Assembly (NCBI GenBank): GCA_026984515.1
Contig: JALSRZ010000082.1
Location: 1 to 58,129 of the forward strand
Reading direction: 5' to 3'
Origin: Thiohalobacter sp.
Lineage (GTDB): Bacteria; Pseudomonadota; Gammaproteobacteria; DSM-19610
Length of the DNA: 58,129 nucleotides
A program made the translations under genes and the position numbers. The first letter of the stretch is position 1. Each line of letters begins with the position of its first letter. The notes beneath the pieces were generated by a model. That model ran no database searches and was not told the origin of the DNA. It saw only the letters and a list, made by a program, of their open reading frames with translations. Below are positions 1 through 58,129 of this stretch, in pieces.

Positions 1-577
1 GCTTGCTGCGCGACACGCTGGCTTTTGGCCTGGCCAGCAGGCGTTCGGCCTGTACCAGGTTCGCGCCCTGGCGGCCGAAACGTTGCGGTCCATAGCTGTT
101 GGGTACGCCCCGGCGCAGTATTTCCAGCCGCTCCTGCACCTGTTCCGGTTCGGCCGTCACGCCGCGCAGCACTATGCGGAAACGATTGCCGCGCAGTGCG
201 CCGGTCTTCAGTTTGCGACTGTGACGAGTGCTCTCCAGCACCTGGAAATCCTCACCGTCGAGCGCCCGCCAGTCCGGGTCTGCCTTGCCCGGAAGTTGCA
301 CGGAAAACCATTGCTCAGTGACCGCGTGGCGGTCCTTCAGGCCTGCATAACTCACAGCCCGTGGCGAAACACCGGCGAAACCGGCCAACTGTCCCGCTAC
401 CCAGTTCGTGTTGCTGTTGCGTTTGCGTATGTACAGCCAGCAGTGTTCGCCTTCTCCGTCCGGAGCAACGAGCGGAATCTCGGTAACGTGAAAATCCTCG
501 GGACAGGTACGGATGGTGGCCGGACCCAGTGCATCTCCACAGGCACGCGGCAGACTCAGCGGAATCGTTTCATTCAT
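1..577 (-). CDS. truD: tRNA pseudouridine(13) synthase TruD, N-terminal part (cut by window edge)
   Basis: TruD converts U13 of tRNA(Glu) to pseudouridine in the cytoplasm. The visible 192 codons carry [10 protein letters not shown] (about residues 26-35) and the family catalytic motif GLKDRHA (79-85), where Asp82 matches the catalytic aspartate. The C-terminal part lies beyond the left edge. I chose the ATG at 577, which overlaps the last 8 bases of ispF and gives [11 protein letters not shown] second ATG at 573 is out of frame. The ispD-ispF-truD order is common in gammaproteobacteria and supports the call. Expression is probably by translational coupling with ispF. Confidence 0.93.
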
Positions 578-1040
578 TCAGCAATACTACGGCGAAGGCG
601 GCGATTCCTTCCTTGCGGCCGGTGAAACCGAGGTGTTCCGTGGTGGTAGCCTTGACGTTTACGCGGGCCTTCTCCACCTTCAGGTCCTGCGCAATCCGGT
701 TACGCATGTCCTCGACATATGGCGCCAGCCTGGGCTCCTGGGCAACCAGGGTCAGGTCCGCACTGGCGACATCCAGTCCGCGCGCATGCAGCTGTTCCAT
801 AACCCGGCGCAACAGTTCGCGACTGTCGATACCGCGCAGGGCCGGATCGCTGTCCGGGAAGTGCCGACCGATGTCACCAAGCGCAGCGGCGCCCAGCAGG
901 GCATCACACAGGGCATGCAACAGTACATCACCGTCCGAGTGTGCAACCAGGCTGTGCGTATGCGCGATTTCCACGCCCCCCAGGACCAGTCGTCCGCCTT
1001 CCTGCAGGGCGTGCACATCGAAACCCTGTCCGATTCTCAC
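570..1040 (-). CDS. ispF: 2-C-methyl-D-erythritol 2,4-cyclodiphosphate synthase
   Basis: IspF performs the cyclisation step of the MEP isoprenoid pathway. The 156-residue length is normal for the family. GFDVH near the start supplies the zinc ligands Asp8 and His10, and [18 protein letters not shown] supplies the third ligand region. [10 protein letters not shown] is also family-typical. The start is GTG at 1040, read as [10 protein letters not shown], which matches the usual N terminus; the GTGA overlaps the ispD stop. It sits between ispD and truD in one transcription unit, and two MEP enzymes are thus adjacent. A third, dxr, lies far away at 26581. Confidence 0.97.
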
Positions 1041-1747
1041 AGGCGCCCCTGTTGCTGCAGAAAATACGCCGCCAGTGGCAGGTCTTCCGGCCGCGTGATC
1101 TTGATGTTGTCGGCGTGCCCTTCGATCATCTGCGGCCGGTGTCCTGCGTGTTCCATCGCGGAAGATTCGTCCGTCACTTCAAAACCATCTTCCAGTGCCT
1201 TCGTCAACGCCTGCCGCAGCAGGCCGTAGCGAAACATCTGCGGCGTACTGGCACGCCACAACGCATCCCGGTCCACTGTGGCGCAGACCATGCCCTGTGC
1301 ATCGGTTCTTTTGATCGTATCATGTACCCGTGCTCCCAGCAGTCCTCCCGTGGCATGGTCCGCCAGGCTTTCGACCAGCAGGCGCAGGTCCTGGTAACGC
1401 ACACAGGGCCGGGCCGCATCGTGCACCAGCACCCAGTCATCCGCCTGCGCCAGATCCATGAGTGCCTGCAGGCCGTTCAGCACCGAATGACAGCGTTCCC
1501 GGCCGCCGTCAGCGCGTATCAGCCTGTGTTCAGGGTGGCGTTCGACGAGCGCGGCCAGTGCAGGATGCCCCTGGCTCACCAGCACCAGCGCTTCCAGCTC
1601 CAGCGCATTCCACAACGAATCGAGGCTGTATTCCAGCACGGTCCGCTGACCCAGCTCCAGGAACTGTTTGGGGATTGCCGCGCCCATGCGGCGGCCGCTG
1701 CCGGCGGCCGGTACGATGGCCCAGTACGCGGCTTTACGGCTGCTCAT
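1037..1747 (-). CDS. ispD: 2-C-methyl-D-erythritol 4-phosphate cytidylyltransferase
   Basis: IspD transfers CMP from CTP to MEP in the isoprenoid pathway. The N terminus has the nucleotide-binding signature [12 protein letters not shown] followed by PKQFLELG, and VHDAARPCV appears mid-protein, all expected for the family. The open frame extends upstream to 1837, but I start at the ATG at 1747 ([16 protein letters not shown]). That gives 236 residues, the usual length, and a 14-bp overlap with the end of ftsB. The ftsB-ispD-ispF order is widely conserved in gammaproteobacteria and suggests one operon with eno. Confidence 0.96.
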
Positions 1748-2030
1748 CTGCCGGGGCCGGTTCTTCGATAATCTGGTAAAAGGTCTCGTCTTCCTTGACC
1801 ATGCCCAGTTCTTCCCGCGCACGTTCCTCGATCGCACCCAGCCCCTGTTTCAGGTCTTTTACCTCGGCTTCCAGCGCCTGGTTGCGTTCGCGCAGCTGCT
1901 GGTTTTCCTCGCGTTGCATTTCCACCTGCTGGTACAGATCCCAGACTTCGGCGAAACTGCCTTCACCCACCCAGATCCGGTACTGCAGCGCCAGCAGCAG
2001 CACAACCAGCAACAGAATCACCCATCGCAT
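1734..2030 (-). CDS. ftsB: Cell division protein FtsB
   Basis: FtsB forms the FtsQLB divisome subcomplex in the inner membrane. The 98-residue protein has one N-terminal membrane segment (about residues 3-18) followed by a Glu/Gln/Arg-rich coiled coil (about 25-75) containing EENQQLRERNQALEAEVKDL. A short acidic, proline-containing tail follows. This is the standard FtsB plan and size. It lies 15 bases downstream of eno and overlaps ispD, the typical eno-ftsB-ispD arrangement. Identification rests on architecture plus synteny, as FtsB proteins are poorly conserved. Confidence 0.94.
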   Translation of the reverse strand: MRWVILLLVVLLLALQYRIWVGEGSFAEVWDLYQQVEMQREENQQLRERNQALEAEVKDLKQGLGAIEERAREELGMVKEDETFYQIIEEPAPADEQP

Positions 2031-2045
2031 ACGGATCAGGGAAAA

Positions 2046-3344
<1,299 letters not shown>

Positions 3345-3458
3345 TTACAATTGGTTGCATTTATTAAATAAGGTGAATTCTGGTTATGTCGGAAGCCCGG
3401 CCACTGAAGCAGACAGCGGGCTGCCAGGGTTCGCGGCCGGTGAGCTGCCGGGACAGTT

Positions 3459-4292
3459 CTACAGGGACGTTTCTGCAAACGGCCGCGATTTTACCGTTCT
3501 GTCCAGCTGCATCAATATCTCCAGCAGTTCCTTCATCCGCGCCAGCGGCCAGGCATTGGGACCGTCACTCAGGGCCCTGGAAGGATCCGGGTGGGTTTCC
3601 ATGAACACCCCCGACACCCCTGCCGCGACCGCGGCGCGCGCCAGCACCGGCACGTATTCACGTTGCCCGCCGGATACCTTGCCCTGGCCACCCGGCAGTT
3701 GCACGGAATGCGTGGCATCAAACACGACCGGCGCACCGCTGTCGCGCATGGCCGCAAGAGAACGCATATCAGACACCAGGTTGTTATAACCAAAAGACAC
3801 GCCGCGCTCGCACACCATGATCTGCTCGTTACCCGTTGCGCGTGCCTTGTCGACCACGTTCTTCATATCCCAGGGCGCCAGGAACTGTCCCTTCTTGATA
3901 TTCACCGGCTTTCCGGTACGCGCGACATTCTGGATAAAGTTGGTCTGTCGGCACAGGAAAGCCGGGGTCTGCAACACGTCCACCACCGCGGCTACTTCAT
4001 CCAGCGGGGTATCCTCGTGCACATCGGTCAGTACCGGCACATCTACGTCATCCTTTACCTTCTGCAGGATGCGCAGCCCCTCCTCCATGCCCGGTCCGCG
4101 GTAACTGCTGCCGGAAGACCGGTTGGCCTTGTCGAACGACGACTTGTAGATGAACGGGATACCCAGTTCCGTGGTGACCTGTTTCAGGTCCGAGGCCGTC
4201 GACAGCGCCAGTTCTTCGCTCTCGATTACGCAGGGGCCGGCGATCAGGAAAAAGGGGGCATCCAGCCCCGCGTCAAATCCGCACAATTTCAT
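3459..4292 (-). CDS. kdsA: 3-deoxy-D-manno-octulosonate 8-phosphate synthase
   Basis: KdsA condenses PEP with arabinose 5-phosphate to make KDO 8-phosphate for lipopolysaccharide. The 277-residue protein has [14 protein letters not shown] at the PEP site, [20 protein letters not shown] and [13 protein letters not shown], all hallmark stretches. The ATG at 4292 gives MKLCGFDAG. The gene sits between pyrG and eno, as in Pseudomonas and relatives. A large inverted repeat separates it from pyrG, and 126 bases separate it from eno, so it may be transcribed apart from both. The gap 3333-3458 holds the AT-rich eno leader and no gene I can see. Confidence 0.97.
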
Positions 4293-4312
4293 GAGTGATA
4301 GTTCCTGTAATT

Positions 4313-4391
4313 CGTCATAGCGAGCGCAGCGCGGTACTCACATACCATGCAACAGGCGGATAGAGATTGCCGCGCTGCGCTCGCTATGACG
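4313..4391. repeat. Palindromic repeat with 22-bp perfect inverted arms
   Basis: The arms are 4313-4334 and 4370-4391, perfectly inverted, with a 35-base spacer. The arm core reads GTCATAGCGAGCGCAGCG. It resembles the dispersed GTCATTGCGAGC-type intergenic palindromes that I recall from many proteobacterial genomes, so it is probably a non-coding mobile repeat. It fills the kdsA-pyrG gap and would form a very stable hairpin in RNA. It could end pyrG transcription or protect the 3-prime end, but there is no T-run typical of an intrinsic terminator. Confidence 0.8.
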
Positions 4392-4468
4392 TGAATGCCA
4401 CATTAATTCAAGAGGTTCCCCGGATGATACGTCAGACCCCGCGACTAGCTGTCCGACCGCATTTTCAT

Positions 4469-6187
<1,719 letters not shown>

Positions 6188-6245
6188 CTAACAGATTCCG
6201 ATTCGCCGGACAATGCGTCCGGGTACAAATCACAGGCAACGCCTG

Positions 6246-7583
6246 TCAGGATTCCGGCATCCTGCTCCAGCTAAGGGCCAGCCCCGGTTCGCCGGCGCCG
6301 CTGTGGAAACCCTCGCAAACACATAGCCCGGCCACTGCGACCAGTTCGTCGCCAAGGTACAGCAGCGGCACACGCCCACGCTCCCACTCCGGCACCCGCC
6401 ATTCCTGCAACAGCTTTTTCAGGCGGTGATGGTGGGCACGCCCGGCCGGCCGCAGTACTTCGCCGCCCTGGCGGAAGCGGACCAGTACCCTCTCCCGGCC
6501 GGCCGGCGGGCGCAAACCGCTGCCGGTTACGGCTCGGGCGCGCAGCACACCGCCGGCCTGCTCCAGCACCAGCGGAGCCTGTAGATCCCACGGGTGACGT
6601 TCGGCGGGGTCCAGCACCGGCAAAGGCGCCATGATAAACAGGCGGTCCCGGAAGCGACGCACTTCCACGCCCGGCCAGCGCACACAGGGCCTGGCGTCCC
6701 TGCGACTGCCTGCCACCTCTTCCACTATCCGTTCCAGCACAACTTGCGAAGGCAGCGGCAGACCCAGTTCGGCGACCCGGTAACGGACCAGGTTACGCTG
6801 CCGTGCCGCCGACAGTCTGCCGAGCCCCGTCAGCGACAGGCTCGCCCCTGTGCAGTCACAGGCCCGGCTGTCCCGTGCCGCCAGTGCGTTGGCCAGTTCA
6901 AGCTGCTCCGCCTGGTGCTTCGCCGCACGCGCCAGCACCGTTGCCAGGCCCGGCCAGTGCCGTTGCAGGTCCGGCATGACCCGGTGCCTGAGCAGGTTGC
7001 GATCATAGCGCGTGTCTGCGTTACTGGGGTCCTCGACCCACTGCAGCCGGTGGTGGCGGGCATAGTCGAGGATGTCGGCACGGCGCAGCTCCAGCAGTGG
7101 CCGCACCAGGCGACCAGCTCCCAGCGGCATCGTGACCGGCATGGCCGCCAGACCGCGCGGGCCTGCACCGCGCAGCAGTTGCAGTAACAGTGTCTCGGCC
7201 TGGTCGTCGCGGTGCTGGGCGCTGAGCAGGATCGCACCGGCCGGCAACCAGTCTGCCAACGCCCGGTAGCGCGCGGTACGCGCGGCGGCTTCCGGGCTTT
7301 CGCCACGGCGGGCCTTACCGTCTATACGCAGAAACTGACAGGGAATATCCAGCTCTTCACAGACCGAGCGGCAGTGCATCTCCCAGTCGCCGGCCTGTTG
7401 TTGAATACGGTGGTTGACGTGAACGGCGGAGAGCGTGCCGGGCAGTGCATGGCGTTGCCCGGCCAGCAGGTGCAACAGGGTGTGCGAGTCCACGCCACCG
7501 CTGAACGCCACATGGTAGTGCGGCGCCGCCGGCAGCTGCTGCACAATCTGTGCGGGATGCAGTTTACTTTTCGGTGAACTCAC
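6246..7583 (-). CDS. tilS: tRNA(Ile)-lysidine synthetase
   Basis: TilS attaches lysine to C34 of tRNA(Ile2), changing codon reading from AUG to AUA. The PP-loop motif SGGVDS follows HYHVAF about 28 residues from the start, and the C-terminal half carries the TilS substrate-binding region with repeated basic/proline stretches. Length is 445 residues, within the family range. The start is GTG at 7583, inside the last 20 bases of accA. This leaves a normal leader before the PP-loop, and no better ATG is available. The accA-tilS order is conserved in many gammaproteobacteria. Confidence 0.94.
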
Positions 7584-8517
7584 CGAAGGACATCAGGCGT
7601 TGATAGCGTGCTGCGATCAACTGGTCAGCAGGCAGGCGGTCGAGTTGATCGACCTGTTCGACGAGGTGTTGTTTTACACGGCGCGCCATCTCATCCACAT
7701 CGCGATGCGCGCCGCCCAGGGGTTCTTCGATCACCGTATCGATCAGTTGCAATTCCTTCAGGCGGGTCGAGGTGATGCCCATGGCCTCGGCGGCGTCGGA
7801 CGCCTTGTCGGCACTCTTCCACAGGATGGATGCACAGCCTTCCGGCGAAATGACCGAGTAGATACTGTACTGCAGCATCATCATGCGGTCCCCGACCCCG
7901 ATCGCCAGTGCTCCCCCGGAACCGCCCTCGCCGATCACAGTGCAGACAATCGGCGTTTTAAGGTCGGCCATGACAAACAGGTTGCGCGCAATCGCTTCAC
8001 TCTGGCCGCGCTCTTCCGCGCCGATGCCCGGGTAGGCGCCGGGTGTATCGATAAAGGTCAGTACCGGCAGGTGGAAACGCTCCGCCATCTGCATCAGTCG
8101 CATGGCCTTGCGATACCCTTCCGGCCGCGGCATGCCGAAATTGCGCCGGATTTTCTCTTTGGTATCACGTCCCTTCTGCTGCCCGATCACCATGACCGGC
8201 TTCCCGTCCAGGCGCGCCAGCCCACCCACGATGGCCTTGTCGTCCGCGTAGGTTCGGTCGCCATGCAGTTCATGAAAATCGGTAAAAATCCGGCTGACGT
8301 AGTCCAGCGTGTAGGGACGCTGGGGATGACGAGCCAGTTGCGAAACCTGCCAGGCGTTGAGGTTGGAGAAAATCGATTCGGTGAGCGACTGGCTCTTGGC
8401 CTGCAGCCGGCCGATTTCCTCGTTGATGTTGATTTCCGCGTCATCGCCAACATAGCGAAGCTCTTCGATCTTCGCCTCCAGTTCGGCAATAGGCTGCTCA
8501 AAATCAAGGAAATTCAT
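7564..8517 (-). CDS. accA: Acetyl-CoA carboxylase carboxyltransferase alpha subunit
   Basis: AccA pairs with AccD to carry out the carboxyltransferase half-reaction that makes malonyl-CoA for fatty acid synthesis. The 317-residue protein starts [20 protein letters not shown] and has [20 protein letters not shown] and [17 protein letters not shown] followed by [11 protein letters not shown], all diagnostic. In-frame ATGs exist at 8538 and 8523, but 8517 matches the family N terminus. In E. coli accA lies directly downstream of dnaE; here about 5 kb of other genes lie between them. Its promoter must therefore be in the 8518-8691 divergent gap. Confidence 0.97.
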
Positions 8518-8634
8518 GTCCATCAGCGTGTCCGGCATCCGTCAGTCATCGGCTTCGCCGAAAGTGTACTGGATTCGGGCTGGACCTGCATCTGCCTGAA
8601 CTGCTTTCGGGACGGCAACGATGGTGAAAACCGC

Positions 8635-8640
8635 TATAAT
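8635..8640 (+). promoter_or_regulatory. Candidate -10 box for the binding protein-kinase operon
   Basis: A perfect TATAAT lies at 8635-8640, 51 bases before the ATG at 8692, in the divergent gap next to accA. No good -35 hexamer is found at 16-18 bases, so if real it may need an activator. This is inference from the hexamer alone. Confidence 0.4.
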
Positions 8641-8691
8641 CACTGCAGGGCACCGGAATCCGGCCCCGTCAAAAGGAAAGGACAGAACGAC

Positions 8692-9540
8692 ATGCTAAAC
8701 ATCCCGCTGCACTGGCTCCTCGCCCTGCTCGCGGTAGTATGGGGACAGGCATCCGCCGAACCGGTCACGCTCAGGTTTGGCGTGCTCTCCATTGCACCAC
8801 CCGCCCGCATTCATGCCAACTGGCAGCCATTCACCCATTACCTCTCCGCGCAACTGGGGCAAGCGGTCGCCATCGTGGTACCGCGCGGCTTCGGCAAAAT
8901 GAGAGCCGCCGCCGCCAATAACGAGGTGGATATCTTTTACGTCAATTCCCACGTGTTTTACCGGCTGCACAAGGAAGGCAAAGCCACCGGCCTGGCGCAG
9001 ATGCAGAACATTGCCGGCAAGGTGACCAGCCGCAGCGAAATCTATGTGCGTGCGGACAGCGGTATCGAGTCCGTGAAACAACTGAAGGGCAAGCGCATCG
9101 CCTATATCAGCCCAATGGGCGCCGGTGGCTACCTGGCACCGCGCGCCTGGTTACTTGAAAACGGGGTCGACGATACCCGGGAGATCTTCACCAGGAACCT
9201 GTCCAACTCCATTCACCAGGTACTGCTGGGGGACGTCGAGGCCGGCACCATGTGCGGGGTGAACTATCGCCTGATGAGCCGGAAAGTGGATACCGGCGAG
9301 CTTAAAGTCATCGGCGCCAGCGAGGAATATCCGGAAAACCTGGTGGCTGCACGTGCCAGCCTGGACCCCGCCCTGCAGAAGCGTATCCGCACCATCCTCA
9401 TTGAAATGGACCATACCCCCGCTGGCCGCAAAGTGCTGGAGCAGATGCACGGTATGAAAATCCGGCGCTTCCTGCCCTACGACCCGGCAACCATCACCCG
9501 TACTGAAAAGCTGCTCGAAGAAGCGCAGCTGAATCCCTGA
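8692..9540 (+). CDS. PhnD-type periplasmic substrate-binding protein
   Basis: This 282-residue protein has a signal peptide (LLALLAVVWGQASA, cleavage near residue 23) and the fold signature of the PhnD/SsuA family: VTLRFGVLSIAPPARIHANW, then a domain-two stretch VKQLKGKRIAYISP. The ATG at 8692 is preceded by AAAGGAAAGGA. The frame stays open upstream but no upstream start gives a signal peptide. No permease or ATPase genes are near. Instead the gene is followed by one spacer base and a histidine kinase, so I infer that it senses a ligand for that kinase. The ligand is unknown; phosphonate or phosphite is possible but not shown. Confidence 0.85.
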   Translation: MLNIPLHWLLALLAVVWGQASAEPVTLRFGVLSIAPPARIHANWQPFTHYLSAQLGQAVAIVVPRGFGKMRAAAANNEVDIFYVNSHVFYRLHKEGKATGLAQMQNIAGKVTSRSEIYVRADSGIESVKQLKGKRIAYISPMGAGGYLAPRAWLLENGVDDTREIFTRNLSNSIHQVLLGDVEAGTMCGVNYRLMSRKVDTGELKVIGASEEYPENLVAARASLDPALQKRIRTILIEMDHTPAGRKVLEQMHGMKIRRFLPYDPATITRTEKLLEEAQLNP

Positions 9541-9541
9541 C

Positions 9542-11026
9542 ATGCGCCTGGGCCTGTATCCCCGTCTGGCGCTGAGTATCGGGGTTCTGTTGTGCGCGGC
9601 ACTGCTGACACTGGGTTACCTGCTGGTGGAGGATTCAGAACAACGTTTCCGGCAGGAACGCCTGGAGCTCGCGCGTGCACAGGCCCGCACCCTGGCCGAG
9701 GGCAGCCTCGATGCCCTGGTCAGCAAGGATTATGAACTGCTCGAACGCTGGGTGAATGCAGTGTTGCCGGCCGACTACTATGCGTGGGCTTACCTGGCAC
9801 GCGCCGATGGCAGGATCCTCACCGACACCCGGCTTGACCGGATCGGCCACTATGCGCAGGCGGATGGCCCGCTGCGTGTTCCCGTGATTCGCGATGTCGA
9901 GCGCGACGGACGTCAACTGCGCGAAATCATCTACCCGGCACGGGTGGGCGACCAGCACATCGCCAACGCAGCAGTGGCCTATTACCTGGACGAACAACCC
10001 TTCTACACCCGTACCGCCGCCCTCAAAACCGCTTCCGTACTCGGTCTGTTCCTGGCGCTGCTGCTGGCGGCTACTGCCTATATCATCCGCCGGCATACGC
10101 GTCCGCTGTCGAAACTGGCCGAGACCATGACCGCGACTTCGCTGAGTGCTGCCTCCGTCCGCCGCCCCGATCCTGACATGCTGGAACGTAACGATGAAAT
10201 CGGCACACTGGCACGCGAATACGACGAGCTGCTGGACCGGTTGCAGGCTTCCTGGGCGGAACTGCGCAACGAGGAACAACGCCTGCGGGACATGGTGGAA
10301 ACCCGCACCCGCAAGCTGCAACAGAGCAACCAGGAACTGGAGTCCTTCTCCTACTCGGTCTCGCACGACCTGCGTGCACCGTTGCGCACCATCAACGGCT
10401 TCTGCCAGGCCCTGCAGGACGATTATGCCGACTTGCTCGACGACACCGGCAGGAACTACCTGGATCGTGTCCTGGGCGCCAGTCGGCGCATGTCCGGCCT
10501 GATCGATGACCTGCTGCGCCTGTCCCGGGTCTCGCGCTCGGAACTGAACTGGCAATCGGTCAATCTCAGCGAACTGGTGAACGGACTGCTGCACAAGTTG
10601 CAGGAACAGGAACCGGAACGCCGCGTGAAAACCGACATTGCGCCGGACCTGGTGGCCAGCGGCGATCCCGCACTGCTTAGCATCCTGCTGGACAACCTGG
10701 TCAGCAATGCCTGGAAATACACGGCCGGAACCGCGCAGGCCCGCATCGAGTTCGGCCTGACCCGGGTGAACGGCGAAAGCGCCTGGTATATCCGCGACAA
10801 TGGCGCCGGTTTCGATATGCAGTACGCGGAAAACCTGTTCATTCCCTTTCAGCGCCTGCACCGGGCGCAGGATTTCGAAGGCGCGGGCATCGGGCTGGCC
10901 ACGGCGCAACGCATCGTTCACCGGCACCACGGCCGCATCTGGGGTGAGGGTCACCTGAACGAAGGCGCAGTATTTTACTTCACCCTGAAAGATCACTGCG
11001 GTTCCGTTAACCCGCCAACAACGTGA
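9542..11026 (+). CDS. Membrane sensor histidine kinase
   Basis: This 494-residue kinase has membrane segments at about 8-29 and 163-182 that flank a periplasmic sensor domain (30-160). A HAMP linker (183-245), a short coiled coil, a HisKA domain with SVSHDLRAPLRTINGF (phospho-acceptor His275) and an HATPase domain follow. The last has DNLVSNAWKYT (N box), DNGAGFD (G1) and GAGIGLATAQRIV (G2). The phytochrome-like HisKA type often partners single-domain regulators, but none is encoded nearby. The ATG follows the upstream TGA by one base and lacks its own ribosome site, so translation is probably coupled to the binding protein. Confidence 0.93.
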   Translation: MRLGLYPRLALSIGVLLCAALLTLGYLLVEDSEQRFRQERLELARAQARTLAEGSLDALVSKDYELLERWVNAVLPADYYAWAYLARADGRILTDTRLDRIGHYAQADGPLRVPVIRDVERDGRQLREIIYPARVGDQHIANAAVAYYLDEQPFYTRTAALKTASVLGLFLALLLAATAYIIRRHTRPLSKLAETMTATSLSAASVRRPDPDMLERNDEIGTLAREYDELLDRLQASWAELRNEEQRLRDMVETRTRKLQQSNQELESFSYSVSHDLRAPLRTINGFCQALQDDYADLLDDTGRNYLDRVLGASRRMSGLIDDLLRLSRVSRSELNWQSVNLSELVNGLLHKLQEQEPERRVKTDIAPDLVASGDPALLSILLDNLVSNAWKYTAGTAQARIEFGLTRVNGESAWYIRDNGAGFDMQYAENLFIPFQRLHRAQDFEGAGIGLATAQRIVHRHHGRIWGEGHLNEGAVFYFTLKDHCGSVNPPTT

Positions 11027-11111
11027 CTGAAACGTAAGCGGCAGGTACGTTTTGGGTCAGGTCGGGCAACCCGGTCAGGAGGCGCAGAACCTGCCCTCCC
11101 TGGCCACTCGA

Positions 11112-11131
11112 CTGCCGCATCCCTGCGGCAG
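11112..11131. other. Perfect 8-bp hairpin between convergent genes
   Basis: CTGCCGCA and TGCGGCAG flank a TCCC loop in the 148-base gap between the convergent kinase and GMC genes. There is no T-run on either side, so it is not a standard intrinsic terminator. It may still block read-through in both directions. Confidence 0.4.
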
Positions 11132-11174
11132 ACGGTCTTGACCGGGTGATACCGGGAGTATGTGGGCAGGATGC

Positions 11175-12851
11175 TCACAGGCTTGATCGAATCTGCTCGG
11201 CTACCCGAAAAGCATTGGCGTATATCGTCCAGGTGTAGGGAACGCTGCCACCAGTGGGCATGAAACTGCCGTCGCTTACATACAGGTTTTCAGCATCGTG
11301 TACGCGGCAGTCGGCGTCCAGTACCGACGTGGCCGGGTCTTTACCAAAGCGACAGCCGCCCGCAACCAGGTTCTGCGGTGGTGCACCGCTGATGCCAGAG
11401 TGAATATTTTTTGCGCCCAGGGTTTCCATCACACGCAGCGCCCGCTCATTGATGTAGCGCCCTACCTTCAGGTCGTGTTCGTGGTAGCCAATGCGTACTT
11501 TGGCAACCGGGATATTCCATTTGTCACGAACAGCACTGTCGAGGTCCACAAAGCAGTTATCGTTCGGGAGCCAGTCGCAGAAAATCTCGTAGCGCAGGTG
11601 CTGGGCGTTGGTGAATGCGGATTTCAGACGCTGCTGTAACGGTTTTCCCCACACCAGCCGGTCGTCCTCATCCCACTTTTCGCCCAGCGCCCGGCCAATC
11701 GGGTTGGGATGGCTGAGCAGGAAATCGACGGTACCCCCTTTGGCACGCCCTCCGAATGTTTTGTCATCAAGGAAATACCAGTCCTGCAGGCCCCGGTTTA
11801 CAAACGGGCCGCGCGTCTTCAGCGCTGCGGCGGCATCTGCATCCAGGGCGGCGTACTCCAGCTCACCCGAACCGGAACCACCGGCCGAGAACAGCAGGTT
11901 TTTGCCCACCTGCCCACGGTTGTTGCCCAGGCCCCGCGGATGCTTCGGTCCGACCGACGCCAGCAACAGCCGGCTGGTTTCGATGGCCTGGCAGGCCACT
12001 ACGAACCGCCTCGCTGTGACCACCTGTGCCTGGTCTTCGGCATCGTAGTAGTGTGCCTCGGTCACCCGGCCACGGGCGTCACTGGCCAACCGGTATACCC
12101 TGGCGTGCGCGCGAATCTCACACTTCCCGGTGGCGGTCGCACGGTCCAGCAAGGCGGCGCGGGCACTGCCCTTGGCGCCGGTGGAACAACCGTAACTGCC
12201 ACAGTAACCCGAATAGGCACAACTGCCCCGCCCGTCCCGGGATCTGGACAGGATGGCGCGCGGGGTTGGCAGCGGGTGCAGGCCCAGTTTCCTGCAGGCG
12301 CGATCGATGTAGTTCACCACCGGGTGTTCACGTGTGGGTGGCATGGGAAAATCCGGCGTGGAACGGGGTTCCGCAAAGGGATGATCGACACAGCGGCCGG
12401 AAATTCCTACTTCCTTTTCCACCAGGGTATACCAGGGCTCCAGGTCTGCGTAGCGGATCGGCCAGTCGGCCACGTTGGCGCCTTCGACCGGACCGAATTC
12501 TGACCGCAGGCGGAAATCTTCCGGCTTGAGGCGGTAGAAAAAACCGCTCATGAAATTGGAGGAACCGCCCACGCAGTTGCCGTTCCAGAAGTCCCAGCCG
12601 GATTCCGAGGTGGCTTCGCCCACCCATTCGCCGTCCAGCAGGTCTTCAATGACGTGCTGTTCGTCTTCCAGGTTCGGGGTGTAGACACTGCGGCGGCAAC
12701 AGGCCAGCTCGTCCTTGTAGAAGTCCTGTTCCGTGAACCAGGGCCCCTTTTCCAGCACCAGTACCGAGTAGCCGGCCTGCGCCAGTGTCAGGGCGACCGG
12801 ACCGCCTCCCGCGCCGCTGCCGATCACACAAATGTCAAAGTCCCGGTCCAT
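11175..12851 (-). CDS. GMC family FAD-dependent oxidoreductase (large subunit)
   Basis: This 558-residue flavoprotein resembles the large subunit of membrane gluconate, sorbitol or glucose dehydrogenases. It begins with the FAD-binding fold (ICVIGSGAGGGP, residues 8-18). GNCVGGSSNFMSG (91-103) is the GMC signature region. Cys211, Cys217 and Cys222 in CAYSGYCGSYGC match the spacing expected for the Fe-S cluster of FAD-glucose dehydrogenase-type enzymes (inference). The C-terminal motif reads GGSVPYTWTIYANAF, where many GMC enzymes have NPTLTI, so the active site is a variant subtype. The substrate is unknown. The Tat-exported small subunit is encoded 5 bases upstream; no cytochrome c subunit gene is present. 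Confidence 0.88.
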   Translation of the reverse strand: MDRDFDICVIGSGAGGGPVALTLAQAGYSVLVLEKGPWFTEQDFYKDELACCRRSVYTPNLEDEQHVIEDLLDGEWVGEATSESGWDFWNGNCVGGSSNFMSGFFYRLKPEDFRLRSEFGPVEGANVADWPIRYADLEPWYTLVEKEVGISGRCVDHPFAEPRSTPDFPMPPTREHPVVNYIDRACRKLGLHPLPTPRAILSRSRDGRGSCAYSGYCGSYGCSTGAKGSARAALLDRATATGKCEIRAHARVYRLASDARGRVTEAHYYDAEDQAQVVTARRFVVACQAIETSRLLLASVGPKHPRGLGNNRGQVGKNLLFSAGGSGSGELEYAALDADAAAALKTRGPFVNRGLQDWYFLDDKTFGGRAKGGTVDFLLSHPNPIGRALGEKWDEDDRLVWGKPLQQRLKSAFTNAQHLRYEIFCDWLPNDNCFVDLDSAVRDKWNIPVAKVRIGYHEHDLKVGRYINERALRVMETLGAKNIHSGISGAPPQNLVAGGCRFGKDPATSVLDADCRVHDAENLYVSDGSFMPTGGSVPYTWTIYANAFRVAEQIRSSL

Positions 12852-12856
12852 GCCGG

Positions 12857-13456
12857 TCAGGCCTTGCGCTGGAAATGCACCGGCCTGCCGAGCCGGTACC
12901 AGGTTTTGTTAGCGGGCGGCCGCGGGAAGCCGGGCTGGTGCTGCAGCCATTGCCAGCCGATGCCCTGTGGATTGCCGCCATACACGGGGTCAGCCAGCAG
13001 CGCTTCCAGCAGGTAGGTCAGCACCAGCGACAACCAGTTACGGCCGGCGCGGCTCTGCTCGATAGTGCGCAACAGAGACTCCCTTTGCGTTTCATCCAGC
13101 CCGGTAAAAGGTGTACCCATGCGTTCCTGCGCGAGTTCGTTCAACCACCCCACTCCCTGCAAGACAAATTCCCGGTCTTCGCCATCGGCGTCAGGATTGT
13201 CCAGCGTATTGCGCAGGTACTGGATGGCGTGAATATCCGCAGCGCCGGGCACATCCTCTCCCGCAGGAAACAGGTGCTGTTGTACTGCTGCGAGGGTACG
13301 CCAGGGATCCTTACCGGCCCAGTCCGGAGCTTCAGCCAGGCCTGAACGGCGTTCCTTAAGTGCGAGTGCCGGATAGCTGGCCGCCAGTACTCCAAGTGCT
13401 GTCAGCCGGGACAGAAACTCGCGGCGCGTGACCAGTACCTGCCGCTCACTGTTCAC
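12857..13456 (-). CDS. Gluconate 2-dehydrogenase subunit 3-like protein (Tat-exported)
   Basis: This 199-residue protein has an N-terminal twin-arginine motif (TRREFLSRL) followed by a hydrophobic stretch (LGVLAASYPALAL). The rest resembles the small subunit of GMC-type dehydrogenases, which escorts the signal-less flavoprotein to the periplasm. The start is GTG at 13456, with GTGA overlapping the dnaE stop. No in-frame ATG lies before the Tat motif. The GMC gene follows 5 bases later, so the two form a unit. The coupling to dnaE is odd for an accessory oxidoreductase. Function is inferred from partner and signal. Confidence 0.85.
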   Translation of the reverse strand: MNSERQVLVTRREFLSRLTALGVLAASYPALALKERRSGLAEAPDWAGKDPWRTLAAVQQHLFPAGEDVPGAADIHAIQYLRNTLDNPDADGEDREFVLQGVGWLNELAQERMGTPFTGLDETQRESLLRTIEQSRAGRNWLSLVLTYLLEALLADPVYGGNPQGIGWQWLQHQPGFPRPPANKTWYRLGRPVHFQRKA

Positions 13457-16400
13457 TTGTAAACCACCCGCACCTGTTTATCCCCCGCCAGTTCGCGCAG
13501 GCGGTGCAACAGTTCATCGGTGGGATGCACCCGCCATTCTTCGCCCAGGGTGATATGCGCCTGAGCGCTGCCGCCGTTGTAGAGGATGCCGACCGGGCAA
13601 TCACCTTCGCAGAAGGGGGTCAGCACTTCGCCCAGCGAGCGCACGAAGCCGTTGCCGGCCTGTTGCGCGCCGACCTTCACCACCAGGCGCCGGGCGTATA
13701 CTTCGCGCGCCTGGTCGATTTCCAGGATCCGGTTAGCATTCAGCCGCATGCTGCCGGAAAAATCATCGAAGGCCAGTGTGCCCTGCACCACCAGCACCTT
13801 GTCGTTGGCCAGCAGTGCGCGGTACTGCTCAAACACTTTGGAGAATACCCGAATCTCCATGCGGGCAGTGCGATCGTCCAGGGTGATAAAGGCAATGCGC
13901 GCACCACTCTGGGTATTGCGGGTACGGAAATCCACTACCAGCCCGGCCAGTACCACGGTTTTTTCCTGGCCACGCTGCCGGGATGCACCGCCACCTTCTT
14001 CACACAACTCGGCAAGCGGTGCCGTAATGATACTGGCCAGTTCTTCCCGGTAGCGATCGATCGGGTGCCCGGTCAGGTACAGTCCCAGGGTTTCCTTTTC
14101 ACCGGCCAGTCGCTGTTGTTCGTCCCATTCGGGCAGGCTGACCGCCGCCAGCGGTTGCACCTGCACAGGCGCTGCGACACTGCCGAACATATCAGACTGA
14201 CCGGCAGCCGCGTCACGCAGGTGCTGTTCAGCGGACTGGATCGCCTCCGGCAGCTGCGCCATCAGCGAGGCGCGGTTTTCACCCAATGCGTCCAGGGCAC
14301 CGGCCCGGATCAGTGCTTCGTACACCCGCCGGGTCACCTTGCGCGAATCCGTCCGGGTACACAGATCGACCAGTGAAGTGTAGGGACCGCCGGCCAGTCG
14401 GTTGTGGATCATAACCTCGATGGCGGCTTCACCAACGCCCTTGATGGCGCCCAGCCCGTAGATAATGGTTGCGCTTTCCGGCGCCCCCTCCGCGCGGTCG
14501 CTGATACCCGCTGTAAAGGCATAACCCGAGCGGTTGATATCCGGCGCCACCACCTCCAGCTCCATGTGACGACACTCGTCGATCAGGGTGACCACCTTGT
14601 CGGTGTTATCCATGTCCGCAGACAGCACCGCCGCCATGAACGGTGCCGGGTAATGCGCCTTCAGCCAGGCGGTCTGATAGGACACCAGCGCATAGGCAGC
14701 GGAATGGGATTTATTAAAACCGTAACCGGCGAACTTCTCCATCAGGTCGAAAATGTAGGTCGCGGTTTTCTCCTCGACCCCGCGTTGCACCGCGCCTTCG
14801 GTGAAGATGGTGCGCTGCTTGGCCATTTCCTCGGGTTTTTTCTTGCCCATGGCACGGCGTAACAGGTCAGCGCCGCCCAGCGTGTAGCCGGCCAGCACCT
14901 GGGCAATCTGCATGACCTGTTCCTGGTAGAGAATGACCCCGTAGGTGGGCCGGAGAATCGGTTCAATATCCGGGTGCGGGTATTCGACCCTGGCTCGACC
15001 GTGTTTGCGGTTGATGAAGGTTTCCACCATACCCGACTGCAGGGGGCCGGGGCGGTACAGCGCGACCAGTGCCACGATGTCTTCGAAGGAATCCGGCCTG
15101 AGGTTCTTGATCAGCTCCTTCATGCCACGCGATTCGAGCTGGAATACGGCGGTGGTACGCCCGCTTTTGAGCAGCTCGAAGGCCTGCGTATCATCCAGCG
15201 GAATGGTGCTGATATCCAGGGCCGGTTCGCCCAGCTGCGCGCGCTGCTGGTTGACCGTCTGCAGCGCCCAGTCGATGATGGTCAGGGTGCGCAGGCCGAG
15301 GAAATCGAACTTTACCAGGCCCACGGCTTCCACGTCGTCCTTGTCAAACTGGCTGACGATATTGACCCCGCCCGGTTCACAGTAGACGGGCGTGAAGTCG
15401 GTCAGTCGGGTCGGCGAAATGACCACGCCACCGGCGTGCTTGCCGGCGTTGCGAGACAGGCCTTCCAGTGAACGCGCCAGGTCGAGGATCGCCCGCACAT
15501 CCTCGTCGTCCCGGTACAGGTCGCGCAGGGCGTCCTCCTGTTCCAGCGCCTTGTCCAGCGTGATGCCGATTTCGAACGGGATCAGCTTGGCGATGCGGTC
15601 CACGAAACCATAGGGCTGCCCCAGCACCCGGCCGACGTCGCGCACCACCGCCCTGGCGGCCATGGAACCGTAGGTGATGATCTGCGAGACCTTTTCGCGA
15701 CCGTAGCGTTCCGCCACGTAATCGATCACCCGGTCGCGTCCTTCCATACAGAAGTCGACATCGAAGTCCGGCATGGAGACCCGTTCCGGGTTGAGGAAAC
15801 GCTCGAACAGCAGTTCGTATTTCAGGGGATCCAGGTCCGTGATGGTCAGCGCATAGGCCACCAGTGAACCGGCGCCCGAGCCGCGCCCCGGTCCCACCGG
15901 TACACCGTTTTTCTTGGCCCACTGGATAAAGTCCGCGACGATGAGAAAGTACCCGGGGAAGCCCATGGAGAGGATGACATCCAGTTCGGTCTGCAGGCGT
16001 TCGTCGTAGGGTTTGCGGCGCTCGGCAAAATCGTCTGCCGTGGTGTCAAACAGGCTGGCCAGTCGTTTCTCGAGACCCTGCTGTGCCTGCTGGCGGAAAT
16101 ACTCATCCATACCCAGGCCCGCCGGGACCGGGAAATCAGGCAGGTAGTTTTCACCCAGGGTGAGGTGCAGGTTGCAGCGCCTGGCGATTTCCACGCTGTT
16201 TTCGAGCGCTTCCGGGAGATCGGCAAACAGGGCCTGCATCTCTTCCGGCGTGCGCAGGTACTGCTGTGCGGAGTGGCGTTTGGGCCGGCGCGGGTCGTCC
16301 AGGGTGCGTCCGTCATTGATACAAACGCGCGCCTCGTGCGCATCGAACTCATCGGGCTGGAGAAAATGCACGTCGTTGGTAGCCACCACCGGTACGTCGT

Positions 16401-16971
16401 ACCGGGCCGCCAGGTCGACGGCTGCGTGCAGGTAATGTTCCTCACCGTCACGCCCGGTGCGCTGCACTTCCAGGTAAAAGTGATCCGGGAACCGTTGTGA
16501 CCAGGCAAGCAGGCGCTGTTCCGCCAGCTCCAGGTTCCCCGCCAGCAGGGCTTCACCGATATCCCCCTCGCGTCCGCCGGACAGGGCGATCAGGCCGGCG
16601 CTGGACCCCTGCAGCCAGTCCCGGTCCAGCATGGGGACGGACTGGTGCTGCCCCTCGAGGTAGGTACGGGAAACCAGCTCGGTGAGGTGGCGATACCCCT
16701 CACGGTCCTTGCACAGTAACACCAGCCGCCAGGGGCGTGCTGGCTGTTCCGGGTTGCGCACCCACAGTTCCACGCCGATGACGGGTTTGACCCCCGCCGC
16801 CATTGCGGCGCGGTAGAACTTGACCATCGCGAACAGGTTGCTCTGGTCGGTAACCGCTACCGCGGGCATCCCCGCGCCGGCTACGGCGTTCACCAGCGGT
16901 TTCAGCCGCACAATACCGTCCACCAGTGAATATTCGCTGTGCAGGTGGAGGTGAACAAAACCCGGGGTCAT
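13453..16971 (-). CDS. dnaE: DNA polymerase III alpha subunit
   Basis: DnaE is the replicative polymerase subunit. The 1172-residue protein has a PHP domain at the start (FVHLHLHSEYSLVDG, residues 5-19) and the catalytic aspartate motif PDFDVDF near residue 400. The polymerase core with GPGRGSGAGSLVAYAL and KHAGGVVIS follows, then a helix-hairpin-helix and a C-terminal OB fold. The frame is open to 17016, but the ATG at 16971 (MTPGFVHLHLHSEYS) matches E. coli. E. coli has rnhB directly upstream; here a hydrolase gene lies between. Downstream it overlaps the small oxidoreductase subunit gene by 4 bases. Confidence 0.98.
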   Translation of the reverse strand: MTPGFVHLHLHSEYSLVDGIVRLKPLVNAVAGAGMPAVAVTDQSNLFAMVKFYRAAMAAGVKPVIGVELWVRNPEQPARPWRLVLLCKDREGYRHLTELVSRTYLEGQHQSVPMLDRDWLQGSSAGLIALSGGREGDIGEALLAGNLELAEQRLLAWSQRFPDHFYLEVQRTGRDGEEHYLHAAVDLAARYDVPVVATNDVHFLQPDEFDAHEARVCINDGRTLDDPRRPKRHSAQQYLRTPEEMQALFADLPEALENSVEIARRCNLHLTLGENYLPDFPVPAGLGMDEYFRQQAQQGLEKRLASLFDTTADDFAERRKPYDERLQTELDVILSMGFPGYFLIVADFIQWAKKNGVPVGPGRGSGAGSLVAYALTITDLDPLKYELLFERFLNPERVSMPDFDVDFCMEGRDRVIDYVAERYGREKVSQIITYGSMAARAVVRDVGRVLGQPYGFVDRIAKLIPFEIGITLDKALEQEDALRDLYRDDEDVRAILDLARSLEGLSRNAGKHAGGVVISPTRLTDFTPVYCEPGGVNIVSQFDKDDVEAVGLVKFDFLGLRTLTIIDWALQTVNQQRAQLGEPALDISTIPLDDTQAFELLKSGRTTAVFQLESRGMKELIKNLRPDSFEDIVALVALYRPGPLQSGMVETFINRKHGRARVEYPHPDIEPILRPTYGVILYQEQVMQIAQVLAGYTLGGADLLRRAMGKKKPEEMAKQRTIFTEGAVQRGVEEKTATYIFDLMEKFAGYGFNKSHSAAYALVSYQTAWLKAHYPAPFMAAVLSADMDNTDKVVTLIDECRHMELEVVAPDINRSGYAFTAGISDRAEGAPESATIIYGLGAIKGVGEAAIEVMIHNRLAGGPYTSLVDLCTRTDSRKVTRRVYEALIRAGALDALGENRASLMAQLPEAIQSAEQHLRDAAAGQSDMFGSVAAPVQVQPLAAVSLPEWDEQQRLAGEKETLGLYLTGHPIDRYREELASIITAPLAELCEEGGGASRQRGQEKTVVLAGLVVDFRTRNTQSGARIAFITLDDRTARMEIRVFSKVFEQYRALLANDKVLVVQGTLAFDDFSGSMRLNANRILEIDQAREVYARRLVVKVGAQQAGNGFVRSLGEVLTPFCEGDCPVGILYNGGSAQAHITLGEEWRVHPTDELLHRLRELAGDKQVRVVYK

Positions 16972-17075
16972 GCATGCAGTGTCCGGCTTTGGCGCCGGGG
17001 TTTCAAGACTTGACAACGCGGTCGCACGGCAGGGCGGTCAATCCTGCCGGAACGGACGGCCGCTGCAGGCAAGCG

Positions 17076-18287
17076 TCAGCCTCCAGGCCCGCCCGGACCC
17101 AGTTGCTGCAGAAACTTCTCCATCTCCACCAGCATTTCGTCAAAGGACGGGTTGTAGGTCAAGCGCCGGACCACCGGGCAGTCTTCGGAGTCGTCGAACA
17201 TCTCGCCCAGGCAGTTTTCCTCGCCGCGTTTGCACAGTTCGTACTTGTGCCGGTCCAGCCGGTAGTAGTGGGTGCAGAAACGGTAACTGCCGGCAGCGCC
17301 GTAGTGCGGATTGCAAGGCGATTGCAGCAATGCCGTGTGGGCGAAGGAACGGATGTTCTGCTCCGGAAACTCCGCCGGCATCAGCTGGACACCGGCGGGC
17401 ACCTGCGGCTGTCCGGTAGTGTAGTACAGCATGCGGCGCGGGCTGCCCTGCTGGCGCGAAAACCAGTCCAGGATCGCGTCGGCATCCACCGTGGCATCGT
17501 TTTCGCTGGCTACCACGAACAGGGGGGTTTTGCGCTCTACCAGGGTACTGACGCGGTGCAGTGCACGGATCATGTGGTGCACCTCGCAAATGGCCCGGTT
17601 GGTCAGTGACTCGTACTTGAAGTCGTCACTGTCCGGCTGCACATCGAACCAGCTCATGCGCCGCCACCATCGGCCCAGCCAGGCCAGCGGGCAGGTCAGC
17701 TGCGCCGCGGCGATGACGCGTACGGCGGGCGCAAACAGGAACTGGGCCTTGATATTGCGGTTACGTACCGACTGGTACAGGTTGAGCGTTGCACCTATCG
17801 AGAACCCCAGCAGGTAGAGCTCGTCCACTTCCGCTTCCAGCAGCCCGAGCAGGTGCTGGTGGGCTTCCACCCAGTCCTGCCAGCGAATTTCCAGCAGGTC
17901 ACCGGGCCGGGTTCCGTGCCCGGGCAGCTGCATGGCCAGCACCAGGAATCCCTGTTGCTGAAAAAAACCGGCGATATCACGCATCATGAACGGCGAATCC
18001 GTCAGGCCATGCACCATCAGGATGCCGCGTTTGATGCGCCCCTGTCCTTCCGGGCAAAGCATGAACGGACTGTTCCCTTCCACCACCCAGGCACGCTGCC
18101 GGTCATCCAGCCCGCAGCGCGCCGCCGCCACGCGCCGCTGACCGTCCTCCAGGTATCCAGCGAGACTGTCGAACTTTTTAAAATGGCCGGCCTGTGCGGA
18201 AGGCTGGTGGCGTTCGCCCAGTTCAAAAGCGCCGGCGCTTTGCCCGGCGATACGCAGGGAGGAGAAAAATTTCCAGAACTGCGACAT
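17076..18287 (-). CDS. Alpha/beta hydrolase (serine hydrolase fold)
   Basis: This 403-residue protein has the oxyanion region GILMVHGLTDSPF (88-100), a lid-like GHGTRPGD, and the nucleophile elbow GFSIGA with Ser163. NDATVD and an SFAHTAL histidine later in the chain would complete a Ser-Asp-His triad. The N-terminal 70 residues do not look like a signal peptide. I start at the ATG at 18287 (MSQFWKFFSS), preceded by GAGG and only 4 bases after the rnhB stop. It resembles S33-type or monoglyceride-lipase-like enzymes. The substrate is unknown; its place in a lipid A/envelope operon hints at a lipid ester but does not show it. Confidence 0.85.
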   Translation of the reverse strand: MSQFWKFFSSLRIAGQSAGAFELGERHQPSAQAGHFKKFDSLAGYLEDGQRRVAAARCGLDDRQRAWVVEGNSPFMLCPEGQGRIKRGILMVHGLTDSPFMMRDIAGFFQQQGFLVLAMQLPGHGTRPGDLLEIRWQDWVEAHQHLLGLLEAEVDELYLLGFSIGATLNLYQSVRNRNIKAQFLFAPAVRVIAAAQLTCPLAWLGRWWRRMSWFDVQPDSDDFKYESLTNRAICEVHHMIRALHRVSTLVERKTPLFVVASENDATVDADAILDWFSRQQGSPRRMLYYTTGQPQVPAGVQLMPAEFPEQNIRSFAHTALLQSPCNPHYGAAGSYRFCTHYYRLDRHKYELCKRGEENCLGEMFDDSEDCPVVRRLTYNPSFDEMLVEMEKFLQQLGPGGPGG

Positions 18288-18291
18288 GACC

Positions 18292-18909
18292 TCAGGCGTT
18301 GCCCGCCGCGGCATCCAGTGCCCGGCGCACGGGGGCATAGGAACGGCGGTGTACCGGTGTGACGCCGAGCACCTGTAACGCCTCCAGGTGCGCCTTGCTG
18401 GGATAGCCCTTGTGCTTTGCCAGCCCGTATCCCGGGTAGCGACGATCCAGTTCCACCATCTCCCGGTCGCGACTGACCTTGGCGATGATCGAGGCGGCGC
18501 TGATGGCCGGCACCAGGCTGTCACCTCTGACCACAGCCTGCGACGGGTAATTCAGGTCCGGGCAGCGGTTACCGTCCACCAGCACCAGCTCCGGCGCCAG
18601 CGCCAGTCCCGCCACGGCCCGCTGCATGGCCAGCAGACTGGCCTGGAGGATATTGATGCGATCGATCTCGTGTACCTCGGCCCTCCCCAGCGCCCAGGCC
18701 AGGGCCTGCTCGCGAATCTGCTCATCCAGTATTTCCCGGCGCCGCGCGGTGAGTTTCTTGGAATCCCTGAGTCCCTCTACCGGCCGTCGTGGATCCAGTA
18801 TCACGGCGGCCGCAACCACCGGCCCTGCCAGCGGGCCGCGCCCCACTTCGTCGACACCGGCCAGGCAGGCCGCCAGTGACTGGTAATCCATTTCCTGTAC
18901 GTCGGTCAA
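18292..18909 (-). CDS. rnhB: Ribonuclease HII
   Basis: RNase HII nicks RNA in RNA-DNA hybrids and removes single ribonucleotides from DNA. The 205-residue protein has the signature [20 protein letters not shown] near residue 17, with the Asp-Glu active-site pair, and [12 protein letters not shown] downstream. The start appears to be TTG at 18909. It overlaps the lpxB stop and is preceded by AAGGGGA at good spacing; an ATG at 18891 is the alternative and also leaves the domain intact. lpxB-rnhB-dnaE is the E. coli order, here interrupted downstream by the hydrolase. Confidence 0.95.
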
Positions 18910-20054
18910 TGTGTTCCCCTTGTGATGACCTGTTGTGCCGCCCGGGCCGCCGCGCCGGTGCGCAGCTGCCGATGTACCGCGGCAAACGGTTCGACCTGGC
19001 GCCGGGCCTGCCCGGGTTGCTGCAGCAGTTCCAGCAGGCTGCCCGCCAGCCGTTGCGGTGTCGCATCGTCCTGCAGGTATTCAGGCACCTGTGCGCTACC
19101 CAGCAGGTTATTGGGCAAGGATACATACGGTACCTGTAACAGGCGACTGGCGATCGCATAGCTGAGCGGGTGCATGCGATAAGCGACCACCATTGGCCGT
19201 TTGAGGAACATGCACTCCAGCGTAGCCGTGCCGGATGCCAGCAGGACCACGTCCGCGGCGCACATAGCCTGCCGGGCCTGGCCGTTGACCAGTTTCACTG
19301 CCGGCAGCACCGGTTGCCCGGCCTGCAGGATCGACCTGCACAGGGGCAACAGGCCTGGTGTTGCCACTGGCAACAGGAACTGCAGTTCCGGCAGTGCCTG
19401 GCTGCACAGGCGTGCCGCTTCCAGAAAAACCGGTAACAGGCGTTTGACTTCGGCTGCCCGGCTGCCCGGCAGTAGCGCTACGCAGCGGCGACCGGTCGCC
19501 AGTCCCAGTTCGGCGCGAAGCGGCGCTACAGGACCACATTCACCGATTTCGTCGGCCAGCGGGTGTCCCGTAAAACAGGCCGGCACACCCTGCTGCTGGT
19601 AGAACTGTGCCTCGAAGGGCAACAGGGTCAACATCTGGTCGACACTGCGCCGGATTTTGTTCATGCGGTAGCGTCGCCATGCCCAGACAGACGGGCTGAC
19701 CCAGTGCAGCGTCGGGATGGCATGACGTTTCAGTCTCCTTTCCAGGGCAAGATTGAAATCGGGGGCGTCAATGCCCACGAACACATCCGGCGGGTTATGG
19801 ACAAAATGTTGTGCCACCTTTCTGCGCAGCCGCAGCAGGGCGGGCAGGCGTCCCAGCACTTCCACCAGGCCCATGATCGCCAGCCGTTCAGAACGCGCCA
19901 GCACCTCGCAACCGGCCGCCCGCATGGCAGCACCGGCAATACCCTCGAAGCGGGCATCGGGCCGTTCGGCCCGGATGGCCTGTATCAATGCGGCGCCCAG
20001 CTGATCACCCGACAGCTCCCCTGCAACCAGCCCGACACGCAGTGGCCTGCTCAT
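18906..20054 (-). CDS. lpxB: Lipid-A-disaccharide synthase
   Basis: LpxB joins UDP-diacylglucosamine and lipid X to form the lipid A disaccharide at the inner membrane. The 382-residue protein begins [19 protein letters not shown], the diagnostic N-terminal motif, and has [18 protein letters not shown] and [17 protein letters not shown] as in E. coli LpxB. It starts at ATG 20054, 3 bases downstream of lpxA, and its TGA overlaps the rnhB start. It belongs to the lpxD-fabZ-lpxA-lpxB unit. Confidence 0.97.
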
Positions 20055-20057
20055 GCC

Positions 20058-20852
20058 TCAGCGCACGATGCTGCGGTCACTGGCGGAAACAAAATCACGC
20101 AGGCGGGCCAGGTCATCACTTTGGTGCGCGATACGGTCCAGTTCCCCGATGGCCCTGTCCAGCGGCAGCTCGGAACGATACAGGATGCGGTAGCCTTCCT
20201 TGAGCCAGCGTATCCGATCCGCGGAAAAACCGCGTCGTCTGAGCCCTTCGATGTTCAGGCCGCGCGCCCTGCCCCGACCCTCGCTGACCATGACAAACGG
20301 CGGCACGCTCTTGTTGATACGTGCCCCGTAGGCGGTAAATGCGTGTTCGCCGATGTGGCAGAACTGGTGCACCAGGCTGGCCCCGCCCAGTGTTGCGTAG
20401 TCCCCGATGTGCACGTGACCGGCCAGCGTCGTGTTGTTGGCAAGCACCGTGTGACTGCCGATACAGCAATCGTGCGCAATATGCACATAGGCCATGATCC
20501 AGTTATCGTCGCCCACGCGCGTCACACCGGCATCCTGTTGCGTACCGCGATTGATGGTTACATACTCGCGAATGGTATTGTTACGACCGATCTCCAGCCG
20601 GGTCGATTCCCCCCGGTATTTTTTGTCCTGGGGTTCGCTGCCCAGCGAAGCAAACGGGAAGATACGGGTGCCTGCCCCTACAAAGGTCAGGCCGCCAAGC
20701 ACTACGTGGGAAGCGATCCAGCAGTTGCTGTCCACTTCCACCCCGGCCCCGATCACGGAGTAAGGACCGACAATCACATCGGCAGCCACTCGTGCCGCGG
20801 GATCGATCACCGCGGTTGGATGGATCAGGGTGGCACTGTGCGGAGCGGACAT
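20058..20852 (-). CDS. lpxA: UDP-N-acetylglucosamine acyltransferase
   Basis: LpxA starts lipid A synthesis by placing a 3-hydroxyacyl chain on UDP-GlcNAc. The 264 residues form a hexapeptide-repeat left-handed beta helix (about 1-190) and a helical C-terminal part. MAYVHIAHDCCIGSH carries the catalytic histidine region and GARINKSVPPFVMVSEGRGRARGLNIEGLRRRGF matches the family (shown in parts: SVPPFVMVSEG, GLNIEGLRRRGF). It lies between fabZ and lpxB, with a 12-base gap to fabZ. Confidence 0.97.
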   Translation of the reverse strand: MSAPHSATLIHPTAVIDPAARVAADVIVGPYSVIGAGVEVDSNCWIASHVVLGGLTFVGAGTRIFPFASLGSEPQDKKYRGESTRLEIGRNNTIREYVTINRGTQQDAGVTRVGDDNWIMAYVHIAHDCCIGSHTVLANNTTLAGHVHIGDYATLGGASLVHQFCHIGEHAFTAYGARINKSVPPFVMVSEGRGRARGLNIEGLRRRGFSADRIRWLKEGYRILYRSELPLDRAIGELDRIAHQSDDLARLRDFVSASDRSIVR

Positions 20853-20864
20853 GCCTGGACGGGA

Positions 20865-21311
20865 TCAGCGTTCGGTCTTGCGTTCAGTGCACATGATTTC
20901 GGCGCTGGCGACGGTTTTGCCTTCCACACTGGCATCGCAGTCAAACACCCAGATGCCGCGCCGGGTCTTGATGACGTCCACCGACAGCCGCAACTGGTCT
21001 CCAGGTTCAACGGGTCGCTTGAAACGCGCCTTGTCCATACCAACCAGGTAGTAGAGCGTACCGGGCGCACGCTTACCGTCCGCGGTGGCGAACGCCAGCA
21101 ACCCTGTTGCCTGTGCCAGCGCTTCCAGGATCAGCACGCCCGGCATCACCGGTTTCTCCGGGAAATGCCCCTGGAAGAACGGCTCGTTGACCGAAACATT
21201 CTTGATGGCCCGCAGCGATTTCCCGGCTTCGAACTCCAGCACCCGGTCCACCAGCAGGAAGGGGTAACGGTGCGGAAGCAGATCCCGGATGGCATTGATG
21301 TCCATGGTCAT
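20865..21311 (-). CDS. fabZ: 3-hydroxyacyl-[ACP] dehydratase FabZ
   Basis: FabZ dehydrates 3-hydroxyacyl-ACP in fatty acid elongation and competes with LpxA for the same substrate pool, which explains their joint operon. The 148-residue hot-dog protein has [14 protein letters not shown] near the start and [23 protein letters not shown], with the catalytic His and Glu. The ATG at 21311 is followed by a second in-frame ATG at 21305. The 40-base gap to lpxD is strongly AT-rich and could hold a secondary promoter. Confidence 0.97.
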
Positions 21312-21351
21312 AATTAAAGTGGATTCCCGGTTAATTGTATATTAAATTGTT

Positions 21352-22362
21352 TTAAATCTTTTTTTCCAGGTCTGACACCCTCCGCGCCAGGGTGTCCAGC
21401 TGCTTGATCCGTACCGCATTGCGGCGCCACAGGGTATTTTTCGTGAGCGGTGTTCCCGCCGAATAGGTGCCGGCTTCGTGAATGGAGCGGGTGACCATCG
21501 ACATGGCGGTAATGTGAACATTGTCAGCGATTTCCACATGCCCGACAAGACCGACACCACCGGCCAGCGTGCAGTGCCTGCCGATCCGGGTGCTGCCCGA
21601 AATACCTACACAACCGGCGATGGCGGTGTGTGCGCCAATAAACACATTGTGCCCGACCTGGACCTGGTTATCGATTTTCACCCCGGCTTCAATCACCGTG
21701 TCCTGCAGCGCACCACGGTCCACCGTGGTATTGGCCCCTATATCCACATCGTCACCGATCTGTACGCTGCCAAGCTGGGGCACCTTCAGCCATTCACCCT
21801 GATCCAGGGCCATGCCGAAGCCGTCGCTGCCGATCACCACACCCGGGTGCAGGATGACGCGCCGGCCAATCTGCGCACCGGCCAGCACCGTTACACTGGC
21901 AACCAGCCGGCTGTCCTGCCCAATGACGACCCCTTCTCCCACCACGCAGCCCGGCCCGATCTGAACCGCGGGTCCGATCTGTGCACCTGCGGCCACGACC
22001 GCACCGGCGTCCACCCTGGCAGCGGCGTCGACCATCGCTTCCGGGTGCACCATGGCACTCGCGTGGATACCCGCGGACACGGTTTCCTGCGGGTACAGCA
22101 GGGCAACGGCACGTGCATAGCAGGCATAGGGGTTGTCGCTGACCAGCACCGGCACCGGTGAATCAGCCGCATCCTGTTCGGCCAGCACCACTGCGGATGC
22201 CCGCGTTGTTCCCAGGTGGCGCCGGTACCTGGGATTGGCAAGGAAGCTCAGGGCACCGGTATACGCGGACTGCAGGGGTGCTACCGCCGAGACGCGCACC
22301 GCACCATCACCCCGCAACTCGACACCAAGCTGCCCGGCCAGTTGCGCGAGCGTCAGCTCCAT
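21352..22362 (-). CDS. lpxD: UDP-3-O-acylglucosamine N-acyltransferase
   Basis: LpxD adds the second hydroxyacyl chain in lipid A synthesis. The 336-residue protein has an N-terminal uridine-binding domain (1-100), a long hexapeptide beta helix (about 100-300) with VQVGHNVFIGAHTAIAGCVGISG, and a short C-terminal helix (LDTLARRVSDLEKKI). The catalytic histidine lies in QVGHN. It starts 15 bases downstream of the skp stop codon, the standard bamA-skp-lpxD-fabZ order. Confidence 0.97.
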   Translation of the reverse strand: MELTLAQLAGQLGVELRGDGAVRVSAVAPLQSAYTGALSFLANPRYRRHLGTTRASAVVLAEQDAADSPVPVLVSDNPYACYARAVALLYPQETVSAGIHASAMVHPEAMVDAAARVDAGAVVAAGAQIGPAVQIGPGCVVGEGVVIGQDSRLVASVTVLAGAQIGRRVILHPGVVIGSDGFGMALDQGEWLKVPQLGSVQIGDDVDIGANTTVDRGALQDTVIEAGVKIDNQVQVGHNVFIGAHTAIAGCVGISGSTRIGRHCTLAGGVGLVGHVEIADNVHITAMSMVTRSIHEAGTYSAGTPLTKNTLWRRNAVRIKQLDTLARRVSDLEKKI

Positions 22363-22377
22363 CCGTTCAGTCGGCGA

Positions 22378-22899
22378 TTACTTGCCACCGGACTTGAAGT
22401 TGGACTTCAGCTTGTCCAGCACCATATTGGTAACATCGACGCTGTCACTGGAATACACCACCCCCTGGCCGAGGATGATGTCATACTTCTTTTCCTTGGC
22501 CAGCGCGACGGTTGCCTCGTACATCTGGCGCTGCAGCTTGGACAGTACTTCATTCTTGCGAATGTTCAGGTCGTCACGAAACTCGTCCTGGGTGCGTTTC
22601 AGTTCACGACGCTTGGAAAGAACCTGGCGTTCCAGTTTGCTGTTTTCCTTCTCACTCATGACCGCACCGTCACGTGACAGGCGGTCTTCGAGCTTACGGA
22701 TACTCTTCTGCAACTTGACCAGCTCCTGTTCGCGTGGCGCGAACTCGGTCTCGATCTTGCTCTGCGCCGCCTTGGCCTGCGGGGCCTCTTCCATCAGGCG
22801 GACGGTATTGACAACACCTACTTTGGTGGCGGCCTGCGCCGGCATGACGAACAGGGCCGTCGACACCAGGATGAAAAATAATCTACTGATTGATTTCAA
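22378..22899 (-). CDS. skp: Periplasmic chaperone Skp (OmpH family)
   Basis: Skp holds unfolded outer membrane proteins on their way to BamA. The 173-residue protein has a signal peptide (RLFFILVSTALFVMPAQAA) and a long charged helical body (LVKLQKSIRKLEDRLSRDG onward) as in the OmpH family. The start is a rare TTG at 22899, supported by GGGAG at 22907-22911 on the coding strand, seven bases away; no ATG precedes the signal sequence. It lies 21 bases downstream of bamA, the canonical neighbour. Confidence 0.94.
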   Translation of the reverse strand: MKSISRLFFILVSTALFVMPAQAATKVGVVNTVRLMEEAPQAKAAQSKIETEFAPREQELVKLQKSIRKLEDRLSRDGAVMSEKENSKLERQVLSKRRELKRTQDEFRDDLNIRKNEVLSKLQRQMYEATVALAKEKKYDIILGQGVVYSSDSVDVTNMVLDKLKSNFKSGGK

Positions 22900-22920
22900 G
22901 GTTTTTCTCCCGAATTGAAA

Positions 22921-25200
22921 CTAGAATCCTGCTCCCAGCGTAAACTGGATCTTCTGAACATCATCGCCCGACTTGTCATTGAGTGGCTGCGCGAAACTGA
23001 TGGCCAGCGGGCCTACCGGGGACAGCCAGGTGGCACCAATACCCACCGACATACGCAAATCACTGGAATCGAAGTCCTCCGCGCCGGGAAACACATTACC
23101 GACATCGAAAAAGGTACTCAACCTTACGCTGTTGCTGTCCGTCATGAAAGGCGGGGGGAACAGAATCTGCAGATTTCCCACGGTCCTGAAACTGCCGCCC
23201 AGGGGATCATTCTGGTCGTCTCTGGGCCCCAGCGAGAAATCCTGCCAACCACGTACTGAACGCACACCGCCGGCGAAATAGTTGGAGAAGAACGGCAGGT
23301 TGTTGAAATCACCGTAGCCGTCACCGTACCCGATATCCAGCTTGGCATTGAACACAAACAGTTTGGTCAGGGGAATGTATTCCCGGATCTTGAGATCGAC
23401 CTTGTAATACTCCAGCTCGGAACCCGGGATCTTGGTCTCCACGCTGATCCGGCGTTCACCACCTTCACTGGGGAAAATCCTCCGGTTACGGGTGTCGTGC
23501 CCGAGACTGGCCGACAGTGAAAGACTTTTGAAATTGTCACCGTGGTCTACAACAAACTGCTGTACCTGGGTGGACGAAAACTCCGTGTTTTTCAGCTTGA
23601 GGCTGTCGCCACTGATGGTGAAGCGGAAGAAGTTGCTTTCGCTGAGCGGGAAACCGTAGGTTACATGTGCGCCGTAGGTATCGGTGGAATAGTTGGAAAG
23701 ATTGGCATTGTTGGCATCCGTCTGCCGGAACGACGCCCCGAAACCACGGCTGATGCCGTCCACGGTGTAATAGGGGTTGGTATAGGAGCCGCTGAACACC
23801 TTATTGACCGAGCTGTTGTTAATGGACGCGTCGACCCGGCGCCCGGTACCCAGGAAATTGTTCTGCGAAATACTGCCGTTGAGAATGATGCCCGAGGACT
23901 GGGCAAAGCCGAGACCCACCGAGATACTGCCGGACGGCTGCTCGGTAACGGAATAATCGACATCCACCTGGTCGGTTGAACCGGGCACGGCCGGTGTCTC
24001 GACATTCACTTCTTCAAAGAACCCGGTGCGCTGCAGGCGGGTGCGTGAACGTTCGACCTTTTCCGCCGAGAACCAGCCACCTTCCATCTGCCGCATTTCC
24101 TGGCGCAGCACCTCGTCACGCGTCTTGGTATTGCCCGCAAAATTAATCCGCCGGACATACACCCGCTTGCCCGGGTCCACAAAAAATGTCAGGTCGACCT
24201 CACGGGTTTTCTCGTTCACGTCGGGTACAGTGTTGACGTTGGCGAAGGCATAACCCTCGTTACCCAGGCGATCGGATATGCGCGTTACGGTATCGGTAAC
24301 CCGCTTTCTGGAAAACACATCCCCGGCATTGATACGGAACATCGGGAACAGTTTTTCCGGTGCAATGACCAGGTCTCCGGACAACTTGATCTCCCGGATA
24401 CGGTACTGGGCGCCCTCGGATACGTTGATGGTGATGTAGATATCCTTCTTGTCCGGCGTAATGGAAACCTGGGTAGAGGTTACATTGAACTTGATATAAC
24501 CACGGTCCTGGTACCAGGAACGCAGGGTTTCCAGGTCGGCTGCCAGCTCCTGCTTGGAATACTGGTCGTCCTTGGTGTAGAACGACAGCCAGTTCGGCGT
24601 ACTCTGCTCGAACTGATCCAGCAGGGTTTCATCGTCGAACACCCGGTTGCCGACAATGTTGATCTCCCTGATCTTCGCCACCGCACCCTCGGAAACGTCG
24701 ATGAGAATATCGACCCGGTTACGCTCCAGCGGCGTTACCGTCGTCTCGATCTTCACCCCGTATTTTCCGCGGCTGTAGTACTGGCGTTCCAGTTCCAGCT
24801 CGACCTTTTCGAGCAGGGAACGATCGAATACGTTACCTTCAGCCAGGCCGATATCTTTCAGGGAATCCAGCAGGGGCTCGGTCTCGATGTCCTCGTTACC
24901 CTTGATATCGATGCTGGAAATCGCCGGGCGTTCCTGCACGACGACGACCAGCACGTCGCCGTCGCGCTGCAGTTCGACCATCCGGAAATAACCGGACTTG
25001 AACAGGGCACGGATGGTACTTTCGGATTCGCGTTCGGTGAACTCGTCCCCCACCTGTACCGGCAAAAAGTTGAAAACCGTACCGGGCGATATACGTTGCA
25101 GGCCGTCCACGCGGATATCCGCCACCCGGAAAGGTTCAAAGGCGCTGGCGGAACAGGACCATGCGAGGCCAATGATCATCAACGTCAGAAAACGGTACAT
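22921..25200 (-). CDS. bamA: Outer membrane protein assembly factor BamA
   Basis: BamA inserts beta-barrel proteins into the outer membrane. The 759-residue protein has a signal peptide (FLTLMIIGLAWSCSASA), five POTRA domains (about 23-420) starting PFRVADIRVDGLQRIS, and a C-terminal 16-strand barrel ending in FTLGAGF with the usual terminal Phe. The loop-6 motif, normally VRGF or VRGY, reads VRGW here (GGVRSVRGWQDFSLGP). The ATG at 25200 was chosen over the upstream in-frame start at 25257 because the signal peptide begins there. It follows rseP by 16 bases. Confidence 0.97.
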   Translation of the reverse strand: MYRFLTLMIIGLAWSCSASAFEPFRVADIRVDGLQRISPGTVFNFLPVQVGDEFTERESESTIRALFKSGYFRMVELQRDGDVLVVVVQERPAISSIDIKGNEDIETEPLLDSLKDIGLAEGNVFDRSLLEKVELELERQYYSRGKYGVKIETTVTPLERNRVDILIDVSEGAVAKIREINIVGNRVFDDETLLDQFEQSTPNWLSFYTKDDQYSKQELAADLETLRSWYQDRGYIKFNVTSTQVSITPDKKDIYITINVSEGAQYRIREIKLSGDLVIAPEKLFPMFRINAGDVFSRKRVTDTVTRISDRLGNEGYAFANVNTVPDVNEKTREVDLTFFVDPGKRVYVRRINFAGNTKTRDEVLRQEMRQMEGGWFSAEKVERSRTRLQRTGFFEEVNVETPAVPGSTDQVDVDYSVTEQPSGSISVGLGFAQSSGIILNGSISQNNFLGTGRRVDASINNSSVNKVFSGSYTNPYYTVDGISRGFGASFRQTDANNANLSNYSTDTYGAHVTYGFPLSESNFFRFTISGDSLKLKNTEFSSTQVQQFVVDHGDNFKSLSLSASLGHDTRNRRIFPSEGGERRISVETKIPGSELEYYKVDLKIREYIPLTKLFVFNAKLDIGYGDGYGDFNNLPFFSNYFAGGVRSVRGWQDFSLGPRDDQNDPLGGSFRTVGNLQILFPPPFMTDSNSVRLSTFFDVGNVFPGAEDFDSSDLRMSVGIGATWLSPVGPLAISFAQPLNDKSGDDVQKIQFTLGAGF

Positions 25201-25216
25201 CCGGTATCCCTTGCCA

Positions 25217-26584
25217 CTATGCGCCGAATACGCGCGCCAGATCGTTATAGAAAGCAATACTCATCAGGGCCAGCAATACTACAATCCCCAGTTGCTGTCC
25301 CACCTGCTGTGCAGATTCCGACAGCGGCCTGCCCTGTATCCACTCAATCAGGTTATACAACAGGTGGCCGCCGTCCAGAACCGGGATCGGCAGCAGGTTC
25401 AGCACACCCAGGCTGACACTGACGATCCCGAGGAACTTCAGAAAGCTGCTCAGCCCGCTGCTGGCCGAGTGCGCAGCGTACTGCGCGATACTGATCGGAC
25501 CACTGATGTTTTCCACCGATGCCTCGCCGGACAGCATGCCCCACAGGGTGCGCAGGGTCAGCGTGGTCATGCTCCAGGTCTTGTGTACCGACCTGGCGAT
25601 GGAATCCAGGGGGCCGTAGCGCACTTCGATACGAATACTGTCACGAACATCGGTCGGTTTCCGCACATAGGCGCCAATCTGGCCAATGGTCTTTCCCCGA
25701 TCTTCCACGGCCCGGGGCACCAGTTCCAGCTGCAGTTCGTCCGCACCGCGCAGGATCCCGACCCGCAGGGTCTGACCGGGGCGGGCGCGCACATAGTCCA
25801 CCCATTCCGACCAGCTGGCGATCGGCCGGCCGTCTACCGAGATGACCCGGTCCCCCGCCTGCATACCCGCCTGCTGCGCCGGTGCCTCCGGCACCAGGCG
25901 GTCGATTACCGCGGGTATCTTCGGGCGCCACACGGACAGGCCCAGGTTGCCCAGCAGGCCGCCCTTGTCCAGCGCATTGTCGACGTCACTGAAATCGATG
26001 TGCAGTGTCCTGCGGGAATCATCCGGCCTGCGCACCAGGATCTCCGTCTGTTTGCCGGCCAGGGCGGCATCCAGCAATTCCAGGGAAGCGGCGTCCCAGG
26101 TCGGCGTGGGCTGGTCACCGACGCGCAGCAACTCGTCGCGCTCCTCGAAACCGGCCCGGGCCGCTACGGACTGCGGTGTAATCTCACCAACGACCGGGCG
26201 CAGGCCCGGTACGCCACTGACAAACATCAGCCAGTACGCGGCAATGGCAAACAGGAAATTAAACAGCGGACCCGCCAGCAGCACCGCCGAGCGTGCCCAC
26301 AATGGCTGCCGGTTGAACGAGCGTGACGCTTCTTCGGGTGCAACCGGGGCTTCGCGTTCATCCAGCATTTTGACATAGCCGCCAAGCGGCAGCGCCGAGA
26401 GCGCAAACTCGGTCCGGTCGCTGCCGAACCGGCGTATCCAGAGCGCTTTGCCAAAACCAATGGAGAACCGCAGCACCTTGATGCCCAGTTTCCTGGCGAC
26501 CCAGAAATGGCCGAACTCATGTACGGCAACCAGTACACTGATGGCAACGATAAAGGCCAGCAGGGAAGCACCGAACCCGCTCAT
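25217..26584 (-). CDS. rseP: Site-2 protease RseP
   Basis: RseP cuts the anti-sigma factor RseA inside the membrane during the sigma-E envelope stress response. The 455-residue protein has the zinc motif HEFGH (about residues 22-26) in the first membrane helix, two PDZ domains in the middle, and [16 protein letters not shown] near the C terminus with the third zinc ligand. It overlaps dxr by 4 bases and precedes bamA, as in most gammaproteobacteria. rseA and sigma-E genes are not in the window. Confidence 0.97.
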
Positions 26585-27789
26585 GAGTACATCCTCCGGC
26601 CCGCTTTCGCCGCCACCAGCCCGGTAGCAACGGCACGCGCCCTGGCATCGTCCTCCAGGATTACGTCGAATGAATCGGCGTCGCGCGAAGTGACCTGCGC
26701 GAGGGTGGCCTCGATGACGTCCGCAATGGCGGTAAAGACAAGGCTTTCGTCCAGGAACGCCTGCACCGCCACTTCATTGGCCGCGTTCAGGATGGCGGAC
26801 GCAGTCCCCCCTGCCTGCAGCGCTTCCCGGGCGAGCCGCAGACAGGGGAAACGCTGCTCGTCCGGCTGTTCGAAATCAAGACGCCCTACCCTGAACATAT
26901 CGAGCGCATCCACGCCGGCATCGATACGTTCCGGCCAGGCCAGGCTGTGCGCAATCGGGGTGCGCATATCCGGGTTGCCCAGCTGCGCCAGCACCGAACC
27001 GTCCCGGTATTGCACCATGGAATGCACCACGCTCTGCGGGTGAACCATGACCTGTACCCGGTCGCCAGGCAGGGCAAACAGCCGGCAGGCTTCGATTACC
27101 TCCAGCCCCTTGTTCATCATGGTCGCGGAATCCACGGATATCTTGCGGCCCATTTCCCAGTTCGGATGTGCGCAGGCCTGCGCCGGAGTGATGCCGGACA
27201 GCTGCTCCGGTGCCAGGGTCCGGAACGGGCCGCCGGAGGCCGTCAGCAGGATTTGCCCGACACCGTCCGGCTGACCGGTGCCGGGGACATAGCCGTGCGG
27301 CAGACACTGGAAGATGGCATTGTGCTCGCTGTCCACCGGCAACAGTACGGCGCCGCCGCTGCGCACCTGCTGCATGAACAGCTCGCCCGACATCACCAGC
27401 GCTTCCTTGTTAGCAAGTAGCACACGCTTGCCGGTGCGGGCCGCTTCCAGGGTCGGCAGCAGGCCGGCGGCGCCCACGATCGCCGCCATTACGCAATCCA
27501 CTTCGTCCAGGCCGGCCACCCGGACCAGGGCTTCGGCACCACCCAGCACTTCGATATCCGGCGCGCTGTCGCGTAGCCGCAGGCGCAGGTCTTCGGCAGC
27601 GTCCGTGTCGGCCAGTACTGCGTAGCGCGGCTGGTGTGCCAGGCACTGCTCGAACAGGCGTTCTGCGTCCCGGTTGGCGGTCAGCGCAACCACCCGGTAA
27701 CGGTCCCGGTTGCGCTCGATCACGTCGAGGGTATTCACCCCGATGGAACCGGTTGCGCCCAGTACGGTGATTCCCGCCGTGCTACTCAC
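26581..27789 (-). CDS. dxr: 1-deoxy-D-xylulose 5-phosphate reductoisomerase
   Basis: Dxr makes MEP, the committed isoprenoid precursor that feeds ispD and ispF at the left end of this window. The 402-residue protein has the NADPH site [19 protein letters not shown] near the start, [15 protein letters not shown] and [10 protein letters not shown] in the catalytic region. The start is GTG at 27789 with GTGA overlapping the cdsA stop. rseP overlaps its end. This lipid/envelope arrangement (uppS-cdsA-dxr-rseP) is conserved. Confidence 0.97.
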
Positions 27790-28607
27790 AGTTCAACCCA
27801 GCGCAGGCCGAACAGGAAAACGGGTGCCGCCGCAAACAGGCTGTCGACGCGGTCCAGGATGCCACCGTGCCCGGGGATCATCGTGCCGGAGTCCTTGATA
27901 CCGAGCTGACGTTTCAGCAGGCTTTCCAGCAGGTCACCCGCCACCGAGAACAGCACCGTCACCAGTGAGACCAGCATAAAACCGGTCAGCGCCAGCCCCT
28001 GCAGCTCGATGAAGTGCGCGTAACCGAAGGCAAACAGTGAACAGGCGACCAGGGCACCGAAAACGCCTTCCCAGGTTTTCCCGGGGCTGACCCGAGGTGC
28101 CAGTTTGGTGCGGCCAAACTGGCGGCCGGCAAAAAAAGCCCCGCTGTCGGCGACCCAGACCAGCACCAGCAGGTACAGTACCCAGTGCGGGCCCTGGTCC
28201 GGGCGGCTGTGCAGCACCACCAGTGACAGCCAGGTGCTGGTCAGCAGGCCCCACCCCAGTACCGCCCGGGCCAGGGACTGCCTGCCCGAGCGGCCGCCGC
28301 CCAGGGTCGGCCGGGTGATCCAGAACAGGACGAACATCCACCAGGCCATGGCCATCCACAGCACGGTATCCACAAAGACTTCCGAGCGGGCGGCACGCCA
28401 GCTCAGTGCAATCAGCGCAAGGGTGAAAACCAGGTAAGCCAGACGGGCGGCCCGACCGGGCAACGGCACCAGTCCACCCCATTCCCAGGCTGCCAGCAGC
28501 ATGGCGGCTGCCATCAGCAGGGCAAACCAGGATACATCCAGTTTCAATACCGCCAGTACCACCAGCGGGATCATAATCAGCGCGCTGATCAGCCGCTGTT
28601 TAAGCAC
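27786..28607 (-). CDS. cdsA: Phosphatidate cytidylyltransferase
   Basis: CdsA makes CDP-diacylglycerol, the branch point for phospholipids. The 273-residue polytopic protein ends with the CDS signature [19 protein letters not shown] followed by ILDRVDS. About eight hydrophobic segments are visible. The frame is open to 28937, but that upstream part is a shadow of uppS. I start at GTG 28607, giving the family N terminus (V/M)[14 protein letters not shown] and an 8-base overlap with uppS. dxr overlaps its end by 4 bases. Confidence 0.94.
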
Positions 28608-29370
28608 GCCTGGATTGCTCCACCTGGTCACCGGTCTTGCCAAAGCGCCGCTGGCGGCGGGAAAAGGACTGCAGCGCCTCGTCAAATGCCGCGGCATCGA
28701 AGTCCGGCCACAGCAGGTCGGTAAAATACAGTTCAGTGTAGGCCAGTTGCCACAACAGGTAGTTGCTGATGCGCTGTTCACCGCCGGTGCGTATAAACAA
28801 GTCGGGTTCCGGCAGGCCGGCATTGCACAACTCACCGGCAAGCCGTTCGCTGTCGATGTCATCCACCTCCAGCTCCCCCGCCGCCACCTGTGCCGCCATA
28901 CGCCTGGTGGCTTCGACCAGGTCCCAGCGGCCACCATAATTGGCCGCGATTACCAGTGTCAGACCGGTGTTGTCCGCGGTTTTCTGCTCGGCGGCATGCA
29001 TCATTTTCTGCAGCTTCGGATCAAAGGCAGAGCGGTCGCCGATAAAGCGGACCCGCACATTGTTCTGATCGAGGCGGTGCACTTCCTTTTTGAGAGTACG
29101 CACGAACAGGTCCATCAATAGCCCGACCTCGATGCGCGGACGGCGCCAGTTTTCGCTGGAAAAGGCAAACAGGGTGAGCGCCTCGATGCCGCGTTGACGG
29201 CAGGCTTCCACTACCCGGCGCACGCTCTTGACCCCGGCGCGGTGCCCCATGTAGCGCGGCAGGTTCCTGGATTTGGCCCAGCGCCCGTTGCCATCCATGA
29301 TGATGGCTACGTGGCGGGGCAACGACTGTTGTCCGGCTTGCGTTTCGGCCTGGAGCTGTTCCTGTGCCAT
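28600..29370 (-). CDS. uppS: Undecaprenyl pyrophosphate synthase
   Basis: UppS extends farnesyl diphosphate to the C55 carrier used for peptidoglycan and O-antigen. The 256-residue cis-prenyltransferase has the motif HVAIIMDGNGRWAKSRNLPR with the catalytic Asp, then GHRAGV, and FAFSSENWRRP. Near the C terminus PDLFIRTGGEQRISNYLLWQ is typical. It lies 9 bases downstream of frr and overlaps cdsA. Confidence 0.97.
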   Translation of the reverse strand: MAQEQLQAETQAGQQSLPRHVAIIMDGNGRWAKSRNLPRYMGHRAGVKSVRRVVEACRQRGIEALTLFAFSSENWRRPRIEVGLLMDLFVRTLKKEVHRLDQNNVRVRFIGDRSAFDPKLQKMMHAAEQKTADNTGLTLVIAANYGGRWDLVEATRRMAAQVAAGELEVDDIDSERLAGELCNAGLPEPDLFIRTGGEQRISNYLLWQLAYTELYFTDLLWPDFDAAAFDEALQSFSRRQRRFGKTGDQVEQSRRA

Positions 29371-29379
29371 GATCGGAAA

Positions 29380-29937
29380 CTATATTTCCATCAACTCCGA
29401 TTCTTTTTCGGCCAGCAGCTTGTCCACCTGTTCGACGAAATGGTTGGTCAGCTTCTGGATATCTTCCTGGGCGTGCCGCTCTTCATCCTCGGAGATCTCC
29501 TTTTCCTTCAACAGCTCCTTGAAGTCACTGTTGGCATCACGCCGGATATTACGAATGGCGACGCGGGTCGCCTCGGCTTCCGCGCGCACGATGCGCACCA
29601 TATCCTTGCGGCGTTCTTCGGTCAGGGGTGGCATGGGGATCCGTATCGAGGTACCGGCCGTGTTCGGGTTCAGGCCCAGGTCCGATTTCATGATGGCCTT
29701 TTCGATGACCTGCACCATGGTCTTTTCCCACGGTGAGACCATCAGGGTACGCGAGTCCTCGACGGTGATGTTGGCCGCCTGCGCCAGCGGTACCTCGGAG
29801 CCGTAATAGTCGACCTTGATGTGATCGAGCAGACTGGCATGTGCGCGTCCGGTGCGGATCTTGCTCAACGACTGCTTCATGGCCTCGATGCTCTTCCCCA
29901 TTCGGGTACCGGCATCGTCCTTGATTTCCTCTATCAT
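29380..29937 (-). CDS. frr: Ribosome recycling factor
   Basis: RRF works with EF-G to split post-termination ribosomes. The 185-residue protein has [17 protein letters not shown]-like sequence (observed [18 protein letters not shown]), [16 protein letters not shown] and [17 protein letters not shown], all family hallmarks. The frame is open upstream to 30045 but the ATG at 29937 gives the expected MIEEIKDD start and has GGAG at proper distance. It lies 5 bases downstream of pyrH and 9 before uppS. Confidence 0.97.
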
Positions 29938-29942
29938 CTCTG

Positions 29943-30662
29943 TCACTCCACCAGCGTACCGACGTCCTGCCCTGTTGCCACCTTGACCAGGTTGCCCGGC
30001 CGGTTCAGGTTGAAAACCCGTAGCGGCATGCCCTGGTCCCGGCACAGCACCAGTGCCGTGGCATCCATTACAGCCAGTTTCCGGTTGATGGCTTCATCAT
30101 ACGCAATGCGCTCATAGCGTTTGGCTGCGGGGTTTTTAACCGGGTCGGAATCGTAGACACCGTCGACCTTGGTCGCTTTCAGCATGATGTCAACACCCAT
30201 CTCGATGGCGCGCAGGCTGGCAGCCGAGTCGGTGGTAAAAAACGGGTTGCCGGTACCGGCGGCAAAAATGACCACGCGACCTTTTTCCAGGTGGCGTACT
30301 GCGCGGCGGCGTATGTAGTCTTCGCACACCTGGTTGATCTGCAGGGCAGACATGACGCGGCACTGGCTGCCCAGTTTTTCCAGCGCATCCTGCATGGCCA
30401 GCGAATTGATGACGGTTGCCAGCATGCCCATGTGGTCGCCGGTTACCCGGTCCATACCACCCTGCGCGAGCCCGGCGCCACGGAAGATATTGCCGCCGCC
30501 AATGACCAGGCCGATCTCCAGCCCCGCCTCCAGTAACTCGTGGATTTCACCGGCGATGCGCAGGATAACCGCGGGATCGATGCCGTAGTCGCCCTCCCCC
30601 ATCAGCGCTTCACCGCTCAGTTTGAGGAGAATACGGCGATAAACCGGTTGGCTGTTGTGCAT
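29943..30662 (-). CDS. pyrH: UMP kinase
   Basis: PyrH phosphorylates UMP to UDP, early in pyrimidine nucleotide supply, and so feeds pyrG elsewhere in this window. The 239-residue protein has [13 protein letters not shown] near the start, [12 protein letters not shown], and [14 protein letters not shown] start at the ATG at 30662 ([18 protein letters not shown]) rather than the in-frame start at 30719. A terminator-like hairpin separates it from tsf upstream, so pyrH-frr may have its own promoter or be reached by partial read-through. Confidence 0.97.
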
Positions 30663-30681
30663 AATACCGTCTTGGTTGGTT

Positions 30682-30710
30682 ACAAAATGGGGCCTGCGTT
30701 TGCAGACCCC
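30682..30710 (-). terminator. Rho-independent terminator/attenuator after tsf
   Basis: On the minus strand GGGGTCTGC and GCAGGCCCC form a 9-bp stem (one G-U pair) around an AAAC loop, followed by ATTTTGT. It lies in the 99-base tsf-pyrH gap. E. coli also ends rpsB-tsf transcription before pyrH, which fits. Confidence 0.75.
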
Positions 30711-30761
30711 ATAAATCATACCGGGAAGCCGACCTCGCGTCCCGGTTCGGCAGAGAAAAAA

Positions 30762-31646
30762 TCAGCTGCCCTGAACCTGAGCCATTACTTCTTCGGCAAA
30801 GTTCTCGTTCTTCTTCTCGATCCCTTCACCCAGTTCCATGCGATCGAAGCCGGTTACCTGTGCGCCGGCACCCTTGAGCAGCTTGCCGACATTCTGGTCG
30901 GGATCCTTGACAAAAGGCTGCCCCAGCAGGGTGATTTCGCTGAGGAACTTGCGAATCCGGCCACTGACCATTTTTTCGATAATGTCGGCCGGCTTGCCGC
31001 TGGCCTCGGCCTGGGCGGAAAAAATCGCCTTCTCCCGCTCCAGCATCTCCGCCGACACTCCGGATTCATCGACACAGAGAGGCTTGCTGGCTGCAATGTG
31101 CATGGCGACATCCCTGGCCAGGTCGCCGTCCCCGCCCTCGACCTCCACCAGCACACCGATGCGGTTACCGTGCAGGTAGCTGGACAGGGCGCCCTGGCCA
31201 GCCTGGCGCCGGACAAAGCGGCGCACATTGATATTTTCGCCGATCGTGGCGATCAGGCCGCGGCGCGCTTCTTCCACCGTTTCGCCACCATCCGTCAACG
31301 GCAGGGCCATCAGGGCGTCCACGTCAGCCGGGGCATCGGCGAGCACGCGCTGCGCAACCGCCCGGGCGAACTCCTGGAATTCCGCCTTGTTGGCGACGAA
31401 ATCGGTTTCCGAATTGACCTCAACCATCACGGCGCTCTTGCCGTCACCGCTGACCTCGACCACGATCAAGCCTTCCGCGGCGACCCGGCCGGCCTTCTTG
31501 TCCGCCTTGGCCAGGCCGGATTTACGCAGGGCCTCGGCGGCTGCATCCATATCGGAGTCGGCCTCTACCAGGGCCTTTTTGCACTCCATCATGCCGCAGC
31601 CGGTACGCTGACGCAGTTCTTTTACCTGCGCTGCTGAAATTGCCAT
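30762..31646 (-). CDS. tsf: Elongation factor Ts
   Basis: EF-Ts recycles EF-Tu by GDP release. The 294-residue protein has the N-terminal UBA-like domain ([20 protein letters not shown], residues 6-25) and the core motif [18 protein letters not shown]. The ATG is at 31646, 57 bases after the rpsB stop. The rpsB-tsf pair is near universal and normally co-transcribed under ribosomal protein S2 feedback. Confidence 0.98.
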
Positions 31647-31703
31647 GCCTGTTACCTCTTGAAACGTTCAGTAATTTAAATAGGGACGGGAGCCGGTCGA
31701 ACC

Positions 31704-32450
31704 CTAGGCGCCGGCGTCACCGGACACTTCGACGAATTCGTCTTCCTTGCTGCCACCAACCTGCGCCATGGCACTGCGACCTTCCTCCACGGCGTCCGCA
31801 GCGCCCTGGATGTAGATCTGGATGGCACGGATGGAGTCATCGTTGCCGGGAATCACGTAATCGATACCGTCGGGGGAATTATTGGAATCCACTACTCCAA
31901 CCACCGGTATACCCAGCTTTTTCGCCTCGGCAACGGCGATTTTTTCGTGGCCGACATCGACGATGAACATGGCGTCCGGCAAGCGGTTCATGTTCTTGAT
32001 GCCACCCAGGCTGCGATCCAGCTTCTGTTTTTCGCGGGTCAGCATCAGGGCTTCCTTTTTGCCGATCTTTTCAAAGGTGCCGTCCTCTTCCATGGCTTCC
32101 AGGTCTTTCAGGCGCTTGATGGACTGACGCACGGTTTTGAAATTGGTGAACATGCCGCCCAGCCAGCGGTGATTCACGTAGGGCATCTTGCAACGCTCGG
32201 CTTCCTTGCGAATGGTGTCGCGGGCCGAACGTTTGGTGCCGACAAACAGCACCGTACCCTTGTTGGCCACCAGCTTGCCGATGAAATTCATGGCATCGTT
32301 GTACAACGGCAGGGTTTTTTCCAGATTGATAATGTGGATTTTGCTGCGTTCACCGAAAATGTAGGGGGCCATTTTCGGATTCCAGAAGCGCGCCTGGTGA
32401 CCGAAGTGCACGCCGGCTTCCAGCATCTGACGCATGTCTATGCTTGACAT
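31704..32450 (-). CDS. rpsB: 30S ribosomal protein S2
   Basis: S2 is a 248-residue small-subunit protein here. [20 protein letters not shown] at the start, [20 protein letters not shown], and [19 protein letters not shown] are diagnostic. The upstream open frame to 32594 is leader sequence. The ATG at 32450 is preceded by AAGAGG. Expression is likely under the structured leader at 32451-32560, where S2 is known to repress its own messenger in E. coli. Confidence 0.98.
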
Positions 32451-32465
32451 AAGTGTTACCTCTTG

Positions 32466-32528
32466 TACGGGTTGGGCCTCCATACGCCCCATGCGGTAAC
32501 CCGAACTCAATCGGGCACCCAACCACAT
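32466..32528 (-). promoter_or_regulatory. rpsB 5-prime leader with nested inverted repeats (likely S2 autoregulation)
   Basis: GGTTGGG (32518-32524 in the coding sense) pairs with CCCAACC (32470-32476), a perfect 7-bp outer stem. An inner CCCGA/TCGGG hairpin lies at 32500-32515. Between them the coding strand reads GGGGCGTATGGAGG. It lies just upstream of the ribosome site AAGAGG. rpsB leaders in gammaproteobacteria are known targets of S2 feedback; that this one works so is inference. Confidence 0.65.
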
Positions 32529-32593
32529 GTGTCGACGTATGTGTGGATTTAAGTATTTGGAACCAGTGTTCCGTTCTGTACAGCAGATTGTCA

Positions 32594-32622
32594 CAAATAC
32601 AAGCGAAACAATCTGTTAACAA
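32594..32622 (-). promoter_or_regulatory. Candidate rpsB promoter
   Basis: On the minus strand TTGTTA (32617-32622) and TATTTG (32594-32599) are separated by 17 bases. The -10 match is weak. It shares the TGTTAACA palindrome at 32615-32622 with the candidate map promoter on the other strand. Confidence 0.3.
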
Positions 32623-32644
32623 GCCGCGCTTTATACCATACACT
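32616..32644 (+). promoter_or_regulatory. Candidate map-glnD promoter
   Basis: TTAACA (32616-32621) and TACACT (32639-32644) are 17 bases apart, 88 bases before the map ATG. The -35 overlaps the candidate rpsB -35 on the opposite strand. Confidence 0.4.
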
Positions 32645-32731
32645 ACCGCCGACAGCAATCTCCGGCCGCTGCCGGCAGGCGCGGACAGACATAACAACGG
32701 GCGCCGTAAAACGCGCTACGACGGGATTTCC

Positions 32732-33499
32732 ATGAGTGTAACGATCAAAACCGAAGAAGAAATTGAAAAAATGCGCGTTGCCGGCCGACTGGCTGCCGCG
32801 GTGCTCGACATGATCGAACCCCACGTTCAGGCCGGCATCACCACGGGCGAAATCGATCAAATCTGCCACGACTACATCGTCAACGAGCAACAGGCCATAC
32901 CCGCCCCCCTCAATTACCGCGGCTTCCCCAAATCTGTCTGCACCTCGGTCAATCACCAGGTCTGTCACGGTATCCCCGGCGACCGCAGGCTCAAGAACGG
33001 CGATATGCTGAACATCGATATCACGGTGATCAAGGACGGCTTCCACGGTGATACCAGCAAGACCTTCTTTGTCGGAGAAGCGCCACTGATCGCCCGGCGG
33101 CTGGCCAGCGTGACCTACGAATGCATGTGTACCGGCATCCGCATGGTCAAACCCGGCGCCCGCCTGGGCGATATCGGTCACGCTATCCAGCAACTCGCCG
33201 AATCGCACCACTACTCAGTGGTACGGGAATACTGCGGCCACGGGATCGGCCGCGAATTCCACGAGGACCCGCAGGTGCTGCATTACGGCCGACCGGGTAC
33301 CGGCATGCAGCTGGTAAAGGGCATGACCTTTACCATCGAACCCATGATCAACGTCGGCAAACGCCACACCAAACTGCTCAAGGATGGCTGGACGGTGGTC
33401 ACCAAGGACCACAGCCTGTCGGCCCAGTGGGAACACACCATCCTGGTCACCGCTGAGGGTTACGAGGTCCTCACCCTGCGGACCGGCGAATCGATCTGA
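32732..33499 (+). CDS. map: Methionine aminopeptidase type I
   Basis: Map removes the initiator methionine from nascent proteins. The 255-residue protein has the metal ligands in NIDITVIKDGFHGDTSKTF (two Asp), GHGIGREFHEDP (His), FTIEPM (Glu) and WEHTILVT (Glu). The start is the ATG at 32732, giving MSVTIKTEEEIEKMR. The upstream frame is open but non-coding. Its stop shares a base with the glnD start (TGATG), so the two are coupled. map lies opposite rpsB, as in E. coli. Confidence 0.98.
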   Translation: MSVTIKTEEEIEKMRVAGRLAAAVLDMIEPHVQAGITTGEIDQICHDYIVNEQQAIPAPLNYRGFPKSVCTSVNHQVCHGIPGDRRLKNGDMLNIDITVIKDGFHGDTSKTFFVGEAPLIARRLASVTYECMCTGIRMVKPGARLGDIGHAIQQLAESHHYSVVREYCGHGIGREFHEDPQVLHYGRPGTGMQLVKGMTFTIEPMINVGKRHTKLLKDGWTVVTKDHSLSAQWEHTILVTAEGYEVLTLRTGESI

Positions 33500-36183
33500 T
33501 GACCAACGGCGCGAACCCCCGGCACCCGACCCGGATACATCCCGAACACCGCTTCGCCACGGAGCAACTGGAACAGGCGTTGCAGGGCGACATCCCCTCG
33601 CCTTCCCTGTGCCGGGATTTCCTGCACAAGGCCAACCGGCAGCTGACCGAACAGTTCCACGCCGGCGCGGACATCGAAGACCTGGTACGCGGCCGCAGCC
33701 GGCTGGTCGACCAGGTGCTGATCCGCTGCTGGGAAAAACTGCTCGGCGACGTTGACGCAGCCCTGGTCGCCGTGGGCGGCTACGGGCGTAACGAGCTGTT
33801 ACCCGCTTCCGACGTGGACATCATGCTGCTGCTGGCCGAAGCGGAGGACCCCGTTACCGGGACAAGGCTGGAAACCTTCCTGATGTTGCTGTGGGATATC
33901 GGCCTGGAAGTCGGTCACAGTGTACGCACCCTGGAAGAGTGCCGGGAACAGGCAGAAGCCGACATCACGGTAGCCACCAACCTGATGGAGGCACGTCTGC
34001 TGAGCGGTTCCGCAACCCTGTTCCGCGACATGCAGCAGCGGGTCGGCCCGGACCAGGTCTGGCCCAGCCAGGATTTCTTTTCCGCCAAGCTGGCGGAACA
34101 GCAGAAACGCTATGAGCGTTTCGATGACGCACTTTACAACCTGGAACCCAACGTCAAGGAAGGCCCCGGCGGCCTGCGTGACACACAGATGATCGGCTGG
34201 GTGATGAAGCGGCATTTTGGCTTCAGCAGCCTGGAAGACCTGGTCGAGGAAGGTTCACTCACGGCTGGCGAATACCGGACGCTGACCGACGGGCAGCGCT
34301 TTCTCTGGAAAGTTCGCTTCGGCCTGCACACCCTCACCGGCCGTCGTGAAGAACGCCTGCTGTTCGAACACCAGCGCACCCTCGCCGGCCAGTTCGGGTA
34401 CCAGGACCGGGAGCACAAACTGGCGGTGGAATGGTTCATGCGCGACTACTACCGCACTATCCAGGAACTGAGCCGCCTCAACGAGATGCTGCTGCAGCTG
34501 TTCCGCGAGGTGATCCTGCATGCAGAGGATCCCTCCGAACCGGTCGCCATCAACCGCCGCTTCCAGTCCCGCAAGGGCTTCCTGGAAGTAACCGACGACC
34601 GTGTGTTCAGGCGTTACCCCTTTGCGCTGCTGGAACTGTTCCTGCTGATGCAGCAGAACCCGCAATTGATCGGGGTACGCGCTGCAACCATACGGCTGGT
34701 CCGCGATCATCGCTACCTGATCGATGAAAATTTCCGCAACGACCTGCGCTCCCGCAGCCTGTTCATGGAAATTTTCCGTCAGCCGCGCGGCCTGACACAC
34801 GAACTGAGGCGCATGAACCGCTACGGCGTACTGGCCGCCTACTACCCGGCGTTTGAACTGATCGTCGGGCAGATGCAGCACGACCTGTTTCACGCCTACA
34901 CGGTAGATGAACACACCCTGTTCGTGGTGCGCAACCTGCGCCGCTTCAGTGTCCGGGAGTTTGCACACGAGTTCCCGCTGTGCAGCCGGATATCGGACAC
35001 CATACCCAAACCGGAATTGCTGTACCTGGCCGGTTTCTTCCATGACATTGCCAAGGGACGCGGCGGCAATCACGCCGAACTGGGCGCACAGGAAGCACGG
35101 GCCTTCCTGGAACGCCACAACCTGAGCAGTTACGACCGGCGACTGGTTGCCTGGCTGGTGGAGAATCATTTACTGATGTCCCACGTCGCGCAACGCCGCG
35201 ATATCTCCGACCCGGACGTCATCAATGACTTCGCCCACCAGGTGGCTGACCGTACGCGCCTGGACTACCTGTTCCTGTTGACTGTTGCCGACGTGCGCGC
35301 CACCAACCCGACGCTCTGGAACAACTGGAAAGGTTCCCTGTTCCGCGAACTGTACAATGTCACGCGCCGCGCCCTGCGCCGTGGCCTGGAAAACCCGCTG
35401 CACCGCGATGAGCTGATCAGTGATATCAAGAACACTGCGTTTGCGGAACTGGAGCGCAAGGGTGTCAGCACCGGGCAGTTGCAGGCGCTGTGGAATGATT
35501 TCCCGGAAGACTATTTCCTGCGTCACAACGTGGATGAAGTCATCTGGCACGCACAGGTAATCCTGGAGCCGGGCAACGGCGACGGGGTCCGCGTCGACCT
35601 GTGTGAGCATTCGGAACGGGGTGGCAGCGCGCTGTTCATCTATACCCCGGTCACCGACCGGCTGTTCAGTCGCTCCACGGCGCTGCTGGACCAGCTGGGC
35701 CTGACGATTACCGACGCCCGTATCATCACTTCCCGGCGCGATTACGCCCTGGACACCTACCTGCTGCTGAACGCCGACGGCGAACCGATCACCGATCCTT
35801 ACCAGGCACAGGAACTGGTCACCATGATGCGGGAGGAGCTGTTATCCGGCGGTGACACAGCTGCTTCCGTATCGAGACCGACCCCGCGTCGCACCCGTTA
35901 CTTCAAGGTAGCCACACGGGTGCATTTCTACCCCGACGATACCAGCCGACGCACCCTGGTGGAGCTCTACACTACCGACTACCCGGGCCTGCTCTCCAAC
36001 GTGGGCCGGATCTTCTACCACTGCGGGGTCCGGTTGCAGAACGCCAAGATTGCGACCTTCGGCTCCCAGGCTGAAGATGTATTCTATGTCACCAGTAACG
36101 AAGGGGAGCCGCTCAGCGAAGAGCAGCAGGGGGAACTGCGGGAAGCCCTGATCGAGGCGCTGGACCAGGAAGCCAAAACGTGA
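33499..36183 (+). CDS. glnD: PII uridylyltransferase / uridylyl-removing enzyme
   Basis: GlnD senses glutamine and modifies PII proteins to set nitrogen metabolism. The 894-residue protein has a nucleotidyltransferase domain with VGGYGRNELLPASDVDIMLL (about 92-112), a central linker, an HD hydrolase domain with FHDIAKGRGGNHAELGA (about 513-530), and two C-terminal ACT domains (about 705-780 and 815-890). It overlaps the map stop by one base. The following dap genes are separated by a mobile element and a minus-strand pair. Confidence 0.97.
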   Translation: MTNGANPRHPTRIHPEHRFATEQLEQALQGDIPSPSLCRDFLHKANRQLTEQFHAGADIEDLVRGRSRLVDQVLIRCWEKLLGDVDAALVAVGGYGRNELLPASDVDIMLLLAEAEDPVTGTRLETFLMLLWDIGLEVGHSVRTLEECREQAEADITVATNLMEARLLSGSATLFRDMQQRVGPDQVWPSQDFFSAKLAEQQKRYERFDDALYNLEPNVKEGPGGLRDTQMIGWVMKRHFGFSSLEDLVEEGSLTAGEYRTLTDGQRFLWKVRFGLHTLTGRREERLLFEHQRTLAGQFGYQDREHKLAVEWFMRDYYRTIQELSRLNEMLLQLFREVILHAEDPSEPVAINRRFQSRKGFLEVTDDRVFRRYPFALLELFLLMQQNPQLIGVRAATIRLVRDHRYLIDENFRNDLRSRSLFMEIFRQPRGLTHELRRMNRYGVLAAYYPAFELIVGQMQHDLFHAYTVDEHTLFVVRNLRRFSVREFAHEFPLCSRISDTIPKPELLYLAGFFHDIAKGRGGNHAELGAQEARAFLERHNLSSYDRRLVAWLVENHLLMSHVAQRRDISDPDVINDFAHQVADRTRLDYLFLLTVADVRATNPTLWNNWKGSLFRELYNVTRRALRRGLENPLHRDELISDIKNTAFAELERKGVSTGQLQALWNDFPEDYFLRHNVDEVIWHAQVILEPGNGDGVRVDLCEHSERGGSALFIYTPVTDRLFSRSTALLDQLGLTITDARIITSRRDYALDTYLLLNADGEPITDPYQAQELVTMMREELLSGGDTAASVSRPTPRRTRYFKVATRVHFYPDDTSRRTLVELYTTDYPGLLSNVGRIFYHCGVRLQNAKIATFGSQAEDVFYVTSNEGEPLSEEQQGELREALIEALDQEAKT

Positions 36184-36186
36184 TGT

Positions 36187-36333
36187 CTAGCAGGCTGTTG
36201 AAAAAGTCTCTGGCGGCACGATCCGGCGTTGAAAACCGGCTCAAAATGCTCATTTACAACTGGTAAACTGCGCTTTTTCGCCGCTTTTCGCCTTGTCTCG
36301 CACTCGCCAGAGACTTTTTCAACAGCCTGCTAG
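36187..36333. mobile_element. 147-bp MITE-like element with 29-bp perfect terminal inverted repeats
   Basis: The ends 36187-36215 and 36305-36333 are perfectly inverted over 29 bases, beginning CTAGCAGGCTGTTGAAAAAG. The outermost CTAG on each side is itself palindromic, so it could be a target duplication or part of the repeat. The inside has no ORF. The GGCTGTTGAAAAA end resembles IS1182/IS5-like insertion sequence ends as I recall them, so this is probably a non-autonomous derivative. It sits between the convergent glnD and VOC genes and the stop codon of the VOC gene lies in its right end. Confidence 0.85.
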
Positions 36334-36704
36334 AATCGCTCGATCAGCTCGATACCATTTCCGTCGGGGTCGCGGCAGAAAAGCGCCCGCCGTCCCGAGC
36401 GGCTGCGGGTAAAACCGGTACCCGCAGCCTCCAGGCGTTGTTCCACTGCATCGAGACCGGTCACGATCAGTGCCGTGTGGCGGTCCCGCCCGGCATGCAC
36501 GGGCCGACCGCTCACGGGGTCGCAATTCGGCAGTTCCAGCAGGTGTATCTGCTGTGCACCGGCTTTCAGCCAGGCACCCTGGAATGACATCTCCGGTCGC
36601 GTCCGGTCCTGCGCAAGGCCCAGCACGTCCACGTAGAAACGCAGTGCAACCGCCAGGTCGGCCACCACCACGCTGGCATGATGGATTCCCAGGTACTCCG
36701 TCAT
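36330..36704 (-). CDS. VOC (glyoxalase/bleomycin resistance) family protein
   Basis: This 124-residue protein starts MTEYLGIHHASVVVADLAV and has the glyoxalase-type signature ALRFYVDVLGL. Candidate metal ligands appear in all four places: His in GIHHAS, Glu in IHLLELP, His in DRHTALIV and Glu in NGIELIERF. It could be a lactoylglutathione-lyase-like or dioxygenase-type enzyme; the substrate is unknown. The frame is open to 36776 but the ATG at 36704 overlaps the stop of the upstream transporter by 4 bases. Its TAG stop is supplied by the mobile element end. Confidence 0.87.
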   Translation of the reverse strand: MTEYLGIHHASVVVADLAVALRFYVDVLGLAQDRTRPEMSFQGAWLKAGAQQIHLLELPNCDPVSGRPVHAGRDRHTALIVTGLDAVEQRLEAAGTGFTRSRSGRRALFCRDPDGNGIELIERF

Positions 36705-37627
36705 TTCCTGCCACTCCCGACCTGCGCATGCGCCGCCAGGTAGGCGCCCGCCAGGATCAGGGCGCCACCGAGCCATTCCTGATTCTGTACCTGCTCACTG
36801 GTCAGTAACAGCGAAGACACCGCGCCCACCACCAGCTCAAACAGCAGGATGACGGCCGAGCGATGTACCGGCATGTGACTGACACCATAGATCACCGTTA
36901 CCGTCATGATCAGGAAACCCAGCCAGCCCAGCAGCACCGCACCCACCCAGGCGGACAGCTGCACGTCGGGCAGCGGCTGCTGCACTGCCAGGATCCAGAG
37001 CGCGGCGACCAGCGTGACGCCCAGCCAGCTGATCGAAGCCTTGGTATACATGGAAACATGCTGCGTCTTGCGCACCATGACATTGGCAAAGGAAAAGGCA
37101 AAACCGGAAGATACCGCCAGCCAGTCGGCTTCATCGCGCGGCCAGGGCATACCCATGGCGGGGTCCCATAACATGATCAGTGCGCCACTGATAGCTACCA
37201 CAAACACCAGCAGGCCGCTGGTGCCCGGGTGCTCGCCCAGCATCAGCCAGCCCAGTACCAGGGCCCACAGCGGGGACAGGTAAAACAGCAACAGCACCCG
37301 CACCACCGTGCCGTCGAGAATCGCCAGCACAAAGGCCACGTTGCACCAGCCGGTCGCCACCAGCATCAGTCCCAGGACCACCGGGTGCAGCCGCCAGTCC
37401 TCCCGGCTGCGCCACAGCCAGACCAGACCGACCGCGAGCGCGGCGCCGTAACTGGCCAGCGAAAGCCACAGCCCGCTCAGGCCCTGCTCCTCCAGCAGGC
37501 GCAGCGGGTACCAGACCAGTCCCCACAGCGTAGCCGTCAGCAGCAGGCTCAGTATAGGCAGGATTTGTTGATTGGACCGATTCACCGGATTCCGTATACT
37601 TCCGCTTCGATTCGCGCACACCAGCAT
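36701..37627 (-). CDS. DMT superfamily (EamA) transporter
   Basis: This 308-residue protein has ten predicted membrane helices in two EamA repeats, starting ILPILSLLLTATLWGLVWYP and with VVRKT-like sequence at the repeat junction (observed NVMVRKTQHVSMY). Such proteins export metabolites; the substrate cannot be told. The ATG at 37627 leaves only 3 bases to the divergent dapC start, so the GTG at 37585 is a plausible alternative start, giving a 294-residue protein that retains all helices. It is coupled to the VOC gene downstream. Confidence 0.87.
   Translation of the reverse strand: MLVCANRSGSIRNPVNRSNQQILPILSLLLTATLWGLVWYPLRLLEEQGLSGLWLSLASYGAALAVGLVWLWRSREDWRLHPVVLGLMLVATGWCNVAFVLAILDGTVVRVLLLFYLSPLWALVLGWLMLGEHPGTSGLLVFVVAISGALIMLWDPAMGMPWPRDEADWLAVSSGFAFSFANVMVRKTQHVSMYTKASISWLGVTLVAALWILAVQQPLPDVQLSAWVGAVLLGWLGFLIMTVTVIYGVSHMPVHRSAVILLFELVVGAVSSLLLTSEQVQNQEWLGGALILAGAYLAAHAQVGSGRK
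37572..37600 (+). promoter_or_regulatory. Candidate sigma-70 promoter for dapC
   Basis: TTGGAC (37572-37577) and TATACT (37595-37600) are separated by exactly 17 bases, 30 bases before the dapC ATG. It lies inside the 5-prime end of the DMT transporter frame, which supports the shorter transporter start. Confidence 0.6.
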
Positions 37628-37630
37628 TTC

Positions 37631-38827
37631 ATGAATCCTAATCTAACACGTCTGGAGCCCTATCCGTTCGAGCGCCTGGCCGAACTGCTCGCGGGGGTGA
37701 CGCCGCCGGCCCGTCTGGAGACCATCCGGCTGTCGATCGGTGAGCCGAAGCACCCGACGCCCGGGTTCATTACCGAAGCCGTCATCGAGCACCTGCACGG
37801 CCTCTCGCAGTATCCCGCCACGCGCGGCAGCGAAGCACTGCGGGCCTCTGTCTGCACATGGCTGGTCCGGCGCTTCGGACTGCCGCAAAACAGCCTGCAG
37901 CCGGATCGCCACGTGCTTCCGGTAAACGGCACGCGCGAAGCGCTGTTTGCCGTCGCACAGTGCCTGCTGGACGGCCGCCCGGATGCACTGGTGCTGATGC
38001 CGAATCCTTTTTACCAGATCTACGAGGGAGCGGCGTTGCTCGCCGGTGCACAACCGTATTTTCTCGACACCGGCGCAGATACCGGCTACCTGCCTGACTT
38101 TGATGCGGTACCCGACCATATGTGGGAACGCTGTCAACTACTGTATACCTGTTCTCCCGGAAACCCGTGCGGACAGGTCATCGATACGGCGACACTGCAA
38201 CGTCTGATTGAACGTGCGCACCGGTTTGACTTTGTTATCGCCGCGGACGAGTGCTACGCAGAAATCTACCAGGATGAAAATACGCCACCACCCGGCCTGC
38301 TGGGAGCGGCGGCTGACATGGGCAATACGGACTTCCGCCACTGCCTGGTGTTTCACAGCCTGTCCAAGCGCTCCAACGCCCCCGGCCTGCGCTCCGGCTT
38401 TGTCGCCGGCGACGCCACGCTGATCGAGACATTTTTCCGCTATCGCACCTACCACGGCTGCGCCATGCCTCCGGCCACCCAGGCGGCCAGTGTGCGCGCC
38501 TGGCAGGACGAGGCGCACGTGCGTGAAAACCGGCGTTTATACCGGGAAAAGTTTGCGGCCGTAACCGATATACTGTCTCCGGTCCTGGATGTGCCGGTAC
38601 CAGCGGGGGGCTTCTACCTGTGGCCGCGGACGCCCATCGACGACCGGGAATTCTGTCGTCGCCTGTACCGCGAACAGAACGTGATTGCCCTGCCTGGCAG
38701 TTTCCTGTCCCGTGATACCGCGGCGGGCAACCCGGGCAGAAACCATGTGCGGCTCGCGCTGGTCGCAGCGCTGGATGAATGCGTGGACGCTGCGCAACGC
38801 GTACGAACATGTATACAACAGTTGTAG
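37631..38827 (+). CDS. dapC: Succinyldiaminopimelate aminotransferase
   Basis: DapC transaminates N-succinyl-amino-ketopimelate in lysine and diaminopimelate synthesis. The 398-residue class I/II PLP enzyme has the PLP-lysine motif SLSKRSNAPGLRSGF near residue 255, PNPFYQIYEGAA and NPCGQ. Its place directly before dapD and dapE makes DapC more likely than another aminotransferase. The ATG at 37631 gives MNPNLTRLEPYPFERL, the family N terminus. The stop codon overlaps a REP-like repeat. Confidence 0.93.
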   Translation: MNPNLTRLEPYPFERLAELLAGVTPPARLETIRLSIGEPKHPTPGFITEAVIEHLHGLSQYPATRGSEALRASVCTWLVRRFGLPQNSLQPDRHVLPVNGTREALFAVAQCLLDGRPDALVLMPNPFYQIYEGAALLAGAQPYFLDTGADTGYLPDFDAVPDHMWERCQLLYTCSPGNPCGQVIDTATLQRLIERAHRFDFVIAADECYAEIYQDENTPPPGLLGAAADMGNTDFRHCLVFHSLSKRSNAPGLRSGFVAGDATLIETFFRYRTYHGCAMPPATQAASVRAWQDEAHVRENRRLYREKFAAVTDILSPVLDVPVPAGGFYLWPRTPIDDREFCRRLYREQNVIALPGSFLSRDTAAGNPGRNHVRLALVAALDECVDAAQRVRTCIQQL

Positions 38828-38848
38828 GAGCGGTCCCCTGACCGCGAA
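38824..38848. repeat. REP-like element
   Basis: GTAGGAGCGGTC, a CCCT loop and GACCGCGAA form the typical GTAGGAGC-headed hairpin known from Pseudomonas-type REP sequences. The dapC stop codon TAG lies within it. No REP-associated transposase is in the window. Confidence 0.65.
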
Positions 38849-38864
38849 CAGATGCCACACAGCG

Positions 38865-38884
38865 TCCTGGCATTATCGCCAGGA
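38865..38884. other. 7-bp perfect hairpin upstream of dapD
   Basis: TCCTGGC and GCCAGGA flank an ATTATC loop, 54 bases before the dapD ATG. It has no T-run and may shape the dapC-dapD messenger. Confidence 0.45.
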
Positions 38885-38937
38885 GACCACTGACCGCAGT
38901 GTTGCACCATGAACAGATTTATTACCAGGAGACAGCC

Positions 38938-39759
38938 ATGAGTGACATACAGGCCACTATCGAAGAAGCCTTTGAGCGCCGCGCCGACATTACCCCGCGC
39001 ACGGTGGAAACCCATGTCAAGGAAGCCACCCAGGAAGCGATCCGCAGGCTGGACAGCGGCGAGGCCCGCGTAGCGGAAAAGAAGGGCGGCGACTGGGTGG
39101 TCAACGACTGGCTGAAAAAAGCCGTGCTGCTGTCGTTCCGTATCGAGGACAACGAGTTCATGAAAGGCGGCTTCACCAACTACTATGACAAGGTGCAGTC
39201 CAAGTACAGTGATCATAACGCGCGGGAGTTTCGTGCCGGTGGCGTACGCGTGGTCCCACCCGCCACGGCGCGTTTCGGCTCCTACATTGCACCGGGCGTG
39301 GTGCTGATGCCCTCCTACGTCAATATCGGTGCATACGTGGACAGCGGTACCATGGTGGACACCTGGTCCACGGTCGGTTCCTGCGCACAGATCGGCAGGA
39401 ACGTCCACCTGTCCGGCGGCGTCGGCATCGGTGGCGTACTGGAACCGGTGCAGGCGGCACCCACCATCATCGAAGACAACTGTTTTATCGGTGCACGCTC
39501 CGAAGTGGTCGAGGGCGTCATTGTCGAGGAAGGCTCAGTCATCTCCATGGGCGTATACATCGGCCAGAGCACGCGCATCTACGACCGCGAAAAGGACGAA
39601 ATCCTGTACGGCCGCATCCCTGCGGGTTCGGTAGTGGTATCCGGCAACCTGCCTTCCAGGGACGGCAAGTACAGTCTGTACTGCGCGGTCATCGTCAAGA
39701 AAGTGGATGAAAAGACACGCGGCAAGGTCGGCATCAACGAGCTGCTGCGCAACATCTGA
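38938..39759 (+). CDS. dapD: Tetrahydrodipicolinate N-succinyltransferase
   Basis: DapD adds succinyl from succinyl-CoA to tetrahydrodipicolinate, the entry step of the succinylase route. The 273-residue protein has an N-terminal helical domain, then a left-handed beta helix with [18 protein letters not shown] and [20 protein letters not shown]. The C terminus carries [20 protein letters not shown]. The ATG at 38938 has AGGAGA at good spacing. It is followed one base later by the ArsC-like gene. Confidence 0.97.
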
Positions 39760-39760
39760 T

Positions 39761-40114
39761 ATGGTCACCCTGTACGGGATCAAAAACTGTGACACCATGA
39801 AGAAAGCCCGGCAGTGGCTGGATGCGCATGGCATCGACTACCACTACCACGACTACCGCAAGGACGGCCTGGACCGCAAACAGCTGCTTGCCTGGGAAAA
39901 GGAGCTGGGCTGGGAGACCCTGCTCAACCGGCGCGGTATGCTGTGGCGCAAGCTGCCTGCCGGAGTGCGTGAGCAGATGGACCGTGCACGCGCGCTGCAG
40001 TGCATGCAGGACAACCCTGGCATCATCAAACGTCCGCTGCTCGATCTTGGTGAGCGCCGCGTGGCCGGTTTCAGCGCGGACCAGTATGAACAGCTATTCC
40101 AGGACCGGTCGTAA
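39761..40114 (+). CDS. ArsC/Spx-family reductase-like protein (YffB type)
   Basis: This 117-residue protein starts MVTLYGIKNCDTMKKARQWL and has HGIDYHYHDYRKDGLDR, matching the YffB branch of the ArsC family. It has one thioredoxin-fold Cys in KNCDT. It begins one base after the dapD stop and precedes dapE, as yffB does in E. coli. Its role is not established; it is not likely to be a true arsenate reductase given context. The frame is open to 39707 but the ATG at 39761 fits the family. Confidence 0.92.
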   Translation: MVTLYGIKNCDTMKKARQWLDAHGIDYHYHDYRKDGLDRKQLLAWEKELGWETLLNRRGMLWRKLPAGVREQMDRARALQCMQDNPGIIKRPLLDLGERRVAGFSADQYEQLFQDRS

Positions 40115-40189
40115 GGCCTGCTTCCCGGCTGTCTATTTGCGGCCGGCAAAAGCTACAGCCCCTGCCCCAAACCAAGTACACTAACGATC

Positions 40190-41317
40190 ATGTCAGAAAC
40201 CCTCGATCTTGCCATCGACCTCGTCGCTCGTGCTTCAGTTACGCCACAGGACGCCGGATGCCAGCAACGGATGCAGGAACGCCTCGCGGCCCTCGGCTTC
40301 CGCTGCGAAGACCTGCCGTTCGGCGAGGTCCGGAATTTCTGGGCACGGCGCGGAGACATGCCCCCCCTGCTGGTGTTTGCCGGCCACACCGATGTGGTCC
40401 CCAGCGGGCCGCTGGATCAATGGCAGTCCGACCCGTTCCGGCCCGAAGTTCGCGACGGCATGCTGTACGGCCGGGGCGCGGCGGATATGAAAGGGTCACT
40501 GGCCGCCATGGTGACCGCCTGCGAGGCGTTCGTGCGCGAACAGCCGAACCACAGAGGGTCGATCGGTTTCCTGGTAACCAGTGATGAGGAAGGCCCTTCG
40601 ATCAATGGCACCGTCAAGGTCATCGAACAGCTCGTCAGGCGCGGTGAAAAAATCGACCTGTGCCTGGTGGGCGAACCCTCCAGCAGTCACCGGCTGGGGG
40701 ACACCATCAAGAACGGGCGTCGCGGCTCACTGAACGGCAAACTGACCGTGCATGGTAAACAGGGACACGTGGCTTACCCCCAGCTGGCCAGCAACCCGAT
40801 TCATCTCGCTGCAGCGGCAATCAGCGAACTGACTGCAATGCAATGGGACCAGGGCAATGCACACTTCCCACCCACCACTTTGCAGGTCTCCGGCATCCAG
40901 GCCGGTACCGGCGCCGAAAACATCATACCCGGTGAACTGCAGGTACAGTTCAACCTGCGTTATTCAACCGAACTGAACGAGCAGAAGATCCGGGAACGCA
41001 TTCACGCGCTGCTGGACCGCCACCGGCTGGACTACCAGCTCGACTGGCGCCTGTCCGGCGAACCCTTTCTTACGCCCGCGGGCGAGCTGGTGGATGCCGC
41101 GCGTGCTGCCATTCATGAAGTCACCGGTATCGACACCGAACTGTCGACCAGTGGCGGCACATCGGACGGCCGTTTTATTGCGCCCACCGGCGCACAGGTA
41201 CTCGAACTCGGCCCGGTCAATGCCACCATTCACCAGGTCGATGAATGTGTTTCCGTGGAGGCACTGGACCAGCTCGCGGAAATCTACCAACGCATACTGG
41301 AAAAACTGGTAACCTAG
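40190..41317 (+). CDS. dapE: Succinyl-diaminopimelate desuccinylase
   Basis: DapE removes succinate to yield L,L-diaminopimelate. The 375-residue M20 zinc peptidase has [11 protein letters not shown] (His ligand), [15 protein letters not shown] (bridging Asp) and [11 protein letters not shown] (catalytic Glu), with a dimerisation domain in the middle. The ATG at 40190 gives [19 protein letters not shown]. The 75-base gap from the ArsC-like gene has no terminator that I can see, so the dap genes probably form one unit. Confidence 0.97.
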
Positions 41318-41355
41318 AGCCTGTTTACACTTCCCCGACTCATGAAGCGCAACCA

Positions 41356-42234
41356 ATGAAAGCACCCGCTCCCCGCATCCTGTTCCTGCTCGTCCTGCTG
41401 CCCTGGCTGGGCGCCTGCAGCATGGGACAGATGGTAGCCCGCACCTCGGTATCCATCATGGATGGCAACGTGGATGCCATGAACCGGGAGACCGACCTGG
41501 TGCTGGCTGAAGCCGCCATGCCGGCCAACCTGAAGTTGATCGAAGGTCTCATCGCAGAAGACCCGGACAACCCGGAGTTGCTGCAACTGGCGGCACAGGG
41601 TTTTTACGGGTATGCCTTCGGTTTCGTGGAGCTGTCCGACCTGCAGCGTGCGGAAGCCCTGTATACACGTGGCCTGGAGTACGGCATACGCAGCCTGCGC
41701 GCGCTGGGCCTGAAGCGGAATATCGACCTGGCCACCGCCAACCCGGACCGCATTGAACAAGCCGTTAGCCGCATGGACTCCGCTGCCGTGCCCGCCCTGT
41801 TCTGGACCGCCTCGTGCTGGGCCAAGCTGATCGACCTGCGTCGCACGGATCCCGCCCGTATTGCCCAGCTTGCCAGTGCTGAACGCCTCATGTCCCGGGT
41901 CAGGGAATTGCAGCCAGACTATTATTATGGCGGGGTTCACCTGTTTTACGGCGTCTACTTCGGCAGCCGTGCGCCGATGATGGGGGGGGATTTCGCCCGC
42001 TCCGAACAAAACTTTTCTGCCGCCCGCGCGGTCTCAGAAGACAGGCTGCTGATCGTCGACGTATTGCAGGCTGAATATCTTGAACGCCAGCGGCTGGACC
42101 AGGAGGCGTTTCACCGCCTGCTGAGCCGGGTGGTGACCGACCCGGTGGGCAGCTTCCCCGAAATGGCGCTGGCCAACCAGATTGCCCGCACCCGCGCACG
42201 GTACCTGCTGGACAGAGAGTCCGAGTGGTTCTAG
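41356..42234 (+). CDS. TRAP transporter-associated TPR lipoprotein (TatT-like)
   Basis: This 292-residue protein has a lipoprotein signal (ILFLLVLLPWLGAC, Cys acylation site) followed by an all-helical body with TPR-type repeats and DAMNRETDLVLAEAAMPANL. It resembles TatT, the lipoprotein trimer partner of TRAP binding proteins in Treponema (Tp0956). The ATG at 41356 is chosen because the lipobox follows. The binding protein gene starts 10 bases after its stop. Such partners may deliver hydrophobic ligands to the binding protein, but that is inference here. Confidence 0.85.
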   Translation: MKAPAPRILFLLVLLPWLGACSMGQMVARTSVSIMDGNVDAMNRETDLVLAEAAMPANLKLIEGLIAEDPDNPELLQLAAQGFYGYAFGFVELSDLQRAEALYTRGLEYGIRSLRALGLKRNIDLATANPDRIEQAVSRMDSAAVPALFWTASCWAKLIDLRRTDPARIAQLASAERLMSRVRELQPDYYYGGVHLFYGVYFGSRAPMMGGDFARSEQNFSAARAVSEDRLLIVDVLQAEYLERQRLDQEAFHRLLSRVVTDPVGSFPEMALANQIARTRARYLLDRESEWF

Positions 42235-42244
42235 GAGGGCACTC

Positions 42245-43285
42245 ATGACAGTGACACATTTCCACCGGCTGCTACTGCTCCTGTTGCTGCTGTCACTGGC
42301 CGGCAACGTCTCCGCAGCGCCCGAATACGTGCTCAAGTTCGCCACCCTGGCACCGCCCGGAACGACCTGGATGAACCTGCTGGAAGAGTGGAACGAACAG
42401 CTGCGGCAGAAAAGCCAGGGGCGCCTGGCGCTCAAGTTCTATCCCGGCGGCGTACAGGGCGATGAGCCCGATGTACTGAAAAAAATGCGTTTTAACCAGT
42501 TACAGGGTGGCGCTTTTACCGGCTACGGGATCGGTCGCATCTATTCACCGGCACGGGTAATGGAGCTCCCTTTCCTGTTTCATAACACCGAAGAAATCGA
42601 CCTGGTGCGCAATGCTTTCATGCCGGAATTCCGCCAGGGTTTTCACGACCACGGATACGAACTGCTGGGCTGGATGGAAGTCGGCTTTATCCACATGTTT
42701 TCCAAACGCCCGATCCGCACCATGGACGATATGCGCTCCCAACGCGTCTGGTTGTGGCAGGGTGACCCCATCGGCCAGGCCTTTTTCAAGGCCAGCGGCA
42801 TTTCGCCGGTCCCCCTGTCGATCATCGACGTCTACACCAGCCTGTCCACCGGACTGATCGATACCGTCTATGCACCGCCACTGGGTGCGATCGCGCTGCA
42901 ATGGTTTACCAGGACAAAATACATCAGCAGCGTCCCGCTGACCAATGGCATGGGTGGACTCATCGTCACCCGTCGTTTCTATGAAAACCTGCCCGCTGAC
43001 CTGCAGGCCGTATTGCGGGAAACCGGCACCGAGGCCGGGGAAAAGCTGGTACGCGCCACGCGGCTGGACAATGCAAAAAGTCTCGATGAACTCAAACGGC
43101 GTGGACTCGAGTTTGTCGAACCCGGTGACGGCCTGGGCGAAGCCGATCTCATTGCACTGCGTGATCGCGCTGCTGCTGAACTGATCGACAGCAACTACAT
43201 CCCCGCCGCCGTGTTCCGCAAGACCCGCATGCTGCTGAAACAGGCGCGCTCCGGTCACGCCAGTGCGGTCCCGACAGCACAGTAA
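42245..43285 (+). CDS. TRAP transporter solute-binding protein (DctP family)
   Basis: This 346-residue periplasmic protein has a signal peptide (LLLLLLLLSLAGNVSAAP) and the DctP opening VLKFATLAPPGTTWMNLL. FNQLQGGAFTGYGIGRI and LPFLFHNTEEIDLVRNAF follow, and an Arg in SFSKRP-like position (observed MFSKRPIRTMDDM) may bind a carboxylate. The ATG at 42245 has GGAGGG upstream. The ligand is unknown; the TatT partner suggests something other than simple C4-dicarboxylate. Small and large permeases follow. Confidence 0.92.
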   Translation: MTVTHFHRLLLLLLLLSLAGNVSAAPEYVLKFATLAPPGTTWMNLLEEWNEQLRQKSQGRLALKFYPGGVQGDEPDVLKKMRFNQLQGGAFTGYGIGRIYSPARVMELPFLFHNTEEIDLVRNAFMPEFRQGFHDHGYELLGWMEVGFIHMFSKRPIRTMDDMRSQRVWLWQGDPIGQAFFKASGISPVPLSIIDVYTSLSTGLIDTVYAPPLGAIALQWFTRTKYISSVPLTNGMGGLIVTRRFYENLPADLQAVLRETGTEAGEKLVRATRLDNAKSLDELKRRGLEFVEPGDGLGEADLIALRDRAAAELIDSNYIPAAVFRKTRMLLKQARSGHASAVPTAQ

Positions 43286-43327
43286 GCTTCACCGTCGGCG
43301 GGACGGGCATAACCGCACAATGGTGCC

Positions 43328-43816
43328 ATGATGCCCTTCCTGCAACGACTTCGTGACGGCCTGGTCCGGATGGAGACCTGGCTGGCCGCGATCAGCCTGT
43401 TACTGCTGCTGGCACTGGCGCTGTTGCAGATCCTGATCCGCAACCTGTTTGATGCCGGGTTTGCCGACGCCGACACCCTGACCCGTTACCTGGTGCTGTA
43501 CGTTACCTTCTTCGGTGCCGCCGTCGCCATCGACCGGGACCGTCATATCAAGATTGACGTGTGCTGTACCCTGCTGAACCCCGCTACCCTGCGCAAGCTC
43601 TACCGACCCCTGCGTGCGCTGGCGACCCTGGTATGCGCATTTTTTACCGCGGCCGCGGTGCGATTCTGGCTGGACAGCTGGCAGTATGCGCCGGAGCACG
43701 AACGCTGGCTGGTGCTGGTAAGCCTTATCCTGCCACTCGGTTTTGGCCTGCTGACCATTCAGTTTCTACTGGCTTCGATACTCGGACCGGAGGATACGGC
43801 ATGCTGTACGCGCTGA
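43328..43816 (+). CDS. TRAP transporter small permease (DctQ family)
   Basis: This 162-residue protein has four hydrophobic segments starting LAAISLLLLLALALLQILIR. YLVLYVTFFGAAVAIDRDRHIKID is the DctQ core signature. It forms the membrane complex with the DctM subunit encoded by the overlapping next gene. The ATG at 43328 is 42 bases after the binding protein stop. Overlap with the DctM gene is 16 bases. Confidence 0.92.
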   Translation: MMPFLQRLRDGLVRMETWLAAISLLLLLALALLQILIRNLFDAGFADADTLTRYLVLYVTFFGAAVAIDRDRHIKIDVCCTLLNPATLRKLYRPLRALATLVCAFFTAAAVRFWLDSWQYAPEHERWLVLVSLILPLGFGLLTIQFLLASILGPEDTACCTR

Positions 43817-45057
43817 TCATTCTGGTCGCGCTGGCGCTGTTCGGCCTGCCGCTGTTTACGGTGCTGGGCGCCGGCAGCCTGCTCTACGCACAGCAGAGCC
43901 AGCTGGATTCCGCGCTGCTCATCGTCGAACTCAACCGACTGGCCACTTCACCGAACCTGACCGCGATACCCCTGTTTACCTTTGCCGGCGTGGTACTGGC
44001 AGCCGGTGGCGCACCCCAGCGCCTGATCCGCCTGTTCAATGCCGTGCTTGGCTGGCTGCCCGGCGGCCTGGGCATTGTGGCCATCGTGGCCTGTGCCTTT
44101 TTCACCTCGTTTTCCGGCGCCTCCGGTGTCACCATCCTCGCGCTGGGCGGCCTGCTGTTCCCGGTATTGATGAAAGTGAACTACCCGGAACGTTTTACCC
44201 TGGGCCTGCTGACGACCTCGGGGTCCCTGGGCCTGCTGTTTCCACCCAGTCTCGCCATCCTGCTGTACGGCATCGTGGCCGGCGTCAATATCGACGACAT
44301 GTTCCTGGCCGGTATTGTGCCGGGCCTGCTGCTGCTGGTGATGCTGGGGATCTACGCCGCCATGACCGGCGCGAGTTTCAGCGTGCACCGCCACCCGTTC
44401 ACCCTGCACGTCGCATTACGGGCCGTACGCGGCGCAACGGGGGATATATTGCTGCCGATCCTGATTATCGTGGGGATATTCGGCGGCTATGTCACCGTTA
44501 GCGAAGCGGCCGCCTGCACTGCGCTGTATGTGCTGTTACTGGAGAGCATGGTTCACCGGGCCATCTCACTCCGGCAGCAGTTGCTGCCGCTGCTGGGTGA
44601 CACCGCGGCGCTGGTAGGCAGCATCCTGATCATTCTCGGGGTCGCCATGGGCCTGACCAACCTGCTGATCGATGCGCAGTTGCCCATGCACCTGCTGAAA
44701 TGGATGGAAAACAGTATAAATAGTCAGCTCAAGTTCCTGATATTACTTAATGTTTTTCTTCTTGCCGTGGGCGCCATGATGGATATCTTTTCCGCTACCG
44801 TAGTCATCGTGCCACTGATACTGCCGCTGGCCCAGCGCTTCGGTGTGGACCCGGTGCACCTTGGTATCATCTTTCTCGCCAACCTGGAAATCGGCTATTC
44901 CACTCCCCCGGTCGGTATCAACCTGTTCATCGCCAGCCAGCGCTTTGAAAAACCGGTGCTCAGCCTGTTCCGCGCCGCACTGCCTTTCCTGGCCCTGATG
45001 CTGGTCTGGCTGGGGATCGTGACCTACCTGCCGGTGTTATCCCTGTGGTGGCGGTGA
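43801..45057 (+). CDS. TRAP transporter large permease (DctM family)
   Basis: This 418-residue protein has about twelve membrane segments. Signature stretches are AGVVLAAGGAPQRLIRL, FTSFSGASGVTILALGG, FPPSLAILLYGI and PPVGINLFIASQ near the C terminus. The transport is sodium- or proton-driven in this family. The ATG at 43801 (MLYALIILVALALFG) gives the usual N terminus; the frame extends upstream into dctQ as a shadow. It closes the four-gene TRAP operon. Confidence 0.94.
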   Translation: MLYALIILVALALFGLPLFTVLGAGSLLYAQQSQLDSALLIVELNRLATSPNLTAIPLFTFAGVVLAAGGAPQRLIRLFNAVLGWLPGGLGIVAIVACAFFTSFSGASGVTILALGGLLFPVLMKVNYPERFTLGLLTTSGSLGLLFPPSLAILLYGIVAGVNIDDMFLAGIVPGLLLLVMLGIYAAMTGASFSVHRHPFTLHVALRAVRGATGDILLPILIIVGIFGGYVTVSEAAACTALYVLLLESMVHRAISLRQQLLPLLGDTAALVGSILIILGVAMGLTNLLIDAQLPMHLLKWMENSINSQLKFLILLNVFLLAVGAMMDIFSATVVIVPLILPLAQRFGVDPVHLGIIFLANLEIGYSTPPVGINLFIASQRFEKPVLSLFRAALPFLALMLVWLGIVTYLPVLSLWWR

Positions 45058-45139
45058 ATGCTGCAGGCCCTTCATAAATCAGCACACGAACCGCTAGTAT
45101 ACTATTGTATGGACACCTTTTTATTCAGCAGGCAGGCTG

Positions 45140-46300
45140 ATGATTGAAGCAGCACTCTACATTCTGACCGGGATCACCCTGTATGCAGGGATGCACCAGC
45201 TGCTGACCGGTACGCGGGCAACGGCCCCTCGTTACCCCCTGTCACTGGGCGTCATGTACCTGTTGCTGGCGGGCTTTGCCCTGACCAGCGCCCTGACCTA
45301 CCAGGCACATAACTTCACCACGCTCCTGCCCGCCGGCAAACTCGCCATCACGCTGGGCATTCTGCTGTGGATCGCACTGATCTGGTTCGTGGCGTTTCGC
45401 ACCGCGTTCAGGCCCCTCCTTCTGCTCGATGTGCTGACAGCGGCCTGGATTATTTTCCTGGTCAGGAACTACCTGTCGGTCAACAGCCTGTTGTACGCCG
45501 ACCATACCTCCATGACGGCCGCCCTGCCCGGCGGCGGCGCCCTGGTGCAGCCCGCGATCAGCAGCTGGTGGATAGCGCTGGAACTGACCATGCTGGCCTC
45601 CCTGTCGTATGCGCTGTATGCCAGTTACCGGCTGTACCAGGCGGGCAGCAAGCAGGCTGCCCTGGCAATGGGAGCCGGCCTGATGGTGCTGCTGCTGGCA
45701 GGCATCTCCGATCACCTGGTTAACAGCGGTATCACACACATTGTGTACCTCGCCCCGTTCGGGTTTGCCGCCTTCCTGCTGGTCAACAGCCTCTACCCGC
45801 GACTGGTCGCATTTCTGAACCGCGGTGCGAAAAACGATCCCGTGGTCTACAATCTGACCTATAACCCGCAACAGGCCACCTTCCACAGCGACGTGGCTGA
45901 CCTGAAGATTCCCCTGCCCGCCGATCGCCTCGCCGCCGGCGAAGACAGCACGCCACCGGTCCCGCAACGTCCTGAAGCGGGCAACGGGGATACCCCTGCC
46001 CGGGACACAACGATTACCGAACCGACCGTGCCGGACATCCCGCCGGCGCAGAACAGGGCTGCCGACCCGGCACCCGCCCCCGGCCAGACCGACAACCCGG
46101 ACCAGGAAACGCTCAACACCATTTCCGACAACCTCATCGATATTGCCGTATACGCCACCATGCTCATGAATCGCGTCAAGCGCGGCAATGCCGAACCCGG
46201 AACGCTGGAAATGCTGTGCAGGAAAGTACGCACCCGGGCCATCAAGACCCGGCGCCTGGCCAACCAGGTCTCCCGCCCCGGGCGACACCGTGACCAATAG
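45140..46300 (+). CDS. Seven-helix membrane protein of unknown function
   Basis: I do not recognise this 386-residue protein. It has seven predicted membrane helices in residues 1-230, a Pro/Thr/Asp-rich disordered linker (about 260-325), and a helical C-terminal part (about 330-380) containing two basic helices. The layout resembles sensory 7TM N-domains that usually carry a kinase or cyclase domain, but no such output domain is present. A TATACT at 45098-45103 could be its -10 box. Its stop codon directly abuts the next small frame, so transcription may continue through to the methyltransferase. Confidence 0.8.
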   Translation: MIEAALYILTGITLYAGMHQLLTGTRATAPRYPLSLGVMYLLLAGFALTSALTYQAHNFTTLLPAGKLAITLGILLWIALIWFVAFRTAFRPLLLLDVLTAAWIIFLVRNYLSVNSLLYADHTSMTAALPGGGALVQPAISSWWIALELTMLASLSYALYASYRLYQAGSKQAALAMGAGLMVLLLAGISDHLVNSGITHIVYLAPFGFAAFLLVNSLYPRLVAFLNRGAKNDPVVYNLTYNPQQATFHSDVADLKIPLPADRLAAGEDSTPPVPQRPEAGNGDTPARDTTITEPTVPDIPPAQNRAADPAPAPGQTDNPDQETLNTISDNLIDIAVYATMLMNRVKRGNAEPGTLEMLCRKVRTRAIKTRRLANQVSRPGRHRDQ

Positions 46301-46378
46301 ATGCTACGGACACCCTTCCACCTGTCGGTTACGGTACACGACATCGATGACACCCGGGCGTTCTGCGCGGACGCGTAA
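46301..46378 (+). pseudogene. 25-codon remnant of a VOC family protein
   Basis: ATG at 46301 to TAA at 46376-46378 encodes 25 residues. The segment PFHLSVTVHDIDDTRAF is the typical N terminus of a VOC/extradiol-dioxygenase-like protein, whose full length is normally over 120 residues. The rest of that gene is missing. It starts right after the stop of the membrane protein gene, and its TAA shares a base with the next ATG (TAATG), so it may now act as a leader peptide for translational coupling. The VOC assignment rests on one motif read by eye. Confidence 0.65.
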
Positions 46379-46722
46379 TGATGATCCGGCTGGAAAAATC
46401 CCTGCGCGCCTGGGGAACATCCGCGTTCAATGAGGTTCTGAAAAGTGAAATTGAACAGCTGGATACGCACTCACTACCCTTGCAGCAGGGTCTGTCCCGC
46501 AGCAGCCACGTTGCGGACAGTGGCTTCCGGGTCATGATCCTCCGTGCCAGCGAACACGGGGACTCGCTGTATATCAAGGCCGGTATCTTCTATTCCGGTA
46601 TCATCGCGGGCTGCAGTTGTGCCGACGATCCAACGCCCGTACCCGAACAGAGCGAGTACTGCGAAATCGTACTCGAAATCTCGAAGCCCACGGCGGAAAC
46701 CAGAATTACACTGAACCGGTAA
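46378..46722 (+). CDS. Conserved small protein of unknown function
   Basis: This 114-residue protein contains LPLQQGLSRSSHVADSGF and GIFYSGIIAGCSCADDPTP, a pattern I recall from many uncharacterised proteobacterial proteins with no known role. Three cysteines (CSCA, YCE) are present, but no known metal motif. The start is the ATG at 46378 or 46381. It is coupled by TAATG to the VOC remnant upstream and the methyltransferase follows 6 bases after its stop. Function cannot be inferred. Confidence 0.8.
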   Translation: MMIRLEKSLRAWGTSAFNEVLKSEIEQLDTHSLPLQQGLSRSSHVADSGFRVMILRASEHGDSLYIKAGIFYSGIIAGCSCADDPTPVPEQSEYCEIVLEISKPTAETRITLNR

Positions 46723-46728
46723 ACCAGT

Positions 46729-47346
46729 ATGAGCTTCTACGAGGAACACTGCCTGCCGCACCTGATTCATTGCGCCTGCGGCCAGAAAATTATTCAGCGA
46801 CAACGCGCAGAAATTGTGCCGGTCGCCGAGGGACGGGTGCTCGAGGTCGGCATGGGTTCCGCGCTCAATATCCCCTTCTACGACCCGGACAGGGTCGAGC
46901 TGGTGTGGGGGCTGGAACCCTCCCCGGCGATGCGCAGAAAAGCGCACAAAAACCTGCGACAGGCTCCCTTCGAGGTTCAGCTGCTGGACCTGCCCGGCGA
47001 GGAAATCCCGCTCGACGACCACAGTGTCGACACTATTCTGCTGACCTATACCCTGTGTACCATCCCGGACTGGCGCGTTGCCATGCAGCAGATGCGGCGC
47101 GTCCTCAGACCGGGGGGCAAACTGCTGTTTTGTGAACACGGCGCCGCACCGGACGCACGCATTCGCAAATGGCAGAACCGGGTGAACCCGTTATGGAAAA
47201 AGGTTGCGGGAGGCTGCAACCTCAACCGCCCGATCCCGGAACTGATCGAAACCGGTGGCTTTAGCATACAGTCGCTGGACAGCGGCTACCTGCCGGGACC
47301 CAAATTTGCCGCCTTCAATTACCGGGGAATCGCCAAACCCGCCTGA
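46729..47346 (+). CDS. Class I SAM-dependent methyltransferase
   Basis: This 205-residue protein has the SAM-binding motif I VLEVGMGSALNIPFY (about 38-52), motif II LEPSPAMRRKA, and the post-motif TYTLCTIPDWRVAM and VLRPGGKLLFCEHG. It resembles UbiE/METTL7-type methyltransferases, but no substrate is indicated. The ATG at 46729 lies 6 bases after the upstream stop. It converges with the DUF302 gene, with only 4 bases between. Confidence 0.9.
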   Translation: MSFYEEHCLPHLIHCACGQKIIQRQRAEIVPVAEGRVLEVGMGSALNIPFYDPDRVELVWGLEPSPAMRRKAHKNLRQAPFEVQLLDLPGEEIPLDDHSVDTILLTYTLCTIPDWRVAMQQMRRVLRPGGKLLFCEHGAAPDARIRKWQNRVNPLWKKVAGGCNLNRPIPELIETGGFSIQSLDSGYLPGPKFAAFNYRGIAKPA

Positions 47347-47350
47347 ACAG

Positions 47351-47827
47351 CTACTGGCCCAGTTCCTGTACCGCTGCGTCGATGGCCTTTGCCACATTCT
47401 GCTCGATTTCAGTCGCGACTGACATGGCCTTGCTGCCTTTGGCCACCGCCGTCGGTCGCACAAACAGTACTCGTGTGGCGCCGTCTTTCTGGATCAGGGT
47501 AATGTGTAACGGGCACAGGGCCAGCATATCCGGGTCGGCATTGCTCACGGCATTGGCGTACCAGCCGTTGCAAAACACCATGGCGCGGATCCCTTCCAGC
47601 CTGTTGCGGTTGTAGTCGTCGCCCCAGCGTTCCGCAAAGCCACTGATATTGCCCTGGATATCTGGCTCAAATACCACGAAGAACTTGTTGTTTTCCAGGC
47701 TCTTGTACACCACATCGTAGGAAGTTTCGAGATCCTTGCCGATGTGCCATACACGCACCCCGGACTGGTCTGCATACACCGGTGACATGCCGGCCAGCGC
47801 AAACAGCAGCACTGCGATCATTTTCAT
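47351..47827 (-). CDS. DUF302 domain protein, exported
   Basis: This 158-residue protein has a signal peptide (IAVLLFALAGMSPVYA) and the DUF302 body: SYDVVYKSLENNKFFVVFE and LCPLHITLIQKDGATRVLF. The single Cys pair CNGW and LCPLH could bind a metal or heme, which is speculative. The ATG at 47827 has GGAG six bases upstream. The trhP gene stops 18 bases upstream, so it may share that transcript. Function unknown. Confidence 0.87.
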   Translation of the reverse strand: MKMIAVLLFALAGMSPVYADQSGVRVWHIGKDLETSYDVVYKSLENNKFFVVFEPDIQGNISGFAERWGDDYNRNRLEGIRAMVFCNGWYANAVSNADPDMLALCPLHITLIQKDGATRVLFVRPTAVAKGSKAMSVATEIEQNVAKAIDAAVQELGQ

Positions 47828-47845
47828 AATGCTCCGCCTTCTTGT

Positions 47846-49117
47846 TTACAGGTTACAGGCCAGCAGGCCCAGTTCACACGCGCTCTCCTGCACGGGTATC
47901 TGCACCCGGTAACCACTGCCGGGTGCAACCTCCACTGCTTGTCCGTGCATGTCATGCATGGTCTCCAGCCGGAAACTGCGATTGCCGCCCGGCAGGATGA
48001 GTTCCAGTTCGTCACCGACCGCAAAGCGGTTCTTGACCTCGACCTCGGCCATACCGCTGCTGCGATGGTACGCCACCAGTTCACCGACAAAGCGTTGCTG
48101 AACGCTGCTGGAATGATTGTCGATGTAGTTCTGTGTTTCGTGATCCTGGTGACGCTGGAAAAAACCGTCGGTGTAACCGCGGCTGGCCAGGTTTTCCAGC
48201 TTGCCCAGCAAGCCCGGATCGAAAGCCCTGCCCGCCACTGCATCGTCGATCGCCTTGCGGTAGACCTGTGTGGTGCGCGCCGTGTAGTAGTGGGACTTGG
48301 TACGCCCTTCTATTTTCAGGCTGTCAATCCCGATCCTGACCAGGCGTTCGACGTACTGGACTGCGCGCAGGTCTTTTGAATTCATGATATAGGTGCCGTG
48401 CTCATCCTCTTCGACGGGCATCAGTTCGCCGGGACGGCTGGCCTCTTCCAGCAGGTGTACTTCAGCAGGCCGTACATCACCAGTGATATCCTCATTAGCC
48501 GTGCTGACCCGGTAGTCCCAGCGACAGGCATTGGTGCAGGTGCCCTGGTTGGCATCGCGGTGGTTGAAATAACCGGACAGCAGGCAACGTCCCGAGTAGG
48601 CGATACACAGCGCACCGTGCACGAACACTTCCAGCTCCATGTCGGGACAGGCCTGGCGGATTTCCTCGACCTGGTCCAGTGACAGTTCGCGTGACAGGAT
48701 AACGCGCCGGATACCCAGCTGTTTCCAGAAGCGGACACTGGCGTAATTCATGGTATTCGCCTGCACGGAGAGATGCACGGCCAGGTCCGGCCAGCGCTCC
48801 CGCACCAGCATGATCAGACCCGGATCGGCCATGATCAGCGCGTCCGGACCCAGTTCGATCACGGGCTCCATATCCGCCATGAAGGTCCTGACCTTGCTGT
48901 TGTGCGGCAGCACATTGGTCGCCATGAAAAAGGACTTTCCGCCGGCGTGCACTTCCCGGATACCCGTGGCCAGGTTTTCGAGCGTACTGAAATCATTATT
49001 GCGCACCCGCAGGCTGTAGCGTGGCATACCGGCATACACGGCGTCGGCGCCATAGGCCATCGCGTAACGCAGGTTGCGCAGGGTACCGGCCGGGGCAAGC
49101 AATTCAGGCGTTTTCAT
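47846..49117 (-). CDS. trhP: tRNA hydroxylation protein, U32 peptidase family (TrhP/YegQ)
   Basis: TrhP forms 5-hydroxyuridine at U34 of tRNAs using prephenate-derived chemistry. The 423-residue protein starts ELLAPAGTLRNLRYAMAYGA and has the U32 signature ELEVFVHGALCIAYSGRCLL followed by a four-Cys region (GTCTNACRW) likely to hold an Fe-S cluster. The C-terminal part is a beta-barrel-like domain. The 91-base upstream gap (49118-49208) shows no gene. The symbol rests on the YegQ-like length and motif. Confidence 0.92.
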   Translation of the reverse strand: MKTPELLAPAGTLRNLRYAMAYGADAVYAGMPRYSLRVRNNDFSTLENLATGIREVHAGGKSFFMATNVLPHNSKVRTFMADMEPVIELGPDALIMADPGLIMLVRERWPDLAVHLSVQANTMNYASVRFWKQLGIRRVILSRELSLDQVEEIRQACPDMELEVFVHGALCIAYSGRCLLSGYFNHRDANQGTCTNACRWDYRVSTANEDITGDVRPAEVHLLEEASRPGELMPVEEDEHGTYIMNSKDLRAVQYVERLVRIGIDSLKIEGRTKSHYYTARTTQVYRKAIDDAVAGRAFDPGLLGKLENLASRGYTDGFFQRHQDHETQNYIDNHSSSVQQRFVGELVAYHRSSGMAEVEVKNRFAVGDELELILPGGNRSFRLETMHDMHGQAVEVAPGSGYRVQIPVQESACELGLLACNL

Positions 49118-49208
49118 GGCAGCGGATTATACGGCAGAAGCAGGCGGGCCCGCGAACGGTTTCCGCTTTGCCGCACATAAAACGGGGGAATCCGTGACCG
49201 GCAAACGG

Positions 49209-49475
49209 TCAGCCGCGCCCGATCGCTTCGTCCATGGCCGCCAGTGCGGCTTCCCAGTCTTCGCCCTGGTTGCCGTGGGTCGCCATCAGCTCCATCAGTT
49301 CATAGGCAAGCACGCGTTGTTCCGCGGACAGGTCGCGCAGCTTGCGCAGCATGTACAGGTAACCGCTCTTTTCCATGCGCAGGGTACTGACCAGGGCATA
49401 CAGGTTCAGGCTGAGGCCACTGTGCGGATCGGCCTTGATGATGTCGGTTATTTTTTGCAGAACGGACTCCGGCAT
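49209..49475 (-). CDS. Small conserved protein of unknown function
   Basis: This 88-residue, probably cytoplasmic, helical protein begins MPESVLQKITDIIKADPHSG. It has no motif I recognise. I chose the ATG at 49475, preceded by AAGG; an in-frame TTG at 49502 overlapping the tsaB stop is possible but less likely. It lies downstream of tsaB and yoaA on the same strand, so it is probably the last gene of that unit. Confidence 0.72.
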   Translation of the reverse strand: MPESVLQKITDIIKADPHSGLSLNLYALVSTLRMEKSGYLYMLRKLRDLSAEQRVLAYELMELMATHGNQGEDWEAALAAMDEAIGRG

Positions 49476-49498
49476 GGGGTTGCGCCTTGTAGTAGTCG

Positions 49499-50197
49499 TC
49501 AACGAGATCCCGCCGTCTGCGGTTTCCTGGCGACGTTATTACGCAGGTACACCGGGCTGACCTGTTCCGCTGCCAGTACCTTGCCCTGCGCAAATGCAGG
49601 GACCGCCAGCAAGGCCACATCGGCGGCGTGCGGCTGTTGCTGCGCATAAATTGCAGCAGCCGGCACGGCACAGTGTTGCAGCAGCCGGTCCGCATAGACC
49701 AGCCAGCCACTGCCGGCACCTGACCATTCACCGGGTTGCGGACAGACAACGGCCTCCGGTGCACAGACCTGTTCTTCACCGGCAGCCGTAACCCGTCCTT
49801 CGCTGTCACGGTGGAACACGCCCCAGTAGACCTCCTGCATACGGGCATCCAGCGCTGCCAGTACGTTGACTGCACCCTGTTGCCGCACCGTCCCCTGCGC
49901 CAGTGCGGCCAGCGTGGAAACCGGGATCACCGGCAGGTCGGAACCGAAGGCGATCCCCTGCGTGATACCGGCAGCAATGCGCAGGCCGGTAAACGAGCCG
50001 GGCCCGCAGCCGAAAGCGACCGCGTCCAGGGCCCCGGGGCGGATACCCGCTTCCGCCAGCAGGGCGTCAACGAAAGGCAGCAGCAACGCCACGTGCCGAC
50101 GCGGAGCAAGTTCAAAACGCTCCCGTAGTTCGCCGTCAATCAGCAGCGCAGCTGAACAGGCTTCGGTGGCAGCTTCGATGGCCAGTATGCGTGTCAT
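49499..50197 (-). CDS. tsaB: tRNA threonylcarbamoyladenosine biosynthesis protein TsaB
   Basis: TsaB is the scaffold partner of TsaD and TsaE in making t6A37 in tRNAs. The 232-residue ASKHA-fold protein starts ILAIEAATEACSAALLIDGE and has VAFGCGPGSFTGLRIAAGIT, both diagnostic. The ATG at 50197 overlaps the helicase stop by 4 bases, the yoaA-tsaB order common in gammaproteobacteria. Confidence 0.96.
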   Translation of the reverse strand: MTRILAIEAATEACSAALLIDGELRERFELAPRRHVALLLPFVDALLAEAGIRPGALDAVAFGCGPGSFTGLRIAAGITQGIAFGSDLPVIPVSTLAALAQGTVRQQGAVNVLAALDARMQEVYWGVFHRDSEGRVTAAGEEQVCAPEAVVCPQPGEWSGAGSGWLVYADRLLQHCAVPAAAIYAQQQPHAADVALLAVPAFAQGKVLAAEQVSPVYLRNNVARKPQTAGSR

Positions 50198-52161
50198 GTT
50201 GTCTGCCAGGATGCGCTGTCGCCGGCGGCAAAGAACGCGGTCACATCACTGAAATCCCGGGTACGCCGCATATCCGGCAGGCTGTTCAGGAATACCCGTC
50301 CATAACGCTTGCCTACCAGGCGCGGATCACAGATGACCAGTACGCCACGATCATCGACATCCCGGATCAGGCGACCGACACCCTGTTTCAGGGTGATTAC
50401 GGCGTGTGGCAGCTGTTCATCGATGAAGGGGTTGCCACCCCGCGCTTTCAGCGCATCGATACGCGCCTGCCATACCGGGTCACCCGGTGACGCAAACGGC
50501 AGCTTGTCGATGATGACACAGGACAGGGCCCCGCCGCGCACGTCTACGCCCTCCCAGAAACTGCTGGTACCGAGCAGCACGGCATTGCCCAGCTCACGGA
50601 AACGTTCCAGCAACTCGTTGCGGGGTGCACTGCCCTGTACCAGCAACGGGAAATCACAGCGCTCCTGCAGGCGGCGCTGCGCAGTGTGCAGGGCGCGGTA
50701 GCTGGTGAACAGCACGAAGGTACGCCCACGTGCGGCGCGGATAATCTGTTCGCTGATATCCAGCATGCGTTCTGTATAGTCCGAGGCACCGGGCTCTGGC
50801 AGGCCTTCAGGTACATAGAACAGGGCGTGGTTTGGGTAGTCGAACGGACTGTCCAGGTTCAGCGTAGCGGCATCTTCCAGCCCCAGTTGCCTGGCAAAAT
50901 GATCGAAGTTGCCGTTTACAGAAAGGGTCGCCGACGTGAATACCCAGTGACTGGGCAGCTCGTGGCGCCGGGAACCGAAGATATCCGCCACATCCAGCGG
51001 CGTCAGGTTGATACGAAACGACTGGCGCCAGGTTTCAAACCAGTGCACATGGTTGTCCGGCGGCTGTTCGATGGTTTGCACCAGCAAGGCCTGCAGCTTC
51101 TGCGCACGCTGGTAGCAGTTGTCCAGGCCGCGGCTGCGCTCGGCCTGCAGTTCCAGCGCGGAGGCCAGTTCATCGAGCTGCCCGCGCAGCGTAGCCAGGT
51201 GTCTGGCCAGCTCCGCGTTGGTGGCGAGCCGTGACCAGGGCGAACGTTGTTCACCCTGCCCCATGGCCAGCCTGACATCCTGCAGGGCGTGCTCCAGCTT
51301 CCGGGCAATGTCCGGCAGACCCTGCTGCTCTGCAGTCTCGCGCAGGTATTCGGTGACACTGTCCTGGGCCAGTTCCAGCAACTGGCGACTGGAAAGGGTC
51401 AGCCCGAAGAAGCGCGCCGCGGTTTCCGGCAACTGGTGCGCCTCATCGACGATGAATACATCCGCGCCGGGTAACAGTTCGCCAAAACCTTCTTCTTTCA
51501 GCGCCAGGTCCGCACACAGCAGGTGGTGATTGATCACCACCAGGTCCGCCTCCTGTGCAGCCCGGCGCGCCTGGATCACGTGGCATTTCGCGAACCACTC
51601 GCATTGCTGCCCCAGGCAGTTTTCCGCGGTCGATGTGACACGGGACCAGATGGCCGCGTTTTCCGGGATACCGGTCAACTCGGCAATATCGCCGCTGCGC
51701 GTACGGCCGGACCAGTCCGCCACCGCCTCCAGCTGGCTGAGCTGCTGCCGGTCGCGCAGGCGACCTTCGCTGCGCGTGGTCTCCAGTCGGTGATGACAGA
51801 GGTAATTGGCGCGCCCTTTCAGCAGTGCGGCATTGACCGGCACCGCCAGCGAGGATTGCACGGTAGGCAGGTCACGATGGAACAACTGGTCCTGCAGGTG
51901 ACGGGTACCGGTGGAGATGATGACTTTCTGGCCGGACAGCAGGGCCGGTACCAGGTAGGCGAAGGTTTTGCCGGTGCCGGTGCCGGCCTCGACGATCAGT
52001 ACTTCGTCCGGTCCGAACACCCGTTCGACCGCAGCGGCCATTTGCTGCTGCTGGGGACGCGCGGCAAATCCCGGCACTTCCCCGGCCAGCGCACCGTCGC
52101 TGCCCAGGCAGGCTGCGGCCTGCCGGTGATCGTCAGCCCAATGCGCAGTCGGTGTTTTCAA
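50194..52161 (-). CDS. yoaA: Fe-S cluster DNA helicase of the DinG/XPD family (YoaA-like)
   Basis: This 655-residue superfamily 2 helicase has Walker A EAGTGTGKTFAY (about 58-69), DEAH box VDEAHQLPETA, and four cysteines (NYLC, ENC, QQC, AKC) in the Fe-S positions of XPD-like helicases. The C-terminal motifs LFTSYRALH and GVGRLIRD follow. YoaA acts in DNA damage tolerance with the polymerase chi subunit in E. coli. The start appears to be TTG at 52161, overlapping the upstream stop; no ATG lies before the Q-motif region. tsaB follows. Confidence 0.93.
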   Translation of the reverse strand: MKTPTAHWADDHRQAAACLGSDGALAGEVPGFAARPQQQQMAAAVERVFGPDEVLIVEAGTGTGKTFAYLVPALLSGQKVIISTGTRHLQDQLFHRDLPTVQSSLAVPVNAALLKGRANYLCHHRLETTRSEGRLRDRQQLSQLEAVADWSGRTRSGDIAELTGIPENAAIWSRVTSTAENCLGQQCEWFAKCHVIQARRAAQEADLVVINHHLLCADLALKEEGFGELLPGADVFIVDEAHQLPETAARFFGLTLSSRQLLELAQDSVTEYLRETAEQQGLPDIARKLEHALQDVRLAMGQGEQRSPWSRLATNAELARHLATLRGQLDELASALELQAERSRGLDNCYQRAQKLQALLVQTIEQPPDNHVHWFETWRQSFRINLTPLDVADIFGSRRHELPSHWVFTSATLSVNGNFDHFARQLGLEDAATLNLDSPFDYPNHALFYVPEGLPEPGASDYTERMLDISEQIIRAARGRTFVLFTSYRALHTAQRRLQERCDFPLLVQGSAPRNELLERFRELGNAVLLGTSSFWEGVDVRGGALSCVIIDKLPFASPGDPVWQARIDALKARGGNPFIDEQLPHAVITLKQGVGRLIRDVDDRGVLVICDPRLVGKRYGRVFLNSLPDMRRTRDFSDVTAFFAAGDSASWQTT

Positions 52162-52667
52162 GGGCCGGCCTGGTTGTCCCAGGGTGCATCGTCGATCTCG
52201 CCTTCCTCACGGGTCCACACCAGCTGCGAGATGATTTTGAACCGCGCGACGGTCATGGCGCCGCGTTTTTTACGCGCGCTGTTGCCGGTATCGTTCATGG
52301 CATCCTCGATGTCTTCACGGCCGGCTTCAAAAATCTCGTACGGCTCGTAGTCTTCATCCATGATCACCAGTACCACACTGTCCCAGTCCTGTTCCAGTTT
52401 CAGCTGCCCGACGCGCTGGCCTGATTTTTCTTCGTCGAAAATCACACGCCCCTTGATCTGTACACGCCTGCCATCGCGACGCCCTTTGCCAATGGCGTCA
52501 AAACCACCTGGACGTTCGCTGCAGAGTTCCAGGTTCAGCAGCCTGGCGGCATCGTGCTCCGCGATTTCGCCGCTGACCCCCGGCAGGGGCTTGCCGGTGG
52601 TACGCCGGAACTCCGCGGCCAGGCGGCGCGCCTCGGAAATCAGTTTGTCTACTGAATATACGCCCAC
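52158..52667 (-). CDS. Conserved hypothetical protein with predicted nuclease-like core
   Basis: I recognise this only as a conserved proteobacterial family of unknown function. The 169-residue protein has EIAEHDAARLLNLEL and the stretch RRVQIKGRVIFDEEKSGQR, where a Q-x-K pattern after a conserved Asp/Glu is reminiscent of PD-(D/E)xK nucleases (inference). I start at GTG 52667, since the frame upstream to 52802 runs into the neighbouring gene. It overlaps the helicase gene by 4 bases, so a role linked to DNA repair is possible but not shown. Confidence 0.72.
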   Translation of the reverse strand: MGVYSVDKLISEARRLAAEFRRTTGKPLPGVSGEIAEHDAARLLNLELCSERPGGFDAIGKGRRDGRRVQIKGRVIFDEEKSGQRVGQLKLEQDWDSVVLVIMDEDYEPYEIFEAGREDIEDAMNDTGNSARKKRGAMTVARFKIISQLVWTREEGEIDDAPWDNQAGP

Positions 52668-52689
52668 GGTATTTTTCCCGGCAGACTCC

Positions 52690-53184
52690 CTACTCCAGTT
52701 GACTGGCCCGCTGTTCCGCTTCCCGGGCACCGGCACTGTCATCCATGGACCAGCGCGCCCGGGCCACCAGCCGCCAGTTACTGGCCTGCAGCCGGGTATC
52801 ATTACCCGACAGGCTGTTGGATTTCAGCGCCAGTTGTTCGGCCTGCTGCGACTGTCCTTGCGCCAGGCGCACCGCGGCCAGTCGATGCCAGAGACGGGCA
52901 TTGCGTGGTTCGATGCGCAGGGCCCGTTCAATGGTGGCCGCCTCGTTGCTGCTGTCCCCGGCACGCCGGTAGTCATCCGCACGATCCAGCAAGGCCACCA
53001 CCGCTCCGCCTCGCGCTACCGTCGGAGGCATCTCGACCCGCTCCGGTGCTGCCGGTACCGGTGCCGACGCCGGTTCACCCGGAGTACCCGCGTGACTGCC
53101 GTCAATGACCGGCGGCATCGGGCGTTGCGGCGCGCTGCTGCAGGCGCTCAGCAGGGTGATCAGTACCAGGGTCAGTCGTTTCAT
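52690..53184 (-). CDS. TPR lipoprotein
   Basis: This 164-residue protein has a lipoprotein signal (LTLVLITLLSAC, Cys acylation site), a Pro/Ala-rich linker, and tetratricopeptide-like repeats (ERALRIEPRNARLWHRLAAV, QSQQAEQLALKSNSL). The start is the ATG at 53184, 4-base overlap with the mrcB stop. It may act with PBP1b at the outer membrane, as LpoB does in E. coli, but there is no clear sequence similarity to LpoB. Confidence 0.82.
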   Translation of the reverse strand: MKRLTLVLITLLSACSSAPQRPMPPVIDGSHAGTPGEPASAPVPAAPERVEMPPTVARGGAVVALLDRADDYRRAGDSSNEAATIERALRIEPRNARLWHRLAAVRLAQGQSQQAEQLALKSNSLSGNDTRLQASNWRLVARARWSMDDSAGAREAEQRASQLE

Positions 53185-55490
53185 TGCAGCCATTTCGGTA
53201 ACCAGCCGGACGGCGCCGCCTTCGCGCAGGGCGCCGCAGCGGGCATCGTTCCGGTCTCGATAAAGGGTAATTGTACGGTATTCGCGCAACCGTTGTCGGC
53301 CAGGCCACCGCTGGCCGTGTCTACCTGCCGCCAGACCACCTTATCGGGCTTGCCCGGTTGCAGCGGCACGGCACCGGTTGCGCGGAACAGGCCGGACCAG
53401 ACCTGCATGGCGCCGCTGGCCCCGGTCAGCCCCATGGGCTGGTTATCGTCTCGTCCCATCCAGATCACGGCCAGTTTGCCGCCGTCATAACCGGCATACC
53501 AGCTGTCGCGCAGATCGTTGGTGGTGCCGGTCTTGCCGGCCAGCCCGAGTTCGGGCGCGAAACGCCGGTTGAGCGCGCGCGCTGTGCCTTCGGCCACGAC
53601 CAGTTGCAGTGCCCGCGTGAGCAGATAGGCCGGGGCGGGATCGATGACACGCTCGATACTGAGCTCATAGCGCTGCAGCGGGACATGGTCGCTGTCCAGC
53701 ACCTCCCGGATGGCGCGCAGAGGTATGTGAAAGCCGCCACTGGCAAAGTTCATGTACATGCGGGTGACATCCAGCGCGCTGAGATCGGTGGCGCCCAGGA
53801 ACAGGGACGGGTAACGATTCAGGGGTTCGTCGATTGCCAGGCGTCGCAGGGTCTGCAGCACCCGGTCCACACCCAGCTGCAGACCAAGCCGTGCAGTAGC
53901 GACGTTATACGAATGCGCCAGCGCCTGGTACAACATGACCTGGCCGTGAAATTTCCGGTCGTAATTGTGCGGTCGCCACACTTCCCCGGCATCCTCGAAT
54001 TCCAGCGGCTCGTCGTCGAGCAAGGTGGCCAGGTTGTAGCGTCCCGCCTGTTCCAGGGCAGTGAGGTAAACGGCCGGTTTGATGAGGGAACCCACGTGCC
54101 GTTTGCTGTCCAGCGCGCGATTAAAGCCCGCAAAGCCGGCCTGCCTGCCACCGACCAGCGCCAGCACCTCACCGTTGGTGGAACTGGTGACCAGCCCGGC
54201 ACCCTGCAGCTCCGGCTGTTGTTTCAACAGCGGACGAATGCGCTGGTCCAGGCTTTTCTGCAAGGCCCACTGCTGCTGCGGGTCCAGGGTGGTAAAAATA
54301 CGCAGACCTTCGCTCACCAGGTCCGATTCGTTGTAGTCACGGCGTAACTGGCGCCGCACCAGGTCCAGAAACGCGGGGAAGGTCTTGCTGGTGCCGGCCG
54401 CCGCCTGCACCAGGCCGAGTCGCTCGTTACGCGATTTCTGGAACTGTGCGCGCGTAATAAGGCCCTGGTCGAACATGACCTGCAGCACCAGGTTGCGCCG
54501 CTCCAGCGCGCGTTCCGGGTGTCGACGCGGGTCGTACCAGGAAGGCCCCTTGACCATACCGACCAGCAGCGCAATCTGGGCGATGCTCAGTTCATCCGGC
54601 GGTCGCTGGAAAAAGAAACGGCTGCCCAGGCCAAAACCATGGATGGCACGTCGCCCGTCCTGCGCCAGGTACACTTCGTTGAGGTAGGCCTCGAGGATAT
54701 CGTCCTTGCTGTAGCGCCGTTCCAGCAACAACGCCATGATGGCTTCATTGATCTTGCGAGTCAGGCTGCGCTGGTTGCTGAGGAAAAAATTCTTCACCAG
54801 CTGCTGGGTCAGGGTGCTGCCACCCTGCACTACCCGCCCGGAGCGCAGGTTGATCCAGAAAGCGCGCGCAATAGAACGCGGCGAAACCCCGCTGTGGGAA
54901 TAGAACGACCGGTCCTCCACGGCAATCAGCGCCTGGACCAGGATGTCCGGCACCTCGTCGAGCCGCAGCAGGATACGGTCTTCCTGGTGCGAGGTATGAA
55001 TACTGCCGATCGCCAGCGGATCCAGCCGTGCCAGCGCCAGCGTTTCGCCATTGCGGTCGTTCTGCAGCGCATCCACGTGGGTAGCGGAAAAAGTGACCCG
55101 CAGGGCGCGCGACGGCTCCGGCCCGTCCCAGAACACGAACGGCCGGCTGATCAGTTGGAAACGCCGGCCATCGCGGGATACTTCGCCGGCCCTGCGTGCT
55201 GTACCCACCCGACGGTAACCCAGTGCTTTCAGTTCGGCCGCAAACTGTTCCGGGGTCAGCCGCAGGCCGGCGTACAGTTCCAGGGGCCGCGCATAGACGC
55301 GTGCCGGCAACGACCAGCGGCTGCCTTCGAACTGACGGTAGACCTGGAAATCGAGAAACGCCACATAGGCACCCACCACCAGCACCAGGCTGAACAGGAG
55401 TTTTCCCCACGGGAAGCGACTGCGCCGGGACCGGGAACGGCTGCGCCGGCCGGTCTTGCGACGTTTGCCTTTACGCTTTTTACGAACCAT
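53181..55490 (-). CDS. mrcB: Bifunctional penicillin-binding protein 1b
   Basis: PBP1b polymerises and crosslinks peptidoglycan. The 769-residue protein has a basic cytoplasmic tail (KKRKGKRRKTGRRSRSRSRR), a membrane anchor (about 30-47), a UB2H-like region, a GT51 glycosyltransferase domain with VEDRSFYSHSGV, and a transpeptidase domain with SLIK (active Ser), HSYN and LAGKTGTT. The ATG at 55490 is the only plausible start. The 12-bp hairpin 55496-55530 occupies the ribosome-binding region and there is no purine-rich site. The TPR lipoprotein gene is coupled downstream. Confidence 0.95.
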   Translation of the reverse strand: MVRKKRKGKRRKTGRRSRSRSRRSRFPWGKLLFSLVLVVGAYVAFLDFQVYRQFEGSRWSLPARVYARPLELYAGLRLTPEQFAAELKALGYRRVGTARRAGEVSRDGRRFQLISRPFVFWDGPEPSRALRVTFSATHVDALQNDRNGETLALARLDPLAIGSIHTSHQEDRILLRLDEVPDILVQALIAVEDRSFYSHSGVSPRSIARAFWINLRSGRVVQGGSTLTQQLVKNFFLSNQRSLTRKINEAIMALLLERRYSKDDILEAYLNEVYLAQDGRRAIHGFGLGSRFFFQRPPDELSIAQIALLVGMVKGPSWYDPRRHPERALERRNLVLQVMFDQGLITRAQFQKSRNERLGLVQAAAGTSKTFPAFLDLVRRQLRRDYNESDLVSEGLRIFTTLDPQQQWALQKSLDQRIRPLLKQQPELQGAGLVTSSTNGEVLALVGGRQAGFAGFNRALDSKRHVGSLIKPAVYLTALEQAGRYNLATLLDDEPLEFEDAGEVWRPHNYDRKFHGQVMLYQALAHSYNVATARLGLQLGVDRVLQTLRRLAIDEPLNRYPSLFLGATDLSALDVTRMYMNFASGGFHIPLRAIREVLDSDHVPLQRYELSIERVIDPAPAYLLTRALQLVVAEGTARALNRRFAPELGLAGKTGTTNDLRDSWYAGYDGGKLAVIWMGRDDNQPMGLTGASGAMQVWSGLFRATGAVPLQPGKPDKVVWRQVDTASGGLADNGCANTVQLPFIETGTMPAAAPCAKAAPSGWLPKWLQ

Positions 55491-55495
55491 GAATA

Positions 55496-55530
55496 ATACT
55501 GCGGCACCAGAATAACGTGTGCCGCAGTAT
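55496..55530 (-). promoter_or_regulatory. 12-bp perfect inverted repeat at the mrcB ribosome-binding region
   Basis: ATACTGCGGCAC (55496-55507) and GTGCCGCAGTAT (55519-55530) flank an 11-base loop. On the coding strand the 3-prime arm ends 5 bases before the mrcB ATG, where a Shine-Dalgarno site would normally be. It could be an operator, an RNA switch limiting translation, or the terminator of the upstream gene, though no T-run follows. Confidence 0.7.
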
Positions 55531-55595
55531 AGAAGAATTTACTGCTCAGGGGTTAGCCGATCACGCAATCGACTGTCGGGTGATGGCGACGGTGC

Positions 55596-56825
55596 TCAAC
55601 CGGCCTTTTTATCGCCGGTCAGCTCCAGGTATTTTGATTCCAGCGCGTTATACTGTTTTTCCAGTTCTTCGATGGCAGCATCCTTGAACTCGACCAGTGC
55701 TTCGAGTTCCTGCACCTTGATTTCCAGCTCCTGGCTATCGTCCTTGCCGGTACTGCCGGTGGCTTCCGTCTCGTCCTCGCCGTGCGGCGTGATATCCACC
55801 TCGCCTGCCACATCCGCCTGCCCGGCCTGCTGTTCCAGCTGCGCCTGGATCTGTTCCAGCTCGACACGCAGCTTGGCATTCTCATCCTCCAGCACCGTCA
55901 CGCAGCCGTTGAGCTCCTGGTTGGTACGCGTAATGGCGTTGATGGAATCTTCCAGTTGCTGCGCCTTGCCGGCTTCCGGCGCCAGCTCCCGGATCAGGCT
56001 TTGCAGGTTGCCGATGGTTTCCTGTTGTTGCCCCATCATGGATTTCAGCCCCTTCAGCTCGGCCGGCTCGCGTATACCGGTTACCACTGTACCCGGCTCG
56101 CCCGCAGCCCGGGCCGATTTCAGGCGCTCGTTTTCCTGCTCCAGTACGCGCAAACAGGTTTCCAGTTCGGTGCTCTGTGTTTCGAACTGGTCCAGCTTGT
56201 TCATGATGGAATCCAGGTCCTCGATGTCGTTTTCGCGCGCCTCGAGTTCCCTGCGCAGGGCCGACATGGCGTCCTGCTGGTTATTGATGACATCCTTTAG
56301 ACGGTTAAATTCGGCATCGTGTGTATCGATGCTGGCGCGCTCCGGCTCCTCCGCCTCGATGGCTGCTTCTGTTTCCGCTTCCGTATCTTCGGTCGGCGTT
56401 TCCGTCGCCCCGCTCACTGTCTCGGGCTCGGGGCGCAGCTGCTCGATCAGCTCACTCATTCCTGCTGCCAGGTGATCCTGGAACTCAACCGGGTTGTTCT
56501 CCAGCGCGCGCACCCCGATTTCCATTTCCAGGAACTGTTTACGCAACAGCAGCAACTCCGCCGCCCTTTTTTCTGCATCATCTTCCGATGCAGCGGCACG
56601 GTCGATGAGCTCCTGGTTGCGCAGCACTTCATCGCGCAGGTACTGCTCGAAGTCGATCACCTCACTGTCTTCCTGCCGGGCCTGTCTGAGTTTTACCTGT
56701 AATGCGCGCACGTTATCCGCGAGACGCCGGCTACGCAGCACGAAAAACAGGGTGGCGACAGCCAGCACAATGGCAATCTCCAGTACGCCAAGCAACGCAA
56801 AAATATGGATCTGCAGGTCTTCCAT
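55596..56825 (-). CDS. Membrane-anchored coiled-coil protein of unknown function
   Basis: This 409-residue protein has one N-terminal membrane segment (about 5-30, FALLGVLEIAIVLAVATLFF) followed by nearly continuous coiled coil rich in Glu, Gln and Leu, with an acidic low-complexity stretch (EDTEAETEAAIEAEEPE). It has no enzymatic motif I recognise. I start at the ATG at 56825 (MEDLQIHIF); a GTG at 56840 is the alternative. It lies between mrcB and a VWA protein, so a role in cell-envelope assembly is possible. It ends 105 bases before mrcB, with the hairpin in between. Confidence 0.8.
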   Translation of the reverse strand: MEDLQIHIFALLGVLEIAIVLAVATLFFVLRSRRLADNVRALQVKLRQARQEDSEVIDFEQYLRDEVLRNQELIDRAAASEDDAEKRAAELLLLRKQFLEMEIGVRALENNPVEFQDHLAAGMSELIEQLRPEPETVSGATETPTEDTEAETEAAIEAEEPERASIDTHDAEFNRLKDVINNQQDAMSALRRELEARENDIEDLDSIMNKLDQFETQSTELETCLRVLEQENERLKSARAAGEPGTVVTGIREPAELKGLKSMMGQQQETIGNLQSLIRELAPEAGKAQQLEDSINAITRTNQELNGCVTVLEDENAKLRVELEQIQAQLEQQAGQADVAGEVDITPHGEDETEATGSTGKDDSQELEIKVQELEALVEFKDAAIEELEKQYNALESKYLELTGDKKAG

Positions 56826-56860
56826 TCTATTACGGAGCACTCACGCGCATCGCGCCCGGC

Positions 56861-58129
56861 CTAGCCGGCAGGCTCATCCTCTTCCTCGTCGTCTGCTTCA
56901 CCTTCAGTGCCTGTTGCAGCGGTTTTACGCTTCTTTAAAAACCACCAGACCGCAAAGCCGATACCACCCAGCAGCAGGTTGATGCCAACGAATACGCCAA
57001 TCGCAAGCCCGAGGCTGATCCCTTTTTTCTTTTCCGGCTCAGGTGCCGGATCCGGTTCCGGTTCAACTGCTTCAGGCACAGTGGCGGGCGGCGCTTCGGC
57101 AGGTTTTTCCAGGGCGGGTTTCACTTCCCCGGCGGGCACCGGTTCCGGCGTTTTCTCTGCTTCGGGACCGGTACTGAGCGGAGCGGGCGCCGGCGGCTCA
57201 AGCCCCGGTGGCGGTGCAGCCACCTCGAAGTGAACGGTTTTCTGTCGTTCAAAGGTTTCGCCCTTGGCGACAATACTAAGCCGGTAATCACCCGGGTTTT
57301 CAAAACTGAGGGTATTGGAATAAATGCCGTCAGCCGGCTTCCTGTCACCGTATTCACCGCGGTCAAACAGGTCGAAGCGGACGCTGTTGCCGTTCGGGTC
57401 CTCTATCTCCATCTCGAACCGGGTATTGGTCAGCACTGCCTCCCGGTCCAGCAACTTGCCATCCTGTTCCAGCCAGGATTCCAGCACCATATCCTTGCCG
57501 ACCTCGAGGCTGGGGTTCTGCGGATTGTGGTTGAGGCTCATATTGGTAACGATATACGCGTGGTTCCTGCCGCCGGTATACAGCAACTTCCAGGTACCCG
57601 GCTCGGGATTTTTCAGGGTGATCATGTCGAAGTGGTGGGAAACAAACCACTTGATATTTTTACCGGCCGCGTCGGAATCGAGTTTCCTGCCCTGCGGTGA
57701 CTGCAGGTAGATGCGCACATCCTCGCGTTCCTTGGAGGCAACAATCGTCACCTCCTCGATGGATGCATCGACCACGAATTCACCACCTTCGATCGGCAGC
57801 ATATCCGGGTCCTTGGCGCTTTCGAAAATGGCGCTGAACACCTCGTGCAGATCCTGATCACTACGCGCCAGTTTGAACAGTGCTCCGGTTTCGTTGGCCA
57901 GTTCTTTCAGCAGCTCCACATCGGAGGCCTCGGTGAAGGCAATGGTATATACCTTGACGCCACGTTCCTTTGCGGCCTGCAACAGTTCACCGCGCACTTT
58001 TTTGGTCAGTGCCCAGTCTTCATCGGTATCCCCCACATCCATCTTGCCGTCAGACATGAGCACCAGCATTTTTTCCTGCCCTGGCTGCCCTTCCTTTTCC
58101 AGCATGGCGAGGCCTTTTCCAGCGCTGCG
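56861..58129 (-). CDS. VWA domain membrane protein, C-terminal part (cut by window edge)
   Basis: The visible 422 codons include the second half of a von Willebrand A domain (MLVLMSDGKMDVGD, then GVKVYTIAFTEASDVELLKE), two beta-rich domains with NPEPGTWKLLYTGG and DGIYSNTLSFENPGDY, a Pro/Glu-rich linker, one membrane segment (about 30 residues from the end) and an acidic tail. It resembles uncharacterised gammaproteobacterial VWA proteins (TIGR03503-like by memory, not checked). The MIDAS DxSxS segment, if present, is beyond the right edge. The stop is at 56861; the gene for the coiled-coil protein starts 35 bases downstream. Confidence 0.85.
   Translation of the reverse strand, partial: RSAGKGLAMLEKEGQPGQEKMLVLMSDGKMDVGDTDEDWALTKKVRGELLQAAKERGVKVYTIAFTEASDVELLKELANETGALFKLARSDQDLHEVFSAIFESAKDPDMLPIEGGEFVVDASIEEVTIVASKEREDVRIYLQSPQGRKLDSDAAGKNIKWFVSHHFDMITLKNPEPGTWKLLYTGGRNHAYIVTNMSLNHNPQNPSLEVGKDMVLESWLEQDGKLLDREAVLTNTRFEMEIEDPNGNSVRFDLFDRGEYGDRKPADGIYSNTLSFENPGDYRLSIVAKGETFERQKTVHFEVAAPPPGLEPPAPAPLSTGPEAEKTPEPVPAGEVKPALEKPAEAPPATVPEAVEPEPDPAPEPEKKKGISLGLAIGVFVGINLLLGGIGFAVWWFLKKRKTAATGTEGEADDEEEDEPAG

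Follow-up and report, generated by a model that had tools for sequence, protein, structure and literature searches.

We found that a short palindromic element between the convergent genes glnD and VOC of Thiohalobacter sp. is best explained as a non-autonomous MITE of IS5 type, here called A, which entered a CTAG that was VOC's own stop and, through duplication of these four bases, left that stop intact; we put the probability of this reading at about 0.9. Observed directly were A and its duplication, its further copies, an IS with nearly the same ends, the YTAR target, a relative in which VOC has the same TAG, some congeners whose stops overlap, and a second element, B, in the same CTAG. In the proposed course of events, the MITE would have inserted into a CTAG that, in the likely ancestral state, was also the stop of convergent glnD, and the four-base duplication would have given each side a whole CTAG, with both reading frames unharmed. 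The window below is the whole stretch of DNA analysed (58,129 nt), and the host is the genome to which it belongs.

Architecture, copies and parentage of A

The features of the junction are collected in Table 1. A is short and non-coding with terminal inverted repeats (139 bp, 25-bp ends), and a CTAG on both flanks forms its target site duplication. The layout reads TGATGT-CTAG-CAGGCTGTTGAAAAAGTCTCTGGCG...CGCCAGAGACTTTTTCAACAGCCTG-CTAG-A, with three bases separating the glnD TGA from the left CTAG, and in the host only VOC uses the CTAG as a stop. Because CTAG is palindromic, inverted-repeat finders count both flanking copies into the arms, which then span 36186-36215 and 36305-36334 (30 nt, 100% complementary, 89 nt between). 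The earlier note, made from the letters alone, had given 147 bp with perfect 29-bp ends; the ends are indeed perfect, and the size was overstated by including the 4-bp CTAG duplication. Its placement of the element between convergent glnD and VOC was confirmed by the ORFs and both gene names by Pfam (GlnD_UR_UTase, E 2.8e-48; Glyoxalase, E 1.5e-13). Exact copies of the end 15-mer of A number two in the window, one at each end of the element. Folded as RNA, the segment 36184-36340 reached -81.8 kcal/mol against -40.55 ± 3.56 for shuffled sequences (z -11.6; 0/200 as good), in agreement with the very strong stem that had been proposed.

Table 1. Features at the glnD-VOC junction, in window positions.
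Feature	Position	Strand	Remarks
glnD, PII uridylyltransferase	33499..36183	+	stop TGA 36181-36183
Target site duplication CTAG, left copy	36187..36190	.	YTAR duplications at other A copies too
MITE A proper	36191..36329	.	139 bp; no ORF of >=40 aa wholly within
Left terminal inverted repeat of A	36191..36215	+	25 bp, perfect
Right terminal inverted repeat of A	36305..36329	-	25 bp, perfect
Target site duplication CTAG, right copy	36330..36333	.	complement contains the VOC TAG stop
VOC gene (glyoxalase superfamily)	36330..36776	-	convergent with glnD; start codon uncertain

A search of the host genome for full copies, as the earlier note had advised, returned nine dispersed copies of A at 87-100% identity across 109-147 query bases (assembly of 3.37 Mb in 189 contigs, completeness figure 99.99%); two of the nine are cut by contig ends, and there are two further fragments of ~50 bp. 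Among 56 genomes searched as relatives (host included, E 0.001), 13 had matches to A, some of them partial. When public genomes were scanned for the two 15-nt ends of A as a pattern, at least 117 stretches matched, and the matches listed comprised 115 distinct elements of similar length after L166 and L189 were dropped as duplicates of L151. The taxa among the matches listed include Gammaproteobacteria, Geobacter, Desulfobacterales, Nitrospirae, Planctomycetota, Gemmatimonadetes, Burkholderiales, a Spirochaetaceae and others; many of these genomes are MAGs, where misbinning is possible, and several phyla are represented.

Identical 4-mers flanked 67 of the 115 listed A-end elements, and 61 of those 67 were YTAR (CTAG 25, TTAG 14, CTAA 14, TTAA 8), the 4-bp target expected of IS5-derived elements; among the same matches YTAR stood on at least one side at 103/115 and on neither side at 12/115. 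The elements have ends and size in common, though not always the middle. Host A included, 59 of 116 copies resemble the middle of A enough to be oriented, and in these 59 GGCTCAAAATGCTCATTTA and TAAACTGCGCTTTTTCGCC are conserved, in part owing to that selection. The 8-base flanks of the A copies L097, L116 and L175 (G006, G007) match those of L042, L041 and L053 (MAG contigs CSMAG_2845, HyVt-581). Separately, L026, L035, L040 and L015 near 1501 carry a single end motif (CAGGCTGTTGAAAA) immediately after a YTAR, for which no inverted partner within 3 mismatches was found in the 3 kb examined; by eye, an unrelated hairpin follows the motif in L026 and L035, with a T run in L035.

Searched with A, plasmids of rhizobia, Microvirga and Methylosinus gave matches to the ends, 27-31 bases long. 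On plasmids of Microvirga lotononidis (L220), Sinorhizobium medicae (L221) and Rhizobium gallicum (L219), A-like ends bound 1526, 1511 and 1400 bp, respectively, each flanked CTAG/CTAG; the transposase is intact (363 aa) in the first, and its frame is broken in the second. Their ends equal those of A over at least 12 outer nt, with one end of each having 1 mismatch in 15, and blastn of A against the three elements matched the ends only. The Microvirga transposase belongs to the IS5 family by NCBIfam NF033581 (E 7e-84, 281.5 bits, cut-off 140) and carries the Pfam domains DUF772 and DDE_Tnp_1; among the best 30 of 304 plasmid records for this protein, those annotated name an IS5 family transposase. 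In L220:3005-4530 and L221:3005-4515, a further reading frame of ~110 codons, a possible passenger gene, follows the transposase and reaches the right end.

An IS5-type transposase of this kind presumably moved the host copy of A. Two of the three Pfam families matching the IS protein, PF05598 and PF01609 (the third is PF13751), had no match in the host genome or in G007, so A looks orphaned in the host assembly, where the parent transposase was not seen; nor did the Microvirga transposase match the host genome at E 1e-20. The IS with matching ends that the earlier note had asked for was therefore found on alphaproteobacterial plasmids, and none was seen in the host genome. With its duplication, its dispersed copies and IS5-family elements of nearly matching ends, A is a MITE in the full sense, where the earlier note had ventured only MITE-like. 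Although A is short, palindromic and intergenic, we give practically no credence to a REP/BIME-like or chance palindrome in place of a mobile element, given its target duplications, its discrete ends, the longer IS whose ends nearly coincide with its own and the dispersed copies in differing flanks, and chance was further rejected by the 30-nt perfect arms, the extreme RNA fold and the confinement of the end 15-mer to the two ends.

A known RNA family was rejected as an identity for A, the sole Rfam match at gathering score in the window being t44, elsewhere. This t44 RNA lies at 32471-32563 on the minus strand (79.8 bits, gathering 44), and the ORF that starts at it on the opposite strand is presumably methionine aminopeptidase-like.

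The VOC stop and the glnD-VOC junction in congeners

On the minus strand the 3' end of VOC reads GAG CGA TTC TAG, the TAG being the complement of 36330-36332. We compared this junction across 15 same-genus genomes with the glnD end, in 14 of which VOC adjoins. A was present at the junction in none of these 14 congeners, and its insertion is therefore young on the scale of the genus, as had been surmised from its perfect ends.

Of the relatives sampled, G007 is the closest (97% identity to the host in the glnD part); it has A copies elsewhere in its genome and none at this junction. Its VOC product ends in LIEQC* where that of the host ends in LIERF*, with the same TAG, within CTAG, at the same place. 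Here the CTAGs flank a 66-bp palindrome, CCCGCCTTTCTCACC...GGTGAGAAATGCGGG, with the glnD stop in the CTAG left of the insert and the VOC stop in the CTAG right of it, so both genes would have ended at a lone CTAG before insertion. Such an arrangement exists in 4/14 congeners, where the glnD and VOC stops overlap by 4 nt in one YTAR (CTAG in G005 and G008, CTAA in G015 and G014); overlapping stops in one YTAR are the likely empty site. The other ten consist of G007 with its insert, two genomes in which the overlap is larger, 13 and 17 nt (G004, G001), and seven in which 9-198 bases lie between the stops. In 8/14 congeners the stops have neither four bases in common nor a separating CTAG like that of the host. 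The shared CTAG is thus not universal in the genus, and besides G005 and G008 the case for it depends on G007.

These comparisons bear on the claim of the earlier note that the element provides the VOC stop codon, with the TAG inside the right terminal repeat. In the raw sequence the TAG does fall within the 30-nt inverted arm, but it belongs to the 4-bp duplication of the target, outside the repeat proper; G007 ends VOC at the same TAG with no A there, and in G005 and G008, too, VOC stops at a CTAG, which no element adjoins. A stop supplied by A is accordingly very improbable, and the comparison with relatives that the same note had recommended instead identifies the CTAG as the target.

The 66-bp insert of G007 resembles a member of a 176-bp family, B, that has lost part of its interior. 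A 66-bp form with the identical internal join also occurs at G007:C101, so the element was apparently mobile in its short form. In the host (G000), B is palindromic, CTAG-flanked and 176 bp long (e.g. L228:1462-1637). Scoring of 40 of 145 candidates gave at least 40 copies at 97-100% identity, and matches to the ends numbered 73 at <=1 mismatch, 52 of them exact. Several host contigs end in or near B. The longest stretch common to A and B is an 8-nt chance match, and both use YTAR, mostly CTAG; in two close relatives, then, one and the same VOC stop has received two unrelated elements. A parent IS for B was not found in the plasmid search (2 weak partial matches), no B end pairs 400-3500 nt apart occurred in the plasmid loci examined, and viral contigs contain B ends but with different interiors.

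Insertion sites and the putative terminator

CTAG occurs 12 times in the window against 95.9 expected from dinucleotide shuffles. A 341-kb sample of host sequence contained 66 CTAG sites clear of elements, of which 27 are stop codons, 24 are intergenic and 15 lie in called genes. Genes were called with a hexamer caller written for this analysis, not a standard program; in the 58-kb window it called 50 genes with 52.8 kb of coding sequence. With CTAG scarce and 27/66 sites being stop codons, CTAG-seeking elements reach gene ends without damage: CTAG is rare in host genes, common as a C-TAG stop and offers TAG on both strands, so a transposase cutting at CTAG, or YTAR, would land at gene ends without recognising stop codons.

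Among the nine host copies of A (one flank only for L005, L007 and L009), four (L001, L002, L004, L005) adjoin a called stop that lies within the duplication. For the cross-species sample, the 115 distinct elements among the matches listed gave 103 with YTAR and, after removal of six overlapped by a called gene, 97 copies. Stops were adjoined by 29 of these 97 against 16.2 ± 3.6 for GC- and motif-matched non-genic YTAR sites (p 0.0006, 5000 draws), an excess kept at four caller settings (23-30 vs 11.5-16.5 expected). The setting was convergent for 28/97 (16.8 expected, p 0.0024) and divergent for 15/97 (23.0 expected, p 0.03). The excess at stops was absent when the comparison was with YTAR sites elsewhere in the same intergenic region (28 vs 25.7, p 0.20, n=87), likewise at the other three caller settings, in what is a weak test with little power where YTAR sites are few.

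For B, we took the loci of 30 of the 40 scored copies and 30 of the 73 end matches, excluding from the counts copies with <300 bp of flank and ends with >1 mismatch. This gave 26 distinct sites among the matches listed, with CTAG on both sides at 15 and one inside a called gene. Fifteen of the remaining 25 adjoin a stop, two of them both convergent stops (L263, L264), as the supply of CTAG predicts (15/25 vs 27/51, p 0.55). Compared with 50 element-free non-genic CTAG sites, B lay between convergent genes at 15/25 vs 4/50 (p 2.8e-6) and in tandem gene pairs at 7/25 vs 39/50.

The excess of A-end copies at stops and the convergent bias of both families might suggest active targeting of stop codons or of the ends of transcription by cues beyond YTAR, such as a terminator structure or a paused polymerase. 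We consider this unlikely, since the stop excess disappears within the same intergenic region, B meets stops no more often than the CTAG supply provides, and the convergent bias is equally well explained by the loss of harmful insertions in genes and tandem pairs. The site pattern reads as target motif plus such loss, motif and tolerance being sufficient; under the IS5-type MITE reading, selection would have removed insertions elsewhere, in genes and in tandem gene pairs.

The hairpin of A, lying just past both stops, could plausibly end both mRNAs as a putative two-way terminator. By reading, an A5-stem-T5 layout is present on both strands, with the inner stem beside TTTTT; this fits a two-way terminator, and the convergent bias fits an element that would be polar elsewhere. 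The hairpin is absent from the output of a simple terminator scan, which took loops of 3-8 nt, as its 89 nt between the arms fall outside that range. In the 59 of 116 copies that could be oriented, inner-arm complementarity was 3.58 of 10 positions within copies vs 3.03 between, with subfamilies as a confounder; an earlier test on unoriented copies gave 3.9 within vs 4.8 between, of 15, probably from the lack of orientation. Covariation would back such a function at most weakly.

Whether A has been domesticated, being retained because it serves glnD and VOC as a two-way terminator, is doubtful. Its very strong fold, the layout on both strands and the bias of its relatives to convergent sites would agree with such a role, but with A absent from the junction in all 14 congeners it is too young for conservation to show, and the inner arms of its relatives are just slightly more complementary within copies than between them. 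In the reading we prefer, A arrived as an IS5-type MITE at a CTAG stop, and its hairpin may end transcription from both sides.

Comparison with known systems

The IS of root-nodule bacteria described above (L219, L220, L221) are like A in their ends and CTAG duplication and unlike it in size (1.4-1.5 kb). Escherichia coli IS5 is autonomous, unlike A, and its terminal repeats differ from those of A. The middle of A (query 34-109 or 46-112) has 75-78% matches on plasmids of the P. syringae group, which does not imply equivalence with MITEPsy1. Like the A-end elements, E. coli IS5 targets Py-T-A-Pu, with CTAG the commonest, and CTAG is under-represented in bacterial genomes; the paper, in the part available, concerns promoter hotspots and not gene ends (PMC5493358). 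MITEPsy1 of Pseudomonas syringae pv. phaseolicola, marked 'IS5?' in a table, duplicates 4 nt, CTAG or YTAA; it is short and non-coding like A, and its terminal repeat GGAAGGTCTGAAAAAGCC has TGAAAAAG in common with A, whereas its length is 100 nt (139 nt in A) and the outer 8 nt of its terminal repeat are different, and the accessible text is silent on stop codons and on the ends of convergent genes (PMC3189936). A review of bacterial MITEs calls MITEs that form Rho-independent terminators conceivable, and 'stop codon' and 'convergent' are absent from its main text as far as available (PMC10969869). Among titles and abstract openings, we found nothing making the stop-codon point for CTAG/YTAR IS5-type MITEs, and a literature search with the end sequences of A gave only papers on other topics, going by title and abstract.

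We tentatively propose a wider rule, which we hold to be possible at somewhat less than even odds. Since YTAR contains TAA or TAG on both strands, its 4-bp duplication would be a frame-safe way into stops; overlapping convergent CTAG stops would be a landing pad refilled repeatedly by unrelated elements; and in CTAG-poor genomes the IS5/YTAR rule would amount to built-in targeting of gene 3' ends, with such MITEs among the main sources of new two-way terminators at convergent gene pairs. The puzzle of a stop inside a transposon would thereby turn into a rule, in which the preferred IS5-type target reads as a stop codon on either strand and is preserved by duplication. If true, the rule explains the spread of IS5-type elements between genes with little damage, and it yields a prediction that can be counted in any genome with IS5-type MITEs. 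A itself belongs to a known class, the IS5-type MITEs; what is noteworthy is that the same VOC stop was filled twice by unrelated elements, by A in the host and by B in G007.
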